Part shown: positions 1 through 64,000 of the stretch, one piece after another
Layout of the letters: the number at the start of each line of letters is the position of its first letter
Numbering within the stretch: the stretch's first letter is position 1
NCBI RefSeq assembly: GCF_022370835.2
Contig: NZ_CP092365.1
Location: 2,976,001-3,040,000 of the forward strand
Length of the DNA stretch: 64,000 nucleotides
Direction: 5' to 3'
Origin: Mycolicibacillus parakoreensis
Lineage (GTDB): Bacteria > Actinomycetota > Actinomycetes > Mycobacteriales > Mycobacteriaceae
Notes under the pieces: generated by a model
Database searches by the model: none
What the model saw: only the letters and a program-made list of their open reading frames with translations
What the model was told of the DNA's origin: nothing
Program-made: the position numbers and the translations under genes

Positions 1-1
1 G

Positions 2-472
2 GAGCTGTTCGCCGCGCTGATGGCCGCCGCCGGACTCGACGCCCGCTATCTGGGCTACCTCGACACGGTCTCGGCGGAGGCGCTGGCGGCGGTGAACCTG
101 ATGTCGCTGTTCGGTCTGCACCGGCGGTGGCGCGGTGCGGTCGTCGGCCATTTCGCGGCCACCGAGATCACCTCCCCGCCGGGGTCGCAGCGGCTGGTGA
201 CCGCGTTGCGCCGGCTCGACGCCCCGGCGGCCTGCGTGGGGTTCTACCGCGAACACGTGGAGGCCGACGCGGTGCACGAACAGGTGGTGCGCAGCGAGGT
301 GGTCGGCGCGTTGCTCGCGCGCGAGCCCGACCTGCAGCGCGATGTGGTGTTCGGCATCCGCGCCGCCGCCGTGGTGGAGAACCGGCTCGCCGATCAGATG
401 CTGACGCGGTGGCGCTCGGGGCGCACGGCGCTGCGCTCACCGCTGCCGGCGGCCGAGCCCACCGAACGTTAG
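2..472 (+). CDS. Iron-containing redox enzyme family protein (C-terminal part; 5' end outside window)
   Basis: The reading frame is open from the first bases of the window, so this is the C-terminal ~156 residues of a longer protein. The helical sequence with His/Glu pairs (for example FYREHVEADAVHEQV) resembles the heme-oxygenase-like, iron-containing redox enzyme family, whose members bind a non-heme iron centre through His and Glu side chains. The reaction cannot be assigned. Its TAG stop interlocks with the TAA stop of the convergent CDGSH gene (positions 469-472). The neighbouring iron-sulfur gene fits a shared iron/redox role, but that is inference. The start and any promoter lie upstream of the window. 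Confidence 0.6.
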   Translation, partial: ELFAALMAAAGLDARYLGYLDTVSAEALAAVNLMSLFGLHRRWRGAVVGHFAATEITSPPGSQRLVTALRRLDAPAACVGFYREHVEADAVHEQVVRSEVVGALLAREPDLQRDVVFGIRAAAVVENRLADQMLTRWRSGRTALRSPLPAAEPTER

Positions 473-666
473 GGTGCACCACGTCGGCAGCGCCGATGGC
501 TGGTGTCGCAGAGCGGATAGGTGGTGCTGCGACCACACGCGCAGATCGCCACCTGGAAGCGGTCGGACTCCACCACCCCGTCGGGGGTCTCGATGCGCAC
601 CGGGCCGGCGACCAACACCGGGCCGTGCCGCACCACCCGCACCCGCCGGTAGTCGTCGGCGCTCAC
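469..666 (-). CDS. CDGSH-type iron-sulfur protein
   Basis: A 65-residue protein with a complete CDGSH-type cluster motif near its C terminus: CACGRSTTYPLCDTSH, which fits C-X-C-X2-S-X3-P-X-C-D-X-S-H. Members bind a [2Fe-2S] cluster through three Cys and one His and act in electron or cluster transfer. Here the usual Gly of 'CDGSH' is Thr. The GTG start overlaps the stop of the upstream methyltransferase gene as GTGA (663-666), so the two are translationally coupled and share the promoter at 1386-1411. No signal peptide or membrane segment is seen, so it is probably cytosolic. Confidence 0.85.
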   Translation of the reverse strand: MSADDYRRVRVVRHGPVLVAGPVRIETPDGVVESDRFQVAICACGRSTTYPLCDTSHRRCRRGAP

Positions 667-1379
667 GGTTTGTCCGCCCGGATCACCACGAGGCGCTCAC
701 TGCGACAGCCCGGCACCATCCGGCCGCTCCGTTGCAGCCAGTCGAGCCTGCTGGAAAGGACCGGGCCGAACGGGATCCGTTGTTCTGCCACGACTTCGGC
801 ACTCAGCCCCGCCGCCCACAAGTCCAAAAGCGAGCGGTCGACGTCGGCGAACTCCGACTGCACCATCAGTAGCACCCCGCCGGGACACAGCAGCGCCCCG
901 GCCGATCCACACAGCGGCCCGAGCACCGCCCGGCCGTCGACCCCGCCGTCCCACGACCGGGCGGGTGAGCCGACGACCGCCGGCGGTGCCGCACCGGGCG
1001 GGGTGGGCACGTACGGCGGGTTGACCACCACCGCCTCGAACGGTGCGACGGTCAGCGCATGCGTCCAGGGACCCTGTCGGACGTCGACGTCGACCCCGGC
1101 GGCCCGCGCGTTGGCCGCCGCGCACCGCACCGCGCGCGGGCAGATGTCGACGGCGGTGACACCGCGGGCACCCAGTTCGGCCGCGGCGATCGCCACTACC
1201 CCGGAGCCGGTACACAGATCCAACACCCGCTTGCGGTGGACGAGGCCCATCGACGCCATCACGCCGATCAGCAACTGCGAATCCTCCTGCGGCACATACA
1301 CCCCGTCGGCGACCGGGGGTGCCCCCCGCGGGCGGGCGGCCGACCGCGGCGCGCAGGTCGTCAAATCCGGCAACATCAC
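663..1379 (-). CDS. HemK/Mtq2-like class I SAM-dependent methyltransferase
   Basis: A 238-residue protein with a Rossmann methyltransferase core: motif I VLDLCTGSGVVAIAAAELGA at about residues 51-71 and the catalytic NPPY motif at about 119-122. NPPY is typical of enzymes methylating the amide of Gln/Asn or an amino group on a nucleobase (HemK/PrmC, Mtq2 type). The substrate is unknown; no release-factor-binding domain precedes the core. The first codon is GTG at 1379 followed directly by ATG at 1376, and a SigF-like -10 box ends 6-9 nt upstream, which suggests a leaderless transcript. It forms an operon with the CDGSH gene through a GTGA overlap. A 'putative methylase' near sigF belongs, as I recall, to the M. 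smegmatis SigF regulon. Confidence 0.8.
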   Translation of the reverse strand: MMLPDLTTCAPRSAARPRGAPPVADGVYVPQEDSQLLIGVMASMGLVHRKRVLDLCTGSGVVAIAAAELGARGVTAVDICPRAVRCAAANARAAGVDVDVRQGPWTHALTVAPFEAVVVNPPYVPTPPGAAPPAVVGSPARSWDGGVDGRAVLGPLCGSAGALLCPGGVLLMVQSEFADVDRSLLDLWAAGLSAEVVAEQRIPFGPVLSSRLDWLQRSGRMVPGCRSERLVVIRADKP

Positions 1380-1385
1380 CCGGGG

Positions 1386-1411
1386 TTACCCCACCCCCGG
1401 GATGACCAAAC
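1386..1411 (-). promoter_or_regulatory. SigF-type promoter of the methyltransferase-CDGSH operon
   Basis: On the minus strand, GTTT (1411-1408), 16 nt, then GGGTAA (1391-1386). This fits the SigF consensus GTTT-N15-17-GGGTA. The predicted start of transcription falls on or next to the GTG/ATG at 1379/1376, giving a leaderless mRNA. Confidence 0.6.
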
Positions 1412-1462
1412 GCGGCGTTCACCCGGCTCCCGCGGGCGGACAGGGCGGTCCGCGCCTTCGGT

Positions 1463-3286
1463 TCATTCGTCGCGGATCCGTTCGCGCACATCACGAACGG
1501 TTTGCTTCGCCGACTCGGTGAACTCATGCATCTTCTGCTTGGCACCCTTGGTGGTCATGCTCACCCGGTCCGGATCGTGCAGCACGGCCTTGGCGGTGTT
1601 CTTCGCCATCTCGCTGCGGATCTGCGGAGGCACCGGCGGCACGTCCGGGTCGACGACCACTTCGAGGACCACCGGACCGGCGGCCGAGAGCGCCTCATCC
1701 CAGGCCTCGCCGATGGTGGCCGGGTCGTCGCAGCGGATTCCGGTCAACCCGATCAGCGTGGCGAACTCGGCATAGGGAACGTCGGGAATATGTTGGCTGC
1801 CCTCGAATTTCGGTTGCCCGCCCATGGCGCGCTGTTCCCAGGTGACCTGGTTGAGATCCTGGTTGTTGAACACGCAGAAGATCAACGGGCCGTCCGACAG
1901 CCGATCCCGGTAGCGTTTGACGGTGATCATCTCGGCCATTCCGTTCATCTGGAACACCCCGTCGCCGACGATGGCGATGACCGGCCGGCCCGGGTGGGCC
2001 AGTTTGGCGGCGATCGCATAGGGGGTGCCCGGCCCCATGCTGGCCAGGTTTCCGCCCAGCGACGCCGCCATACCGGGACGCAGCCGCAGATGCCGGGCCC
2101 ACCAGTTGGCCACCGCGCCCGCGTCGGTGGTCAGCACCGCGTTGTCGGGCAGCCGTTTGGACAGTTCGTGGACGACCAGTTCGGGGTTGAGGGGGTCGGC
2201 CTTGTCGTGCGCCCGATCGTCGAGGGTCCGCCACCAGGTGGCCACCTCGCTCTCGATGGTGGAGCGCCACGCCCGGTCGCCTTTGCGTTTGAGCAGCGGC
2301 AGGAGTTCGGCCAGCGTATCGGCGGCATCCCCGACGAGGTTGGCGTCCATCGGGTACCGCAGGCCGATCATGCGTCCGTCGCGGTTGATCTCCACGCCGC
2401 GGCACTGTCCTTCCTTCGGCAACCATTCGGCGTAGGGGAAGCTGGACCCGATCATGAACAGCGTGTCGGCCTGCGACATCATCGCCTCGCTGGCGGTCGA
2501 TCCGAGCAGACCGATCGGGCCGGTCACATACGGCAGGTCGTCGGGCAGAACCGCCCGACCGAGTGAGGTCTTCGCCACGCCCGCGCCCAGCAGGTCGGCG
2601 ACCTGCTCCACCTCATCGGCCGCGCCGGCGGCGCCGGCACCGATGAGGATCGCGACCTTCTCGCCGGCGTTGAGGATGTCGGCGGCTTTGTGCAGTTCGG
2701 ACTGCGGCGGGATCATCCGCGGCATGGTCCAGCCGACACCGCTGTAGACCGCGCCGTGCACCCGCGGCGGGGAGGGCACCGCCTGCTCCTCGGCGACGTC
2801 CTCGGGCAGCACGATGGTGGCCACCGTGCGGTTGGTCAACGCCACCTTGCACGCCCGGTCCACCAGGTGGCGCGCCTGCACCGGGGTCATGCACGTCTGG
2901 ATGAAGTCGCTGGACACGTCCTTGTACAGCGAGGTCGGGTCGATCTCCTGCTGGAACGCCGCGCCCAACGACATCCGTCTCTGCTGGCCGATGACCGCCA
3001 CCACCGGCTGATGGTCGAGTTTCGCGTCGTAGAGGCCGTTGAGCAGATGGATCGCGCCGCCGCCGGAGGTGGCCAGGCAACAGCCCAGTTCCCCGGTGAA
3101 CTTGGCGTGCCCGGCGGCCATGAACGCACCCATCTCCTCGTGGCGCGGCTGGATCAGCTCGGGGTCGCCGTCGGCGCGATCCAGCGCCCCCACCATCGAC
3201 AGGATGCCGTCACCGGGGTAGCCGAAGATGCGGTGTACTCCCCATCGGCGTAGCCGGTCGACGATGAAATCCGCGGTTGTCGCCAT
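1463..3286 (-). CDS. Thiamine-diphosphate-dependent enzyme, pyruvate oxidase/acetolactate synthase family
   Basis: A 607-residue protein with the three-domain architecture of POX/ALS enzymes. The N-terminal Pyr domain starts ADFIVDRLRRWGVHRIFGYP and carries the ThDP-activating Glu in RHEEMGAF (about residue 50). A central nucleotide-binding-like domain follows, then a C-terminal PP domain with GDG at about 441-443 and NN about 24 residues later, the Mg-ThDP motif. It ends in a charged helical tail. It probably decarboxylates pyruvate or a related 2-oxo acid; whether FAD is bound cannot be decided. I chose the ATG at 3286 because AAGGAG lies 6 nt upstream; an in-frame ATG at 3307 would place that Shine-Dalgarno inside the gene. 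A clean SigF promoter sits 37 nt upstream, so it is probably a general-stress enzyme. Confidence 0.85.
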   Translation of the reverse strand: MATTADFIVDRLRRWGVHRIFGYPGDGILSMVGALDRADGDPELIQPRHEEMGAFMAAGHAKFTGELGCCLATSGGGAIHLLNGLYDAKLDHQPVVAVIGQQRRMSLGAAFQQEIDPTSLYKDVSSDFIQTCMTPVQARHLVDRACKVALTNRTVATIVLPEDVAEEQAVPSPPRVHGAVYSGVGWTMPRMIPPQSELHKAADILNAGEKVAILIGAGAAGAADEVEQVADLLGAGVAKTSLGRAVLPDDLPYVTGPIGLLGSTASEAMMSQADTLFMIGSSFPYAEWLPKEGQCRGVEINRDGRMIGLRYPMDANLVGDAADTLAELLPLLKRKGDRAWRSTIESEVATWWRTLDDRAHDKADPLNPELVVHELSKRLPDNAVLTTDAGAVANWWARHLRLRPGMAASLGGNLASMGPGTPYAIAAKLAHPGRPVIAIVGDGVFQMNGMAEMITVKRYRDRLSDGPLIFCVFNNQDLNQVTWEQRAMGGQPKFEGSQHIPDVPYAEFATLIGLTGIRCDDPATIGEAWDEALSAAGPVVLEVVVDPDVPPVPPQIRSEMAKNTAKAVLHDPDRVSMTTKGAKQKMHEFTESAKQTVRDVRERIRDE

Positions 3287-3322
3287 GGTGTGCTCCTTCG
3301 ACGTCATGCCTCGGTGCTGCGG

Positions 3323-3347
3323 ATACCCGAGGCCACCGCGCTCAAAC
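3323..3347 (-). promoter_or_regulatory. SigF-type promoter of the ThDP enzyme
   Basis: Minus strand GTTT (3347-3344), 15 nt, GGGTAT (3328-3323): a perfect match to the mycobacterial SigF consensus. The predicted leader to the ATG at 3286 is about 30 nt and contains the AAGGAG ribosome-binding site. Confidence 0.72.
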
Positions 3348-3524
3348 CGGCGCGGTGCGACGGTCCCACCGCCCGCCGTCGGCCCGCGCCGCTACGGGCC
3401 GGCCCTTGCTAAACTGCGGTCTTGACGTTCAACAGCAGCGTCGTTCAGCCTTCACCGGTATTGATTGCGCGAAGAGCAGGTGTGTGTTGGTCGGCGATGT
3501 CGATGCCCCCTCCCCCGGTCGCCG

Positions 3525-4172
3525 ATGAACGCTGACGCCCCCGGGCCCTCCGGCGACGCCGCCAACCCGCTGAAGATGTTCGCCGACCCCGACGAGCAGC
3601 AGCGGGTCGGCCGATTTCAGTTCTTCCTCACCGACCGACGGTGGGTGTGGTCGGACACCGTGGCCCGCATGCACGGCTACGAACCGGGCGCGGTGGTACC
3701 GACCACCGAGCTGCTTTTGCACCACAAGCATCCCGACGACCGCCCCGAGGTCGCCGTGGTGCTCGATCGGGTGCAGTCCGGCGAGCCGTTCAGCAGCCGC
3801 CACCGCATCATCGACACCGGTGGGCACACCCGGTGGGTGATCGTCGTCGGTGATTACATGCGCGGCGCCGACGACGCCGTGATCGGGACGGCCGGCTTCT
3901 ACGTCGACGTCACCGAGGTGCTGCAGTCCGATGTCAGTACCGCCGTGTCGGAGGTCACCGAGTCGCGGGCGGTCATCGAACAGGCCAAGGGGGTGCTGAT
4001 GGCCGCGCACGGCATCTCCGCCGAGCGGGCGTTCGACATCCTCGTCTGGCGCTCCCAGGAGACCAACATCAAGGTGCGGGAACTCGCCGGCCGGTTCGTC
4101 GAGGCCGTGGTCGGACGGATGTCACCGGGAACCGTCAGCCAGATCGATCATGCGCTGTTGACCATCGACTGA
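3525..4172 (+). CDS. PAS-ANTAR protein (putative RNA-binding antiterminator)
   Basis: A 215-residue protein. Residues ~25-130 form a PAS fold (FQFFLTDRRWVWSD, then HKHPDD, then RHRIIDTGGHTRWVIVVGD). Residues ~145-205 form an ANTAR domain (ESRAVIEQAKGVLMAAHGIS). ANTAR domains bind paired hairpins in leader RNAs and prevent termination, and PAS supplies the sensory input, so this is probably a one-component antiterminator. The ATG at 3525 was chosen because the protein aligns from there; TTG 3465 and GTG 3480 are in-frame alternatives, and no strong Shine-Dalgarno is seen. Its RNA target and ligand are unknown. It lies among SigF partner-switch genes, but I see no SigF site in front of it. Confidence 0.82.
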   Translation: MNADAPGPSGDAANPLKMFADPDEQQRVGRFQFFLTDRRWVWSDTVARMHGYEPGAVVPTTELLLHHKHPDDRPEVAVVLDRVQSGEPFSSRHRIIDTGGHTRWVIVVGDYMRGADDAVIGTAGFYVDVTEVLQSDVSTAVSEVTESRAVIEQAKGVLMAAHGISAERAFDILVWRSQETNIKVRELAGRFVEAVVGRMSPGTVSQIDHALLTID

Positions 4173-4197
4173 GATCGCGCCCCCGCTGACGCACCCA

Positions 4198-4216
4198 CCC
4201 CGGCACGGCGCCGGGG
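4198..4216 (+). terminator. GC hairpin after the PAS-ANTAR gene
   Basis: CCCCGGC (4198-4204), a 5-nt loop, GCCGGGG (4210-4216): a 7-bp perfect stem 26 nt after the stop codon, without a T tract. It is terminator-like, but could also be a leader hairpin for the downstream gene. Confidence 0.4.
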
Positions 4217-4323
4217 AGTGTGATCTCGGTGCTGTCGGGGAACCCGGTACACGGTGACGTGATGTGCCAAGCGCGACGAGGGAGGGAGACGGCACCGGCG
4301 GTGCCGTTGCCAGAGGTGCCACG

Positions 4324-5082
4324 ATGGGCGATCTAACACCGCCGCTGACGGTCGACACCGACTTCATCGACGGCAGCTGCGTGCTCACCGCCGCCGGTTC
4401 GCTGGACGGTCGCACCTATCTCACGCTGCGCGACACGGTCATCAGTGCGGCACTGGACGAGCCGACCGCCGTGTTGGTGAACGTCGAGAATCTCTGCGTG
4501 CCCGTGGTCTCGGCATGGACGGCCCTCAGCAGCGCACGCTGGCACGTCAGCCACTGGCCCGACGTGCCGATCATGGTGGTGTGCGCGCAGCCGAGCGTGG
4601 CCGTGACGCTGTCCAGGCACGGGGTCAGCCGTTCTGTGCCGGTGTATCCCAGCGTCGACGCCGCACTGCGCACCCTCGGCGACGGCGCGCCTCCGCGGCG
4701 GCGTCGGGCCAGCGCGACGCTGTCGGCGTCGACGCCTGCGCTGCACCGGTCACGCGTCTTGGTCGCCGAGTGGTTGACCGGGTGGGGCCGCGGCGATCTG
4801 GTCCCGGTCGCGAAGGTGATCGTCGACGTCTTCGTGGAGAACGTGCTCGCCCACACCGACAGTCGTCCGGTGGTGCTCGCCGAGACCGACGGTGCGACCG
4901 TCACCGTCGCCGTGAAAGACACCGCACGGTCACCGGCGGTGCGCCGGGAGCCGCCGCATGCCCCGCACCAATGGATCCCGGGGTTGGCCGTCGTGGCCAC
5001 ACTCTCCCGGGCCTGGGGCAGTACGCCCACCGGCTCCGGGAAGACGGTCTGGGCGATCATCGGTCCGGAGAATGTCTGGTAG
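4324..5082 (+). CDS. STAS-HATPase fusion, putative anti-sigma/antagonist regulator
   Basis: A 252-residue protein. Residues ~8-115 look like a degenerate STAS domain and residues ~140-250 like an RsbW/SpoIIAB-type HATPase (N-box region VDVFVENVLAHT, C-terminal G-box GLAVVATLSRAWGS). This joins an antagonist-like and an anti-sigma-like module in one chain. The position of the phosphorylated STAS Ser is Val (PVVSAW, against MGSTGF in the neighbour), and the catalytic Glu of the kinase N-box is Val while its Asn remains. It may therefore bind partners and ATP without phosphotransfer; this is inference from alignment by eye. Start ATG 4324 follows AGAGG at 8 nt; an upstream in-frame start at 4264 is less likely. 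Confidence 0.65.
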   Translation: MGDLTPPLTVDTDFIDGSCVLTAAGSLDGRTYLTLRDTVISAALDEPTAVLVNVENLCVPVVSAWTALSSARWHVSHWPDVPIMVVCAQPSVAVTLSRHGVSRSVPVYPSVDAALRTLGDGAPPRRRRASATLSASTPALHRSRVLVAEWLTGWGRGDLVPVAKVIVDVFVENVLAHTDSRPVVLAETDGATVTVAVKDTARSPAVRREPPHAPHQWIPGLAVVATLSRAWGSTPTGSGKTVWAIIGPENVW

Positions 5083-5284
5083 CAGCCGGCCCCCGCGGCT
5101 CGTTACCGAACCGTTGTGAAACCCGAACGGGAGGAGTAACGTCGCCCCCAGGTTGAGTTCACAGCCACCCCGGAAAGGCGTCAGGGACGTGCGGGGAGGC
5201 GGCGGCTCTCCGAGTCTTCGATTCCGGTTACACGTCCTCGACGCGGTCCAGTAGCACGAACATGCAACTGATGGAGCGATGGAC

Positions 5285-5725
5285 ATGACTGTGACCCGCA
5301 CGACCGGCCATCCCTGGCCGAGCCCCACGACGGATATCGACTTCCCCGCACCCTCGTGGGAGAGCTACACCGCGCAGATCGACGCCCGATGGGGACGAAG
5401 CGGGCTGGTCCTCACCGTGCACGGCGAAGTCGACGCCGCCAACTCCGAGCAGCTCACCGACTACGTACGCCGCTGCGCCGCCCACTGCGAATGGCTGGTG
5501 CTCGACCTCAGCGGCGTCGACTTCATGGGCTCGACCGGCTTCGTCGCACTGCAGCGTATTCAGACCGCCGTGGCCGGCACCCTGCGGTGGGCGCTGGTGC
5601 CCGGGCGGGCGGTCTCTCGCCTGCTGCGTATCTGTGACCCCGGCTCGGCGCTGCCCGCCCGAGCGACCATGACCGAGGCCCTGGCCCACGTCCAGGACCT
5701 GGCGCTGATGCGGGCCTCGGGCTAA
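5285..5725 (+). CDS. STAS-domain anti-sigma factor antagonist
   Basis: A 146-residue single STAS domain with a leading ~25-residue tail. The core (LVLTVHGEVDAAN, then LVLDLSGVDFMGSTGFVAL) carries the conserved DFMGST segment, with Ser at about residue 83 as the likely phosphorylation site. Such proteins bind an RsbW-type anti-sigma factor when unphosphorylated and so free the sigma factor. The natural partner is the RsbW encoded about 1 kb away, so it is a candidate RsfA/RsfB-like antagonist of the SigF system. I prefer the ATG at 5285 over 5279 because GGAG (5273-5276) is 8 nt from 5285 and only 2 nt from 5279. It is convergent with sigF. Confidence 0.85.
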   Translation: MTVTRTTGHPWPSPTTDIDFPAPSWESYTAQIDARWGRSGLVLTVHGEVDAANSEQLTDYVRRCAAHCEWLVLDLSGVDFMGSTGFVALQRIQTAVAGTLRWALVPGRAVSRLLRICDPGSALPARATMTEALAHVQDLALMRASG

Positions 5726-5726
5726 G

Positions 5727-5746
5727 CCGCGCCAGGCCGCGCCAGG
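5727..5746. repeat. Short tandem repeat between convergent genes
   Basis: The 10-mer CCGCGCCAGG occurs twice in tandem just after the STAS gene stop, followed by shorter CCAGG copies to about 5755. It lies between the convergent STAS and sigF genes. No function is evident. Confidence 0.5.
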
Positions 5747-5829
5747 CCAGGCCAGATCGCGCGGCACCGACGACACGCGCGGTTCCCGTGGTGCGTGCGT
5801 CGCGTGCCGACCCGGTGCTCTACTGCATC

Positions 5830-6621
5830 TCACTCCATTTGGGTGCGCAGCCGGGCCAGCGATTTGGCGAGCAGCCGTGAGACGTGCATCTGCGAGACCC
5901 CGACCCGCTCGGCGATCTGGGTCTGGGTCATCGACTCGAAGAACCGCAGGATGAGCACCGTGCGTTCACGCTCGGGCAGGGCCGCCAACAGCGGGCGCAG
6001 CGTCTCGAGGTTGTCGATGCGGTCCATCCCGGCGTCCACCGACCCCAGCGTGTCGGCGATCGCCCGAACATCGTCGTCGCCGCCACCGCTGCCGCTGTCG
6101 ATCGACAACGTGTTGTAGGAACTGCCCGCCACCAAGCCTTCGACGACCTCACGGCGGCTCACCTCCATCTCGGTCGCCAACTCCGACGGCGTCGGGGCCC
6201 GCCCGAGTCGCTGCGACAGTTCGGCGGTCGCGGCCCCCAGTCGCAGGTGCATCTCCTTGAGGCGCCGCGGCACCTTCACCGACCAACTGTTGTCACGGAA
6301 GTGGCGGCGGACCTCCCCCATGATCGTGGGCACCGCGAACGACACGAAATCCGACCCGGCCTCGACGTCGAAACGCGCCACCGCGTTGACCAACCCCACC
6401 CGCGCCACCTGCACCAGATCCTCGCGGTTCTCTCCTCGGCCGTCGAAGCGGCGGGCGATATGGTCGGCCAGCGGCAGGCAGCGCTCCACGATCTTGTCGC
6501 GCTGGGCGCAGAACCGCGGCGAGGCCGCGGGCAGCGCCGCCAACCGTCGGAACATCTCAGGGACGTCGGAGTACTCCGCGCTGCCCCGCGATGCCGAGCC
6601 ACCGGCATCGGCCGCCATCAC
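5830..6621 (-). CDS. sigF: RNA polymerase sigma factor SigF
   Basis: A 263-residue sigma-70 family group 3 (SigB/SigF/WhiG type) factor. Region 2 runs through IVERCLPLADHIARRF, ENREDLVQVARVGLVNAVARF and FVSFAVPTIMGEVRRHFRD. Region 3 has VKVPRRLKEMHLRLG. The region 4 helix-turn-helix is MTQTQIAERVGVSQMHVSRL near the C terminus. It directs RNA polymerase to general-stress and stationary-phase promoters in mycobacteria. Its start is GTG 6621 or the adjacent ATG 6618, both overlapping the rsbW stop, so anti-sigma and sigma are co-translated. Eight matching promoters cluster within 14 kb, including one before rsbW itself, which implies autoregulation. Confidence 0.95.
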   Translation of the reverse strand: MMAADAGGSASRGSAEYSDVPEMFRRLAALPAASPRFCAQRDKIVERCLPLADHIARRFDGRGENREDLVQVARVGLVNAVARFDVEAGSDFVSFAVPTIMGEVRRHFRDNSWSVKVPRRLKEMHLRLGAATAELSQRLGRAPTPSELATEMEVSRREVVEGLVAGSSYNTLSIDSGSGGGDDDVRAIADTLGSVDAGMDRIDNLETLRPLLAALPERERTVLILRFFESMTQTQIAERVGVSQMHVSRLLAKSLARLRTQME

Positions 6622-7058
6622 TCAATCCCCACCCGGCGTTTGGTCAACACCACCCCGACCGTCTGGCCCCCCACCCCGGGCTGCTCGCCATCACGGTAGG
6701 TGTCGACCTCGTCGACCAGGGACGTCAGCACGTGCCAACCGAAACTGCCGGGGGACACGATCTCGCGGTCGCCGCGGCAGGGCACGCACACATCGATGCG
6801 CACCACGTCGGAGCCCGGATCGACGACCGTCACCAGCGTCGCCCCGTCGCTGGCCGCGTGCACCAGCTGGGTACAGGCCTCGTCGACGGCCAGGCGCAGG
6901 TCGGCGACGCTGTCGACATCGAAATCCTCCAGTGCGCCGACCGCGCCGACCAGTGTGCGCACGACCGCGATGTTGTCGACGCGTGCCGCGACCCGCAACT
7001 CCACCGACCGGTCAGCACGCTGATCTTGGGCCGCTTCCATCCTGGTGTCCGTCACGTA
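6618..7058 (-). CDS. rsbW: Anti-sigma-F factor RsbW (UsfX)
   Basis: A 146-residue HATPase-fold protein matching mycobacterial RsbW/UsfX, which holds SigF inactive until displaced by unphosphorylated STAS antagonists. The N-box reads AVDEACTQLVH: the catalytic Glu is present, but the Mg/ATP-binding Asn of SpoIIAB-type kinases is Gln. The C-terminal G-box region is PGSFGWHVLTSLVDEV. I chose the GTG at 7058 because the family is about 145 residues and the similarity begins just after it (ELRVAARVDNIAVVRTLVGA); the frame stays open to 7349 without family resemblance. The operon is rsbW-sigF with a 4-nt overlap and a SigF-type promoter about 115 nt upstream. Confidence 0.9.
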   Translation of the reverse strand, partial: YVTDTRMEAAQDQRADRSVELRVAARVDNIAVVRTLVGAVGALEDFDVDSVADLRLAVDEACTQLVHAASDGATLVTVVDPGSDVVRIDVCVPCRGDREIVSPGSFGWHVLTSLVDEVDTYRDGEQPGVGGQTVGVVLTKRRVGIE

Positions 7059-7170
7059 TCGTCTCGTCCTCTCGGCGGTCATCTGCTCCCTGAGGCTACC
7101 GCCGTGCCCTCGCGTTGCCGGATGTCTCGCACCGTCGCCGATCTGCGACGCCGGCCACCGGCCGATCAGG

Positions 7171-7195
7171 TACCCGTTCCGCGCCGGTTTTAACC
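7171..7195 (-). promoter_or_regulatory. SigF-type autoregulatory promoter of rsbW-sigF
   Basis: Minus strand GGTTA (7195-7191), 15 nt, GGGTA (7175-7171). The -35 deviates at one base from GGTTT. SigF autoregulation through a promoter before usfX/rsbW is established in M. tuberculosis. The predicted leader is about 105 nt. Confidence 0.6.
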
Positions 7196-7259
7196 AGTCA
7201 CAACCGCGCACACCGCGGTGCGCGGCGGCGCGGCCGCCGGCCGTCACCGGACCGGGAAC

Positions 7260-7285
7260 GTTTAGCGACGCAACGCGATGGGCAT
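7260..7285 (+). promoter_or_regulatory. SigF-like promoter of the small basic protein/CsbD genes
   Basis: GTTT (7260-7263), 16 nt, GGGCAT (7280-7285). The -10 has C in place of T. The predicted leader to the ATG at 7330 is about 38 nt. It is divergent from the rsbW promoter, with the two -35 elements about 65 bp apart. Confidence 0.5.
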
Positions 7286-7329
7286 CCCGATAGACGGGCC
7301 GGGAAGACCAGTTCGGAGAGGAGAAGAGG

Positions 7330-7587
7330 ATGCCGAACGCGTCGATCAAGGACGAGCGTCTCTACCAGGATCTGCGCGACGAGGGCAACTCCAAGGAGAA
7401 GGCGGCCCGGATCGCCAACGCCGCCGCGTCGAGCAGCCGCCGCAAGGTCGGGCAGCGCGGGGGCCGCTCCGGCTCGTACCAGGACTGGACCGTCCCTGAG
7501 CTCAAAAAGCGGGCGAAAGAGCTTGGTTTGTCAGGCTATTCGAAGCTGACGAAAGGCCAGCTGATTACGAGACTGCGCAACCATTAG
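7330..7587 (+). CDS. Rho-N/SAP-like small basic protein
   Basis: An 85-residue basic protein. The N-terminal half (ASIKDERLYQDLRDEGNSKE) is a conserved actinobacterial module of unknown function. The C-terminal ~35 residues (WTVPELKKRAKELGLSGYSK, then LTKGQLITRLRNH) form the helix-extended-helix of a Rho N-terminal/SAP domain, which binds nucleic acid. A strong Shine-Dalgarno (AGGAG within 7317-7329) precedes the ATG. It is followed after 20 nt by a CsbD-like gene, and a SigF-like promoter lies upstream. It is probably a stress-induced nucleoid or RNA-binding protein; the exact role is unknown. Confidence 0.8.
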   Translation: MPNASIKDERLYQDLRDEGNSKEKAARIANAAASSSRRKVGQRGGRSGSYQDWTVPELKKRAKELGLSGYSKLTKGQLITRLRNH

Positions 7588-7607
7588 TCGTGAGGAAAGG
7601 TGGATTG

Positions 7608-7853
7608 ATGAGCGACAAGAACGCCGCACAAGATGCTGTCAAGGGCGTCGTTGAAGGCGCCAAGGGAAAGGTCAAGGAGGCGGTCGGAACGGTCACCGGC
7701 CGTGACGACATGATCCGTGAAGGACATGCGCAACAAGACAAAGCGGAGTCCCAACGCGACGCGGCCAAAAAGGAGGCGCAAGCCGAACAGGCCCGCGCCG
7801 AGGCTCACATCGACGAGCAACGGCAGAAGGCCGACCAGGACCCCGAAAGCTAG
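7608..7853 (+). CDS. CsbD-like stress protein
   Basis: An 81-residue, highly charged, helical protein. Its N-terminal part (AAQDAVKGVVEGAKGKVKEA, then VGTVTGRDDM) matches the CsbD/YjbJ-type repeat of general-stress proteins. The remainder is a Lys/Glu/Gln/Ala helix suited to coiled-coil or disordered behaviour. The biochemical function of the family is not known. ATG 7608 is preferred over GTG 7590 because GGAAAGGTGG lies just upstream. It is co-transcribed with the preceding basic protein and closed by a strong terminator at 7867. A sigma-B/SigF-type stress regulon is the usual context for this family. Confidence 0.85.
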   Translation: MSDKNAAQDAVKGVVEGAKGKVKEAVGTVTGRDDMIREGHAQQDKAESQRDAAKKEAQAEQARAEAHIDEQRQKADQDPES

Positions 7854-7866
7854 GCCAGACCGGCGC

Positions 7867-7903
7867 AACAGGGGCCCAGCCGAGGCGGCTGGGCCCCTGT
7901 TTC
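7867..7903 (+). terminator. Strong intrinsic terminator
   Basis: A 16-bp perfect stem: AACAGGGGCCCAGCCG (7867-7882), loop AGG, complementary arm 7886-7901, followed by a short T run. It lies 14 nt after the CsbD-like stop and could also serve the convergent gene ending at 7946. Confidence 0.85.
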
Positions 7904-7945
7904 TGGGCTCTGGTCTCTGGGCTCTGGTGACGCTCGCGCCCCGTC

Positions 7946-8344
7946 TCAGCCCAACACCGCGGGCCCGGCGATCGGCACGCCCGCCATGAACAGGATCGCG
8001 AAACACAGCATCAACAGAAACCATCCGGCGCCCTGCCAGCCCCACCACGGTTGGCGGTCGCGGTAGCGCCGGTAGGTGCGGACAAACGCCCGGATCGCCC
8101 CGGCGAAGAACACCGCCGGGGCCGCCAACGCCAACGCGATGCGCTGCGGCGCACCGCACGCCGCGCCCGGGGCCGCGGAGCTGTCACAGCCGCTGGCCCA
8201 CAGCGATGCGACGATCAGCACCGCCACCCCGACGGCGGCGACCAGCAGGGCGAACCGGGCGGCGGCGCGCACCGTGGGATCGTTGCGCAGGGCGGACCGC
8301 CGCTCCCCGGAGTTCCCCGTCGACTGGCGACCATCGTGTGCCAC
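7946..8344 (-). CDS. Small membrane protein of unknown function
   Basis: A 132-residue protein with a hydrophilic N terminus and three predicted membrane segments: ~31-50 (ALLVAAVGVAVLIVASLWA), ~70-90 (IALALAAPAVFFAGAIRAFV) and ~108-128 (WFLLMLCFAILFMAGVPIAG). A Cys-containing loop lies between the first two (CDSSAAPGAACG). I do not recognise the family. GTG start 8344 follows GAAGGGG at suitable spacing. It lies inside the SigF island, but no SigF box was found in the 75 bp upstream. Confidence 0.65.
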   Translation of the reverse strand: MAHDGRQSTGNSGERRSALRNDPTVRAAARFALLVAAVGVAVLIVASLWASGCDSSAAPGAACGAPQRIALALAAPAVFFAGAIRAFVRTYRRYRDRQPWWGWQGAGWFLLMLCFAILFMAGVPIAGPAVLG

Positions 8345-8419
8345 GGCATCCCCTTCACCCCGATACGACCGGTGTTGCCCCGATCTTAGAGCGTGGCGGC
8401 GGGCACGGGGGCCTGTGGC

Positions 8420-10522
<2,103 letters not shown>

Positions 10523-10559
10523 GCACGTCTCCTTCCGGGTAACCCCCTGGACACCCGGG

Positions 10560-10583
10560 TACCCAGACGCCACCGCCACAAAC
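10560..10583 (-). promoter_or_regulatory. SigF-type promoter of the catalase
   Basis: Minus strand GTTT (10583-10580), 15 nt, GGGTAC (10564-10560 plus the next base). The predicted leader is about 30 nt and contains the AAGGAG site. The promoter lies inside the 5'-extended open frame, which supports the start at 10522. Confidence 0.7.
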
Positions 10584-10614
10584 GACGCCGCAGAAGCGGC
10601 CGTCAACGTCGGCA

Positions 10615-10640
10615 GCCCGGGCCACCCGGGCCACCCGGGC
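10615..10640. terminator. Iterated GC palindrome between cutinase and catalase genes
   Basis: GCCCGGGCCACCCGGGC-type palindromes repeat with a 9-bp period (GGGCCACCC units). Any two adjacent arms can form a 7-bp GC stem with a CCAC loop. It lies just past the cutinase stop and before the catalase promoter, so a role in separating the two transcripts is plausible. There is no T tract. Confidence 0.4.
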
Positions 10641-10650
10641 GAGGCACGGC

Positions 10651-11421
10651 TCAGTTACCGAAGGTGGGCGCCGCGATCGCCGGCCGGTCCGGGGCCGCGG
10701 GCGCCGGGACACCGTTGAGGCGGGCGACGGCGAAGTCTGCACCCTGGTTGATCACCGCGGAGTTGTTGGCGTAGCTGTTGTGCGCGGCCATGTCCAGACC
10801 GAGCGAGCACACCGCGTCTTCGGGCACGCAGAGTTTCAGGGTCTTGTCCTGATACAGCGGCCCGATCGCCACCGGCGGCTCGTTGAGAAAGTTCATCGCC
10901 CGCACGTTCGGCATGGCGTAGAGCACCACCGCGGCGACGTTCTCGGCCACCGCCGGGTCCAGCGGTTTGGGCACCGTGGCCGGGTCGACGCCGTCGGGGA
11001 CCTCCGCGGAGGTGACGAACCCCATCACCGCGGCACCCTGCGAATAACCGCCCAACACCATGCGGGTGTCCGGGCAGGTGTTCGCGGTGTCGACGACGTG
11101 CGCGCCGGCATCGCGGATGCCGTCGACGCCGGTCGCCCACTGATCGGTCGCGGGGTAATCGACCGCGTAGACGTCCATCGACTTGTCACCCAGGCGGGAG
11201 CCCATCGCATCGACGAACGCCTGGCCGGTCGGTCCGACCCCGGGCTGCTCACCGGTGCCGCGGGCGAACACGACCTCGACATCGGGACACGATGCGGCGC
11301 TCGCCGGCGGCGCGACGGCCGCCGCGACGGCGAACGTCCCGACACACCCGACGGTCAGAACCGCCGGGGCCAGGACACGGGCCAGTAACCGGGCGTGGTG
11401 GCGTGCGATCATGCCGAACAC
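10651..11421 (-). CDS. Secreted cutinase-family serine esterase (Culp type)
   Basis: A 256-residue protein with a signal peptide (~1-42, cleaved after ASA) and a cutinase alpha/beta-hydrolase domain. The nucleophile is S127 in GGYSQGA, with D202 (CVPEDAVC) and H214 (MAAHNSY) completing the triad. Paired Cys residues fit the two conserved disulfides. Mycobacterial cutinase-like proteins hydrolyse short- and medium-chain esters and phospholipids at the cell envelope rather than plant cutin. GTG start 11421 is preceded by GAGGGGG at about 6 nt. It is divergent from the Rv2629-like gene across 160 bp. Confidence 0.9.
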   Translation of the reverse strand: MFGMIARHHARLLARVLAPAVLTVGCVGTFAVAAAVAPPASAASCPDVEVVFARGTGEQPGVGPTGQAFVDAMGSRLGDKSMDVYAVDYPATDQWATGVDGIRDAGAHVVDTANTCPDTRMVLGGYSQGAAVMGFVTSAEVPDGVDPATVPKPLDPAVAENVAAVVLYAMPNVRAMNFLNEPPVAIGPLYQDKTLKLCVPEDAVCSLGLDMAAHNSYANNSAVINQGADFAVARLNGVPAPAAPDRPAIAAPTFGN

Positions 11422-11438
11422 AGTGCCCCCCTCGTGTT

Positions 11439-11467
11439 GGTTTTAAACGAAGTCGGCGACAGGGTAT
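11439..11467 (+). promoter_or_regulatory. Possible SigF-type promoter of the Rv2629-like gene
   Basis: GGTTT (11439-11443), 18 nt, GGGTAT (11462-11467). The -10 is perfect; the spacer is long unless the -35 is read one base later in the TTTT run. It lies about 115 bp upstream of the ATG at 11582. Confidence 0.5.
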
Positions 11468-11581
11468 CGACAGATCATCGGCCGCGCACACGCCGGTTGT
11501 GCCTTTGGATCGTCGAATCGCGCTCGGGCCGGGAGAGCCGGAGAGGTTTGTGCGGCGGGCACCGCGGCAACCCAGGCGGTC

Positions 11582-12697
11582 ATGGATGCAGAACGGTTGA
11601 GACCGCTGCTCGAGGGCGAGCGGCCGTACGCCTCGATCTATTTCGAGGACTCCCACGACACCGAGGACGCGGCGGCGCAGCTGGAGCTCCGTTGGCGCGG
11701 GTTGCACCACGAGCTGACCGAGCAGGGTGCCGACACAGCGGTGATCGACGAGATGCGACGGGCCGTCGCGGAGCTTCCGGCCCCGGTCGGACAAAGCGGA
11801 CGAGCGGTGATCGCCGACGCGACCGGGGTGCTGCTCAACGAGCACCTCATCCGACCGACCCCGACCGTGGTGCGGGTCTCCCCACTGCCCTACCTGGTTC
11901 CCATGGTCGAGCACGGATACGACAGTCCGGCATACCTGTTGGTGGAGGCCGACCACCGCGGTGCCGAGCTCACCGTGTACCGGCACGGTCGGGTCCACGC
12001 AGAAACCGTCGACGGTGCCGGATACCCGGTCCACAAGGCGGCCGGTGCCGAAAACGCCGGATACAAAGATCCGCAGCCCCGCAGCGAGGAGGCCGCCCGC
12101 AAGAACATCCGCACGATCGCGGTGCGTGTCACCGAGCTGATCGACGATCAGACCACCGGTCCCGTCTTCGTCGTCGGCGAGGTGCAGGCACGCCACGACC
12201 TGACCGCAGAACTGCCGGATCGGGTGGCCGACCGGGTGGTGGCGCTGACGGTCGGGGCCCGCGACAGCGGATACGACCCCGACGAGATCCGGGACCGTAT
12301 CGACGCCGAGTTGCTCACTCGGCGGCTGGCCCACATCGATGCCGCCACACGGCGGTTCAGCGCCGAAGTCGACCGACCGTCCGCGGTGGCCGTCGAGGGG
12401 CTGGGCCCGGTCTGCTCGGCGTTGAACCACGGCGCCGTGGAGACGCTCATCGTCGGCGAGATCGGTGCGGCGACGGTGGTCACCGACGCCGGGTTCACCG
12501 TGGTGGCGGCGGGCCCCGACGCCCTGTCCGAGTACGGGGCCGAGCCCGCGCACACGGTTCGCGCCGACGAGGCCCTGCCGACCGGTGCGGTCGCGGTGGA
12601 TGCGGCGGTGGTCCGCACCGATGAGCGCATCAGCCCCGCCGACGGTGTCGCCGCCCTGCTGCGCTACCCGGTGGCGTCCGGGCCGGACGCGCCGTGA
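11582..12697 (+). CDS. Rv2629-like protein (bacterial archaeo-eukaryotic release-factor family)
   Basis: A 371-residue cytosolic protein resembling M. tuberculosis Rv2629. It belongs to the baeRF group, distant relatives of eRF1/Pelota found in bacterial stress operons; 'peptide chain release factor 1' in some annotations is misleading. Visible segments include MDAERLRPLLEGERPYASIY at the N terminus, a Gly-poor central domain, and GPVCSALNHGAVETLIVGEI late in the protein, similar to the L7Ae-like third domain of eRF1. Function is unknown; a ribosome-associated role has been proposed for the family. A SigF-like site upstream is consistent with the dormancy/stress expression reported for Rv2629. 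Confidence 0.8.
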   Translation: MDAERLRPLLEGERPYASIYFEDSHDTEDAAAQLELRWRGLHHELTEQGADTAVIDEMRRAVAELPAPVGQSGRAVIADATGVLLNEHLIRPTPTVVRVSPLPYLVPMVEHGYDSPAYLLVEADHRGAELTVYRHGRVHAETVDGAGYPVHKAAGAENAGYKDPQPRSEEAARKNIRTIAVRVTELIDDQTTGPVFVVGEVQARHDLTAELPDRVADRVVALTVGARDSGYDPDEIRDRIDAELLTRRLAHIDAATRRFSAEVDRPSAVAVEGLGPVCSALNHGAVETLIVGEIGAATVVTDAGFTVVAAGPDALSEYGAEPAHTVRADEALPTGAVAVDAAVVRTDERISPADGVAALLRYPVASGPDAP

Positions 12698-12707
12698 CCC
12701 CTCACCA

Positions 12708-12743
12708 TCGCGATGCTCAGCGGCGTCGCGATGCTCAGCCGCG
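12708..12743. repeat. 18-bp tandem duplication
   Basis: TCGCGATGCTCAGCGGCG is repeated immediately with one mismatch, in the short gap between two convergent genes. It is followed by two CAGAACC copies. No function is evident. Confidence 0.6.
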
Positions 12744-12758
12744 TCGTCTTCAGAACCC

Positions 12759-12914
12759 TCAGAACCAGTAACGTCGACCGGCGACGGGGCGGCCCAGCGC
12801 GCCCAGCAGCCACAGCACGGCGCCGATGACGACCAGGATGATCCCGATCGTCCAGAGCACCGGGATCGCGAGGACATAGCCGAGAACCAACAAGATGATG
12901 CCGAGCACGATCAT
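12759..12914 (-). CDS. Small two-segment membrane protein (DUF6131-like)
   Basis: A 51-residue protein: two short hydrophobic helices (MIVLGIILLVLGYVLAIPVL and TIGIILVVIGAVLWLLGAL) and a basic aromatic tail, RRYWF. Proteins of this pattern are widespread in mycobacteria and remain uncharacterised. Its ATG overlaps the stop of the preceding gene as ATGA (12911-12914), so it is translationally coupled. It was not a separate long open frame; the start is set by this overlap and by the hydrophobic onset. Confidence 0.75.
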   Translation of the reverse strand: MIVLGIILLVLGYVLAIPVLWTIGIILVVIGAVLWLLGALGRPVAGRRYWF

Positions 12915-13159
12915 GACCACTCCGATTCTGGTGGGGACTGGTGCCGGTCGGGACCCGTCGCACTCGGTTCCGGAAGCCGGCAGTCGGTGACCTTCGGGTT
13001 GACACCGAAGTAGTTCAACGGCCCGGCCACGATCGTCACCGCGATCGTGCCCGCTGTCGCGCAGGTGGTGTCGGTGTTCTGTAGATATCCGCGCTGCCAA
13101 CTGGCCACGACGCCGATCAACAGCCACACCACCACGACCACGCTGAGAATCCCTCGCAT
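12911..13159 (-). CDS. Small membrane-anchored or secreted protein, unknown
   Basis: An 82-residue protein with an N-terminal hydrophobic segment (~3-20, ILSVVVVVWLLIGVVASW) followed by a short domain with two Cys (TTCATAG, VTDCRLP) and a polar tail. The family is not recognised, though similar proteins precede DUF6131 genes in mycobacteria. ATG 13159 has GGAAGGGAG 4 nt upstream. The operon of two is driven by a perfect SigF-type promoter at 13230-13255. It is probably a stress-induced envelope protein. Confidence 0.7.
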   Translation of the reverse strand: MRGILSVVVVVWLLIGVVASWQRGYLQNTDTTCATAGTIAVTIVAGPLNYFGVNPKVTDCRLPEPSATGPDRHQSPPESEWS

Positions 13160-13229
13160 GAGGCTCCCTTCCGCCGCCGGCGTCGCCGGCCCCTGCCCGG
13201 CCGGTCCAAGCGGGCCCGGTGCCCGCTAC

Positions 13230-13255
13230 ATACCCCGCGGGGCCACACGGCAAAC
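13230..13255 (-). promoter_or_regulatory. SigF-type promoter of the small membrane-protein operon
   Basis: Minus strand GTTT (13255-13252), 16 nt, GGGTAT (13235-13230): a full consensus match. The predicted leader is about 63 nt. Confidence 0.72.
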
Positions 13256-13326
13256 CCGTTACGCACCCGCGCGCCTCGGTTTGCCACGACGGTGCTGCCC
13301 GCCGGCGGGCCGGCCGCGGTCTTCGC

Positions 13327-13686
13327 TCAGGTGTTGAAGGTGACGGCCAACGCCGCCACGTCGGCCAGCAGCAGCGCCCACCCGGTCAGGGGCACCGCGA
13401 TCCCCCAGCGCTTCGCCGCGGTGACGAACGACAGCAGAATCGTCACCGCCGCCACCACCGGCGCCCCGTAATACATCACGTTGAACAACAACCCGCTGGG
13501 GCCCAGATCGGGGCACTGCACGGTGCTACACGCGGCCACGCTCATCACCGCACCGGTGGCGACGATGACGACCATCCCGGCGGCGGGAGCGGTGAGCAAC
13601 GCCAACACCCAGTTGACCCAACGCGGAACCCGACCGCGGTGCTCGCCCTGCGGTGCCCGGTCGGTATCGCCGGTCGACACCGTCAT
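13327..13686 (-). CDS. Small integral membrane protein, unknown
   Basis: A 119-residue protein with a charged N terminus and three membrane segments (~22-45 WVLALLTAPAAGMVVIVATG, ~62-90, ~98-117 VPLTGWALLLADVAALAVTF). A Cys pair (CSTVQC) lies in the first external loop. ATG 13686 was chosen because GGGGAGG lies 6 nt upstream; the open frame extends to 13824, but that part contains the SigF promoter. It is divergent from lhr. The family is not recognised. Confidence 0.7.
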   Translation of the reverse strand: MTVSTGDTDRAPQGEHRGRVPRWVNWVLALLTAPAAGMVVIVATGAVMSVAACSTVQCPDLGPSGLLFNVMYYGAPVVAAVTILLSFVTAAKRWGIAVPLTGWALLLADVAALAVTFNT

Positions 13687-13730
13687 CGCCTGCCTCCCCT
13701 CGACGGCCGGTATGCGCCGATGCGCTCCGA

Positions 13731-13756
13731 CTACCCGTGCCCGGGGATCGCGAAAC
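13731..13756 (-). promoter_or_regulatory. SigF-type promoter of the 119-residue membrane protein
   Basis: Minus strand GTTT (13756-13753), 16 nt, GGGTAG (13736-13731). The predicted leader is about 37 nt and includes GGGGAGG. The -35 reads GGTTTC, as in published SigF promoters. Confidence 0.68.
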
Positions 13757-13825
13757 CCGCAGGCCCGGGTGGCCGGGGCCCCATCGCGGGCGTCGGGGCT
13801 GGCGGTGTCGTTGCGCATTGGCACG

Positions 13826-16800
13826 ATGGGTCAGGTGGCCGGTGATCGTCGTGACGTCCTGGGCCGGTTCACCGAACTGACCCGGGACTGGTTCGCGGGC
13901 ACCTTCGCCGCCCCCACCGCGGCACAGGAACAGGCGTGGTCGGCGATCGCCGAGGGCCATCACACGCTGGTGATCGCCCCGACCGGTTCGGGCAAGACCC
14001 TGGCGGCATTTCTGTGGGCGATCGACCGGATGGCGCACGCCCCCGCCGGCACCGGCACCCGGGTGCTCTACCTCTCCCCGCTCAAGGCGCTGGCGGTCGA
14101 CGTCGAACGCAACCTGCGCACCCCGCTGGCCGGGATGGCCCGCGTCGCCGAACGCCGTGGTCTGGCCGCCCCGGCGATCAGTGTCGGGGTGCGCTCCGGG
14201 GACACCCCGCCGGCGCAGCGCCGCCGGATGCTGGCCGCCCCGCCCGACATTTTGATCACCACCCCGGAGTCGCTGTTTTTGATGCTGACGTCCTCGGCGA
14301 GCACCACCCTGGCCGGGGTGCAGACCGTGATCGTCGACGAGGTGCACGCCGTGGCCGGCACCAAACGCGGCAGCCACCTGGCGCTGTCGTTGGAGCGCCT
14401 CGACGCGCTGGGCGACCGCCCGGCCCAACGCATCGGGTTGTCGGCCACCGTCCGCCCCGCCGAGGAGGTGGCGCGGTTTCTCTGCGGGTCGGCACCGGCG
14501 CGGATCGTCGCGCCCCCGGCGACCAAAACCTTCGATCTCAGCGTCCAGGTGCCGGTACCGGACATGGCCAGCCCGGCCGGCAACACCGTCTGGCCGGAGG
14601 TGGAGGCCCGCGTCGTCGACCTGATCGAGGCGCACCGCTCCACGATCGTGTTCGCCAACTCGCGGCGCCTGGCCGAACGACTCACCGCCAGAATCAACGA
14701 AATCCACGCCGAGCGCGCCGGTGTGCCCGTCGACGGCATGGACCGGGCGACCAATCCGCGGGTGGCCGGGGGCGCCCCGGCCCAGCTGATGGGCAGCGGA
14801 CAGAGCCACGGCGCACCACCGATCCTGGCACGCGCCCATCACGGCTCGGTCAGCAAAGAGGCCCGCGCTGCCGTCGAGGACGATCTCAAGGCGGGCCGGT
14901 TGGCGGCGGTGGTCGCCACCTCCAGCCTCGAACTCGGCATCGACATGGGCGCGGTGGACCTGGTCATCCAGATCGAGGCGCCCCCGTCGGTGGCCAGCGG
15001 ACTGCAACGCATCGGTCGGGCCGGCCACCAGGTGGGCGAGGTGTCGACGGGGGTGCTCATCCCCAAACATCGCACCGACCTGATCGGGTGTGCGGTGGCC
15101 GCCGAGCGGATGCGCACCGGGCAGATCGAGACGCTTCAGGTGCCGAGCAACCCGCTGGACATCCTGGCGCAGCACACGGTGGCCGCCGCCGCGCTGGAGC
15201 CCCTGGACGCCGACAGCTGGTTCGACACCGTCCGGCGCTCCGCGCCGTTCGCCACGTTGCCGCGCAGCGCTTTCGAGGCCACCCTGGATCTGCTGTCGGG
15301 TAAATACCCGTCCACCGATTTCGCCGAGCTGCGCCCACGCGTGGTCTATGACCGCGACACCGGGACGGTGACCGGACGTCCCGGCGCCCAGCGGTTGGCG
15401 GTCACCTCCGGCGGTTCGATCCCCGACCGCGGCCAGTTCGCCGTGTATTTGGCGACCGGTAGCGAAAAATCCTCGCGGGTCGGCGAACTCGATGAGGAGA
15501 TGGTGTACGAGTCGCGGCCCGGCGACGTGATCGCGTTGGGGGCGACGAGTTGGCGGATCACCGAGATCACCCACGACCGGGTGCTGGTGGTCCCCGCCCC
15601 CGGGCGGCCGGGCCGGTTGCCGTTCTGGCGCGGCGACAACGCCGGCCGGCCGGCCGAACTCGGGGCCGCACTGGGCAGATTCACCGGCGAGTTGGCCGCA
15701 CTGGCGCGCACCGATTTCGCGGCGCGGTGCACGCAACTGGGTTTCGACGGCTACGCGATCGAGAATCTGTGGCGGCTGTTGGAGGATCAACGCGCCGCCA
15801 CCGCGGCGGTGCCCACCGACACCACCCTGGTGGTGGAGCGGTTCCGCGATGAACTCGGCGACTGGCGGGTGGTGCTGCATTCTCCGTACGGCCTGCGGGT
15901 GCACGGCCCGCTGGCCCTGGCGGTGGGCCGCCGGCTGCGCGAGCGGTACGGCCTCGACGAGAAGCCCACCGCCTCCGATGACGGCATCGTGGTGCGCCTG
16001 CCCGACACCCTCGACGAGGACGCCACCGTCGCCGCGGTTCCGGGCGCGGAGTTGTTCGTCTTCGACGCCGACGAGATCGAGGCGCTCGTCACCGCCGAGG
16101 TCGGCGGGTCGGCGTTGTTCGCCTCCCGTTTCCGAGAGTGCGCGGCGCGCGCCCTGCTGTTGCCGCGCCGGAGCCCCGGGCGCCGCTCCCCACTGTGGCA
16201 GCAGCGTCAACGGGCCGCACAGTTGCTCGACGTCGCCCGCAACTACCCGGATTTCCCGATCGTGCTCGAAGCGATCCGCGAGTCGCTGCAAGACGTCTAC
16301 GACGTGCCGGCGTTGACCGCCCTGATGGCGGCGGTCTCTCAACGCCGGGTGCAGCTGACCGAGGTGTTGACCACCGCGCCGTCACCGTTCGCCGCGTCCC
16401 TGCTCTTCGGTTACGTCGGTGCGTTCCTCTACGAGGGCGACACCCCGCTGGCCGAGCGTCGCGCCGCCGCCCTGGCGCTGGATCCGACCCTTCTCGCCGA
16501 GTTGCTGGGGCGGGTGGAGTTGCGCGAGCTGCTCGACGCGCAGGTGGTGGCCACCGTCGACCGGCAACTGCAACATGTGACCCCGCAGCGGGCCGCGCGC
16601 GACGCCGAAGCCGTCGTCGATTTGCTGCGTCTGCTCGGTCCGCTGACCACCGCCGAGGTCGGCGAGCGCGCCGCCGGCGGCGCCGTCGACGACTGGCTCG
16701 AGGAGCTGGCGGCGGCCAAACGGGTGCTCGCGGTGTCCTACGCCGGCCGGCGGTGGTGGGCGGTGATCGAAGACATCGGCCGCTTGCGCGACGGCGTCGG

Positions 16801-18397
16801 CGTGGCCGTGCCGGTCGGGGTCCCGGCCAGCTTCACCGAACCGGTCGCCGACCCGCTGGGCGACCTGCTGGCACGCTTCGCCCGGACCCGCGGACCGTTC
16901 ACCACCGCGCAGGCGGCCGCACGCTTCGGGTTGGGGCTGCGGGTGGCCGCCGATGTGCTCGGTCGGCTGGCCGGCGACGGGCGGGTGGTGCCCGGCGAGT
17001 TCGTCGAATCGCCCACCACCGTCGCCGGCGGTGACCAGTGGTGCGACGCCGAGGTGCTGCGCATTCTGCGGCGCCGCTCGCTGGCGGCGCTGCGCGCTCA
17101 GGTCGAACCGGTCACCACCGCCGCCTACGCCCGGTTCCTGCCGGCCTGGCAGCAGATCCACCACACCGGGGGCGAGGCGAGGGAGGCACTGAGAGCCGTG
17201 CTCGCCCAGCTGGCGGGGGTAGCGATACCGGCCTCGGCGGTCGAGCCGCTGGTGTTGGCCCAGCGGGTTGACGGCTACTCCCCGGCGCTGCTGGACGAGG
17301 TGCTGGCCTCCGGGGAGGTGCTGTGGTCGGGAGCCGGCCCGATCGCCGGGAGCACACCGCCGGCCGACGGCTGGATCATGTTCCACACCGCCGAGGCGGC
17401 TCCGCTGACGCTGGCGCCGCCCACCGCGCTGGACCTCACCGACGCCCACCGGGCCGTGCTCGACGCCCTCGCCGGCGGCGGCGCGTTCTTCTTCCGTCAA
17501 CTCGCCGGCGGGCCGCTTCCCGAGCGCACCCTCAAAACCGCGCTGTGGGAGCTGATCTGGTCCGGTTGGGTCACCGGTGACACCTTCGCCCCGATCCGGG
17601 CGGTGCTGGCCGGAGCCGGGACTGCGCGCTCCTCGACCGCGCATCGCCGGCCGCGTCGACCGCCCCGGCCGGCCCGCTACGCCGTGGCCGCACCCGCACC
17701 CCGGGCCGTGGACGCGACGGTGGCCGGGCGGTGGTCGGCGCTGCCGGCGCCCGAACCGGACCCCACCCTGCGCGCCCATCACCGCGCCGAACTGCTGCTG
17801 CACCGCTACGGCGTGCTCACCAAGGGCGCGGTGGCCGCCGAGGCGGTGCCGGGCGGATTCGCCGGGCTGTATCCGGTGCTGAGCGGTTTTGAACAGGCGG
17901 GCCGCTGCCAGCGCGGGTATTTCGTCGAGTCGCTGGGCGCGGCACAGTTCGCCGTCGCCGCCACGGTGGACCGGCTGCGGGCCTACCTCGAGGATCCCGA
18001 CCCGCAGCGACGCCCCTACGCGGCGGTGCTGCTCGCCGCGGCGGACCCGGCCAATCCCTACGGCGCGGCGCTGCCCTGGCCGGCGAGCCCGCAATCGGCG
18101 GCGGGGGCGCGGCCCGGCCGCAAGGCCGGAGCGCTGGTGGTGCTCGTCGACGGCGAACTGGTGCTGTTCGTGGAGCGCGGCGGCCGGTCGATGCTCACCT
18201 TCGACGACGACGATCAGGTCCTGCGCACCGCGGCGACGGCGCTGGCCGAGGCGGTCACCGCCGGCCGCGTCGACGGGCTGGCGGTGGAGCGGGTGGACTC
18301 CACGTCGGTGCTGGGCGCGCGTGAGGCGCCGATCGTGGCCGCGCTGCGCGACGCCGGGTTCGCCCGCACGCCCCGCGGTCTGCGGCTGCGCCGCTGA
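13826..18397 (+). CDS. lhr: Lhr superfamily 2 DNA helicase
   Basis: A 1523-residue ATP-dependent 3'-5' helicase of DNA repair. The N-terminal core holds Walker A APTGSGKT (51-58), DEVH (171-174), a Ser-Ala-Thr motif (GLSATVRP), and motif VI in the second RecA domain (QRIGRAGHQVG). A winged-helix and beta-barrel module follows, then the very long Lhr C-terminal domain ending at ARTPRGLRLRR. The M. tuberculosis ortholog is Rv3296 (about 1513 residues), and the M. smegmatis enzyme is characterised as an SSB-stimulated helicase. ATG 13826 begins the conserved region; the open frame to 13481 crosses the divergent gene and its promoter. The Nei glycosylase gene usually next to lhr is here displaced by 1.5 kb. 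Confidence 0.95.
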   Translation: MGQVAGDRRDVLGRFTELTRDWFAGTFAAPTAAQEQAWSAIAEGHHTLVIAPTGSGKTLAAFLWAIDRMAHAPAGTGTRVLYLSPLKALAVDVERNLRTPLAGMARVAERRGLAAPAISVGVRSGDTPPAQRRRMLAAPPDILITTPESLFLMLTSSASTTLAGVQTVIVDEVHAVAGTKRGSHLALSLERLDALGDRPAQRIGLSATVRPAEEVARFLCGSAPARIVAPPATKTFDLSVQVPVPDMASPAGNTVWPEVEARVVDLIEAHRSTIVFANSRRLAERLTARINEIHAERAGVPVDGMDRATNPRVAGGAPAQLMGSGQSHGAPPILARAHHGSVSKEARAAVEDDLKAGRLAAVVATSSLELGIDMGAVDLVIQIEAPPSVASGLQRIGRAGHQVGEVSTGVLIPKHRTDLIGCAVAAERMRTGQIETLQVPSNPLDILAQHTVAAAALEPLDADSWFDTVRRSAPFATLPRSAFEATLDLLSGKYPSTDFAELRPRVVYDRDTGTVTGRPGAQRLAVTSGGSIPDRGQFAVYLATGSEKSSRVGELDEEMVYESRPGDVIALGATSWRITEITHDRVLVVPAPGRPGRLPFWRGDNAGRPAELGAALGRFTGELAALARTDFAARCTQLGFDGYAIENLWRLLEDQRAATAAVPTDTTLVVERFRDELGDWRVVLHSPYGLRVHGPLALAVGRRLRERYGLDEKPTASDDGIVVRLPDTLDEDATVAAVPGAELFVFDADEIEALVTAEVGGSALFASRFRECAARALLLPRRSPGRRSPLWQQRQRAAQLLDVARNYPDFPIVLEAIRESLQDVYDVPALTALMAAVSQRRVQLTEVLTTAPSPFAASLLFGYVGAFLYEGDTPLAERRAAALALDPTLLAELLGRVELRELLDAQVVATVDRQLQHVTPQRAARDAEAVVDLLRLLGPLTTAEVGERAAGGAVDDWLEELAAAKRVLAVSYAGRRWWAVIEDIGRLRDGVGVAVPVGVPASFTEPVADPLGDLLARFARTRGPFTTAQAAARFGLGLRVAADVLGRLAGDGRVVPGEFVESPTTVAGGDQWCDAEVLRILRRRSLAALRAQVEPVTTAAYARFLPAWQQIHHTGGEAREALRAVLAQLAGVAIPASAVEPLVLAQRVDGYSPALLDEVLASGEVLWSGAGPIAGSTPPADGWIMFHTAEAAPLTLAPPTALDLTDAHRAVLDALAGGGAFFFRQLAGGPLPERTLKTALWELIWSGWVTGDTFAPIRAVLAGAGTARSSTAHRRPRRPPRPARYAVAAPAPRAVDATVAGRWSALPAPEPDPTLRAHHRAELLLHRYGVLTKGAVAAEAVPGGFAGLYPVLSGFEQAGRCQRGYFVESLGAAQFAVAATVDRLRAYLEDPDPQRRPYAAVLLAAADPANPYGAALPWPASPQSAAGARPGRKAGALVVLVDGELVLFVERGGRSMLTFDDDDQVLRTAATALAEAVTAGRVDGLAVERVDSTSVLGAREAPIVAALRDAGFARTPRGLRLRR

Positions 18398-18425
18398 CGT
18401 CGCGCCCGGCCCGCGCGGCCGGTGA

Positions 18426-18737
18426 CTAGCCGCTCGGCGGCCGTCGTTGCGCGTCCGGGTGCCCGGCGTACCACCGTTCGGCGATGCGCCGTACCCGCCA
18501 GTGTTCGGCGATCACCCAGATCAACCCGACGGCCAACACCGCGAACCCGACGATCCCCACCGTCAGCCCCTGGCCGGTGTGACCGGTTCCGAACGCCGTC
18601 AACGATCCGGCGAACCCCACCAGGCCGATCGCCACCAAGGCGTAGCCCGGCCAATTCAGCACGTCGATGAGCGATTCACCGGCGAACTCCCGCGTCGTTC
18701 GCGCGTGGTCGATGGGATCATGAAACGTGCTGCCCAT
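18426..18737 (-). CDS. usfY: UsfY-like membrane protein
   Basis: A 103-residue protein that resembles UsfY of M. tuberculosis (Rv3288c), encoded next to usfX there: HDPIDHARTTREFAGESLID, then WPGYALVAIGLVGFAGSLTA, then a basic tail with RRIAERWYAGHP. It has two membrane helices (~30-50, ~57-78). Function is unknown. Here it is detached from rsbW-sigF by 11 kb and lies after lhr. ATG 18737 has GGGAG 5 nt upstream. Only a poor SigF-like site (TGTT-N15-GGGATG) is visible upstream. A SigF link therefore rests on homology rather than on sequence here. Confidence 0.75.
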   Translation of the reverse strand: MGSTFHDPIDHARTTREFAGESLIDVLNWPGYALVAIGLVGFAGSLTAFGTGHTGQGLTVGIVGFAVLAVGLIWVIAEHWRVRRIAERWYAGHPDAQRRPPSG

Positions 18738-18939
18738 GACATCTCCCTTTGTCGCAACCGAAGGTGATCCGCAGCCCGCATCCCGTCGGCGGGATGGGGA
18801 ACAAGACGGTCTCGGCGCGGACCTGGCCGGACCGCACGACCGGGGTGGTCGGCGGGCAAGCGCTCACGCTGGCATCGCATGCTGACCTCGTGTTTCCAGG
18901 ATCGGCCGCCGCCGACGCGACGTCAAGTGCGCCCGCCGG

Positions 18940-19863
18940 TCAATCGGGCGTGTGGGCGACGGCGATCTGTGCGGCCAGCCCGGCGTTGTCGGCGATGAGT
19001 TGACGGTTGACCGCCACACTGCGCCCGCCGGAGAGTTCCTCGACGAGATTCAGCACCGCGGGGGTGATTGCCGAGCCCACGATCCCCTCCCGCTGCACCC
19101 GGCGCACCGCCTCCTCGAGCAGCGAGTCGGGATCGGATTGCGGGTCCAGTTCGGGATCGGGTCCACGCCCCAGCAGCAGACCCGTGCCCACGAGTCGCCA
19201 GTGGGTTGCCGCGATCCGGGCCGCCTCGCCGGGGTCGTCGACTCGAGCCGACACCGCCGGCCCACCGCCGCGGACGTAGAACAGCGGCACGGTCTCGGTG
19301 CGCCAGCCGAGCACGGGCACATTGAGCGTCTCCAACACCTCCGCGGTGGCCGGGACGTCGAGAATCGATTTCACGCCGGAACACACCACCATCGCCGGGG
19401 TGCGGGCCAACTGCGCCAGGTCACCGGAGATGTCGAGGGTGTCCGCGAAGCCCCGGTGCACCCCACCGACGCCGCCGGTGGCCATGAACTCGATCCCGAG
19501 CAGGCCGCAGACCGCCAGCGTGCCCCCGACGGTGGTCGAGCCCAGTGCCCGGTGCACCACGCACGCGGCGATGTCGCGGGCCCCGACCTTGCGCACCGCC
19601 GACCCGCGCTCGGCGAACCGGGCGAGGTCGGCCGCGGACAGCCCGGCCCGGATCGCCCCATCGGCGATGCCCACGGTGCACGGCACCGCCCCGGCGGCGC
19701 GCACCCGCCGTTCCGCGTCCTGCGCGGCGAGCAGACCCTGTCCCCGGGAGAACCCGTGCGAGACCAGGGTGGTCTCCAAGGCGACCACCGGACGGCCCGC
19801 CGCCAACGCGTCGCGTACTTCCTCGTCTACCCGCAGCTCAGCACCGGTTGACCAAGCCATCAT
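18940..19863 (-). CDS. psuG: Pseudouridine-5'-phosphate glycosidase PsuG
   Basis: A 307-residue enzyme that cleaves pseudouridine 5'-phosphate to uracil and ribose 5-phosphate. Family signatures are VALETTLVSHGFSRGQGL near residue 27, KVGARDIAACV with the catalytic Lys at about 92, EFMATGGVGGVHRG, VVCSGVKSILDV with the second conserved Lys, and NRQLIADNAGLAAQIAVAH at the end. The length is typical. No PsuK pseudouridine kinase gene is adjacent, so its substrate must come from elsewhere or a distant kinase. A pseudouridine synthase gene lies 0.9 kb away, but it acts on RNA and is not a direct partner. The start MMAW has no clear Shine-Dalgarno. Confidence 0.92.
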   Translation of the reverse strand: MMAWSTGAELRVDEEVRDALAAGRPVVALETTLVSHGFSRGQGLLAAQDAERRVRAAGAVPCTVGIADGAIRAGLSAADLARFAERGSAVRKVGARDIAACVVHRALGSTTVGGTLAVCGLLGIEFMATGGVGGVHRGFADTLDISGDLAQLARTPAMVVCSGVKSILDVPATAEVLETLNVPVLGWRTETVPLFYVRGGGPAVSARVDDPGEAARIAATHWRLVGTGLLLGRGPDPELDPQSDPDSLLEEAVRRVQREGIVGSAITPAVLNLVEELSGGRSVAVNRQLIADNAGLAAQIAVAHTPD

Positions 19864-19916
19864 CGCAGCGTAACCGCCGCGATCGCCGCGCCGTCGGTGC
19901 CCACCCGCTAGCCCGG

Positions 19917-19922
19917 TAGGCT
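19917..19922 (+). promoter_or_regulatory. Putative -10 element of nei
   Basis: TAGGCT 9 nt before the ATG at 19932, fitting the mycobacterial TANNNT -10. Transcription would start within 2-3 nt of the codon, so the mRNA would be leaderless or nearly so. No Shine-Dalgarno is visible. Confidence 0.5.
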
Positions 19923-19931
19923 CGATGCGTC

Positions 19932-20687
19932 ATGCCCGAAGGCGACACCGTTTGGCACACCGCGGCCGTCCTGCGCGACGCCCTGGTCGGCCATACCGTC
20001 ACCGGTTGCGACGTCCGCGTTCCGCGTTTCGCCGCGGTGGACGTGACCGGGCGCGTCGTCGACGCGGTAGCAAGCCGCGGCAAGCATCTGTTCGTGCGGG
20101 TGGGGCCGGCGAGTTTCCACGCGCACCTGAAGATGGAGGGCAGCTGGCGGGTGACGGCGCGCACACCGCGCACCGATCATCGTGTGCGGATCATCTTGTC
20201 CGCGGGCGGTGTTCACGCCGTCGGTGTCGACCTGGGGCTGCTGGAGGTCCTCGACCGCGACACCGATGTCGAGGCGGTATCGCACCTGGGTCCCGATCTG
20301 CTCGGCGACGACTGGGACCCGCAGGTGGCCGTGCGCAACCTGGTGGCCGACCCGCTGCGGCCGCTGTCGCAGACCCTGCTCGATCAGACCGTGATCGCCG
20401 GCATCGGCAACGTCTACAGCAACGAATTGTGTTTTCTGCGCGGTATCGACCCCTCGGCGCCGGTCTCGCGCGAAACCGACCCGCTGCGGCTGGTGTCGCA
20501 GGCCCACCGGCTGTTGTGGGCCAACCGGTCGCGGTGGTCGCGCTGCACCACCGGCGACACCCGGCGGGGCAGGCGGCTGTGGGTGTACGGCCGGACGGGT
20601 CTGCCCTGCCGGCGCTGCGGGACGCTCCTGGACTCCGCCGACGCCGGCGGGCGGATCAACGTCTGGTGCGGTCACTGCCAGCGGTGA
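19932..20687 (+). CDS. nei: Endonuclease VIII-like DNA glycosylase (Nei)
   Basis: A 251-residue Fpg/Nei family base-excision repair enzyme. The mature N terminus PEGD(T) provides the catalytic Pro2-Glu3, Lys51 (SRGKHLF) is the conserved catalytic Lys, and the helix-two-turn-helix is [20 protein letters not shown]. The C-terminal zinc finger has Cys at about 226, 229, 246 and 249. It removes oxidised bases and nicks abasic sites. The ortholog is M. tuberculosis Rv3297. It is convergent with the pseudouridine synthase gene. In the usual mycobacterial order it directly follows lhr; here usfY and psuG intervene. Confidence 0.93.
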
Positions 20688-20749
20688 GCCGCGCGTCGCG
20701 AACTCGACGGTGTTTCCGCCGGCGAGCGGCGTGGTTCGGGGCGCGGGCC

Positions 20750-21631
20750 TCAGCCGCGGCACCGGGGGAGGACCCGCTCGCTGACGAACCGGCGCGGCCG
20801 ACCGGTGAGCGGATCGTCGAACTCCAGAGTGTGGGCGAGAAGCTGCAGCGGGCTGGTGAAGTCGTCGTCGGCGACCTCGATGATCGCCGGATACAGCGGG
20901 TCTCCGGTGATCGGCAATCCGATCGAGGTCAGGTGGACCCGCAGCTGGTGGGTGCGGCCGGTGACCGGCTGCAGCCGGTAGCATCCGCCACCGACGTCGT
21001 GCACCCGCGTCTCGGCGTTGGGTTCGCCGTGCTCCTCGACGGCCTGCAGTCGGCCGCGACGTTTGATGATCCGGCTGCGCAGCACCGCGGGCAGGGCGCG
21101 GGTCGGGGTCCCCGCGGAGTGCGCCAGATAGGTCTTGCGCACCTGTGCGCCGGCGAACAGCGACTGGTAGGCGCCGCGGACCTCCCGGCGGGTGGTGAAC
21201 ACCAGCACCCCGGCGGTGAGCCGGTCCAGTCGGTGTGCCGGTGCCAGCTCGGGCATCTCAAGTGCGCGACGCAACCGCACCAGCGCGGTCTCGGTGACGT
21301 GGCGCCCGCGCGGCATGGTGGCCAGGAAATGCGGCTTGTCGACGACCACCAGATCGCGGTCGCGGTGCAGCACCGGCAGCGGGAACGGCACGGGCACCTC
21401 GTCGGGCAGGTCGCGGTAGAGGAACACCACACTGCCGGCGGCCATCTCGGTCGTCTCGTCGACCACGGTGCCGTCGGCGCAGACCACTTCCCCGGCCGCC
21501 ACTTTCGCCGCGACCCGGTCGCCGAAGCGGGTGCGCAACTCGGCGGCGACCGGACCGCCGTGCACCCGCAGCCGTGCCGGATCCACACCGTCGCGCACCG
21601 GCAGCGGGGCGTCGCGGCGCCGCCGGCTCAC
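20750..21631 (-). CDS. RluA/RluD-family RNA pseudouridine synthase
   Basis: A 293-residue enzyme that isomerises uridine to pseudouridine in RNA. The catalytic Asp is D136 in APAHRLDRLTAG, followed by the RluA-type motifs GAYQSLF and LQPVTGRTHQLRVHL near residue 230. The ortholog is Rv3300c; the target RNA is not known. The GTG start at 21631 overlaps the glpD stop as GTGA, so it is coupled to glpD; the open frame to 21790 runs antiparallel-coded inside glpD and lacks family similarity. A partial S4-like segment precedes the catalytic domain. Confidence 0.88.
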   Translation of the reverse strand: MSRRRRDAPLPVRDGVDPARLRVHGGPVAAELRTRFGDRVAAKVAAGEVVCADGTVVDETTEMAAGSVVFLYRDLPDEVPVPFPLPVLHRDRDLVVVDKPHFLATMPRGRHVTETALVRLRRALEMPELAPAHRLDRLTAGVLVFTTRREVRGAYQSLFAGAQVRKTYLAHSAGTPTRALPAVLRSRIIKRRGRLQAVEEHGEPNAETRVHDVGGGCYRLQPVTGRTHQLRVHLTSIGLPITGDPLYPAIIEVADDDFTSPLQLLAHTLEFDDPLTGRPRRFVSERVLPRCRG

Positions 21632-23373
21632 TCCAGCGGCACCGGTTCGAGGATCTCGCTGCGCACCTCCGGCGCCGAGATCCGCAACGCGTCGGCCGAC
21701 GCGTCGTCGGGTTGGGTCTGGGAGAGCACCTCGGCCTCGACCCGGGCGACGTAGCTGGCGACCTCGGCCGCGGTGTCGGACCGCGACCACCCCAGCACCG
21801 GGGCGACCAACTCGGCGACCTCGCGGGCGCAGTCCACACCGCGGTGCGGGTATTCGATCGAGATCCGCATCCGGCGGGTCAGGATGTCCTCGAGGTGCAT
21901 CGCCCCCTCGGCGACCGCGGCGTACACCGCCTCCACCTTGAGATAGATCGGGGCGGCAGCGATCGGTTCCAGCAGGTCGGCGTCGTCGGCGGCCAGATCG
22001 AGCACCTCGTGGATGAGCGCGCCGTAGCGGTCCAGCAGGTGGCGCACCCGGTAGGGGTGCAGCCCCTGGGCGGCACCGACATGTTCGGCCTGGTTGACCA
22101 GCGCGAAGTAGCCGTCGGCGCCCAGCAGGGGCACCTTCTCGGTGATCGAGGGCGCCACCCGCGCCGGGATGTATTCGGCGGCCGCGTCGATCGCGTCGGC
22201 ACCCATGACCCGGTAGGTGGTGTACTTGCCGCCGGCGATGGCCACCAGACCCGGTGCGGGCACCGCCACCGCGTGCTCACGGGAGAGCTTGGAGGTGTCG
22301 TCGCTCTCCCCGGCCAGCAGCGGGCGCAGACCCGCGTACACCCCGTCGATGTCGTTGTGGGTCAACGGGGTGACCAGCACGGTGTTGACATGCGCCAGGA
22401 TGTAGTCGATGTCGGCCTTGGTCGCCGCCGGGTGGGCCAGGTCCAGGTTCCACTCGGTGTCGGTGGTGCCGATGATCCAGTGGGTGCCCCACGGGATCAC
22501 GAACAGCACCGACTTCTCGGTGCGCAGGATGATCGCCGCCTCCGACACGATCCGGTCGCGCGGCACCACGATGTGCACCCCCTTGGAGGCCCGCACGTGG
22601 AAACGCCCGCGCTGCTTGGACAGCGCTTGGATCTCGTCGGTCCACACCCCGGTGGCGTTGACCACCACATGGCCGTGCACCTCGGTGGTGGCGCCGGTCT
22701 CGGAGTCGCGCACCCCCACCCCGGTCACCCGGTCCCCCTCGCGCAGCAACGACACCACCTGGGTCGAGGTACGCACCACCGCACCGTAGTGGGCGGCGGT
22801 GCGGGCCACGGTCATCGTGTGCCGAGCATCGTCGACAACGGTGTCGTAGTAACGGATCCCGCCGATCAGCGAGCTGCGTTTGAGTCCGGGGCTGAGCCGC
22901 AACGCCCCGGCCCGCGTCAGGTGATGTTGCGGCGGCACCGATTTGGCACCACCCAGTTGGTCGTAGAGGAAGATGCCGGCGGCGACGTAGGGCCGTTCCC
23001 ACCACCGTTTGGTCAACGGGTACAAAAACGGCAACGGCTTGACCAGATGCGGCGCCAGCGTGGTCAACGACAGTTCCCGCTCGTGCAGCGCCTCGCGCAC
23101 CAGCCCGAACTCGAGTTGCTCGAGATAGCGCAGCCCACCGTGAAACATCTTCGACGACCGGCTCGAGGTGCCGGCCGCGAAGTCACGGGCTTCGATCAGC
23201 GCCACCGTCAGCCCACGGGTGGCGGCGTCGAGCGCGCAGCCGGCGCCGACGACGCCCCCGCCGATGACCACCACGTCGAACTGTTCGCTGCCCAACCGCC
23301 GGAAGGCCGCCGCGCGGTAGTCGGGGCCCAGCATCGAGTTCGGCAGGTTCTGGTCGTGGGCCGGGTCGCTCAC
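21628..23373 (-). CDS. glpD: Aerobic glycerol-3-phosphate dehydrogenase
   Basis: A 581-residue FAD enzyme that oxidises sn-glycerol 3-phosphate to dihydroxyacetone phosphate and passes electrons to the quinone pool at the inner membrane. The FAD-binding GGGVVGAG is at 38-45, followed by the acidic end of beta-2 (ALIEARDFAAGTSSRSSKMF). The family segment HGGLRYLEQ and the C-terminal DAO_C domain (from about 400) are present. It corresponds to GlpD2 (Rv3302c). GTG start 23373 has AAGGAG 8 nt upstream. It is first in an operon with the pseudouridine synthase gene. Confidence 0.95.
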   Translation of the reverse strand: MSDPAHDQNLPNSMLGPDYRAAAFRRLGSEQFDVVVIGGGVVGAGCALDAATRGLTVALIEARDFAAGTSSRSSKMFHGGLRYLEQLEFGLVREALHERELSLTTLAPHLVKPLPFLYPLTKRWWERPYVAAGIFLYDQLGGAKSVPPQHHLTRAGALRLSPGLKRSSLIGGIRYYDTVVDDARHTMTVARTAAHYGAVVRTSTQVVSLLREGDRVTGVGVRDSETGATTEVHGHVVVNATGVWTDEIQALSKQRGRFHVRASKGVHIVVPRDRIVSEAAIILRTEKSVLFVIPWGTHWIIGTTDTEWNLDLAHPAATKADIDYILAHVNTVLVTPLTHNDIDGVYAGLRPLLAGESDDTSKLSREHAVAVPAPGLVAIAGGKYTTYRVMGADAIDAAAEYIPARVAPSITEKVPLLGADGYFALVNQAEHVGAAQGLHPYRVRHLLDRYGALIHEVLDLAADDADLLEPIAAAPIYLKVEAVYAAVAEGAMHLEDILTRRMRISIEYPHRGVDCAREVAELVAPVLGWSRSDTAAEVASYVARVEAEVLSQTQPDDASADALRISAPEVRSEILEPVPLE

Positions 23374-23520
23374 TGTGCGGCTCCTTTTGGCTACTCACCG
23401 GTAGACATTTCTCACCTGCAGATTACGTGCCGCGGCGGCATTCGTGAGGCAGGCAGGCCGCGCCCCCACCGGGGTTTTCGGGCCGTCTTCCCACCGTGGT
23501 GACACCTTCGGCGCCGCGCC

Positions 23521-24936
23521 TCAGTCCAGGTCGTCGTGGGTCATCAGCCGGCGGGCCGCCTCGGTGATCGATCCCGACAGCGACGGATACACCGACAGCG
23601 TCTGGGCCAGGTCGGCGACCGTGATGCGGTTCTGCACCGCCAACGCGATCGGCAAGATGAGCTCCGAGGCGATCGGGGCGACCACCACCCCACCGATCAC
23701 CACACCGGTGGCCGGGCGGCAGAACACCTTGACGAAACCGCGTTTGAGCTGGGACATCTTGGCGCGCGGGTTGGTGCGCAGCGGCAGCATGATGGTGCGC
23801 GCGGGCACCGTGCCGTCGTCGATGGCGGCCTGCGGCACCCCGACGGCAGCGATCTCGGGGCGGGTGAACACCGCCGCGGCCACCGTGCGCAACCGGATCG
23901 GTGTGACTCCCTCCCCGAGCGCGTGATACATCGCGATGCGGCCCTGCATCGCGGCCACCGACGCCAGCGGCAGCAGCCCGGTGCAGTCCCCGGCGGCGTA
24001 GATGCCGGCCACCGAGGTGCGCGACACCCGGTCGACCTGGAGATAGCCGCCGCGGGCCAACTCGACCCCGACGCGATCGAGGCCCAAGCCGTCGGTGTTG
24101 GGCACCGAGCCGACCGTCATCAGCGCGTGGCTGCCCGCCACGGTGCGCCCGTCGGTCATGGTGACCAGCACCCCGGTGTCGGTGGCGGTGACCGACTCGG
24201 CGCGGGCGTGTTTGATCAGGGTGACCCCGCGTTCGGCGAAGGAGTCCTCCAACACCAGCGCCGCGTCGTGGTCCTCATGCGGCAGGACCCGGTCGCGGCT
24301 GGCCACCACCGTGACCTTGACCCCCAGCTCGGTGTAGGCGTGGACGAACTCCGCCCCGGTGACCCCGGAGCCCACCACGACCAGATGGTCGGGGAACGCG
24401 TCGAGGTCGTAGAGCTGGCGCCAGGTCAGGATGCGCTGCCCGTCGGGTTCGGCGCCGGGCAGGATGCGCGGGGTGCCGCCGGTCGCGATGAGCACCACGT
24501 CGGCCTCCAGCGTCCGTTCGGTGCCGTCGGCGGCGGTCGCCTTGATCCGGTGGTGGGCCAACCCGGGCGTGCGGTCGATGAGCTCGCCGCGCCCGGCGAT
24601 CACCTCGACGCCCTCCTTGACCAGCTGCTCGACGATGTCGGCCGACTGCGCCGCGGCCAGTGATTTCACCCGGTTGTGGATCTGGGCCAGCGAGATCCTG
24701 GCGGTGTCGATGTCGACGCCGATCCCCAGATCGGGGGCACGGCGCAGCTCGGTGCGCACCCCGGTGGAGGCGATGAACGTTTTCGACGGGACACAGTCCC
24801 ACAGCACGCAGGAGCCGCCGATCCCCGCGGCGTCGACGACCGTGACCTGCACCGCCTCCCGGCCGTGGGCCGCGGCCACCAGAGCCGCCTCGTAGCCGGC
24901 CGGGCCGCCACCGATGATGACAATGCGGGTCGTCAC
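23521..24936 (-). CDS. lpdA: LpdA, flavoprotein disulfide reductase-like NAD(P)H:quinone reductase
   Basis: A 471-residue FAD/NAD(P) two-Rossmann protein of the lipoamide dehydrogenase fold: IIGGGPAGYEAALVA at 7-21, GGSCVLWDCVPSKTF with C43 and C48, and VVVGSGVTGAEFVHAY for NAD(P). The C-terminal catalytic dyad HPxxxE of true disulfide reductases is replaced by Y450-P-S-L-S-G455, so it should not reduce lipoamide. The M. tuberculosis ortholog Rv3303c (LpdA) is described as an NAD(P)H:quinone reductase linked to oxidative-stress defence. GTG 24936 begins the Rossmann motif; the open frame to 25467 is antisense to the GGCT gene. Confidence 0.92.
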   Translation of the reverse strand: MTTRIVIIGGGPAGYEAALVAAAHGREAVQVTVVDAAGIGGSCVLWDCVPSKTFIASTGVRTELRRAPDLGIGVDIDTARISLAQIHNRVKSLAAAQSADIVEQLVKEGVEVIAGRGELIDRTPGLAHHRIKATAADGTERTLEADVVLIATGGTPRILPGAEPDGQRILTWRQLYDLDAFPDHLVVVGSGVTGAEFVHAYTELGVKVTVVASRDRVLPHEDHDAALVLEDSFAERGVTLIKHARAESVTATDTGVLVTMTDGRTVAGSHALMTVGSVPNTDGLGLDRVGVELARGGYLQVDRVSRTSVAGIYAAGDCTGLLPLASVAAMQGRIAMYHALGEGVTPIRLRTVAAAVFTRPEIAAVGVPQAAIDDGTVPARTIMLPLRTNPRAKMSQLKRGFVKVFCRPATGVVIGGVVVAPIASELILPIALAVQNRITVADLAQTLSVYPSLSGSITEAARRLMTHDDLD

Positions 24937-25017
24937 ACGCTCCAACCTATCGGCCCCGGTCCGGCGTGCGCCGCGCCGCCCGAGGTCGGGGGCGTCTGTC
25001 CGGGGTTGCGGGCCGTT

Positions 25018-25023
25018 TAAGAT
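25018..25023 (+). promoter_or_regulatory. Putative -10 element of the GGCT gene
   Basis: TAAGAT, 6 nt before the GTG at 25030. This would give a leaderless transcript starting at the GTG. No Shine-Dalgarno is present. Confidence 0.55.
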
Positions 25024-25029
25024 CTGCCT

Positions 25030-25515
25030 GTGCCGCTCTACGCCGCCTACGGGTCGAACATGCATCCAGATCAGATGCTGGAACGCGCCCCGCACTCGCC
25101 GATGGCCGGCACCGGCTGGCTGCACGGCTGGCGGCTGACCTTCGGCGGGGAGGACATCGGCTGGGAGGGGGCGCTGGCCACCATCGTCCAGGACCCCGGC
25201 TCCCGGGTGTTCGTCGTGCTCTACGACATGACGCCCCCCGATGAAGCCAACCTGGACCGCTGGGAGGGCTCCGAGCTGGGCATCCACAAAAAGATCCGCT
25301 GCCGGGTGGACCGGGCCACCGGGTTCTCCGCCGACGTCACCCCCGACCCGGTGCTGGCCTGGCTGTATGTGGTCGACGCCTGGGAGGGCGGGCTGCCGTC
25401 GGCGCGCTACCTGGGGGTGATGGCCGACGCCGCCGAGATCGCCGGGGCACCCGAGCAGTACGTCCACGACCTGCGAACCCGACCGGCCCGCAACATCGGC
25501 CCGGGCACCGGGTAG
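25030..25515 (+). CDS. Gamma-glutamylcyclotransferase-fold protein
   Basis: A 161-residue protein of the GGCT-like superfamily. The phosphate/substrate loop YGSN is at residues 7-10 (PLYAAYGSNMHPDQM), and the general-acid Glu of the family is probably in EGSELGIHKKIRCRV. The ortholog is Rv3304. Members cleave gamma-glutamyl or related amide bonds with cyclisation, but the substrate here is unknown. The gene is divergent from lpdA and convergent with amiA. The GTG start fits a leaderless transcript (-10 at 25018). Confidence 0.82.
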   Translation: MPLYAAYGSNMHPDQMLERAPHSPMAGTGWLHGWRLTFGGEDIGWEGALATIVQDPGSRVFVVLYDMTPPDEANLDRWEGSELGIHKKIRCRVDRATGFSADVTPDPVLAWLYVVDAWEGGLPSARYLGVMADAAEIAGAPEQYVHDLRTRPARNIGPGTG

Positions 25516-25528
25516 CGCGCGACGCGCG

Positions 25529-26698
25529 TCAAAACGCCGCGGACTGCTCGATGATGTTCACCAGCGTGCGCATCCCCACCGCCAGGGCCCGCTCGTCGAG
25601 GTCGAAGTTCGGCTGGTGCAGGTCCAGCTGCGGTCCGTGCCCCGACCACACCCCGAGGCGCGCCATCGCGCCGGGCACCTGTTCGAGATACCAGGAGAAG
25701 TCCTCCCCACCGCCGGACTGGCGGGTGTCGGCGAGCACGTCGGGCCCGACCGCCTCGATGGCGTGGGTGAGGATGCGGGTGGAGATCTCCTCGTTGACCA
25801 CCGGCGGCACCCCCCGGCGGTAGTGCAGGGTGTGGTCGACGTTCAGCGGTGCCAGCAGCGCCTCGACCGCCTGCTCGACCAGCCCCTGCATCCGCAGCCA
25901 GCTGTCGCGGTCGGCGGTGCGCACGGTGCCGGCCAGCGACCCCGTCTGCGGGATGGCGTTGGGGGCCGATCCGGCGTTGACCGCGCCCCAGACCATCACC
26001 GTGCTGTCGCGCGGGTCGACCCGGCGCGACAACACCCCGGGCAACCCGGTGATCAGGGTGCCCAGCGCGTAGACCAGGTCGCCGGTCAGGTGCGGTCGCG
26101 AGGTGTGCCCGCCCGGCGAGGACACGATGAGCTCCAACGTGTCGGCGGCGGAGGTGATCGGCCCCGGCGTGGTGGCGACCAGCCCGGCCTGCAGCCGCGG
26201 GTCGCAGTGCAGCGCAAAGATCCGCGACACCCCGACCAGCGCGCCCGCCGCGATCGCGTCGAGTGCCCCGCCCGGCATCAATTCCTCGGCGGCCTGGAAG
26301 ATCAGCCGCACCGACACCGGCAGGTCGGGCACCGCCGCCAATGCCTGGGCGACACCGAGCAGCATCGCGGTGTGCGCGTCGTGGCCGCAGGAGTGGGCGA
26401 CACCGGCCACCGTCGAGGCATACGGCGCGCCGGTCTGCTCGGTCATCGGCAGGGCGTCGATATCGGCGCGCAGCGCGATGCGGGTCCGATGTTCCGGGCC
26501 GAAATCACAGGTCAACCCGGTTCCGGCGGGCAGAATCTTCGGGTTGAGGCCGACATCGGCCAGGCGTTGGGCGATGAACGCGGTGGTGGCGTGTTCCTGG
26601 CGGCTCAGCTCCGGGTGGCGGTGCAGATGCCGCCGCCAGGCCACCAGGTCGTCGACGTTGGCGGCCAGCCAGGACTCGGCGATGTGGCCGAGGTTCAT
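25529..26698 (-). CDS. amiA1: M20D-family amidohydrolase (AmiA1-like)
   Basis: A 389-residue metal-dependent amidohydrolase, the same length as AmiA1 (Rv3305c). Metal/catalytic motifs are RADIDALPM (D80), [10 protein letters not shown] (C104, H106), [10 protein letters not shown] (E138, E139) and the late metal His in DLHQPNF. The dimerisation 'lid' domain follows the Ser-Pro-Gly-Gly-His segment. The family hydrolyses N-acyl or N-carbamoyl amino acids, or indole-3-acetyl conjugates; the substrate is unknown. M. tuberculosis has a second paralog, AmiB1 (Rv3306c), upstream; here that gene is missing and deoD follows directly. The ATG at 26698 lacks a clear Shine-Dalgarno. Confidence 0.88.
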
Positions 26699-26808
26699 GT
26701 CGTCGCGCCCGGTCGGGGGGCGCCCTCGACGTGCGCCGACGCGGGGCAGGTGGGCATTGCCGACATGGCCGCAGTATCTCACCGCCCGCATCGATGCCGC
26801 CCAGCGGC

Positions 26809-26814
26809 TAGAGT
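26809..26814 (+). promoter_or_regulatory. Putative -10 element of the deoD-pmmB operon
   Basis: TAGAGT, 8 nt before the GTG at 26823; predicts a leaderless transcript. Confidence 0.5.
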
Positions 26815-26822
26815 CCGCTGAT

Positions 26823-27629
26823 GTGATCGATCCGGCGAACGACCCCACCACGACGGCCCAATTGGCCGCGCATGCCCTGGCCGAACGCACCGGGGTTGGC
26901 GCCCATGACGTCGCGGTCGTGCTGGGCTCCGGGTGGGCCCCGGCGGCCGAGGCGCTGGGCACCCCGACCACGGTGATCCCGATGGCCGAGCTGCCGGGGT
27001 TTCTGACCCCGCGCGCGGCGGGGCACGGCGGGCAGTTGTTGTCGATCCCGGTCGGCTCACGCCGGGTGCTGGCGCTGATCGGACGGGTGCACGCCTACGA
27101 GGGCCATGAGCTGCGCGATGTGGTGCACCCGGTGCGCACCGCCGTCGCCAGCGGGGTCCGCACCGTCGTGCTCACCAACGCCGCCGGCGGGCTGCGCGCG
27201 GACATGACCGTCGGCCAACCGGTGCTGATCAACGACCATCTCAACCTCACCGGCCGCTCCCCGCTGGTCGGCCCCCACTTCGTCGACCTCGTCGACGCCT
27301 ATGCGCCGCGGTTGCGGGCACTGGCAAAGGAGGTGGACCCTTCCCTGGCCGAGGGGGTCTACGCCGGGATGGCGGGCCCGCAGTACGAGACTCCCGCCGA
27401 GATCGCGATGCTGCGGGTGCTCGGGGCCGACCTGGTGGGCATGTCGACGGTGCACGAGACGGTCGCGGCCCGCGCGGCCGGGGCGCAGGTCCTGGCGGTG
27501 TCGCTGGTGACGAATCTGGCCGCCGGGATCACCGGGGCACCGCTGAGCCACGCCGAGGTGTTGGAGGCCGGGCGGGCGTCGGCCGCGCGGATGGGCGCGC
27601 TGCTCGCCGAGGTGATCACCCGGCTGTGA
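26823..27629 (+). CDS. deoD: Purine nucleoside phosphorylase
   Basis: A 268-residue trimeric-type purine nucleoside phosphorylase, the length of M. tuberculosis Rv3307 (also called PunA). It splits inosine and guanosine (and deoxy forms) with phosphate to base plus (deoxy)ribose 1-phosphate. Signatures are [14 protein letters not shown] (phosphate loop), [37 protein letters not shown] with the purine-site Glu, and [13 protein letters not shown] with the base-recognising Asn. The GTG start fits a leaderless transcript. Its stop overlaps pmmB as GTGA, so the two are one unit. Confidence 0.93.
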
Positions 27630-29239
27630 CCCCCGAGGAGTGGATCGCCCACGACCCCGACCCGGTGACCGCCGCGGAACTGGCCGCCTGCGACGCCGGG
27701 GAACTCGCCGCGCGATTCGCCCGGCCGCTGACGTTCGGCACCGCCGGGCTGCGCGGACCGGTGCGCGGCGGCCCGGATGCGATGAACACCGCCGTGGTCT
27801 GCCGCGCGACCTGGGCGTTGGCACAGGTGCTGGCAGCACGGGGCGAGGCCGCCGCGACGGTGGTGGTCGGCGGTGATGCCCGCCACGGTTCGGCGCGGTT
27901 CGCCACCGCGACCGCCGAGGTGTTGGCGGCGGAAGGGTTTTCGGTTCTTCTGCTGCCCGGGCCGGTACCCACACCGGTGGTGGCCTTCGCGGTGCGCCAC
28001 ACCGGTGCGGCGGCCGGCGTCCAGATCACCGCGTCGCACAACCCGGCCACCGACAACGGCTACAAGGTGTATGTCCGCGGCGGTCTGCAGATCCTCGCGC
28101 CGATCGACGCGGAGATCGAGGCGGCGATGGCGGCCGCTCCGCCCGCCGACCGGATCGCCCGCACCCCGGTGAGCACCACCGGAACCGAGCTGATCGAGAC
28201 CTACCTGGCCTCGGCGGCGGCCCTGCGCCACACCGACGGCCCGGTCACAGTGGCCCTCACCGCGCTGCACGGGGTGGGCGGAAAAGCCGTTGTGACGGCG
28301 CTGGGGCAGGCCGGCATCGACGAGGTGCACGTGGTGGACACCCAGTTCGCCCCCGATCCGGATTTCCCGACCGTGGCGTTTCCCAACCCGGAGGAGCCGG
28401 GCTCGGCCGACGCGGTTTTGGAGTTGGCCGCCGCGGTCGACGCCGAGGTGGCGATCGCGCTGGACCCCGACGCCGACCGCTGCGCGGTGGGGGTGCGCAC
28501 CGACGCCGGGTGGCGCATGCTCAGCGGTAACGAGACCGGTTGGCTGCTCGGCGATTACCTGCTGTCGACCCTGGCCGCCGAGGACCGCGCCACCGCGGTG
28601 GTCGCCACCACGGTGGTGTCCTCACGCATGCTCGCCGCGATCGCCGCGCACCACGGCGCACGGCATGTGGAGACGCTCACCGGCTTCAAGTGGCTGGCCC
28701 GCGCCGACGCCGACCTGCCCGGCACGCGCCTGCTCTACGCCTACGAGGAGGCGATCGGGCACTGCGTGGATCCCGACGCGGTGCGCGACAAGGACGGCAT
28801 CGCCACCGCGGTGCTGGTCTGCGATCTGGTGGCCGCGCTGCGCGCCGCCGGCACCTCGATCCCGCGCCGCCTCGACGAGTTGGCGCGCCGCCACGGTGTT
28901 CACGTCGGGGCGGCGGTGACCCGCCGGGCCGCCGACATCGCCGAGGCGACCGCGGTGATGCGCCGACTGCGCACCGTCCCGCCCACCGACATCGCGGGGA
29001 GGGCAGTGGCGATCGCTGATCTGGCCGACCATCGCGGTCGGTGGCGTACCGACGCGCTGATCTTCACCGGCGGCGACGACGACGTCGCGCTCCGTGTGGT
29101 GGTGCGCCCGTCGGGCACCGAGCCGAAACTCAAGTGCTACATCGAGGTTCGCGTTCCGGTAACCGACGCGGTGGATACGGCCCGCCACCGCGGTGAGCGG
29201 GTCCGCGATGCGGTGGTCGCCCAGGTGGGGCGCTGGTAG
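27626..29239 (+). CDS. pmmB: Alpha-phosphohexomutase family protein PmmB (possible phosphopentomutase)
   Basis: A 537-residue alpha-D-phosphohexomutase. The phosphoserine loop is TASHNP with S137, followed by DNGYKVY as in PGM2-type enzymes. The Mg loop is DPDADRC at about 277-283, the sugar loop is [10 protein letters not shown], and the C-terminal phosphate-binding loop is [10 protein letters not shown]. It is annotated phosphomannomutase in Rv3308. Its GTGA coupling to deoD and the nearby deoA, add and cdd suggest phosphopentomutase activity (ribose 1-phosphate to ribose 5-phosphate), the step otherwise missing here. That reassignment is inference. Confidence 0.9.
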
Positions 29240-29240
29240 C

Positions 29241-29864
29241 TCAGCGCGGCCCGTACTGGCGGTCACCGGCGTCACCGAGGCCGGGCACGATGAACGCCGC
29301 CGCGTCGAGACCCTCGTCGATCGCGGCGGTCACCAGCCGCACCGCAGCCCCCGCACGGCTCAGCGCGGCCACCCCCTGCGGGGCGGCCACCGCGCACACC
29401 GCGGTGATGTCGGTGGCGCCCCGGTCGGCGAGCAGGCCCGCGGTGTGCGCCATCGACCCGCCGGTGGCCAGCATCGGATCGAGCACCAGCACCGGCTGGC
29501 CGGCCAGGTCGTGCGGCAGCGACGCCAGGTAGGGCACCGGGGTGTGGGTGTGTTCGTCGCGGACCACGCCGACGAACCCGACCTGGGCCTCCGGGATCAA
29601 CGCGTGGGCCACGTCGACCATGCCGAGCCCGGCGCGCAGCACCGGCACCAGCAGCGGTGGGGTGACCAGCCGGACCCCGGCCGTCTCGGCGACCGGGGTG
29701 TGCACCCGGACCGGGACGTGGGCCAGGCCGCGGGTGGCCTCGTAGACGAGCATCAACGTCAGGTCGCGCAGTGCGGCACGGAATTCGGCGTTGCCGGTGC
29801 GCCGGTCGCGCAGCGTGGTCAAGCGGGCCGCCGCCAGCGGATGATCGACGACGTGGGTCTGCAC
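29241..29864 (-). CDS. upp: Uracil phosphoribosyltransferase
   Basis: A 207-residue enzyme that makes UMP from uracil and PRPP, the same length as Rv3309c. The PRPP-binding motif is [18 protein letters not shown] (around residues 125-142). [13 protein letters not shown] holds the conserved Arg for pyrophosphate. The C-terminal uracil site is [18 protein letters not shown] start 29864 has TAGTGT 7 nt upstream, suggesting a leaderless mRNA. It ends 1 nt from the convergent pmmB. It may use the uracil released by PsuG and by pyrimidine nucleoside breakdown. Confidence 0.95.
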
Positions 29865-29871
29865 GCCGTCG

Positions 29872-29877
29872 ACACTA
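29872..29877 (-). promoter_or_regulatory. Putative -10 element of upp
   Basis: Minus strand TAGTGT, 7 nt before the GTG at 29864; predicts a leaderless transcript. Confidence 0.5.
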
Positions 29878-29898
29878 CGGGCCGGCCGCGACGTCCGT

Positions 29899-31452
29899 TC
29901 AGGCGCCGAAGAAGTTGAACACGTCGAAGATCACCCCCACCGCGTCGATCACCGGCGCCCCGGAGATCAACGGCAGGCCGGTGAACACCGCGTCCGGGCC
30001 GATCAGGTTCACCAGGTCCAGCCCGTTGATCCCGATGTCGCCCACCGTGTCCTGCAGCAGCTCCAGCAGGTCGGTCCACCCCGACAGCAAGAACTGGTCG
30101 AGCGCGTTGGTGAGGTCATAGCTCAGGTGCAGCCCGTCGTCGAGCCAGCCGGGCACCGCCAGGTCGGGGTCGATGAATCCCAGGATCGTGTTGACCGGGT
30201 CCAGCAGTGTGTGCACGCCGGCGTCCTGGACACCGGCGAGCATCTGCAGCGGGTCCATCATCGGGATGAACCCGGCCAGCCCGCCTCCGGTGGCCAGCTC
30301 ACCGGAGGCGTTGACCGCCCACGGCCCGACCAGCGCGTCGCCGGCGTGATCGATCACCTGGCTGGCAGCCAGATCCCCCGGGTTGCCGTAGCCCCAGTTG
30401 ATGCCCAACGCCAGGCCCGGTTGCAGGGCGGCACCGAGCACCTCGCCGACATCGCCGAGCTGATAGATCGGCCACAGCAGCGGCAGCTGCGCGGTGGGGA
30501 ACATGTGGAAGGTGGTCTCGCCGATGGTGGTGAGTTCCACCGCGCTGTCGGCGGCGAGGTCGGGGTATGTGCCGTGTTCGGTGAGGATCCCGATGATCGC
30601 GTTGAGCACCGCGGGCAGGTTGGTCGGATCGGCCGGGAAGTTCGCCCATCCGTCGTAGGCGGCGGTGTAGATGTCGGTGGGGATCACGTCGGTGGGGGTG
30701 GGCCCGATCCCCAACGGCACGTTGAGGAACGGCAGGTGCTGCATGGCGCTGGTCAGCGGGTTGAACGCCTCGATGCCGTCGGGGAACTGAAAGCGGGTCA
30801 GCAGTCCGGTCAGCGGGTCGTTCGGGTTGCCGATCAGGACGACATGCAGGTTGGCGAGCTCGTCGAGCGTGGGGTACCCGTCGGCACCGGCGTTGGCGAT
30901 CAGATCCTGCATCACCACGGTGGAGATCACCGCGCTCTGGGAGTAGCCGAACACCGCCAGCGGATCGCCGTTTTGCAGCACATCGATGTTGTCGCGGATC
31001 GCGTTGCTCAAGATCCCCGCGCCGGTGTAGACCGAACTGCCGAAGCTCAGCTGCGGCGGATAGTCGGCCGGGTCCAGCGGCGCCGGCAGCGACCAGTCCG
31101 GGATACCGCCGGGCGCTCCACCCGCCGGCACGCAGACGATCGGGCAGAACTGCTCGGGCGTCACCAGCGCGTGGTAGGAGCCGTGCGGGATGGGGAACTG
31201 ATTCTCCAGATAGCCACCTCGCACCGCGTCGAAGTACGCGGTGTCCGGGGTGGGGTTGCCGGTGCCGCCCATGATCAGGCCCAGGCCACCACCGCTCGCC
31301 GTGTCCGCGCTGTCGAGCAGCGCGACGTCGGTGATGAGGGTCTCCAACTCGGCGACCGCACCGGTTCCGCGGTCCGGGAGAACCCCGACGGTGGCGGCGC
31401 AGACGAGTGCGGCCGCGAACGCACCCAGCGAACGCCGACGCAGACCGGTCAT
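29899..31452 (-). CDS. Secreted PE-PPE-domain serine hydrolase without a PE domain
   Basis: A 517-residue protein. An N-terminal signal peptide (~1-32, [20 protein letters not shown]) is followed by the PE-PPE alpha/beta-hydrolase domain: [13 protein letters not shown], then the nucleophile S171 in FGYSQSAV, the GxSxS form typical of this domain. No N-terminal PE (or PPE) module is present, so export is probably Sec-type rather than ESX. PE-PPE hydrolases characterised in M. tuberculosis act as esterases or trehalose-lipid acyltransferases; the substrate here is unknown. ATG 31452 has GGGGAGG 5 nt upstream. In M. tuberculosis the phosphatase gene sapM occupies this place. Confidence 0.85.
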
Positions 31453-31688
31453 GGCGACCTCCCCGACCCGGAAATTGACGGTCGAGCACAATACTGCGCC
31501 ACCGACGGCCGCGCTGTCCGGCGTTTGGGCGAGTGCGCGGGTGCGCGGGTGCGCGCGGCGGCCGACACCGCCGGGCCGATAAATTACCTCGCGTGACAAT
31601 TAGTGACTTGGGGCGGTGGCAACCCGCCCCGACCGGCCCGAACCTGCGCGAGCGAGGACTCGTTCCCGGTGCCCGCGGGCCCCGTCGT

Positions 31689-31694
31689 TATCCT
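31689..31694 (+). promoter_or_regulatory. Putative -10 element of the Rv3311-like gene
   Basis: TATCCT, 7 nt before the ATG at 31702; predicts a leaderless transcript. No Shine-Dalgarno is seen. Confidence 0.6.
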
Positions 31695-31701
31695 GTGCCG
31701 C

Positions 31702-32961
31702 ATGGCTGCTGACCTCGTCCCGATCCGCCTGAGCCTGACCGCCGGGGACCGCTACACTCTGTGGGCGCCGCGCTGGCGCGACGGCGGCGACGAATGGGAG
31801 GCGTTTCTGGGCCGAGACGACGACCTCTACGGCTTCGCCACGGTGGCCGATCTGGTGGCGTTCGTGCGGACCGACACCGACAACGACCTCACCGACCATC
31901 CGGCGTGGCCGACACTGACCGAGGCCAACGCCCACCGGCTCGAGCCGGCCCGCAGCCGATCGTTCGACCTGGTCGCCGTCGAGGAGTGGCTGGCGGAGAA
32001 CCCCACCAAGAAGTCGGTGCGCTCACTGGCCGGGGCGCTGGCGGTGGTGGCGTCGATCGGATCGGTCTGCGAACTGACCGCGGTCACCAAATTCTTCAAC
32101 GGCAACCCCAGCCTGGGCACCGTGACCAGCGGAATCGACTACTTCACCGGACGCGCCGGGCAGGCCCGCTGGGAGGCGCTCGGCGAGATCGTCGCCCGCA
32201 ACTGGGATGGCGTGCTCGACGCGGTCGACGCGGTGGTCACCACCCCCGACGTCGACGCCGCGGCGGCGTCGACGGCCGCCGACGAACTCGCCGAACCGGC
32301 CCCCGCCGAGCCCGAGGACGACACCGACGACGACGAGACGCTCAGCGCCGAGCCCGCCGACATCGCCGCGGGCGCCGACCGCGCCGCCGTCGACCGGGTG
32401 GTGCTCGGCAGCGACGCCGACTTCTGGGCGAAGGTCGGCATCGACCCGATCCAGATCATGACCGCCGCGGGCACCGTGTTCACGCTGCGCTGCTACTTCG
32501 ACGACCGGCCGCTGTTCCTCGGCCGCAACGGCCGGGTCAGCGTGTTCGGCTCCGAGCGGGCCCTGGCGCGCTACCTCGCCGACGAACACGACCACGACCT
32601 GTCCAACCTGAGCACCTACGACGACATCCGCACCGCCGCCACCGACGGCTCCCTGGAGGTCGAGGTCACCGAGGACAACGTCTACGTGCTCAGCGGCCTG
32701 GCCGACGACCTCGCCGACGGCCCCGACGCGGTGGACCGCGACCAGCTCGAGCTGGTGGTCGAGTTGGCCCGCGACGTCGGCGATTACGCCGAGGACACCG
32801 CCGCCGACCGGGCGTTGGCCCCCGATCAGCCACTGGGCAAACTCATCGACCACGTCCTCGACGGCGACTCCGCCGGCAGGCTGCGGGGCCCGTTCGCACC
32901 CGCGGTCAAGCAGTGGGAGGAACTCGAGCGATTCCTCGAGTCCCGACTGCGGCGCGAATAG
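31702..32961 (+). CDS. Conserved actinobacterial protein, Rv3311-like
   Basis: A 419-residue acidic soluble protein very close in length to Rv3311. It has no recognisable catalytic motif. There are two similar halves: an N-terminal region (~10-185) with WEAFLGRDDDLYGFATVADL and a C-terminal region (~235-419) with PLFLGRNGRVSVFGSERALA. Both read as the same 'value-to-colour' pattern, suggesting an internal duplication. A low-complexity Asp/Glu/Pro linker (~195-232) separates them. 'Primosomal protein' labels sometimes attached to this family are unsupported by anything I see. The ATG fits a leaderless transcript. Confidence 0.75.
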   Translation: MAADLVPIRLSLTAGDRYTLWAPRWRDGGDEWEAFLGRDDDLYGFATVADLVAFVRTDTDNDLTDHPAWPTLTEANAHRLEPARSRSFDLVAVEEWLAENPTKKSVRSLAGALAVVASIGSVCELTAVTKFFNGNPSLGTVTSGIDYFTGRAGQARWEALGEIVARNWDGVLDAVDAVVTTPDVDAAAASTAADELAEPAPAEPEDDTDDDETLSAEPADIAAGADRAAVDRVVLGSDADFWAKVGIDPIQIMTAAGTVFTLRCYFDDRPLFLGRNGRVSVFGSERALARYLADEHDHDLSNLSTYDDIRTAATDGSLEVEVTEDNVYVLSGLADDLADGPDAVDRDQLELVVELARDVGDYAEDTAADRALAPDQPLGKLIDHVLDGDSAGRLRGPFAPAVKQWEELERFLESRLRRE

Positions 32962-33102
32962 GCCGCGAATAACAGCCACGTCACCGTCGAGGACCCAGTT
33001 TCGCTAAATCAGTGCCCTGGGCATGCCGTCGATATAGTCTCGCGATACGCTCGCGCAGGGTTGCCTCGATCACGGGGCGCCTACCAACTCGAAGGGAGCA
33101 CG

Positions 33103-33663
33103 ATGCGCAAGGCAACGAAACGGGCCGCCGCCGTAACGGTCGCGGTCACCGGATTCGCACTCCTCGGTTCGGGGTGCAGCACCGATGAGGCCAAGGACAA
33201 GGCCGACGACATCACCAGCTCGGTGAGCTCGATGACGTCATCGCTGAAGGAGAGCCCCGCCGAGGAGACCACGACGAGCGCCGCCCCCACCTCGACCCAG
33301 ATCGCGGGTGCGGACGGCACCGAGTACACGGTCGAGGGCGCCATCCTGGAGAAGTACAACGCGCTGGACGACGAGGCACGCGCCGCGCTGGGTGCGCCCA
33401 CCGACGCCGCGGTCACCAACCCCGACGGCGGGATCTTCCAGCAGTTCGACGACGGCGTGATCGTCAACACCGAGACCGGCAGCTACGTGGTGTGGGGCCT
33501 GATCCGCGACAAGTGGAACGAGCTCGGCGGTTCGCAGGGCGAGCTGGGCTACCCGACCAGCGACGAGACCACCAACGCGCAGGGCCAGAAGGAGACCACC
33601 TTCGAGCACGGCACCGTGACGTGGGCCGAGGGTGACGAAGAGGCCACGGTCGTCGAGAACTAA
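33103..33663 (+). CDS. LGFP-repeat lipoprotein
   Basis: A 186-residue exported lipoprotein. A basic N terminus and hydrophobic core precede a lipobox with C25 (ALLGSGC). A Ser/Thr-rich spacer (~30-75) follows, then an LGFP-type domain with two copies of the motif (ALGAPTDAAV and ELGYPTSDE) separated by IFQQFDDGVIVNTETGSYVV. LGFP repeats are thought to tether proteins to the mycolyl-arabinogalactan cell wall of Corynebacteriales. GAAGGGAG precedes ATG 33103. A strong terminator follows, so this is a single-gene unit. It occupies the region where M. tuberculosis carries the mtp pilin gene; there is no similarity to Mtp. Confidence 0.85.
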   Translation: MRKATKRAAAVTVAVTGFALLGSGCSTDEAKDKADDITSSVSSMTSSLKESPAEETTTSAAPTSTQIAGADGTEYTVEGAILEKYNALDDEARAALGAPTDAAVTNPDGGIFQQFDDGVIVNTETGSYVVWGLIRDKWNELGGSQGELGYPTSDETTNAQGQKETTFEHGTVTWAEGDEEATVVEN

Positions 33664-33679
33664 ACCCGTTCCGACACCG

Positions 33680-33726
33680 GCGACCCGGGCGGCTATCCAG
33701 CGATAGCGGCCCGGGTCGCGGCCTTT
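33680..33726 (+). terminator. Strong intrinsic terminator after the LGFP lipoprotein
   Basis: Arms GCGACCCGGGC (33680-33690) and GCCCGGGTCGC (33709-33719), with an inner GCTATC/GATAGC stem and CAGC loop (about 17 bp with one mismatch). The stem is followed by GGCCTTTT. Confidence 0.9.
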
Positions 33727-33785
33727 TGCGGGGTGGCCTCTATGCCGGGCCTGCCGGGGCCGCCCCCGTGAGCCTGCCGGAGTCG

Positions 33786-34892
33786 TCAGCCCACCAGCAC
33801 CGCGTACCGCGGTTTGATCACGTCGTCGATGATCGCCAGCCGCTCATCGAACGGGATGAACGCCGACTTCATCGCGTTGATCGTGAAACGCTCCAGATCA
33901 CTCCAGCCGTAACCGAACGTCTCGGCCAGCACCAGCATCTCCTTGCTCATGGTGGTGTCGCTCATCAGCCGGTTGTCGGTGTTGACCGTGACCCGGAAAC
34001 GGGCGCGCGCCAACAGGTCAAACGGATGCGCGGCGATGCTGGCCACCGCCCCGGTCTGCACGTTGGAACTCGGGCACATCTCCAGCGGGATCCGCTTGTC
34101 GCGCAGGATCGAGGCCAACCGTCCCAGCCGCACCACCCGGCGCCCGGTGCCGTCGGTCTCCCCGGTGACGTCGATGTCGTCGGTGATCCGCACCCCGTGC
34201 CCGAGCCGATCGGCACCGCAGAACGCGATCGCCTCGTGGATCGACGGCAATCCGAACGCCTCCCCGGCGTGGATGGTGAACCGCGCATTGTGGTCGCGCA
34301 TGTATTCGAAGGCGTCCAGGTGCCGGCTCGGCGGGTGGCCGGCCTCCGCACCGGCGATGTCGAAGCCGACCACCCCCTGATCGCGGAACCGGATCGCCAG
34401 TTCGGCGATCTCCCGCGACAGCGCGGCGTGGCGCATGGCGGTGACCAGGCAGCGCACGGTGATCGGGCGCCCGATTGCCGCGGCGGCCCGCTCGCCGTCG
34501 ACGAACCCGGCCAGCACCGCCTCGACCACCGCGTCGAACGACAGACCCGCGTCGATGTGCAGTTCGGGGGCGAAGCGCACCTCGGCGTAGACCACCGAGT
34601 CGTCGGCCAGGTCGAGCACACACTCGTAGGCCACCCGGTGCAGCGCCTCCGGGGTCTGCATCACCGCCACCGTGTGCGAGAACGGTTCCAGATAGCGCTC
34701 CAGCGAGCCGCTGTGTGACCGGGTGCGAAACCAGTCGGCCAACGCGGCCTCGTCGGTGACCGGCAACCCGCGGTAGCCGGTCTGCTCGGCGATCTCCAGC
34801 ACGGTGCCCGGCCGCAGCCCGCCGTCGAGATGGTCGTGCAACAGCGCCTTGGGGGCCTGCCGGACGGTCGCCAGCGTCAACGGGATGCTCAT
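33786..34892 (-). CDS. add: Adenosine deaminase
   Basis: A 368-residue zinc amidohydrolase converting (deoxy)adenosine to (deoxy)inosine. Zinc and catalytic motifs are HDHLDGG (H19, H21), [10 protein letters not shown] with the third Zn His and catalytic Glu, RLGHGVRI, and [10 protein letters not shown] followed by VNTDNRLMS with the catalytic Asp. The ortholog is Rv3313c. It is the last gene of the cdd-deoA-add operon: its ATG overlaps the deoA stop as ATGA. With deoD it completes conversion of adenosine to hypoxanthine. Confidence 0.95.
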
Positions 34893-36193
34893 GGCGCCAT
34901 CCGATCAAGGATCAACGGACCGGCCGGCGCCGGGGCGTCCCCGACCTGCCAGCCGCCTTCCAGTTCGGCCATGGCCGCAGGGTAGCGCTCCGGGGTGTCG
35001 GTATACAGGCTGAACACCGGTTCTCCGGCGGCCACCGGGTCACCGGGGCGGCGGTGCACGACCAGGCCGGCGCCGTGCTGCACCTGCTGGCCCGGCCCGG
35101 ACCGCCCGGCCCCCAGTCGCCACACCGCGCGCCCGACCGCCAGGGCGTCGACGCGGGTCACCACGCCACCGCGCGGAGCGGTCACCGTCTCGCAGGCCCG
35201 GCCCACCGGCAGCGCAGCGCCCAGGTCGCCGCCCTGCGCGGCGATCAGCGCCCGGAAGCGGTCCATGGCGGTGCCGTCGGCCAGCGTCTGGGCCGGGTCG
35301 ATCCGGTCGACACCGGCCACCGCGAGCATCTCGGCCGCCAGCGCCACCGTCAACGCGACCACGTCGGGCGGGCCGCCCCCGGCGAGCACGTCGAGCGCCT
35401 CGCCGACCTCCAGCGCGTTGCCGACCGCCGCCCCCAGCGGGGTGCTCATCTCGGTGAGCAGCGCCGTGGTCGGTACCCCGTGGGCGCCACCCAACTCGAT
35501 CATCATCCGGGCCAGCTCACCGGCCTGCCGCCGGGATTTCATGAACGCCCCCGACCCGACCTTGACGTCGAGGACCAGCGCGCCGGCGCCCTCGGCGAGC
35601 TTTTTGCTCATCACCGAACTGGCGATCAGCGGCAGCGACTCCACCGTGGCGGTCACGTCACGTAGCGCGTAGAGCTTCGCGTCGGCCGGCGCCAGGTGCC
35701 CGGCGGCGAAGATCGCCGCCCCCACGCTCTGCAGCTGCTCGGCGACCTGCGCACCGGTCAGCGCGGCGTCGAACCCGGCGATCGACTCCAGCTTGTCCAG
35801 GGTCCCCCCGGTGTGGCCCAGGCCGCGCCCGGAGGCCTGCGGAACCGCCGCCCCGCACGCGGCGACCACCGCCACCAGCGGCAGGGTGATCTTGTCACCG
35901 ACCCCGCCGGTGGAGTGTTTGTCCACGGTCGCCAGCGGCCGGCCCCCGCGGGCCAGGCCGCCGAAATCCAGCCGCTCGCCGGAGGCGATCATCGCCGCGG
36001 TCCACCGCGCGGTCTCCGCGGCGTCCATGCCGCGCAGAAAGATCGCCATCAGCAACGCCGACATCTGCGCCTCGGCCACCTGCCCGGCGGTGTAGGCCTC
36101 GATGACCCAGTCGATCGCCGCATCCGGCAGCCGGCCGCCGTCACGTTTGAGGCCGATCACCGTCGGCGCGTCGAAGCTCGGCGCCGCACTCAC
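34889..36193 (-). CDS. deoA: Thymidine (pyrimidine nucleoside) phosphorylase
   Basis: A 434-residue enzyme that phosphorolyses thymidine or deoxyuridine to base plus deoxyribose 1-phosphate. The N-terminal helical domain includes [11 protein letters not shown]. The glycine-rich phosphate loop is [16 protein letters not shown] at about 80-96, followed by [17 protein letters not shown], the family signature. The substrate-contacting [11 protein letters not shown] follows. The C-terminal barrel-sandwich domain starts near 345. The ortholog is Rv3314c. GTG start 36193 overlaps the cdd stop (GTGA), and its stop overlaps the add start (ATGA); the frame open to 36571 is antisense-like and not part of the protein. 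Confidence 0.95.
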
Positions 36194-36588
36194 GGCGCGG
36201 GCAGACTCTGCGGGCCGAACGCGTCCGGCAGCAGCTCGGCCAGCGGTCTGGGACCACCGGGATGGTCGACGAGCAGCTGCGGCCCCCCGCTCTCCCACAG
36301 CAGCTGCCGACACCGACCGCACGGCAGCACCACGGCGCCGGCCGAGTCCACGCAAGCCAGCGCCACCAGCCGGCCCCCACCGCCGGCGTGCAGCGCCGAG
36401 ACCACGCCGCACTCGGCGCACAGCGTCAGACCGTATGAGACATTCTCCACATTGCACCCGGTCACCACTCGACCGTCGTCGACCAGGCCGGCCGCGCCGA
36501 CCCGCAGCCGTGAATACGGCGCGTAGGCGCGCTGGGCGATGTGGCTTGCTTTGTCCCGCAGCACATCCCACCGGACACCGGAGTTCAC
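36190..36588 (-). CDS. cdd: Cytidine deaminase
   Basis: About 132 residues, a tetrameric-type cytidine deaminase yielding uridine. Zinc motifs are TLCAECGVVSAL (Cys-Ala-Glu with catalytic Glu) and LPCGRCRQLLWE (two more Zn Cys). TGCNVENVSYG binds the ribose. The ortholog is Rv3315c (133 residues). The start is uncertain: similarity to the family begins at RWDVLRDKASHIAQRAY, so GTG 36588 (or GTG 36591) is preferred over the farther start at 36636. It is the first gene of the cdd-deoA-add salvage operon, divergent from sdhC. Confidence 0.9.
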   Translation of the reverse strand: MNSGVRWDVLRDKASHIAQRAYAPYSRLRVGAAGLVDDGRVVTGCNVENVSYGLTLCAECGVVSALHAGGGGRLVALACVDSAGAVVLPCGRCRQLLWESGGPQLLVDHPGGPRPLAELLPDAFGPQSLPAP

Positions 36589-36786
36589 CACGGCGGCGTC
36601 ACGCTTCGCACCCGTGAACGGCACGCACCTCGACACGCCCCGATCGGGCTGTTGAACACCTCACACAGCCAACCCTAACTTCTCCGCGGCGCAAGCCCCG
36701 ATGGCGGCAACACATTTCATTCGGCACCCCGGGGGGGACTAGAGTCCAATCGACGGTTCCCCACGGCGAGGATGTTGGAGGCGCTG

Positions 36787-37218
36787 ATGACGACAGCGGC
36801 ATCCGTGGATCCGGTAGCACCGGGCTCGCGGGCGCGTTCACGACGGGCTCGCCGCACGCTGTATCGGGGCGACCCGGGCATGTGGTCCTGGCTGCTGCAC
36901 CGCATCACCGGCGCGACCATCTTCTTCTTCCTGTTCGTCCACGTGCTCGACACCGCCGTGGTGCGGGTGAGCCCGCAGGCCTACAACGAGGTCATCGAGA
37001 CCTACAAGACGCCGCTGGTCGGGTTGATGGAACTCGGGCTGATCGCCGCGGTGCTCTACCACGGGCTCAACGGGGTGCGGGTGATCCTCATCGACTTCTG
37101 GGAGCAGGGACCGCGCTACCAGCGGCTGATGCTCTGGGTGATCGCGATCGTCTGGCTTTTGGTCATGGTTCCGGCGACCGTGGTGATCGGCATTCACATG
37201 ACGGGGTACTTCTCATGA
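36787..37218 (+). CDS. sdhC: Succinate dehydrogenase cytochrome b556 subunit SdhC
   Basis: A 143-residue membrane anchor subunit with three helices (~45-65 ITGATIFFFLFVHVLDTAVV, ~83-103, ~118-140). The likely heme-ligand His is in LLHRITG or LFVHVLD, and the quinone-site region is YRGDPGMWSWLLHRITG. It anchors SdhAB to the membrane and takes part in quinone reduction. ATG 36787 has GGAGG 5 nt upstream. A TAGAGT -10-like element lies at 36740-36745. It overlaps sdhD by ATGA. This matches the Sdh operon at Rv3316-Rv3319. Confidence 0.92.
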   Translation: MTTAASVDPVAPGSRARSRRARRTLYRGDPGMWSWLLHRITGATIFFFLFVHVLDTAVVRVSPQAYNEVIETYKTPLVGLMELGLIAAVLYHGLNGVRVILIDFWEQGPRYQRLMLWVIAIVWLLVMVPATVVIGIHMTGYFS

Positions 37219-37682
37219 GCGCACCGGACCTGCAACTGGGCCGCGGCGACACCGCACCGGTGATCCAGAGCAACTTCGACAGCCCCGCCAGCTTCGGCAC
37301 CCCCCGCGCCCCGCGCCGGCACACCGGGATGGTCAACTTCGAGAAGTACACCTGGCTGTTCATGCGGTTCTCCGGGGTCGGTCTGATCTTCCTGGTGCTC
37401 GGCCACCTGTTCATCATGTTGATGTGGGAGGACGGGGTCTACCGCATCGACTTCAACTTCATCGCGCAGCGCTGGGCCTCGCCGTTCTGGCAGATGTGGG
37501 ACCTGCTGCTGCTGTGGCTGGCACAACTGCACGGCGCCAACGGGATGCGCACCATCATCGGTGACTACACCCGCAAGAACTCGACCCGCTTCTGGCTGAA
37601 CAGCCTGCTGCTGGTGTCGATGGTGTTCACGCTGCTGTTGGGCACCTACGTGCTGGTGACCTTCGACGCCAACATCTCCTAA
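37215..37682 (+). CDS. sdhD: Succinate dehydrogenase membrane anchor SdhD
   Basis: A 155-residue subunit. A polar N-terminal ~45 residues precedes three membrane helices (FSGVGLIFLVLGHLFIMLMW, WQMWDLLLLWLAQLHGANGM, and NSLLLVSMVFTLLLGTYVLV). His in VLGHLF is a probable heme ligand and HGANGMR is the family signature. With SdhC it forms the quinone-reducing membrane part. The ATG at 37215 overlaps the sdhC stop; sdhA follows 9 nt after the stop. The ortholog is Rv3317. Confidence 0.92.
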   Translation: MSAPDLQLGRGDTAPVIQSNFDSPASFGTPRAPRRHTGMVNFEKYTWLFMRFSGVGLIFLVLGHLFIMLMWEDGVYRIDFNFIAQRWASPFWQMWDLLLLWLAQLHGANGMRTIIGDYTRKNSTRFWLNSLLLVSMVFTLLLGTYVLVTFDANIS

Positions 37683-37691
37683 GGAAACGAG

Positions 37692-39446
37692 TTGATTAGC
37701 GAACACCGATACGACGTCGTGATCGTCGGCGCCGGCGGCGCCGGCATGCGCGCGGCGGTGGAGGCCGCACCGCGCGCACGCACCGCGGTGCTGACCAAGC
37801 TCTACCCCACCCGCAGCCACACCGGCGCCGCGCAGGGCGGGATGTGCGCCGCGCTGGCCAACGTCGAGGACGACAACTGGGAGTGGCACACCTTCGACAC
37901 CGTCAAGGGCGGTGACTACCTGGCCGACCAGGACGCCGTGGAGATCATGGCCAAGGAGGCCATCGACGCGGTGCTCGACCTGGAGAAGATGGGGATGCCG
38001 TTCAACCGCACCCCCGAGGGCCGCATCGACCAGCGCCGCTTCGGCGGGCACACCCGCGAGCACGGCAAGGCGCCGGTGCGGCGGTCCTGTTACGCCGCCG
38101 ACCGCACCGGTCACATGATCCTGCAGACGCTGTATCAGAACTGCGTCAAACACGACGTCGAGTTCTTCAACGAGTTCTACGTGCTCGACCTGCTGCTCAC
38201 CGACACCGCGTCGGGCCCGGTCGCCAGCGGCGTCGTCGCCTACGACCTGGCCACCGGCGGGATCCACGTCTTCCACGCCAAGTCCGTCGTGATCGCCACC
38301 GGCGGCTCGGGGCGCATGTACAAGACGACCTCCAACGCCCACACCCTGACCGGCGACGGCATGGGGGTGGTGTTCCGCAAGGGCCTGCCGCTGGAGGACA
38401 TGGAGTTCCACCAGTTCCACCCGACCGGGCTGGCCGGGCTGGGGATCCTCATCTCCGAGGCGGTGCGCGGCGAGGGCGGCCGGCTGCTCAACGCCGACGG
38501 GGAGCGGTTCATGGAGCGCTACGCGCCCACGATCGTCGACCTGGCGCCGCGCGACATCGTGGCCCGCTCGATGGTGCTGGAGGTCCTCGAGGGCCGCGGC
38601 GCCGGACCGAACAAGGACTACGTCTACATCGACGTGCGCCACCTCGGCGCCGACGTGCTGGAAGCCAAGCTTCCCGACATCACCGAGTTCGCCCGCACCT
38701 ATCTGGGCGTCGACCCGGTCACCGAGCTGGTTCCGGTCTACCCGACCTGCCACTACGTCATGGGCGGCATCCCGACCACGGTCACCGGCCAGGTGCTGGC
38801 CGACAACACCACCACCGTGCCGGGTCTGTACGCCGCCGGGGAGTGCGCGTGCGTGTCGGTGCACGGCGCCAACCGGTTGGGCACCAATTCGCTGCTGGAC
38901 ATCAACGTCTTCGGCCGACGCGCCGGGATCGCCGCCGCCGAGTACGCGGCCGGGCGCGAGTTCGTCGACCTGCCCGAGGACCCGGCGCGCATGGTCATCG
39001 ACTGGGTGGCCCACGTCCTGTCCGACCACGGCCACGAGCGCGTCGCCGACATCCGCGGTGAACTGCAGCAGACGATGGACAACAATGCCGCGGTGTTCCG
39101 CACCGACGAGACGTTGAACCAGGCGCTGACCGACATCCGGGCGCTCAAGGACCGCTACGCCCACATCACCGTCCACGACAAGGGCAAACGGTTCAACTCC
39201 GATTTGCTGGAGGCCATCGAGCTCGGCTTCTTGCTGGAGCTGGCCGAGGTGACCGTGGTGGGGGCGCTCAACCGCAAGGAATCCCGCGGTGGCCACGCCC
39301 GCGAGGACTACCCCGACCGCGACGACGCCAACTACATGGTGCACACCATGGCCTACAAGCAGGGCTCTGAACTGCGCAGCGATATCCGGCTGGACTACAA
39401 GCCCGTGGTCCAGACCCGTTACGAACCCAAGGAGCGGAAGTACTGA
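37692..39446 (+). CDS. sdhA: Succinate dehydrogenase flavoprotein subunit SdhA
   Basis: A 584-residue FAD subunit that oxidises succinate to fumarate. The dinucleotide fold is VVIVGAGGAGMRAAVEA. The covalent FAD His is H43 in RSHTGAAQGGMCAAL. Substrate and catalytic segments are HQFHPTGLAGLGIL, GGRLLNADGERFMERYAP and YPTCHYVMGGIPT. NRLGTNSLLDINVFGRRAG is the FAD-binding C-terminal signature. The start is TTG 37692 with AAGGAA 7 nt upstream; no in-frame ATG or GTG fits better. The sdhB ATG shares one base with its stop (TGATG). Confidence 0.96.
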   Translation: MISEHRYDVVIVGAGGAGMRAAVEAAPRARTAVLTKLYPTRSHTGAAQGGMCAALANVEDDNWEWHTFDTVKGGDYLADQDAVEIMAKEAIDAVLDLEKMGMPFNRTPEGRIDQRRFGGHTREHGKAPVRRSCYAADRTGHMILQTLYQNCVKHDVEFFNEFYVLDLLLTDTASGPVASGVVAYDLATGGIHVFHAKSVVIATGGSGRMYKTTSNAHTLTGDGMGVVFRKGLPLEDMEFHQFHPTGLAGLGILISEAVRGEGGRLLNADGERFMERYAPTIVDLAPRDIVARSMVLEVLEGRGAGPNKDYVYIDVRHLGADVLEAKLPDITEFARTYLGVDPVTELVPVYPTCHYVMGGIPTTVTGQVLADNTTTVPGLYAAGECACVSVHGANRLGTNSLLDINVFGRRAGIAAAEYAAGREFVDLPEDPARMVIDWVAHVLSDHGHERVADIRGELQQTMDNNAAVFRTDETLNQALTDIRALKDRYAHITVHDKGKRFNSDLLEAIELGFLLELAEVTVVGALNRKESRGGHAREDYPDRDDANYMVHTMAYKQGSELRSDIRLDYKPVVQTRYEPKERKY

Positions 39447-40249
39447 TGACTCCTCCCGCACGTTCCTCGGGCGCCATCATCGACGCCCCCGAGGCCGGTG
39501 ACCCGCCGCTGCCGCCCGTGCCCGAGGGCGCGGTGATGGTGACGCTGAAGATCGCCCGGTTCAACCCGGAGAACCCCGACGCCGCCGGGTTCCAGAGCTT
39601 CCGGGTGCCGTGCCTGCCCACCGACCGGGTGCTCAACCTGCTGATCTACGTCAAGAGCTACCTCGACGGCACGCTGACGTTTCGCCGGTCCTGCGCGCAC
39701 GGGGTCTGCGGCTCCGACGCGATGCGGATCAACGGGCACAACCGGTTGGCCTGCAAGGTGTTGATGCGCGATCTGCTGCCGAAGAACCCGAAGAAACAGC
39801 TCACCTTGACCATTGAACCGATCCGCGGCCTGCCGGTGGAGAAGGACCTGGTGGTCGACATGGAGCCGTTCTTCGACGCCTACCGCGCGATCAAACCGTT
39901 CCTGATCACCCACGGCAACCAGCCCACCCGGGAACGCATCCAAAGCCCGGAGGACCGGCACCGCTTCGACGACACCACCAAGTGCATCCTGTGTGCGATC
40001 TGCACCACCAGTTGCCCGGTGTTCTGGAGCGAGGGCAGCTACTTCGGGCCGGCCGCGATCGTCAACGCCCACCGCTTCATCTTCGACAGCCGTGACGAGG
40101 GCGCCGCCGAGCGTCTCGACATCCTTAACGAAGTCGACGGCGTGTGGCGCTGCCGCACCACGTTCAACTGCACCGAGGCGTGCCCGCGCGGCATCGAGGT
40201 GACCAAGGCGATCCAGGAGGTCAAGCGGGCGCTGATGTTCGCGCGCTGA
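39446..40249 (+). CDS. sdhB: Succinate dehydrogenase iron-sulfur subunit SdhB
   Basis: A 267-residue electron-transfer subunit. The [2Fe-2S] ligands lie in RRSCAHGVCGSDAM and the following NRLAC. The [4Fe-4S] ligands lie in CILCAICTTSCPVF and the [3Fe-4S] ligands in FNCTEACPRGIEVTKAI. The N-terminal ~30 residues are a Pro-rich extension. It carries electrons from SdhA to the quinone site. It is last in the sdhCDAB operon; the following 220 bp carry an inverted repeat that may end the transcript. Confidence 0.96.
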   Translation: MTPPARSSGAIIDAPEAGDPPLPPVPEGAVMVTLKIARFNPENPDAAGFQSFRVPCLPTDRVLNLLIYVKSYLDGTLTFRRSCAHGVCGSDAMRINGHNRLACKVLMRDLLPKNPKKQLTLTIEPIRGLPVEKDLVVDMEPFFDAYRAIKPFLITHGNQPTRERIQSPEDRHRFDDTTKCILCAICTTSCPVFWSEGSYFGPAAIVNAHRFIFDSRDEGAAERLDILNEVDGVWRCRTTFNCTEACPRGIEVTKAIQEVKRALMFAR

Positions 40250-40326
40250 CCGGCGCCGCCGTCTGCGCGCTGTTTCGCACGCCCCTGCCCGCGCCCCTGC
40301 CCGCGAGCGTGCCGCGCCCTGCCCGC

Positions 40327-40383
40327 GAGCGTGAAGCCAGGTTCACGTTCGGCGTCGAGCGTGAACCTGGCTTCACGTTCGGC
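40327..40383. repeat. Mirror-centred palindromic intergenic repeat
   Basis: Two 27-bp units, GAGCGTGAA-X6-TTCACGTTCGGC, separated by 3 bp, with X6 being GCCAGG in the first and CCTGGC in the second. GTGAAGCCAGGTTCAC (40331-40346) and its exact reverse complement (40361-40376) can form a 16-bp stem with a 14-nt loop. Each unit is also an imperfect palindrome. It sits 78 bp past sdhB; upstream is a run of CCCTGCCCGCG-type repeats. Related 'GAGCGTGAAGC..' palindromes are common in mycobacterial intergenic DNA (recalled). Confidence 0.7.
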
Positions 40384-40472
40384 GGGGCGCGCGGGGCGCG
40401 GGGGCGGGGGCACGCGCGGCGCGCGCGGCACCCGGCTGGTCACAGTTCGGGGCGCTGTCTCGTCTACCGGGT

Positions 40473-41078
40473 ATGAGCACTCAACCCCGCATCGAGCCCC
40501 TGCCCCCGCAACGCACCAACCTGCTGGTGCGCCTCATGTACCGCTTCGCCAAGCGGCGCTTCGGGGAGGTCCCCGAACCGTTCGCCGTCGCCGCCCACCA
40601 CCCGCGGCTGCTGCTGGCCACCGCCGTCCACGAGGGCCTGCTGCAGAACGCCGCGCGCACGCTGCCGGCCGGGGTGGCCGACCTGGCGGTGTTCTGGACC
40701 GCCCGCACCGTCGGCTGCTCCTGGTGTGTGGACTTCGGGTCCATGCTGCAACGCCTCGACGGCGTCGACATCGGCCGCCTGCGCGACATCGACGACTACG
40801 CCACCTCCCCGCTGTTCAGCGACGACGACCGCGCCGCGATCGGCTACGCCGACGCGATCACCGCCGACCCGCACACCGTCACCGACGAACAGGTCGCCGA
40901 CCTGCGGCGACGCTTCGGCGATGCCGGCGTGATCGAGCTGACCTACCAGGTGGGGGTGGAGAACATGCGCTCCCGGATGTACTGCGCCCTCGGGATCACC
41001 GAGCAGGGCTTCAACTCCGGCGACGCCTGCCGGGTGCCGTGGCTCGAGGCCCCCGACGAGCCGCCCACCGCGCGCTAA
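40473..41078 (+). CDS. Carboxymuconolactone decarboxylase/AhpD-like protein
   Basis: A 201-residue CMD-family protein. The redox-active CxxC is in TVGCSWCVDFGS (at about residue 88), followed by the AhpD-type helix, and a C-terminal helix pair includes EQGFNSGDAC. Members are alkylhydroperoxidase-like reductases or decarboxylases; activity here is unknown. It is convergent with the SigJ-type ECF41 sigma factor, with 12 bp between stops. ECF41 sigma factors are typically linked to such CMD/oxidoreductase/epimerase genes and control them, so it is the probable SigJ target, although orientation is convergent here. ATG 40473 lacks a strong Shine-Dalgarno. Confidence 0.85.
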   Translation: MSTQPRIEPLPPQRTNLLVRLMYRFAKRRFGEVPEPFAVAAHHPRLLLATAVHEGLLQNAARTLPAGVADLAVFWTARTVGCSWCVDFGSMLQRLDGVDIGRLRDIDDYATSPLFSDDDRAAIGYADAITADPHTVTDEQVADLRRRFGDAGVIELTYQVGVENMRSRMYCALGITEQGFNSGDACRVPWLEAPDEPPTAR

Positions 41079-41090
41079 CGCGGACCGGCC

Positions 41091-41993
41091 TCAGCCGCCC
41101 AGCGGGGAGCCGGTGAACTTCGCCGGGTTGGCGACGTCCCACACCGCGGCCACCCTGCCGTCGCGCACGGTCAACGCGGTCACCCGCGGCGCCAGGGCCT
41201 GATACCCCTCGCCGGCGGGCGCGCCCGCCGAGTAGACCCCCAGCTCGCCGTTGACCAACGCCAGCCGGTTGGAGTCGACCAGGGCGGGCCCGTAGCGGCG
41301 GGCCAGCCCGAACAGGAACCGGGCCACCCGCTCGGGGCCGTGAATGGGGTGCACCGCGGTCCGGGTGTGACCGTTGGCGTCGCCGGTGAACGTCACGTCC
41401 GGGTGCAGCAGCGCCACCACCGCGGCCATGTCCCCGGCAGCCATCGCGGCCATCAACTCCCCCACCACCTCGGCGTGCTCGGGATCGGGGGTGGGAGCGG
41501 GGTCGGCGGCGATCGCCCGGCGCGCCCGGGAGGCGAGTTGGCGGGCGGCGGCCGCGGTGGTGTCCAGCACGGCGGCGACCTCGGGGAACGGCAGCGCGAA
41601 CCCGTCGTGCAGCACGAACGCGACACGTTGATCGGGGGTGAGCCGCTCCAACACCACCATCGCCGCGAACCGGGCGTCCTCGGCGGCGACCACCGCGGCC
41701 AGCGGGTCGGCCCCGTCGAACCCGGTGACCACCGGTTCGGGCAACCACTGCCCGACGTAGGTCTCCCGGCGCCGCGCCGCCGACCGCAGCCGGTCGAGCC
41801 CCAGCCGGCTGACCACCGTCGTCAGCCAGGCCCGCGGCTCCTTGATCGCCGTGCGGTCGGTCGCCGCCCAGCGCAGCCAGGCCTCCTGCACGATGTCCTC
41901 GGCGTCGGCGATGGTGCCGGTCAACCGGTAAGCGACCGCCAACATCGGTGTCCGCAGCGCTTCGAAGTCGTCCACATCGGCACCGGACGTCAT
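41091..41993 (-). CDS. sigJ: ECF sigma factor, SigJ/ECF41 type with SnoaL-like extension
   Basis: A 300-residue sigma factor. Region 2 is MLAVAYRLTGTIADAEDIVQ followed by EAWLRWA. Region 4 is LTPDQRVAFVLHDGFALPFPEVAAVLDTT. A ~110-residue SnoaL/NTF2-like C-terminal domain (~195-300) replaces a separate anti-sigma factor; in ECF41 it modulates activity in cis. The usual DGGGK-type motif of that domain appears here as GDANGH, before TAVHPIHGPERVARFL. ATG 41993 has TAGGCT 6 nt upstream, predicting a leaderless transcript. In M. tuberculosis sigJ (Rv3328c) has been linked to peroxide resistance. Confidence 0.88.
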   Translation of the reverse strand: MTSGADVDDFEALRTPMLAVAYRLTGTIADAEDIVQEAWLRWAATDRTAIKEPRAWLTTVVSRLGLDRLRSAARRRETYVGQWLPEPVVTGFDGADPLAAVVAAEDARFAAMVVLERLTPDQRVAFVLHDGFALPFPEVAAVLDTTAAAARQLASRARRAIAADPAPTPDPEHAEVVGELMAAMAAGDMAAVVALLHPDVTFTGDANGHTRTAVHPIHGPERVARFLFGLARRYGPALVDSNRLALVNGELGVYSAGAPAGEGYQALAPRVTALTVRDGRVAAVWDVANPAKFTGSPLGG

Positions 41994-41999
41994 GGCCCG

Positions 42000-42005
42000 A
42001 GCCTA
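42000..42005 (-). promoter_or_regulatory. Putative -10 element of sigJ
   Basis: Minus strand TAGGCT, 6 nt before the ATG at 41993; predicts a leaderless transcript. Confidence 0.5.
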
Positions 42006-42057
42006 CGACGACCCCGCCCGGCGGGCACCGTACGCGTTACCGCCGCCCGCGGCGTGA

Positions 42058-42063
42058 TAGACC
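42058..42063 (+). promoter_or_regulatory. Putative -10 element of the steroid-reductase-like gene
   Basis: TAGACC, 6 nt before the ATG at 42070. The last base deviates from TANNNT. It would give a leaderless transcript; no Shine-Dalgarno is present. Confidence 0.4.
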
Positions 42064-42069
42064 ACCACC

Positions 42070-42861
42070 ATGCACTGGTACACCGGAGACCCCGTCTACG
42101 ATTCGGTCCTGACCGCGGCGTTCGTGTTCGCCGCATTCGTGATCATCGCCGGGTTCTTCGGGCAGAGTTCCTACGGCCGGTTCGCCTCACCGAAGCTCGG
42201 GTTCAACCTCGACCCGAGATTCGGGTGGTGGCTGATGGAGATCCCGGCGACCGTGGTGTTCGCGATCGCCTACCTGAGCGGCCCGGCCCGGTACGAACCG
42301 ACGTCGCTGGTGTTGGCCGGGATCTGGGTGCTGCACTACGCCAACCGGGGCTGGTTCTTCCCGCTGGCGATTCGACAGATGCCGGGCAAACGCAGCACGT
42401 TCAACCTCTCGGTGGTGGTGATGGGCATGGTGGTCACCGCGATGCACGGCTACCTCAACGGCGCGTTGTTCAGCCACGACTACCTGCACCGGTACGACAC
42501 CGGCTGGCTCACCGACCCGCGGTTTGTGATCGGGGTGGTCCTCTACCTGTGCGGGTTCGTGCTGCTGGTGCACTCCGAGGCGATCGTGCGCCACCTGCGC
42601 GCGAAGAACGATCCCGGCGCCGCGGAGTACCGCATCCCCTACGGCGGCGCCTTCCGGTTCGTCACCAGCCCCGCCTACCTGGGCGAACTGATCGCCTGGT
42701 CGGGATTCGCGGTGTTGACCTGGGCCCTGCCCGGGGTGGCGATCCTGTTGATCACCGCCGGCAACCTGATCCCGCGGGCGCTGCAGACCCAGCGCTGGTA
42801 CGAGCAGAAGTTCGTCGACTACCCGACCGACCGCAAGGCGCTCATCCCGTTCCTGCTGTGA
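42070..42861 (+). CDS. Steroid 5-alpha-reductase-like membrane protein
   Basis: A 263-residue polytopic membrane protein with about six helices and the C-terminal signature of 3-oxo-5-alpha-steroid 4-dehydrogenases: LHYANRGWFFPLAI, then EYRIPYGGAFRFVTSPAYLGEL and a C-terminal RWYEQKFVDYPTDRKALIPF. Members reduce the delta-4 double bond of 3-oxo-steroids with NADPH, or related enoyl lipids. In a sterol-using mycobacterium, cholesterol-derived ketosteroids are plausible substrates, but this is not shown. It stands alone between sigJ (divergent) and dacB1. Confidence 0.82.
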   Translation: MHWYTGDPVYDSVLTAAFVFAAFVIIAGFFGQSSYGRFASPKLGFNLDPRFGWWLMEIPATVVFAIAYLSGPARYEPTSLVLAGIWVLHYANRGWFFPLAIRQMPGKRSTFNLSVVVMGMVVTAMHGYLNGALFSHDYLHRYDTGWLTDPRFVIGVVLYLCGFVLLVHSEAIVRHLRAKNDPGAAEYRIPYGGAFRFVTSPAYLGELIAWSGFAVLTWALPGVAILLITAGNLIPRALQTQRWYEQKFVDYPTDRKALIPFLL

Positions 42862-42961
42862 CCGGTCGGCGCCCCAGCGAACCCCGATCGCCACATAAAC
42901 CACACCCGTCACAGCGTGGCTCCCGGGATTCCGGCCCGCGTCGGCCTACCCTGCACAGACG

Positions 42962-44185
42962 ATGGCTCTTCTACGTTCGGTGTCCTGCCTGGCCGGAGCG
43001 TTGCTGGTGGCGATCGCCCCGCTGGGGTCGGCGGCGGTGGCCGCGGCCGACCCCAACATCGGCGCCCAGGCCGACCCGTGCCCCTACCGGGTGACCACCC
43101 CGCCGGCGGTGGACTCCTCGGAGGTGCCGCAGGCCGGCGACCCGCCGGTGCCGCTGCCGGTGCCGGCCAAACCGGTCGGCGGGGAGGCCCTCGGCGGCTG
43201 CGGGGTCATCACCGCCCCCGGCACGCCCCCGGTCCCCGACGACGTCTCCGCGGAGGCCTGGCTCGTCGCCGACCTGGACACCGGCGCGGTGATCGCCGCG
43301 CGTGACCCGCACGGCCGCCACCGCCCCGCCAGCGTGATCAAGGTGCTGACCGCGATGGTGGCGATCAACGAGCTGAGCCTGAACTCCCCGGTCGCCGGCA
43401 CCGTCGAGGACGCCGCCGCCGAGGGCACCAAGGTCGGTGTCGACGTCGGCGGCACCTACACCGTCAACCAGCTGCTGCACGGGCTGCTGATGCACTCCGG
43501 CAACGACGCCGCCCACGCGCTGGCCGTCCAGCTCGGCGGGATGCCGGTCGCGATCGACAAGATCAACGTGCTCGCCGACCGGCTCGGCGGGCGCGACACC
43601 CGTGCGGCCACCCCCTCGGGTCTCGACGGGCCGGGGATGAGCACCTCGGCCTACGACATCGCGCTGTTCTACCGGTACGCCTGGAACGACCCCACGTTCG
43701 CCCAGATCGTCGCCACCCGCACCTTCGCGTTCCCCGGCCACGGCGAGAGCCCCGGCTACGAGCTGGAGAACGACAACCAACTGCTCTACCACTACCCCGG
43801 TGCGCTGGGCGGCAAGACCGGCTACACCGACGACGCGGGCCAGACGTTTGTCGGCGCCGCCGAACGCGACGGCCGGCGCCTGGTCGCGGTGCTGCTGCGC
43901 GGCACCCGCCAGCCGATCGCCCCCTGGCAGCAGGCCGCGCACCTGCTCGACTACGGGTTCGCCACTCCCGCGGGCACCCAGGTCGGCAGCCTGGTCGATC
44001 CCGACCCGGCGCTGCTGGCCCCGCCGCCGGAGGCCGCCGCCGACCCGGCCGGCGCGCAGGCGGCGCTTTTGGCTGCGGGCGACACGCTGCCGGTGCGGGT
44101 GGGCGTCACGCTCATCGGGACCCTCATCGTGTTCGGGTTGATGCTGGTGGCCCGCTCGATGAACCGGCGCGGCGTGCGCGCCTGA
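42962..44185 (+). CDS. dacB1: D-alanyl-D-alanine carboxypeptidase DacB1
   Basis: A 407-residue class A low-molecular-weight penicillin-binding protein that trims the terminal D-Ala of peptidoglycan stem peptides. It has a signal peptide (~1-29), a Pro/Cys-containing linker, then the catalytic motifs S124-V-I-K127 (SxxK), S179-G-N181 (SxN) and K285-T-G. A C-terminal helix (~375-396, [20 protein letters not shown]) anchors it in the membrane. The ortholog is Rv3330. The ATG at 42962 has a TACCCT -10-like element 9 nt upstream, so its transcript may also be nearly leaderless. Confidence 0.94.
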
Positions 44186-44240
44186 CATCACCTAGCGTGG
44201 TCGGCGAACCGCAGGCCGAGCGCGACGAAGGGGGGCGACG

Positions 44241-45647
44241 GTGGGTGCCCTCGCCGAGCTGCGCCGGTCCTCGCCGATGACCGTGCTGGTCGGCGCCGCC
44301 GCCGCCGGCGTCGGCTTCCTCTACGGCTACGACCTGTCGACCCTGGCCGCCTCACTGCTGTTCCTGCAGACCGATTTCGGGTTGTCCTCGGCCGGCCAGG
44401 AGCTGATCGCGCTGGCCGCGGTGGTCGGTCAACTCCTCGGCGCCGCCGCCGGCGGGTGGCTGGCCAACACCGCAGGCCGGCGGCGCTGCATGGTCGCCCT
44501 CACCGCCGGGTACGCGCTGTGCGCGCTGGTCAGTGCCGCCGCCGTGGGCATCCCGATGCTGCTGGGCGCCCGGTTTCTGCTCGGGGTCGCCCTCGGGGTC
44601 GCGATCGTGGTGGTCCCGGTGTTCGTCGCCGAATCGGTGCCCGCGGCGGTGCGCGGGGCGCTGTTGGTGCTCTACGGGCTGGCCACGGTCTGCGGCATCA
44701 TCGGCGGCTACCTGGGCGCCTACCTGCTGTCGGGTCTGGACAGCTGGCGGTGGCTGCTGGGGGTGGCCGCCGTGCCCGCGGTGGGGGTGCTGGTGCTGCT
44801 GCGTCGGGTTCCCGACACCGCGCGCTGGTATCTGCTGCGCGGCCGGCCCACGCAGGCCCGTCGGGTGCTGCAGCGGGTGGACCCCGGCGTCGACGCCGAC
44901 GCGGAGCTCACCGAGATCGCCCGGGTGGTCGCCGCCGAGCAGGCCCAGCACGTCGGCGTGCTGCGCGAGATGCTGCGGCTGCCGTACCTGCGGGCCACCG
45001 TCTTCGTGGTCGGGCTGGGGTTTTTCATCCAGATCACCGGCATCAACGCGATCGTGTACTACAGCCCCCGGTTGTTCGAGACGATGGGGTTCAGCGGGTA
45101 CGCCGCGCTGCTGGCGCTGCCTGCGCTGGTGCAACTCTGCGCGCTGGCGGCGGTGGCCGTCTCGCTGCTGCTGGTCGATAAGGTCGGGCGCCGCCCGATC
45201 CTGTTGACCGGGATCGCGGTGATGATCGTCGCCGATGCGCTGCTGATCGTGGTGTTCGCCGCCGCGGGCGCGTTCGGCGCCGCGGTGCCCTACCTGCAGT
45301 TCGGCGCGGTGGTGGCGTTCACGGTCGCCTACACGTTCGGCTTCGGCTCGCTGGTGTGGGTCTATGCCGGCGAGAGCCTGCCGGCCCGGCTGCGGTCGAT
45401 GGGCTCCTCGGCGATGCTCACCGCCAACCTGCTGGCCAACGCCGTGGTGGTCGGGGTGTTCTTGACGCTGCTGGAGCGTCTCGGCGGCGCCGGGACGTTC
45501 GCGGTGTTCGCGGTGATGGCGGTGCTCGGGTTCGGGTTCGTCTACCGCTACGCCCCCGAGACCAAGGGCCGTCAACTCGAGGACATCCGTCACTACTGGG
45601 AGAACGGCTGCCGGTGGCCCGACCCGATGCCCGCGGAGCCGCGATGA
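44241..45647 (+). CDS. sugI: MFS sugar transporter SugI
   Basis: A 468-residue 12-helix major facilitator of the sugar porter family. Signatures are GYDLSTLAASLLFLQ in helix 1, GRRRCM after helix 2, KVGRRPILLTG between helices 8 and 9, QITGINAIVYYSP in helix 7 and PETKGRQLEDI after helix 12. It probably is a proton-coupled sugar importer. It overlaps nagA by ATGA, so N-acetylglucosamine or another amino sugar is a reasonable substrate guess; that is context-based inference. The ortholog is Rv3331. GTG start 44241 is preceded by a weak GGGGGCG. Confidence 0.9.
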   Translation: MGALAELRRSSPMTVLVGAAAAGVGFLYGYDLSTLAASLLFLQTDFGLSSAGQELIALAAVVGQLLGAAAGGWLANTAGRRRCMVALTAGYALCALVSAAAVGIPMLLGARFLLGVALGVAIVVVPVFVAESVPAAVRGALLVLYGLATVCGIIGGYLGAYLLSGLDSWRWLLGVAAVPAVGVLVLLRRVPDTARWYLLRGRPTQARRVLQRVDPGVDADAELTEIARVVAAEQAQHVGVLREMLRLPYLRATVFVVGLGFFIQITGINAIVYYSPRLFETMGFSGYAALLALPALVQLCALAAVAVSLLLVDKVGRRPILLTGIAVMIVADALLIVVFAAAGAFGAAVPYLQFGAVVAFTVAYTFGFGSLVWVYAGESLPARLRSMGSSAMLTANLLANAVVVGVFLTLLERLGGAGTFAVFAVMAVLGFGFVYRYAPETKGRQLEDIRHYWENGCRWPDPMPAEPR

Positions 45648-46795
45648 CGCTGATCGCGGCCGACGCCGTCGTCCTCGACGGCCACGTGGTGCGCCCGGGC
45701 TGGGTGCAGACCGACGGCGCCGACATCGTCGCCACCGGTGCGGGACGACCCGGCACCGGCGTCGACGTCGACCTGCCGCAGTCCGTGGTCGTGCCCGGCT
45801 TCGTCGACATGCACTGTCACGGCGGCGGGGGGGCGTCCTACCCGCACCGGGCCGAGGAGGTCGCGGCGTTTCACCGGCGTCACGGCACCACCAGCGCCCT
45901 GGCCAGCCTGCTCACCGCCGCGCCGGCGGACCTGCTGGCCGGGGTGCGCCTCCTGGCTGCGGCCACCGCCGCCGGCACCGTCGCGGGCATCCACCTGGAG
46001 GGGCCCTGGCTCAGCGCCGCGCGCTGCGGTGCCCACGACCCGGCCCTGCTGCGCGCACCCGATCCCGCCGAGATCGCCGCGCTGCTCGACGCCGGCGACG
46101 GGGCGATCCGGATGGTGACGCTGGCCCCGGAGCTGCCCGGAGCCGACGCCGCGATCCGCCAGCTGCTCGCCGCGGACGTGGTGGTGGCGCTCGGGCACAC
46201 CGACGCCGGCTACGACCAGACCCGCCGGGCCCTCGACGCGGGGGCCACCGTCGGCACCCACCTGTTCAACGCGATGCGCCCGGTCCATCAGCGTGAACCC
46301 GGACCGGTGCTGGCACTGCTGGAGGACCCGCGGGCCACGGTGGAGCTCATCGCCGACGGGGTGCACGTGCATCCGAGCCTGATCCGGCGGGTGATCGACA
46401 CGGCCGGGCCGCAGCGGGTGGCGCTGGTGACCGATGCGATGGCGGCCGCCGGCTGCCGCGACGGCCGCTACCGGCTCGGCGGGCGCGCCGTCGACGTCGC
46501 CGACGGGGTGGCCCGGGTCGCCGGGGCCACGACGATCGCCGGCAGCACCGCCACCGCGGCGCAGTTGCTGCGCACCGCGGTGGCGCACTCGGCGTTGGGC
46601 TTCGATGCGGCGCTGGCGGCCGCGACCCAGATGACCGCGAGCACCCCGGCGCGCACCCTGGGCCTGTCGCGGGTCGGGGCCCTGCAGCGCGGGCTGCGCG
46701 CCGATCTGGTGGTGCTCGACCGGGGACTGCAGGTGCGCCGGGTGATGGTCGGCGGGCGGTGGGAGCCTGCTAGCGTCGGGCCGGTCAGCACCTGA
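45644..46795 (+). CDS. nagA: N-acetylglucosamine-6-phosphate deacetylase
   Basis: A 383-residue metal-dependent amidohydrolase (the length of Rv3332) producing glucosamine 6-phosphate and acetate, used in cell-wall recycling. Metal and substrate motifs are GFVDMHCHGGGG (H57, H59), GIHLEGPW with the metal Glu, ALGHTDAGYDQTRR, GTHLFNAMRP and LIADGVHVHPSL. The catalytic Asp is in LVTDAMAAAG. The ATG overlaps the sugI stop. A guanidine-III riboswitch begins 3 nt after the nagA stop and governs the next gene, so nagA read-through may be regulated there. Confidence 0.94.
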   Translation: MTLIAADAVVLDGHVVRPGWVQTDGADIVATGAGRPGTGVDVDLPQSVVVPGFVDMHCHGGGGASYPHRAEEVAAFHRRHGTTSALASLLTAAPADLLAGVRLLAAATAAGTVAGIHLEGPWLSAARCGAHDPALLRAPDPAEIAALLDAGDGAIRMVTLAPELPGADAAIRQLLAADVVVALGHTDAGYDQTRRALDAGATVGTHLFNAMRPVHQREPGPVLALLEDPRATVELIADGVHVHPSLIRRVIDTAGPQRVALVTDAMAAAGCRDGRYRLGGRAVDVADGVARVAGATTIAGSTATAAQLLRTAVAHSALGFDAALAAATQMTASTPARTLGLSRVGALQRGLRADLVVLDRGLQVRRVMVGGRWEPASVGPVST

Positions 46796-46797
46796 CA

Positions 46798-46840
46798 CCG
46801 GACGAGGGGCGCCGTACCCGGCCAGCGACAAGACGGCGCC
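46798..46840 (+). promoter_or_regulatory. Guanidine-III (ykkC-III) riboswitch
   Basis: This 43-nt segment matches, almost base for base, the ykkC-III aptamer known from actinobacteria such as Thermobifida fusca. CCGGACGAGG opens it, CGCCGTACCCGG lies in the middle, and GACAAGACGGCGC closes it. CCGG at 46798-46801 can pair with CCGG in the middle (H-type pseudoknot) and GGCGCCGT pairs with ACGGCGCC. It ends 3 nt before the GGAGG Shine-Dalgarno (46844-46848) of the SMR gene, suggesting translational control by guanidinium. The identity rests on remembered consensus, not a search. Confidence 0.88.
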
Positions 46841-46854
46841 GACGGAGGTGGGTG

Positions 46855-47169
46855 ATGGCCTGGCTGATCCTGGTGTTCTCCGGGGCGTTGGAAGCGGTCT
46901 GGGCGACCGCGTTGGGCCGCTCCGAGGGGTTCTCGCGCCCGGTGCCGACGCTGGTCTTCGCAGTCACCGCGGTGCTGTCGGTGGTCGGGTTGGCGTTCGC
47001 GATGCGTGAGCTGCCCACCGGCACCAGCTACGCGATCTGGGTGGGCATCGGCGCGTCGCTGACGGTGGCCTACGCGATGCTCAGCGGCGCCGAGGCGGCG
47101 TCGGTGGCGAAGGTGCTGCTCATCGGCGGAGTCATCGGCTGTGTGATCGGGTTGCGCCTGGTCGCCTGA
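46855..47169 (+). CDS. gdx: SMR-family guanidinium exporter (Gdx, formerly SugE)
   Basis: A 104-residue four-helix small multidrug resistance protein with the essential Glu E13 (LVFSGALEAVWATALG) and the Gdx-type motif TGTSYAIWVGIGA. SMR proteins under guanidine riboswitches export guanidinium in exchange for protons; 'SugE' multidrug names are older. ATG 46855 is preferred over GTG 46852 because GGAGG is 6 nt away from 46855. The guanidine-III aptamer directly upstream is the main reason for the Gdx call. As a single gene it would act as a homodimer in dual topology. Confidence 0.88.
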   Translation: MAWLILVFSGALEAVWATALGRSEGFSRPVPTLVFAVTAVLSVVGLAFAMRELPTGTSYAIWVGIGASLTVAYAMLSGAEAASVAKVLLIGGVIGCVIGLRLVA

Positions 47170-47208
47170 GGCGCTGCGCGCACCGCGGGCGGGTCCCCCG
47201 GCCCGGGC

Positions 47209-49361
<2,153 letters not shown>

Positions 49362-49440
49362 TTATCGTGACCTCAACCGCTCTTTGCCCGACACGGTGGG
49401 CACGCCGAGCGGTCGGCCGACCACCAGGAAGGATTCCCCC

Positions 49441-50007
49441 ATGACCCAGAGCAGTGTCGCCGAACCCGAGATCGTAGTCGGCGAAGACGGTGGTCGCGAA
49501 CAACTTTGGGCGCTGCCGACCGATCAGGACAACCTGTTGAAGCTGCTGCACCTCTGCTTCGACGAGTACTGGGACGAGATCTGGTTCGGGATCATCATGC
49601 AAGGCGCGGCGTGGGAGGTGGCCGCCCCCAACGCGCCGACGAAGATCTCGGTGCTCGACGGCTACGCCACCGTCGACTTCGGTCGCTGGCATTTCCACCT
49701 GTGCATCGGCAGACACCTCGGCGCGACCCGCGAGCTGCGCGCGGTGCGCCAGTGCGCGCGCGCCGAGCTGTACCGGCGCTACGGTCGCGACGGCGATCCC
49801 AATTCGTGGGGGGTGCGGCTCTACAACGGCCGCGATGAGCAGATGATGACGATCCTGCTGCCGAACCCGTTCCTCACCAACGATCAGCAGCTGCGCGAGG
49901 AGCCGGCGTGGGGCCAGCTGGAGCTGTGGGACCGGCTGCGCGCGGAGTTCCTCGATCTGGCCCCGGACCCGCTGGACCGCACCGGGGCGCGCATCACCTG
50001 CGGCTGA
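49441..50007 (+). CDS. Conserved hypothetical protein
   Basis: A 188-residue soluble protein that I do not recognise. It is aromatic and acidic, with clusters such as LHLCFDEYWDEIWFGIIMQG, VDFGRWHFHLCIGRH and NSWGVRLYNGRDEQMMTILL. His/Cys/Asp positions in the middle could bind a metal, but no known motif is evident. There is no signal peptide or membrane segment. ATG 49441 has AGGAAGGA 7 nt upstream, so it is well translated. It lies between trpS (divergent) and the PPE gene (convergent). Confidence 0.7.
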   Translation: MTQSSVAEPEIVVGEDGGREQLWALPTDQDNLLKLLHLCFDEYWDEIWFGIIMQGAAWEVAAPNAPTKISVLDGYATVDFGRWHFHLCIGRHLGATRELRAVRQCARAELYRRYGRDGDPNSWGVRLYNGRDEQMMTILLPNPFLTNDQQLREEPAWGQLELWDRLRAEFLDLAPDPLDRTGARITCG

Positions 50008-50025
50008 GCACGGTGGGCGCGACCG

Positions 50026-51780
50026 CTACTGCGGCGGGCTCTCCCAGGTGCTCGGCATCATCGGCGTCGGGGCGGCGCCGAGTTCGTCACCCGCCTCGTC
50101 GTCGGCGACGGCGGTGAGCCCGCCGGCGCGGGCGGCGCCGGTCTGCGCGGCGGTGCCGGCGAACCCCAGCGGGCCCGCGCCCGTCTCGGAGGCGCCCACC
50201 GCCGGTGGGCCGTCGAGTTCTTGATCCAGCGTCATGTACTCGTGGCCGCGCCCGAGCATGTCGGCTTTGTCGCGGCGCCGGCGGCGATGGCGCTGCCGTG
50301 TCGTCTCCTCGGCCTCGGTGGCCACCGCAGCCGCGGTCTCGTCGGGTCGGGGTTTGCGCCGGCGGGCCCGTGCGGCCGCGCTGGCCTGGGCCTCCATCCC
50401 CATGTTGGCCACCATGTAGGAGTACAGCGGCGGGCCGGCCGGCGTCGGGGGCGGACCCGGGGGCGGTGCAGCGGCCGGCGCCGGGGCCGGGGCGGGGGCC
50501 GGCGACGGGGCGGGCGCCGGTGACGGCGACGGAGCCGGTGTCGGCGGCGGCATGGTCGGCACCGCGGGCATCACCGGCGCCGGCGGTGGCGGTGGGGGCG
50601 GCGGGGCCGCGACCGCCGGGGTGAGCTTGGCCAGCGCGCCCAACCCGAGCCCGCCGAGCACCGCCGGCGGAGCCAGCAGCGGACTGGCCAGCGCCGGCGC
50701 CAGCGCGGGCAGCAGAGCGGTCTGGGTGATGAGATAGTTCAGCGCCTGCACGGTGTTGCCGAACGTGGATCCGACGATCTCGACCATGGCCAGCGGTGCC
50801 ACGTAGACCAACGCGGCAGGATTGGTCACCGCCGTGTAGAGGATCAGCAGCAGATCGTCGATGATCACCTTGGCGGTGAAGGCGATATACGATCCCGGAT
50901 CCAGCGGCACCGACAGGATGTAGGCGAAGAACCCGGGGTTGAGGTAGCTGAACGGATTGCCGGTCGCCCAGAGCCATTCACCGTGCAGCGGCAACCCCAG
51001 CAATTGCAGCGGCCCCATCAGCGCCTCGAAGAAATCCGCGAACGGATCGGCGACGTCGCCCAGTCCGATCTGGTCGAAGAACCCCATGATGGCGTCGTAG
51101 AGCGGCACGTTCTGTTCCGGCATCCCGGGCTGCTCACCGAGCAAGCCGTAGAGAAACTCCTGCAGCCGGGTGAACCAGTCGGGCGGCTCGCTGGCGGCGG
51201 CCGGCGCCGGTTCGGAGGCGGTGTCGGCCGCGGTCGTGTCGGCCTTCATCACCGTCGGGGCCGGCTGCGCCGGCGGGGAGGACCCCACCGCCGCACCCGC
51301 GGCGGTCTCGTAGGTGGCCATCACCGTGGCGGCCTGCACCCACATCCGCGCGTAGTCGGCCTCGTTCAGCGCGATCGGGATGGTGTTGATCCCGAAGAAG
51401 TTGGTGGCCGTCAACGCGGCGTGGGTGACGTGGTTGGCGACCAGTTCCGGCATCGTCGGCATCGCGGCCAACGCGCTGGTGTAGGCCGTCGCCGCGGTCT
51501 GCTGCTCGGCGGCCATCGCCTGGCTGGCCGCGCTCTGCTGGGCCAGCCAGGCCAGGTACGGGCCGTGCGCACCGGCGTAGGACGCCGCGCTGGGCCCCTG
51601 CCACACGCCGGTCTCCACGGCGGTGACCACCGCGGTCAGCTCCTGGGCGATCTCGGCGTACTCCACGCTCAGCGCCGACCAGGCGGCCGACGACGCCAGC
51701 AGCGGGCCCGGGCCCGGGCCCGCCGACAGGGCCGTGGAGTGCACCTCGGGGGGGAGGGCGAACCAGGCCGGGGCGGTCAT
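50026..51780 (-). CDS. PPE-PPW protein, PPE2-like
   Basis: A 584-residue PPE protein. PPE is at residues 10-12 and WQG at 60-62 in the EspG-binding helical domain (~1-175). A central hydrophobic domain follows, then a Pro/Ala repeat (~395-450) and a C-terminal tail with basic runs (RARRRKPRPDE; RHRRRRRDK). The tail ends with GFAGT and PxxPxxW (PMMPSTW at 573-579), the markers of the PPW subgroup. This, together with the upstream cobalamin riboswitch, resembles M. tuberculosis PPE2 (Rv0256c). No PE partner is adjacent. PPE proteins are exported by ESX systems. The PPE ATG overlaps a 19-codon upstream ORF. Confidence 0.88.
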   Translation of the reverse strand: MTAPAWFALPPEVHSTALSAGPGPGPLLASSAAWSALSVEYAEIAQELTAVVTAVETGVWQGPSAASYAGAHGPYLAWLAQQSAASQAMAAEQQTAATAYTSALAAMPTMPELVANHVTHAALTATNFFGINTIPIALNEADYARMWVQAATVMATYETAAGAAVGSSPPAQPAPTVMKADTTAADTASEPAPAAASEPPDWFTRLQEFLYGLLGEQPGMPEQNVPLYDAIMGFFDQIGLGDVADPFADFFEALMGPLQLLGLPLHGEWLWATGNPFSYLNPGFFAYILSVPLDPGSYIAFTAKVIIDDLLLILYTAVTNPAALVYVAPLAMVEIVGSTFGNTVQALNYLITQTALLPALAPALASPLLAPPAVLGGLGLGALAKLTPAVAAPPPPPPPPAPVMPAVPTMPPPTPAPSPSPAPAPSPAPAPAPAPAAAPPPGPPPTPAGPPLYSYMVANMGMEAQASAAARARRRKPRPDETAAAVATEAEETTRQRHRRRRRDKADMLGRGHEYMTLDQELDGPPAVGASETGAGPLGFAGTAAQTGAARAGGLTAVADDEAGDELGAAPTPMMPSTWESPPQ

Positions 51781-51836
51781 CGGATCACCCCGGCGCTACC
51801 GGGGGCCCGGCGGACCCCGCACGCTGCGCACACCAT
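51777..51836 (-). CDS. Upstream ORF overlapping the PPE start
   Basis: A 19-codon ORF (MVCAACGVRRAPGSAGVIR) begins at ATG 51836, between the cobalamin aptamer and the PPE gene. Its TGA overlaps the PPE ATG as ATGA (51780-51777). It has a CxxC motif. No strong Shine-Dalgarno is visible. In M. tuberculosis, short ORFs between B12 riboswitches and metE/PPE2 have been reported to transmit control by coupled translation (recalled), and this arrangement looks equivalent. Confidence 0.55.
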   Translation of the reverse strand: MVCAACGVRRAPGSAGVIR

Positions 51837-51889
51837 GGTTGTTCGTCAGCTCTCTCGGGGTGCACCGCCCCGGGTCGCAGGACGCGACG

Positions 51890-52060
51890 ACGTCAGTATC
51901 CTGGCTCTCGGATCCCCGCTCCCCTCGCCTTCCAACCCCGTTTTTGGGGTCGTGGCCGATGAGGATCGCTCCCCGATGACAGTGGCGGGACCGCGCCGGA
52001 TTCACACCGGCTTCCTGGGCCGCCGTCGCCTTACGCGCAGCATTGTCGCACGCCGCCCCG
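51890..52060 (-). promoter_or_regulatory. Cobalamin (B12) riboswitch upstream of the PPE gene
   Basis: On the minus strand the conserved core reads CAGGAAGCCGGTGTGAATCC, then GGCGCGGTCCCGCCACTGT (52017-51979). The P7-P11 region follows, and the 3' signature GAGCCAGGATAC ends at 51896. These are the B12-box elements of AdoCbl/MeCbl riboswitches. The hairpin GTCGC-N5-GCGAC just downstream (about 51890-51876) can act as the L13 kissing partner and expression platform. The 5' boundary is approximate. Together with the short ORF it accounts for the 367-bp gap between the PPE gene and the divergent hydrolase gene. Confidence 0.9.
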
Positions 52061-52134
52061 GCGCGGCGGTAGTGAGCTCCCACGCTCACCGCGTCCCCGC
52101 GCACCCCCATGTTTGCGGTACCGCCGGTATGCCC

Positions 52135-52140
52135 TAATGT
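52135..52140 (+). promoter_or_regulatory. Putative -10 element of the alpha/beta hydrolase gene
   Basis: TAATGT, 7 nt before the GTG at 52148; predicts a leaderless transcript that starts at the GTG. Confidence 0.55.
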
Positions 52141-52147
52141 CGTCACG

Positions 52148-52984
52148 GTGACGACACGCGCCCCCATTCATCTGGGTTCCGGCGAGCCCGTTGTGCTGTT
52201 GCACCCGTTCATGCTCTCCCAAGCGGTCTGGGCCGACGTCGCCGTGCAGTTGGCCGACACCGGCCGCTACGAGGTGTTCGCCCCCACCCTGGCGGGCCAC
52301 AACGGCGGGCCCCGCGGCGATTCCTGGCTGCTCAGCGCCTCGATCCTGGCCGATCACGTCGAACGGCAGATGGATGAGCTGGGCTGGCGCACCGCCCACC
52401 TGGTCGGTAACTCCCTGGGGGGCTGGCTGGCCTATGAGCTGGCCGGACGCGGGCGCGCGCGCACCGTGACCGGGATCGCCCCGGCCGGCGGTTGGACGCG
52501 CTGGACCCCGTGCAAATTCGAGGTGATCGCCAAATTCCTCGCCGGGCTGCCGCTGTGGCTGGCCGTGCTGGCGGTCGGTGACCGGATCCTGCGGCTGCCG
52601 TGGAGCCGTCAGATCGCGGCGCTGCCGTTGGCCGGGTCGGCCGACCGGCTCACCGAGGCGCACCTGCACAGCGCCGTCGACGACCTGTCCCACTGCCCCG
52701 CCTACTACCGGTTGCTGCTCAAAACGCTGCTCGAGCCGGGACTGACCGACCTCACCGCCCTGACCGTCCCGGCCCATTTGGTCAACTGCACCAAGGACCG
52801 GGTGGTGCCCGCCCCCCGGTTCACCCGCCTGTTCACCACCGGGGTCGCCGCACTGCAGGTGAGCACGCTGGAGGGGATGGGCCACATCCCGATGCTCGAG
52901 GCGCCCGGGGCGGTCACCGAGACCATCACCGGGTTCCTCGACCGGCACGTGCCGCCGATGCAGGCCGAGACCCCCGCCGGCTGA
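52148..52984 (+). CDS. Alpha/beta-fold hydrolase
   Basis: A 278-residue cytosolic hydrolase. The oxyanion strand is VVLLHPFM, the nucleophile S89 lies in LVGNSLGGWLA, and the acid Asp is in NCTKDRVVP. The catalytic His is in EGMGHIPMLEAP. The substrate is unknown; it is similar to the hydrolase at Rv3338 in the syntenic region. The GTG at 52148 is supported by the -10 element 7 nt upstream; the frame open to 52109 would include codons upstream of that promoter. It is divergent from the PPE gene and convergent with icd1. Confidence 0.87.
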   Translation: MTTRAPIHLGSGEPVVLLHPFMLSQAVWADVAVQLADTGRYEVFAPTLAGHNGGPRGDSWLLSASILADHVERQMDELGWRTAHLVGNSLGGWLAYELAGRGRARTVTGIAPAGGWTRWTPCKFEVIAKFLAGLPLWLAVLAVGDRILRLPWSRQIAALPLAGSADRLTEAHLHSAVDDLSHCPAYYRLLLKTLLEPGLTDLTALTVPAHLVNCTKDRVVPAPRFTRLFTTGVAALQVSTLEGMGHIPMLEAPGAVTETITGFLDRHVPPMQAETPAG

Positions 52985-53003
52985 CGCCGCGTGCGGCGCC
53001 GGT

Positions 53004-54236
53004 TCAGCCCGCGGCGCGTGCCCGCGCGAGGCGCTCGGCGACCGCGGTGAGGAACTCCTCGCTGGTCTGCCACGGCTGGTCGTCGCCGATCAGAAGCGCC
53101 AGGTCCTTGGTCATCTGACCGCCCTCGACGGTGCCGACGACGGCCTGCTCGAGGGTGGCGGCGAATTCGGTCACCTGCGGGGTGTCGTCGAGTTTGCCGC
53201 GATGCTCCAGCCCCCGGGTCCAGGCGAAGATCGAGGCGATCGGGTTGGTGGAGGTCGGTTTGCCCGCCCGGTACTGGCGGAAATGTCGGGTCACGGTGCC
53301 GTGCGCGGCTTCGGACTCCACCGTCTTGCCGTCGGCGGTCATCAGCACCGAGGTCATCAACCCCAGCGAACCGTAGCCCTGCGCGACGATGTCGGATTGC
53401 ACATCCCCGTCGTAGTTTTTGGCCGCCCACACGTAGCCGCCCTCCCATTTGAGCGACTGGGCGACCATGTCGTCGATCAGGCGGTGCTCGTAGCTGAGCC
53501 CGGCGGCGTCGAAGTCGGCCTTGAACTCGTCGGCGAAGATGGCGGCGAACTCGTCTTTGAACATGCCGTCGTAGGCCTTGAGGATGGTGTTCTTCGTCGA
53601 CAGGTAGACCGGGTAGTCGACGTCGAGGGCATAGCGGAACACCGCGCGGGCGAAGTCGCGGATCGAGTTCCGAAAGTTGTACATGCCCATGATCACCCCG
53701 CCGTCGTCGGGCATGCGCACCACCTCGTGCACGATCGGTTCGGATCCGTCGTCGGGGGTGAACGTCAACGTCACCGTGCCGGGCCGGTCGATCTTCGCAT
53801 CGGTGGCGCGGTACTGATCGCCGAACGCGTGGCGGGCGATCACGATCGGCTTGCTCCAGCCGGGCACCAGCCGCGGAATGTTGTCGATCACGATCGGCGC
53901 ACGGAAGATCGTGCCACCCAGAATGTTCCGGATCGTTCCGTTGGGTGAACGCCACATGTGTTTGAGGCCGAACTCGTCCACCCGCGCCTCATCAGGAGTG
54001 ATCGTGGCGCATTTGACGCCGACGCCGTGCTTCTGGATGGCGTGGGCGGCGTCGACGGTCACCTGATCGTCGGTGGCGTCGCGGTTCTCGATGCCCAGGT
54101 CGTAGTAGTCCAGGTCGATGTCCAGGTGCGGCAGGATCAGCATGTCTTTGATCCACTGCCACAGCACGCGGGTCATCTCGTCACCGTCGAGGTCGACGAC
54201 GGTGCCGCGCACCGGGATCCTGGCCGGGGTAGCCAT
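53004..54236 (-). CDS. icd1: NADP-dependent isocitrate dehydrogenase, dimeric type (Icd1)
   Basis: A 410-residue enzyme of the eukaryote-like IDH subfamily, close to Rv3339c. It decarboxylates isocitrate to 2-oxoglutarate. Substrate residues include the [16 protein letters not shown] loop (phosphorylatable Ser position) and RHAFGDQY. The metal-binding Asp are in [12 protein letters not shown] and [15 protein letters not shown], and the NADP site is [13 protein letters not shown]. It is encoded directly after icd2, with 14 bp between them, on the same strand. The two enzymes are unrelated in sequence. Confidence 0.95.
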
Positions 54237-54250
54237 CGATCGGATCGCGT

Positions 54251-56485
<2,235 letters not shown>

Positions 56486-56701
56486 GGTCTATCTCCCGGC
56501 GTCACTATGCGGTCGGATATCGAGCGGCACCGTGTTTGCCACGGTGTCTATCACCGTATCGCGTGCCGGGTCGGTGGTGGCGCCGAAGGGGTCGTGGGTC
56601 ACCGGGGCCCGCCGCGGGGGGTCACCGCGGCGGGGGTGGGGCCGTTTTGCCTGGCACCACGCCCGCACGGCGTCAGGTGGCGGCCGATCAACGTCGTGCG
56701 A

Positions 56702-56707
56702 TAGGCT
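56702..56707 (+). promoter_or_regulatory. Putative -10 element of the SAM-IV/metY transcript
   Basis: TAGGCT, 7 nt before the SAM-IV aptamer start at about 56715; no convincing -35 is seen. The remaining 56486-56701, the gap to the divergent icd2, holds GC-rich imperfect repeats (GGGTCACCG twice) but no ORF that I can support. Confidence 0.5.
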
Positions 56708-56714
56708 GCTGATT

Positions 56715-56837
56715 GGTTCTGAGTGCCAGCGCGAAGCCCCGGCTTGCTGGCCGGCAACCCTCCAACCGCGGTGGGGTGCCCCGGGTGATGACCAGGTTGA
56801 GTAGCCGCCGCCGGCTACGCGGCAAGCGCGGGTCCGC
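56715..56837 (+). promoter_or_regulatory. SAM-IV riboswitch
   Basis: The segment GAGTGCCAGC, CCCCGGCTTGCTGGCCGGCA, ACCCTCCAACCGCGGTGGGG, TGCCCCGGGTGATGACCAGG, and GGCAAGCGCGGGTC is the SAM-IV aptamer that precedes the metY (metC/Rv3340) gene in mycobacteria. Differences from the M. tuberculosis copy, as remembered, are few. It senses S-adenosylmethionine and reduces expression of methionine synthesis. No clear intrinsic terminator follows; a CCCCC (56850-56854) can pair with GGGG (56865-56868) of the upstream-ORF Shine-Dalgarno. Confidence 0.93.
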
Positions 56838-56874
56838 TTTTATGACGGGCCCCCAGAGCAGACAGGGGAGCCTG

Positions 56875-56919
56875 ATGTGTGCCCAACGGTACGGGTTCGC
56901 GATGTGTTGTAGCCACTGA
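56875..56919 (+). CDS. Cys-rich upstream ORF between SAM-IV and metY
   Basis: A 14-codon ORF (MCAQRYGFAMCCSH) with three TGT Cys codons, two of them adjacent near the stop. GGGGAG lies 4 nt upstream of its ATG. Small ORFs with terminal Cys runs act as cysteine-responsive attenuators before sulfur genes in mycobacteria (recalled from M. smegmatis work). Position before the sulfhydrylase gene fits this. An in-frame ATG at 56842 would extend it to 25 codons but lacks a Shine-Dalgarno. Confidence 0.5.
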   Translation: MCAQRYGFAMCCSH

Positions 56920-57029
56920 CGACCGGGATCCCCGGATGCCGCCGACCGACAGCCCGCGGCCGTCCCGGGCTCTCGACCGCGCACCACATCGCCAGCATTG
57001 TCAGTCCGAACAGAAAGCACCCGAACCGC

Positions 57030-58373
57030 ATGAGTGCCGAGACCACCAACGATCCGGACCCCAGCGCGCACTGGTCGTTTGAGACCAAGCAAGTTCACGC
57101 CGGTCAGGTTCCCGACCCGACGACCAACGCGCGGGCCCTGCCGATCTACCAGACCACCTCCTACCTCTTCGACGACACCGATCACGCCGCCGCGCTGTTC
57201 GGCCTGGAGGTGCCGGGCAACATCTACACCCGGATGATGAACCCGACCAGCGATGTCGTGGAGAAGCGGATCGCGGCGCTGGAAGGCGGCGTGGCCGCGC
57301 TGCTGCTGTCGGCGGGTCAGGCGGCCAGTTCGTTCGCGATTTTGAACCTGGCCGGCGCCGGGGACCACATCGTGTCCAGCCCGCGGCTCTACGGCGGCAC
57401 CCACAACCTGTTCCACTACACGTTGAAAAAGGTGGGTATCGAGTTCACCTTCGTCGACGACCCCGACGACCTGGAGTCCTGGCGCCAGGCGGTCCGCCCC
57501 AACACCAAGGCGCTGTTCGCCGAGACGATCTCCAACCCGAAGATCGATGTGCTCGACGTGCCGGGGGTGGCCGAGGTCGCCCACAGCAACCGGGTGCCGT
57601 TGATCGTCGACAACACCGTCCCCACCCCCTATCTGCTCCAGCCGATCGCCCACGGCGCCGACATCGTGGTGCACTCGGCGACGAAGTACCTCGGCGGGCA
57701 CGGCACCGCGATCGCCGGGGTGCTCGTCGACGGCGGCACCTTCGACTGGACCCAGGGCCGCCACCCCGGGTTCACCACCCCCGACCCGAGCTACAACGGG
57801 GTGGTCTACGCCGACCTCGGCGCCCCGGCGTTCGCCCTCAAGGCCCGGGTGCAGCTGCTGCGCGACTACGGCTCGACGCCGTCGCCGTTCAACGCGTTCC
57901 TGATCGCCCAGGGCCTGGAGACGTTGAGCCTGCGGGTGGAACGCCACGTCGCCAACGCACAGCGGGTCGCGGAGTTCCTCGCCGGACGCGACGACGTGCT
58001 CGGCGTCAACTACGCGGGGCTGCCCAGCTCGCCGTGGCACCGGTTGGGCAAGAAGCTGGCCCCCCGCGGCACCGGCGCGGTGTTGTCGTTCGAGCTGGCC
58101 GGCGGGGTGGCCGCCGGCAAGGCGTTCGTCAACGCGCTGCAGTTGCACAGCCACGTCGCCAACATCGGTGACGTCCGCTCGCTGGTGATCCACCCGGCCT
58201 CGACCACCCATTCCCAGCTCACCCCGGAGGCGCGGCTGGCCAGCGGGGTCAGCCCCGGGCTGGTGCGTCTGGCGGTCGGCATCGAAGGCATCGACGACAT
58301 CCTGGCCGACCTGGAACGCGGGTTCGCCGCCGCGGCCGCGGTCGCCGACGGCGACCCCGCGGCGGCCCGTTGA
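57030..58373 (+). CDS. metY: O-acetylhomoserine sulfhydrylase
   Basis: A 447-residue PLP enzyme of the Cys/Met metabolism family that makes homocysteine from O-acetylhomoserine and sulfide. It is named metC in M. tuberculosis (Rv3340). The PLP Lys is K219 in [13 protein letters not shown]. Other signatures are [20 protein letters not shown] and [16 protein letters not shown]. It is the first gene after the SAM-IV riboswitch and Cys-rich upstream ORF, about 110 bp beyond the latter. metX follows 11 nt after its stop; together they form the direct sulfhydrylation route. The Shine-Dalgarno is weak (AGAAAG). Confidence 0.94.
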
Positions 58374-58384
58374 GGAGACCTCCG

Positions 58385-59524
58385 GTGACGATCTCCGACG
58401 TGCGCACCCAGACCCTGCCGCCGCAGGGTGAGACCGGCGTGGTCGACATCGGCGCGCTGACCCTGGAAAGCGGCACCGTGCTCGACGACGTCGGCATCGC
58501 GGTGCAGCGCTGGGGTGAGCTCTCCGCGGCCCGCGACAACGTCGTGATGGTGCTGCACGCGCTGACCGGCGATTCCCATGTGACCGGCCCGGCCGGGCCG
58601 GGCCACCCCACCCCCGGCTGGTGGGACGGGGTGGTCGGCCCGGGCGCACCGCTCGACACCGACCGGTGGTGCGTGGTGGCGACCAACGCGCTGGGCGGAT
58701 GCCGCGGCTCCACCGGTCCGGGCTCGCCGGCCGGCGACGGCCGACCGTGGGGATCCCGGTTCCCGGCGACCACGATCCGCGATCAGGTCGCCGCCGACCT
58801 CGCCGCCCTGGCCGCGCTCGGCATCACCGAGGTGGCCGCGGTGGTCGGCGGGTCGATGGGCGGGGCCCGGGCGCTGGAGTGGATCGTCGGGCACCCGCAC
58901 ACGGTTCGGGCCGGTCTGCTGCTGGCGGTCGGCGCGCGGGCCACCGCCGACCAGATCGGCACCCAGAGCACCCAGATCGCGGCGATCACCGCCGACCCGC
59001 ACTGGCAGGGCGGCGACTATCACGGCACCGGCCGCTCCCCCGAGGCCGGCCTGGACGTCGCGCGCCGCATCGCGCATTTGACCTACCGCGGCGAGGCGGA
59101 ACTGGATCGCCGGTTCGCCAACACCGCCCAGGACGGCGAGGACCCGGCCGCCGGCGGGCGTTACGCGGTGCAGAGCTACCTGGAACACCAGGGCGGCAAG
59201 CTGGTCTCCCGGTTCGATGCGGGCAGCTACGTCACGCTCACCGATGCGCTGTCGAGCCACGACGTCGGCCGCGGTCGCGGCGGGGTCGCCGCCGCGCTGC
59301 GCGGCTGCCCGGTGCCGGCGGTGGTCGGCGGCATCACCTCCGACCGGCTCTACCCGCTGCGACTGCAGCAGGAGTTGGCCGATCTGCTGCCCGGCTGCGA
59401 CGAGTTGAGCGTGATCGACGCCGACTACGGCCACGACAGTTTTCTGCTGGAGGCCGACGCGGTCGCTGCGCTGATCCGCCGCACCCTGGAGTTGGCCGCG
59501 GATCGGGACGCGCGGCGACGGTGA
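58385..59524 (+). CDS. metX: Homoserine O-acetyltransferase
   Basis: A 379-residue alpha/beta-hydrolase-fold acetyltransferase (same length as Rv3341, named metA there) that supplies the O-acetylhomoserine used by MetY. The nucleophile is S157 in [27 protein letters not shown] forms the oxyanion region, and the acid and base are in [14 protein letters not shown] and [12 protein letters not shown]. The GTG at 58385 follows GGAGACC at 6 nt and aligns with the known N terminus ([11 protein letters not shown]). It is the second gene of the riboswitch-controlled unit; a methyltransferase gene follows 7 nt after its stop. Confidence 0.95.
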
Positions 59525-59531
59525 GGCGACG

Positions 59532-60311
59532 GTGACCGGCACCCGCAAGGATCGCTCCCGCTCGTTCGGGTCGCAGGCCGCCGCCTACGAGCGGGGCCGG
59601 CCCTCCTACCCGCCGGAGGCCATCGACTGGCTGCTGCCGGGCCACGCGCACACCGTGCTGGATCTGGGCGCGGGCACCGGCAAGCTGACCACCCGGCTGG
59701 TGGAGCGCGGCCTGGAGGTGATCGCGGTCGACCCGATCGCCGAGATGCTCGAGGTGCTCAGCTCCGCGCTGCCGGACACCCCGGCGTTGTCGGGGACCGC
59801 CGAGGAGATCCCGCTGCCCGACGCCAGCGTCGACGCGGTGCTGGTGGCCCAGGCCTGGCACTGGTTCGATCCCGCCCGGGCGGTGCCCGAGATCGCGCGG
59901 GTGTTGCGCCCCGGCGGTCGGCTGGGGCTGGTGTGGAACACCCGCGACGACCGATCGGGCTGGGTGCGCGCCCTCGACGAGATCATCGGCCACGAGGATG
60001 CGCGCACCCTGCTCGACGCCGGTGTCGCGTTGCCCGCGCCGTTCACCGACATCGCGACCCGCCGGGTCGAATGGACCAACTATCTGACCCCGCAGGCGCT
60101 GATCGACCTGGTGGCCTCGCGCAGCTACTGCATCACCTCCCCGGGCGCGGTGCGCACCCAGACCCTCGACCGGGTGCGGCGCTTGCTGGCCACCCACCCG
60201 GCGCTGGCCGGCGCCACCGGGCTGGCGCTGCCCTACATCACCGTCGGCATGCGGGCCACGCTCGCCGAGACCGGTCGCCACCCGACACACGGGGACCGCA
60301 CCGAAGTGTGA
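59532..60311 (+). CDS. SAM-dependent methyltransferase, Rv3342-like
   Basis: A 259-residue class I methyltransferase of the UbiE/COQ5-like Methyltransf_11 group. Motif I is VLDLGAGTGKLTTRL at about 42-56, motif II LPDASVDAVLVAQAWHWFDP, and motif III LRPGGRLGLVWNTRD. The AWHWF motif is typical of this small-molecule subfamily. The substrate is unknown. The GTG start at 59532 is 7 nt after the metX stop, so it is in the same transcript under SAM-IV control; it would use the metabolite sensed by the riboswitch. The ortholog is Rv3342. Confidence 0.87.
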   Translation: MTGTRKDRSRSFGSQAAAYERGRPSYPPEAIDWLLPGHAHTVLDLGAGTGKLTTRLVERGLEVIAVDPIAEMLEVLSSALPDTPALSGTAEEIPLPDASVDAVLVAQAWHWFDPARAVPEIARVLRPGGRLGLVWNTRDDRSGWVRALDEIIGHEDARTLLDAGVALPAPFTDIATRRVEWTNYLTPQALIDLVASRSYCITSPGAVRTQTLDRVRRLLATHPALAGATGLALPYITVGMRATLAETGRHPTHGDRTEV

Positions 60312-60357
60312 CCGCGTCGTGGCGCAAACGTGACCCGCGTCGGTCAGGGTGTGAGGG

Positions 60358-60741
60358 ATGCGCCTTCGCACCCCGGCCCTCGCCGCCGCCCTGTTGACCT
60401 CGACGGTGCTGGCCGCCGCGCCCGCACGGGCCGAACCGGTCGACGACACCTTCCTGCAGACCCTCGACCGCATCGGGGTCTCCTACGACGACCCGGCCGC
60501 CGCGGTCGATCTGGGCCAGTCGGTCTGCCCGGCGTTGCAGGAACCGGGCGCCGACGCGGCGTCGACCGCGGCCAAGATCGCCGGGCGCGACGGGATCCAG
60601 GCCGCCCTGGCCGGGCTGTTCACCAGCATCGCGATCTCCACCTACTGTCCGCAGACGATGGGGTCGCTGGCCGACGGTCAAGTCCCGGACCTGCCGGTGC
60701 TGCGCGACATTCCCGGCCTGGCGGCGCCGCCGGCGGCTTAG
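60358..60741 (+). CDS. Secreted DUF732 protein
   Basis: A 127-residue exported protein. A signal peptide (~1-25, LAAALLTSTVLAAAPARA) precedes the DUF732 domain (DDTFLQTLDRIGVSYDDPAA, then a Cys-containing segment QSVCPAL and ISTYCPQTMG, forming one disulfide). This family is restricted to mycobacteria and relatives; function is unknown. The stop codons of this gene and the convergent DUF3017 gene overlap (60738-60741). ATG 60358 has GTGAGGG upstream. Confidence 0.88.
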   Translation: MRLRTPALAAALLTSTVLAAAPARAEPVDDTFLQTLDRIGVSYDDPAAAVDLGQSVCPALQEPGADAASTAAKIAGRDGIQAALAGLFTSIAISTYCPQTMGSLADGQVPDLPVLRDIPGLAAPPAA

Positions 60742-61046
60742 CTGGTGCCCAGCGGGTCGATGGTGGCGGCGGTGCGCACCATCGCCGCGGCGACCAGCGC
60801 GGTGGTGGCGACGTCGGTGCTGCGCCCGCGCACCACCAGCAGGCCGGCCCGGGCGTCGGAGAGCACCAGCCGCAGCACCGCGGCCACCCCCACTCCGATC
60901 CCGATCAACAGCGCGCCGCGCCGCCAGAACCCGGCGCCGGCGAGCACGAACGCGGCCACGAACACCAGGGCGACGAGCAGGATCGGCCACTGGGCGCCCG
61001 CGGCGGTGCGCACCGCGTCACCGATGCGGGTGAGCGCACCGCTCAT
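60738..61046 (-). CDS. DUF3017 membrane protein, Rv3355c-like
   Basis: A 102-residue protein with three membrane helices (~20-38 [20 protein letters not shown], ~44-62, ~78-95) typical of actinobacterial DUF3017 proteins encoded next to folD. Function is unknown. The ATG overlaps the folD stop as ATGA (61046-61043), which sets the start. It corresponds to Rv3355c. Confidence 0.85.
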
Positions 61047-61891
61047 CGCGCCGCCTCGGCCATCTCGACGACGTTGGTCAGCAAAAACGCCCGGGTCAGC
61101 GGGCCCACCCCGCCGGGGTTGGGCGAGACATGCCCGGCGACCTCCCAGACGTCGGGGTGCACGTCGCCGACCAGCCCGTCGTCGGTGCGGCTGACCCCCA
61201 CGTCGACCACCGCGGCCCCCGGGCGCACCATGTCGGCGGTGAGCAGGTGCGGCACCCCCACCCCGGCCACCACGATGTCGGCCTGCCGGGTCAGCGCGGC
61301 CAGATCGCGGGTGCCGGTGTGGCACAGCGTCACGGTGGCGTTCTCCGATCGGCGGGTCAAAAGCAGCCCCAACGGCCGCCCGACGGTGACCCCGCGGCCG
61401 ATGACCACCACGTGCGCACCGGCGATCGCGATGTCGTAGCGGCGCAGCAGGTGCACGATGCCGCGCGGGGTGCACGGCAGCGGCGCCGCGGTGCCCAGCA
61501 CCAGATGCCCGAGGTTCGTCGGGTGCAGCCCGTCGGCGTCCTTGGCGGGATCCACCCGGCCCAGGGCGGCGTTCTCGTCGAGCCCGCGCGGCAGCGGCAG
61601 CTGCACGATGTACCCGGTGCACTCCGGGCTGGCGTTGAGCTCGTCGATGGTGTCGTTGAGCTGCGCGGCACCGACGTCGGCGGGCAGGTCGCGGCGCAGC
61701 GAGGTGATGCCGACCTTGGCGCAGTCGTTGTGTTTGCCGCGCACGTAGGCCTGCGATCCGGGGTCGTCGCCGACCAGGATGGTGCCCAGCCCGGGGGTGC
61801 GGCCGGCGTCGGTCAGTGCGGCCACCCGCTGCTTGAGGTCCACGAAGATCTCATCGCGCGTGGCCTTGCCGTCAAAGGTGATCGCCGCCAT
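61043..61891 (-). CDS. folD: Methylenetetrahydrofolate dehydrogenase/cyclohydrolase FolD
   Basis: A 282-residue bifunctional enzyme of one-carbon metabolism (Rv3356c, about 281), interconverting methylene-, methenyl- and formyl-tetrahydrofolate with NADP. The catalytic Lys is K53 in [40 protein letters not shown] and [18 protein letters not shown] (NADP loop) follow. [20 protein letters not shown] ends the protein. The ATG at 61891 has CAGAAT 6 nt upstream and no Shine-Dalgarno, so it may be leaderless; the frame open to 63223 is antisense to the oxidoreductase gene. Confidence 0.95.
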
Positions 61892-61972
61892 CCCGATATT
61901 CTGACATCGACGGTCCGTTCCGGCCGCAGCCCATCGGCGGACGACGGACCACCGAGACGGAGGAACACTCCC

Positions 61973-63187
61973 ATGGCAGCCCACCCACAGACCCCGCCGG
62001 ACATCTTCAGCCCCGCCCGACTGGGTCCGGTCACGCTGCGCAACCGCGTCATCAAGGCGGCGACGTTCGAGGGGCGCACCCCCGAGGCGCTGGTCACCGA
62101 CGACCTGATCGAGTTTCACCGGGTGCACGCCGCCGGCGGGGTGGGGATGACCACGGTCGCCTACTGCGCGGTCACCCCCGGTGGGCGCACCGAGGGCCGC
62201 CAGCTCTGGATGCGCCCGGAGGCCGTCCCCGGGCTGCAGCGGCTCACCGCCGCCGTGCACGCCGAGGGCGCGGCGATCAGCGCCCAGATCGGCCACGCCG
62301 GCCCGGTGGCCGACGCCCGCTCCAACAAGGCCACGGCGCTGGCCCCGATCCGGTTCTTCAACCCGATCGCGATGCGGTTCGCCAAACACGCCACCCGCGA
62401 CGACATCGACGACGTCATCGCCGCCCACGCCGACGCCGCGCGGCTGGCCATCGATGCCGGCTTCGATGCGGTCGAGATCCACCTCGGCCACAACTATCTG
62501 GCCAGTTCGTTCCTGTCTCCGCTGGTCAACCGGCGTCGTGACGAGTTCGGCGGCTCGCTGGCCAACCGCGCCAAGGTGGCCCGCGGGGTGGTGCAGGCGG
62601 TGCGCCGGGCGGTGGCCGACCACGGTGGCAACACGATCGCGGTGACCGCCAAACTCAACATGAGCGACGGGGTGCGCGCCGGCATCGGCGTCGAGGAGGC
62701 GCTGACCACCGCCCGCTGGCTGCAAGACGACGGCGGGCTCGACGCGATCGAGCTGACCGCCGGCAGCTCCCTGGTCAACCCGATGTATCTGTTCCGCGGC
62801 GACGCCCCGGTGCGCGAGTTCGCCGCGGTGTTCAAGCCGCCGATGCGCTGGGGCATGCGGATGAGCGGGTCGAAGTTCCTGCGCCGCTACCCCTACCACG
62901 AGGCCTATCTGCTGCGCGACGCCGCGCTGTTCCGCGCCGAGCTCTCGCTGCCGCTGATCCTTCTCGGCGGGGTGACCGGCCGCGCCACCATGGACCGGGC
63001 GATGGCCGCGGGCTTCGAGTTCGTCGCCATGGGCCGAGCGCTGCTGGCCGAGCCCGACCTGATCAACCGGATCGCCGCCGCGGGCGACGGCGGGGCCGCG
63101 GTGCCGTCGAAGTGCACCCACTGCAACCTGTGCATGCCCAGCATCTACACCCGGACCTACTGCGCGGTGACCGGCGCGCCCAACTGA
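61973..63187 (+). CDS. Old-yellow-enzyme-type NADH:flavin oxidoreductase with C-terminal Cys cluster motif
   Basis: A 404-residue FMN TIM-barrel protein: [40 protein letters not shown] with the substrate-binding His-Asn, [20 protein letters not shown], then the phosphate-binding [13 protein letters not shown] and [15 protein letters not shown]. It ends with [18 protein letters not shown], a C-x2-C-x2-C-x9-C set similar to the [4Fe-4S] ligands of 2,4-dienoyl-CoA reductase-like enzymes. The FAD/NAD domain that normally follows in those enzymes is absent. It probably reduces enoates or enones. ATG 61973 follows GGAGGAACACTCCC. Confidence 0.87.
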
Positions 63188-63223
63188 GCACCACTGATGC
63201 GCCGGGGCGCTGCGGGCAACCAT

Positions 63224-63229
63224 TACAGT
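63224..63229 (+). promoter_or_regulatory. Putative -10 element of the FHA/ABC transporter gene
   Basis: TACAGT, 7 nt before the ATG at 63237; predicts a leaderless transcript. Confidence 0.5.
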
Positions 63230-63236
63230 TGGTCGA

Positions 63237-64000
63237 ATGAACCAGCCAGCCCCGCCGGCTCTTTCCGTCCGGTACGACGGGACTCAACGCACCTTCTCGG
63301 CCGGCCACGACGTCGTCGTCGGCCGCGACCTGCGGGCCGATGTCCGCATCGCGCACCCGTTGGTGTCGCGCACCCACGTGCTGCTGCGCTTCGACCAGGG
63401 CCGCTGGCTGGCGATCGACAACGACTCGCTCAACGGCATCTTCGTCAACGGCCACCGGGTGCCGGTGGCGACCCTCGGCGACGGCCAGACGATCCACCTC
63501 GGCAACCCCGACGGCCCGCCGCTGCACTTCGAGGTGGGCCGCCACCAGGGGGTGGCCGGCCGGCCCCCACAGACCGCGATGATCCCGGCGGGCCAACCGG
63601 CCGCACCGGCGCCGCCGGCGCGACAGGCACCACAAGCACCACAGGCACCACCAGCCTCGTGGCCGCCGCCGCACCAGCCGCCCCCGCCGTATCACGGCGC
63701 GCCGCCGCGCCCGCAGATCTACCCCGGCCGGCAGCCGGGCCCGCCACGCGCCCAGCCGGCCGCGCCGCCACCGGCGCCGACCCCGCCGCCGGTCGCCGCG
63801 GCCTCGCCGCTGGCGTCGCCGCAGACCCGCCGCGCCCCGGTGGCCGCGACCCCGCCGGAGGAAGCCAACGTCGCCACCCGGATGGTCGACATCCTGGGAC
63901 TGCGCCACGAGCCGGCCGCCCCCTCGAACGCGCTGACGATCGGGCGGTCCACCGACAACGACATCGTCATCCCCGACGTGCTGGCCTCCCGCCACCACGC
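63237..64000 (+). CDS. Rv1747-like ABC transporter with tandem FHA domains (N-terminal part, cut by window end)
   Basis: The first ~254 residues of a longer protein; the frame is open to the window edge. FHA-1 spans ~8-90 ([38 protein letters not shown]). A Pro/Ala/Gln-rich linker (~100-205) follows. FHA-2 starts at ~225 ([20 protein letters not shown]). This layout is that of M. tuberculosis Rv1747, where the FHA domains bind phospho-Thr from PknF and an ABC ATPase and permease follow. No PknF-like kinase gene is visible here. In M. tuberculosis Rv1747 lies elsewhere in the genome, so this is a rearranged position. Confidence 0.85.

What the first reader, a model, noticed from the sequence alone, without database searches (positions are those of the whole stretch)
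51777..52060. Cobalamin riboswitch controlling an orphan PPE2-like gene
Seen: clear B12-box core and 3' GAGCCAGGATAC on the strand leading into a PPE-PPW gene with basic C-terminal runs. Known: M. tuberculosis PPE2 lies behind a B12 riboswitch, but with cob genes next to it. Here no cobalamin gene is adjacent and no PE partner exists, which strengthens a direct link between the PPE protein itself and cobalamin or cobalt, perhaps uptake across the outer membrane.
Basis: partly seen in the sequence, partly recalled or inferred. Interest (0 to 1): 0.72.

Follow-up and report, generated by a model that had tools for sequence, protein, structure and literature searches.

The report
B12-switched PPE gene from import operon
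A vitamin-B12-sensing RNA switch does sit in front of this mycobacterial PPE gene, and in some related genomes the same kind of switch and PPE gene belong to a likely vitamin B12 import operon, which makes the PPE protein a good candidate for the still unknown step that carries B12 across the mycobacterial outer membrane.

Summary
In detail: an RF00174 cobalamin aptamer (51894-52017, minus strand, 81.7 bits) precedes a 584-aa PPE/PPE-PPW gene (50026-51780), with no cob gene among the scanned neighbours. A B12 switch on PPE2, its uORF relay and its variable cob link are already in print; cobQ/cobU lie near only 10 of 72 such loci.

What appears new: a leader model finds 124 strong copies in 97 of 396 genomes. 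The first gene is PPE (90), btuF-like (31), PE (1), fhuF-like (1) or unseen (1). All 31 btuF cases run btuF-btuC-btuD/FhuF-DUF7676; in 7 genomes PPE2 follows directly, without a second switch. In five genomes the short uORF before PPE2 still carries the 5' end of btuF and the 3' end of DUF7676: the scar of a deleted importer. The window's own uORF shows no such scar. DUF7676, beside PPE in the window, is predicted to have the HutX/ChuX haem-carrier fold. A related operon without PPE stands behind a cobalamin riboswitch in another actinobacterial family.

Most likely PPE2 is the mycomembrane part of a B12-repressed corrinoid uptake system (0.6). Transport is untested; published transposon screens did not name PPE2.

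The parts
51894..52017 (-). Cobalamin riboswitch aptamer (RF00174, model positions 45-169)
   Evidence: cmscan 81.7 bits, E 1.5e-18; alignment with B12 box
51845..52025 (-). Whole ppe2-type leader: aptamer plus expression platform
   Evidence: match to R1, a model built from 35 leaders including this one; outer-stem pairs covary
51856..51872 (-). Expression-platform hairpin CGGGG-loop-CCCCG just before the Shine-Dalgarno-like AGAGAG (51850-51855)
   Evidence: all five pairs (columns 158-162 with 171-175 of A1) kept in 35 of 35 leaders; they never vary, so they give no covariation; the regulatory role is taken from PMC11260477
51777..51836 (-). uORF of 19 codons (MVCAACGVRRAPGSAGVIR), stop TGA overlapping the PPE ATG (ATGA)
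   Evidence: read from the sequence; 57 of 88 switch-PPE loci have such a uORF ending in NTGA
50026..51780 (-). PPE2-like gene, 584 aa: PPE domain, hydrophobic helical stretch about 282-352, Pro/Ala-rich linker, basic runs, PPE-PPW C-terminus
   Evidence: Pfam, hydropathy, AlphaFold2 model fairly confident only for about 10-170 and 282-352
49441..50007 (+). DUF7676 gene, 188 aa, convergent with PPE; predicted HutX/ChuX-like fold (searches used 49438-50007 or 49438-50004, one codon longer at the 5' end)

Best explanation
The leader is a B12 'off' switch. With little B12 in the cell, the site AGAGAG...AUG is free; ribosomes translate the 19-codon uORF and, at the AUGA junction, restart on PPE. 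With enough B12, the aptamer and the CGGGG/CCCCG hairpin hide the site. The PPE2 protein is exported by a type VII system and helps corrinoids cross the mycomembrane. Its ancestor followed, in one operon, genes for a BtuF-like binding lipoprotein, a BtuC-like permease, a BtuD-like ATPase fused to an FhuF-type Fe-S domain, and DUF7676, a HutX/ChuX-fold protein that may carry the corrinoid in the cytosol. In some lineages the importer was deleted and the fused ends of btuF and DUF7676 became the uORF. In the window's species the importer genes survive elsewhere without a detected switch, and PPE with its switch stayed next to DUF7676. SHOWN here: aptamer, uORF with ATGA, gene order in relatives, double-ended scar in five genomes, predicted DUF7676 fold. 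TAKEN FROM the M. tuberculosis paper PMC11260477: ligand binding, translational off, termination-reinitiation. INFERRED: one transcript, export, outer-membrane location, corrinoid passage, DUF7676 function, and that the window's uORF arose the same way.
Against: No transport was measured. Transposon selection in M. tuberculosis named Rv1819c as the B12 transporter, and the paper does not hold the word PPE (PMC3603451). Screens in M. marinum found no specific outer-membrane B12 transporter (PMC11237697, passages), although esxUT/ESX-4 mutants appeared and a B12-repressed gene could be silent there. PPE2 of M. tuberculosis is reported to act on host NO and ROS (reviewed in PMC12713380, passages). 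Of 65 leader genomes searched that are not btuF-first, 59 have no btuF match at E <= 1e-40, 5 have one and 1 has broken remains, so PPE2 cannot depend on this importer. The window's uORF shows no significant scar (25 and 179 of 200 shuffles as high), nor do most others (52 of 72 at the 5' end, 66 of 72 at the 3' end). Two of four DUF7676 loci fetched from the other family have no detected cobalamin switch (L228, L229). The window's genome has B12-synthesis genes, so import need not be vital. The ppe2 switch of M. tuberculosis binds AdoB12 weakly (Kd 446 uM, PMC11260477). The AlphaFold2 model of PPE2 has pTM 0.35 and says nothing of a channel.
Confidence: 0.6

Rival explanations
1. PPE2 is a secreted modulator of host cells, and B12 is only an environmental cue for when to make it.
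For: PMC12713380 (passages) reviews NO, ROS and haematopoiesis effects of M. tuberculosis PPE2; basic runs are also present in the window protein; 59 of 65 searched leader genomes that are not btuF-first lack a close btuF.
Against: PPE2 directly follows a B12-switched importer gene run in 7 genomes and converges with it within 7.5 kb in 12 more loci. A host-only role does not explain that, though a later second role is possible.
Confidence: 0.15
2. PPE2 moves cobalt (the older 'CbtG' proposal of Rodionov 2003, as quoted in PMC4428469).
For: B12 switch and hydrophobic stretches.
Against: The operon partners are BtuF/FecCD-type proteins and a haem-carrier-like fold, which fit large chelates or tetrapyrroles.
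Confidence: 0.08
3. The operon imports a siderophore or haem and PPE2 belongs to that.
For: FhuF_C, FecCD and the HutX-like fold also occur in iron and haem uptake; Fe-siderophore models score close to BtuC models, and an F420-0 model scores best for the ATPase.
Against: The gene run is behind a cobalamin riboswitch of one leader class in 31 mycobacterial loci, and related genes in two of four loci of another family are behind one too.
Confidence: 0.1
4. The switch belonged to cobQ/cobU and PPE2 invaded that locus (speculation in PMC11260477, section 23 read).
For: PPE2-cobQ-cobU order in M. tuberculosis (PMC11260477) and in G357.
Against: cobQ/cobU are near only 10 of 72 switch-PPE loci; btuF and DUF7676 ends in five uORFs point to the importer operon; cobU sits with cobT/cobS-like frames elsewhere in the window's genome (names recalled).
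Confidence: 0.03

Closest known systems
M. tuberculosis ppe2 (Rv0256c) B12 riboswitch with uPPE2 uORF (PMC11260477)
   Same: Cobalamin aptamer, GGAA junction motif, hairpin before the start site, uORF whose stop overlaps the PPE start as AUGA
   Different: No cobQ/cobU behind it; sits between the isocitrate dehydrogenase/metZ region and DUF7676; the two uORF sequences were not compared here
E. coli BtuB-BtuFCD corrinoid uptake (recalled; described in PMC3603451)
   Same: Binding protein, permease, ATPase; an outer membrane has to be crossed
   Different: PPE in place of BtuB/TonB; ATPase fused to an FhuF-type domain; extra DUF7676
HutX/ChuX/HemS haem carriers of haem-uptake systems
   Same: Predicted fold of DUF7676 and its place after ABC importer genes
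   Different: 11-18% identity in those alignments; invariant H85, H87 and C89 (numbering of A2) in WHFHLCIG; ligand expected to be a corrinoid, untested
Solute-transporting PPE proteins (PPE51, PPE36/62, PPE37, PPE20, PPE64; PMC12802285 passages)
   Same: PPE domain; proposed passage across the mycomembrane
   Different: PPE-PPW C-terminus and B12 control; no solute shown
M. smegmatis btuF-btuC-btuD (MSMEG_4560-4558; PMC8088520 passages)
   Same: BtuFCD-type genes in a mycobacterium
   Different: That passage mentions no FhuF, DUF7676 or PPE; its similarity to the operon here was not tested

Membership tests
Cobalamin riboswitch (RF00174) | Covariance-model score over the gathering cut-off, with B12 box | tested here: met
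   81.7 against 31.5 bits, E 1.5e-18
Cobalamin riboswitch (RF00174) | Binds cobalamin and changes expression | not testable with these tools
   Shown for the M. tuberculosis relative only (PMC11260477)
ppe2-type leader (class IIb variant of PMC11260477) | GGAA in the junction, short P6 arm, hairpin next to the start site, uORF overlapping the PPE start | tested here: met
   Alignment of 35 leaders; uORF in the window
ppe2-type leader (class IIb variant of PMC11260477) | Kissing loop between L5 and L13 | not tested
   Loops present; pairing not examined
PPE family, PPE-PPW subfamily | PF00823 and PF18878 over cut-off; PPE and WxG motifs | tested here: met
   (PPE at 10, WQG at 60)
PPE2 orthologue group | Groups with switch-bearing PPEs rather than other PPEs | tested here: inconclusive
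   The window row groups with three other switch rows (99*), but the two large switch blocks are not joined by a supported branch (189 rows, quick search)
BtuFCD corrinoid importer (operon in relatives) | Curated NCBIfam BtuC/BtuD cut-off reached | tested here: not met
   Best BtuC model 187.5 against 334 bits; corrinoid ATPase model 164.1 against 537 (proteins of G094 only). It is called BtuFCD-like only
BtuFCD corrinoid importer (operon in relatives) | Binding protein, permease and ATPase genes in a row behind a cobalamin switch | tested here: met
   Pfam on the G094 proteins; order by tblastn in 31 of 31 btuF-first loci
HutX/ChuX haem-carrier fold (DUF7676) | Structural match well above other folds over most of the domain | tested here: met
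HutX/ChuX haem-carrier fold (DUF7676) | Binds haem or a corrinoid | not testable with these tools
   No ligand data

The most novel reading that the evidence does not exclude
PPE2 is the mycobacterial answer to BtuB: a type-VII-exported mycomembrane entry route for corrinoids, added in mycobacteria behind an older actinobacterial B12 importer operon (BtuFCD with an FhuF-type domain and a HutX-like corrinoid carrier, DUF7676). The puzzling uORF relay of today's ppe2 leaders is the welded stump of that deleted importer.
Probability: 0.45. Interest if true: 0.9.

Novelty: new variant of a known kind. Interest (0 to 1): 0.72.

Why it matters
How B12 crosses the mycobacterial outer membrane is stated to be unknown (PMC11237697, PMC12713380; passages). 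A PPE gene directly behind a B12-switched importer gene run gives a concrete, deletable candidate in species that are not listed pathogens. The double-ended scar also offers an origin for the uORF relay described in M. tuberculosis, and DUF7676 gains a testable role as a corrinoid carrier.

Tried and rejected
Rejected: 'a PPE alone behind the switch is unusual' (cobQ/cobU near 10 of 72 loci). Rejected: origin of the switch in the cob locus. Rejected for the window: a visible deletion scar in its own uORF (25/200 and 179/200 shuffles as high). Considered and rejected for five genomes: that the btuF-like start of the uORF is only a copied leader. There the other end of the same uORF matches DUF7676, and those genomes have no close btuF; for the other 15 genomes with a btuF-like start alone, copying is not excluded. 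Five DUF7676 genomes lack the strong leader (G026, G073, G083, G226, G251). In two of these, G083 and G251, DUF7676 lies with a more distant FecCD/ATPase pair and a PPE, without a detected switch.

Limits: R1 was built from PPE leaders, so it favours them. 124 strong and 16 hand-picked weaker matches of the 150 listed were examined. One search counted 91 PPE-first loci; one (G023:C3) has a PE gene first and is taken out here, leaving 90. 18 of the 90 had under 4 kb downstream and were dropped from the cob count. 2 of the 90 (G216, G113) had no placed PPE start, and 16 of the remaining 88 were too short for the scar test. Gene runs were called by tblastn order; no transcripts were seen. Related genomes are not independent; the five double-ended scars lie in one part of the tree and may be one event.

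Full report
WHAT IS IN THE WINDOW. Rfam finds a cobalamin riboswitch at 51894-52017 on the minus strand (81.7 bits, E 1.5e-18; alignment). The next gene on that strand is a 584-aa PPE protein with a PPE-PPW C-terminus (50026-51780). Between them lies a uORF of 19 codons whose TGA overlaps the PPE ATG (51777-51836). The window's genome has two cobalamin riboswitch matches at E <= 0.001, this one and one at C1:891042-891234, next to a metE-like frame (name recalled). Its cobQ, cobU and cobN lie far away, so the PPE gene stands apart from those cob genes. The closest named relative found is Mycolicibacillus koreensis (86% identity over residues 1-362).

WHAT WAS ALREADY KNOWN. PMC11260477 (abstract, passages, sections 20, 22 and 23 read) shows for M. 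tuberculosis that the ppe2 leader binds B12, works as a translational off switch and needs the uORF for PPE2 expression, mainly by termination-reinitiation at AUGA. PMC4428469 (passages) says the switch-PPE2 pair is kept in other mycobacteria with a variable cob link, and cites an older proposal of cobalt transport. PMC12713380 (passages, section 9) says ppe2 is apart from cobQ-cobU in M. marinum and M. avium, and that no outer-membrane cobamide transporter is known in mycobacteria.

SURVEY. I aligned 35 leaders, built model R1 and searched 396 genomes of the genus: 166 had a match at E <= 1e-10, and 124 matches in 97 genomes reached 160 bits or more, with a clear gap down to 127.6. After these 124 leaders the first gene is PPE in 90, btuF-like in 31, PE in 1, fhuF-like in 1, and none before a contig end in 1 (corrected for the PE locus). 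Among 72 PPE-first loci with at least 4 kb downstream, cobQ or cobU (counting fragments) is within 4 kb in 10. Of 88 loci with a placed PPE start, 57 have a uORF ending in NTGA over the PPE start, 16 start PPE directly at the switch-controlled site, and 15 are other cases, including in-frame fusions and starts the script could not place. uORF peptides vary greatly in length and sequence, which fits a landing pad rather than a conserved peptide.

THE IMPORTER OPERON. All 31 btuF-first loci have the order btuF, btuC, btuD, FhuF-type region, DUF7676, with btuD and the FhuF-type region in one open frame in 31 of 31. For the proteins of G094, Pfam names Peripla_BP_2, FecCD, ABC_tran with FhuF_C, and PF24724. 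The best NCBIfam model for the permease is vitamin B12 BtuC; for the ATPase an F420-0 model is best and a corrinoid ATPase second; all are below curated cut-offs. PPE follows DUF7676 on the same strand in 9 loci; in 7 (G071, G117, G186, G191, G319, G320, G380) there is no second switch and PPE starts within about 20 nt of the DUF7676 stop or overlaps it, while G189 and G339 have a second switch. In 12 loci PPE converges with the operon within 7.5 kb. In G357, which also has PPE2-cobQ-cobU, btuF (no stops), btuC, btuD and the start of fhuF diverge from the PPE2 switch; G115, G075 and G329 (3.1-3.3 Mb) hold broken btu pieces there. In the window's genome btuF, btuC, btuD and fhuF lie in a row from C1:2950573, about 77 kb from the PPE switch. 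No riboswitch is detected there, but a leader stub CCCCGAGAAAGAGC is left before btuF (1 of 2000 shuffles as high). DUF7676 stayed next to PPE (window 49441-50007). Of four DUF7676 loci fetched from another actinobacterial family, L227 has RF00174 (3519-3720) followed by btuF, btuC, btuD, fhuF and DUF7676; L226 has RF00174 before btuF, with DUF7676 upstream of the switch; L228 (btuD, fhuF and DUF7676 seen) and L229 have no match over the gathering score; none shows a PPE. The importer with its switch therefore looks older than its link with PPE2.

THE SCAR. Some uORFs resemble btuF starts at the DNA level, and some uORF ends resemble the end of DUF7676 before PPE. Tested on 72 uORF regions against 200 dinucleotide shuffles each, 20 match btuF 5' ends and 6 match DUF7676 3' ends with no shuffle as high; five have both (G048, G118, G131, G250, G290). 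Controls with reverse complements and swapped ends gave none (0 of 72, 0 of 72, 0 of 72, 0 of 17). A first run with 300 shuffles gave 18 and 8, of which one 3' match was a self-match (G189) and one (G030) matched that same unsuitable reference, removed. Those five genomes have no btuF match at E <= 1e-40. G388 shows an intermediate: switch, stand-alone fhuF, ATGA, PPE. The simplest reading is that deletion of the importer from an operon in which PPE2 followed DUF7676 left the uORF. The five lie in one part of the PPE tree and may be one event. The window's own uORF gives no signal (25/200 and 179/200), so for the window this origin is only inferred.

PPE2 ITSELF. Switch PPEs and operon PPEs mostly fall into two blocks of a 189-row tree, the window in a supported group of four switch rows; deep branches are weak, and at least one row labelled 'no switch' (L023) has a weaker switch found later. 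The AlphaFold2 model is fairly confident for the PPE helices and a hydrophobic helical stretch at about 282-352 only (pTM 0.35), so structure neither supports nor excludes a channel.

AGAINST. Published transposon work names Rv1819c as the B12 transporter of M. tuberculosis (PMC3603451, passages) and found no specific outer-membrane B12 transporter in M. marinum, though esxUT mutants appeared (PMC11237697, passages). Host effects of PPE2 are published (PMC12713380, passages). Of 65 searched leader genomes that are not btuF-first (the window's own was searched apart), 59 lack a btuF match at E <= 1e-40, 5 have one and G115 has broken remains (the other five of the 70 genomes in that call were G094 and four DUF7676 genomes without the strong leader). 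So PPE2 would have to work with other inner-membrane transporters there.

NOVELTY. Searches for PPE2 with riboswitch, PPE2 with BtuF, btuFCD with mycobacterium, PPE with cobalamin and outer membrane, PPE2 with cobalamin and uptake, FhuF with cobalamin and riboswitch, and 'PPE family' with cobalamin and BtuC listed no paper that, from its title, opening abstract or the passages I read, links PPE2 with a btu operon or explains the uORF as a deletion scar. The library holds open-licence papers only.

Noticed in passing
window 46779-46842 (+): Guanidine-III riboswitch (66.6 bits) just before a 105-aa frame (46852-47169 +) that looks like a small multidrug-resistance guanidinium exporter (family recalled, not scanned).
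   Followed up: partly
window 56715-56834 (+): SAM-IV riboswitch (105.8 bits) before a Cys/Met-metabolism enzyme gene (57030-58373 +).
   Followed up: no
L217 (G000:C1:2944000-2960000), btuF ATG at 6574: The window species' own btuF-btuC-btuD-fhuF genes have no detected aptamer but keep a short leader stub before btuF, so the importer may be free of B12 control while PPE is not.
   Followed up: partly
L026 (Mycolicibacter sp. MYC340) 10001-12163 (+): A switch-controlled PPE frame runs into a CobB/CobQ-like glutamine amidotransferase domain (721 aa; Pfam PPE 6-168 and GATase_3 494-655).
   Followed up: partly
L185 (G023:C3) 3808-5031 (+): The same strong leader stands before a PE-family gene (PF00934), with a PPE gene about 6 kb downstream: a possible PE target of the B12 switch. 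The automatic count called this locus PPE-first (corrected).
   Followed up: partly
L182 (G388:C1), minus strand about 7785-8471: Switch, stand-alone FhuF-like gene and PPE2 joined by an ATGA overlap, without btuFCD or DUF7676 in between.
   Followed up: partly
L265 (G031) 1650-2306 (+): An FhuF_C protein directly after a weaker match to the leader model in another mycobacterium, a hint that FhuF-type proteins serve corrinoids more widely.
   Followed up: no
L219 (G251) and L220 (G083): DUF7676 beside a more distant FecCD/ATPase pair with a PPE gene nearby and no detected cobalamin switch.
   Followed up: no
L222, L234 (G073); L237 (G226): cobQ lies divergently next to btuF in two genomes.
   Followed up: no
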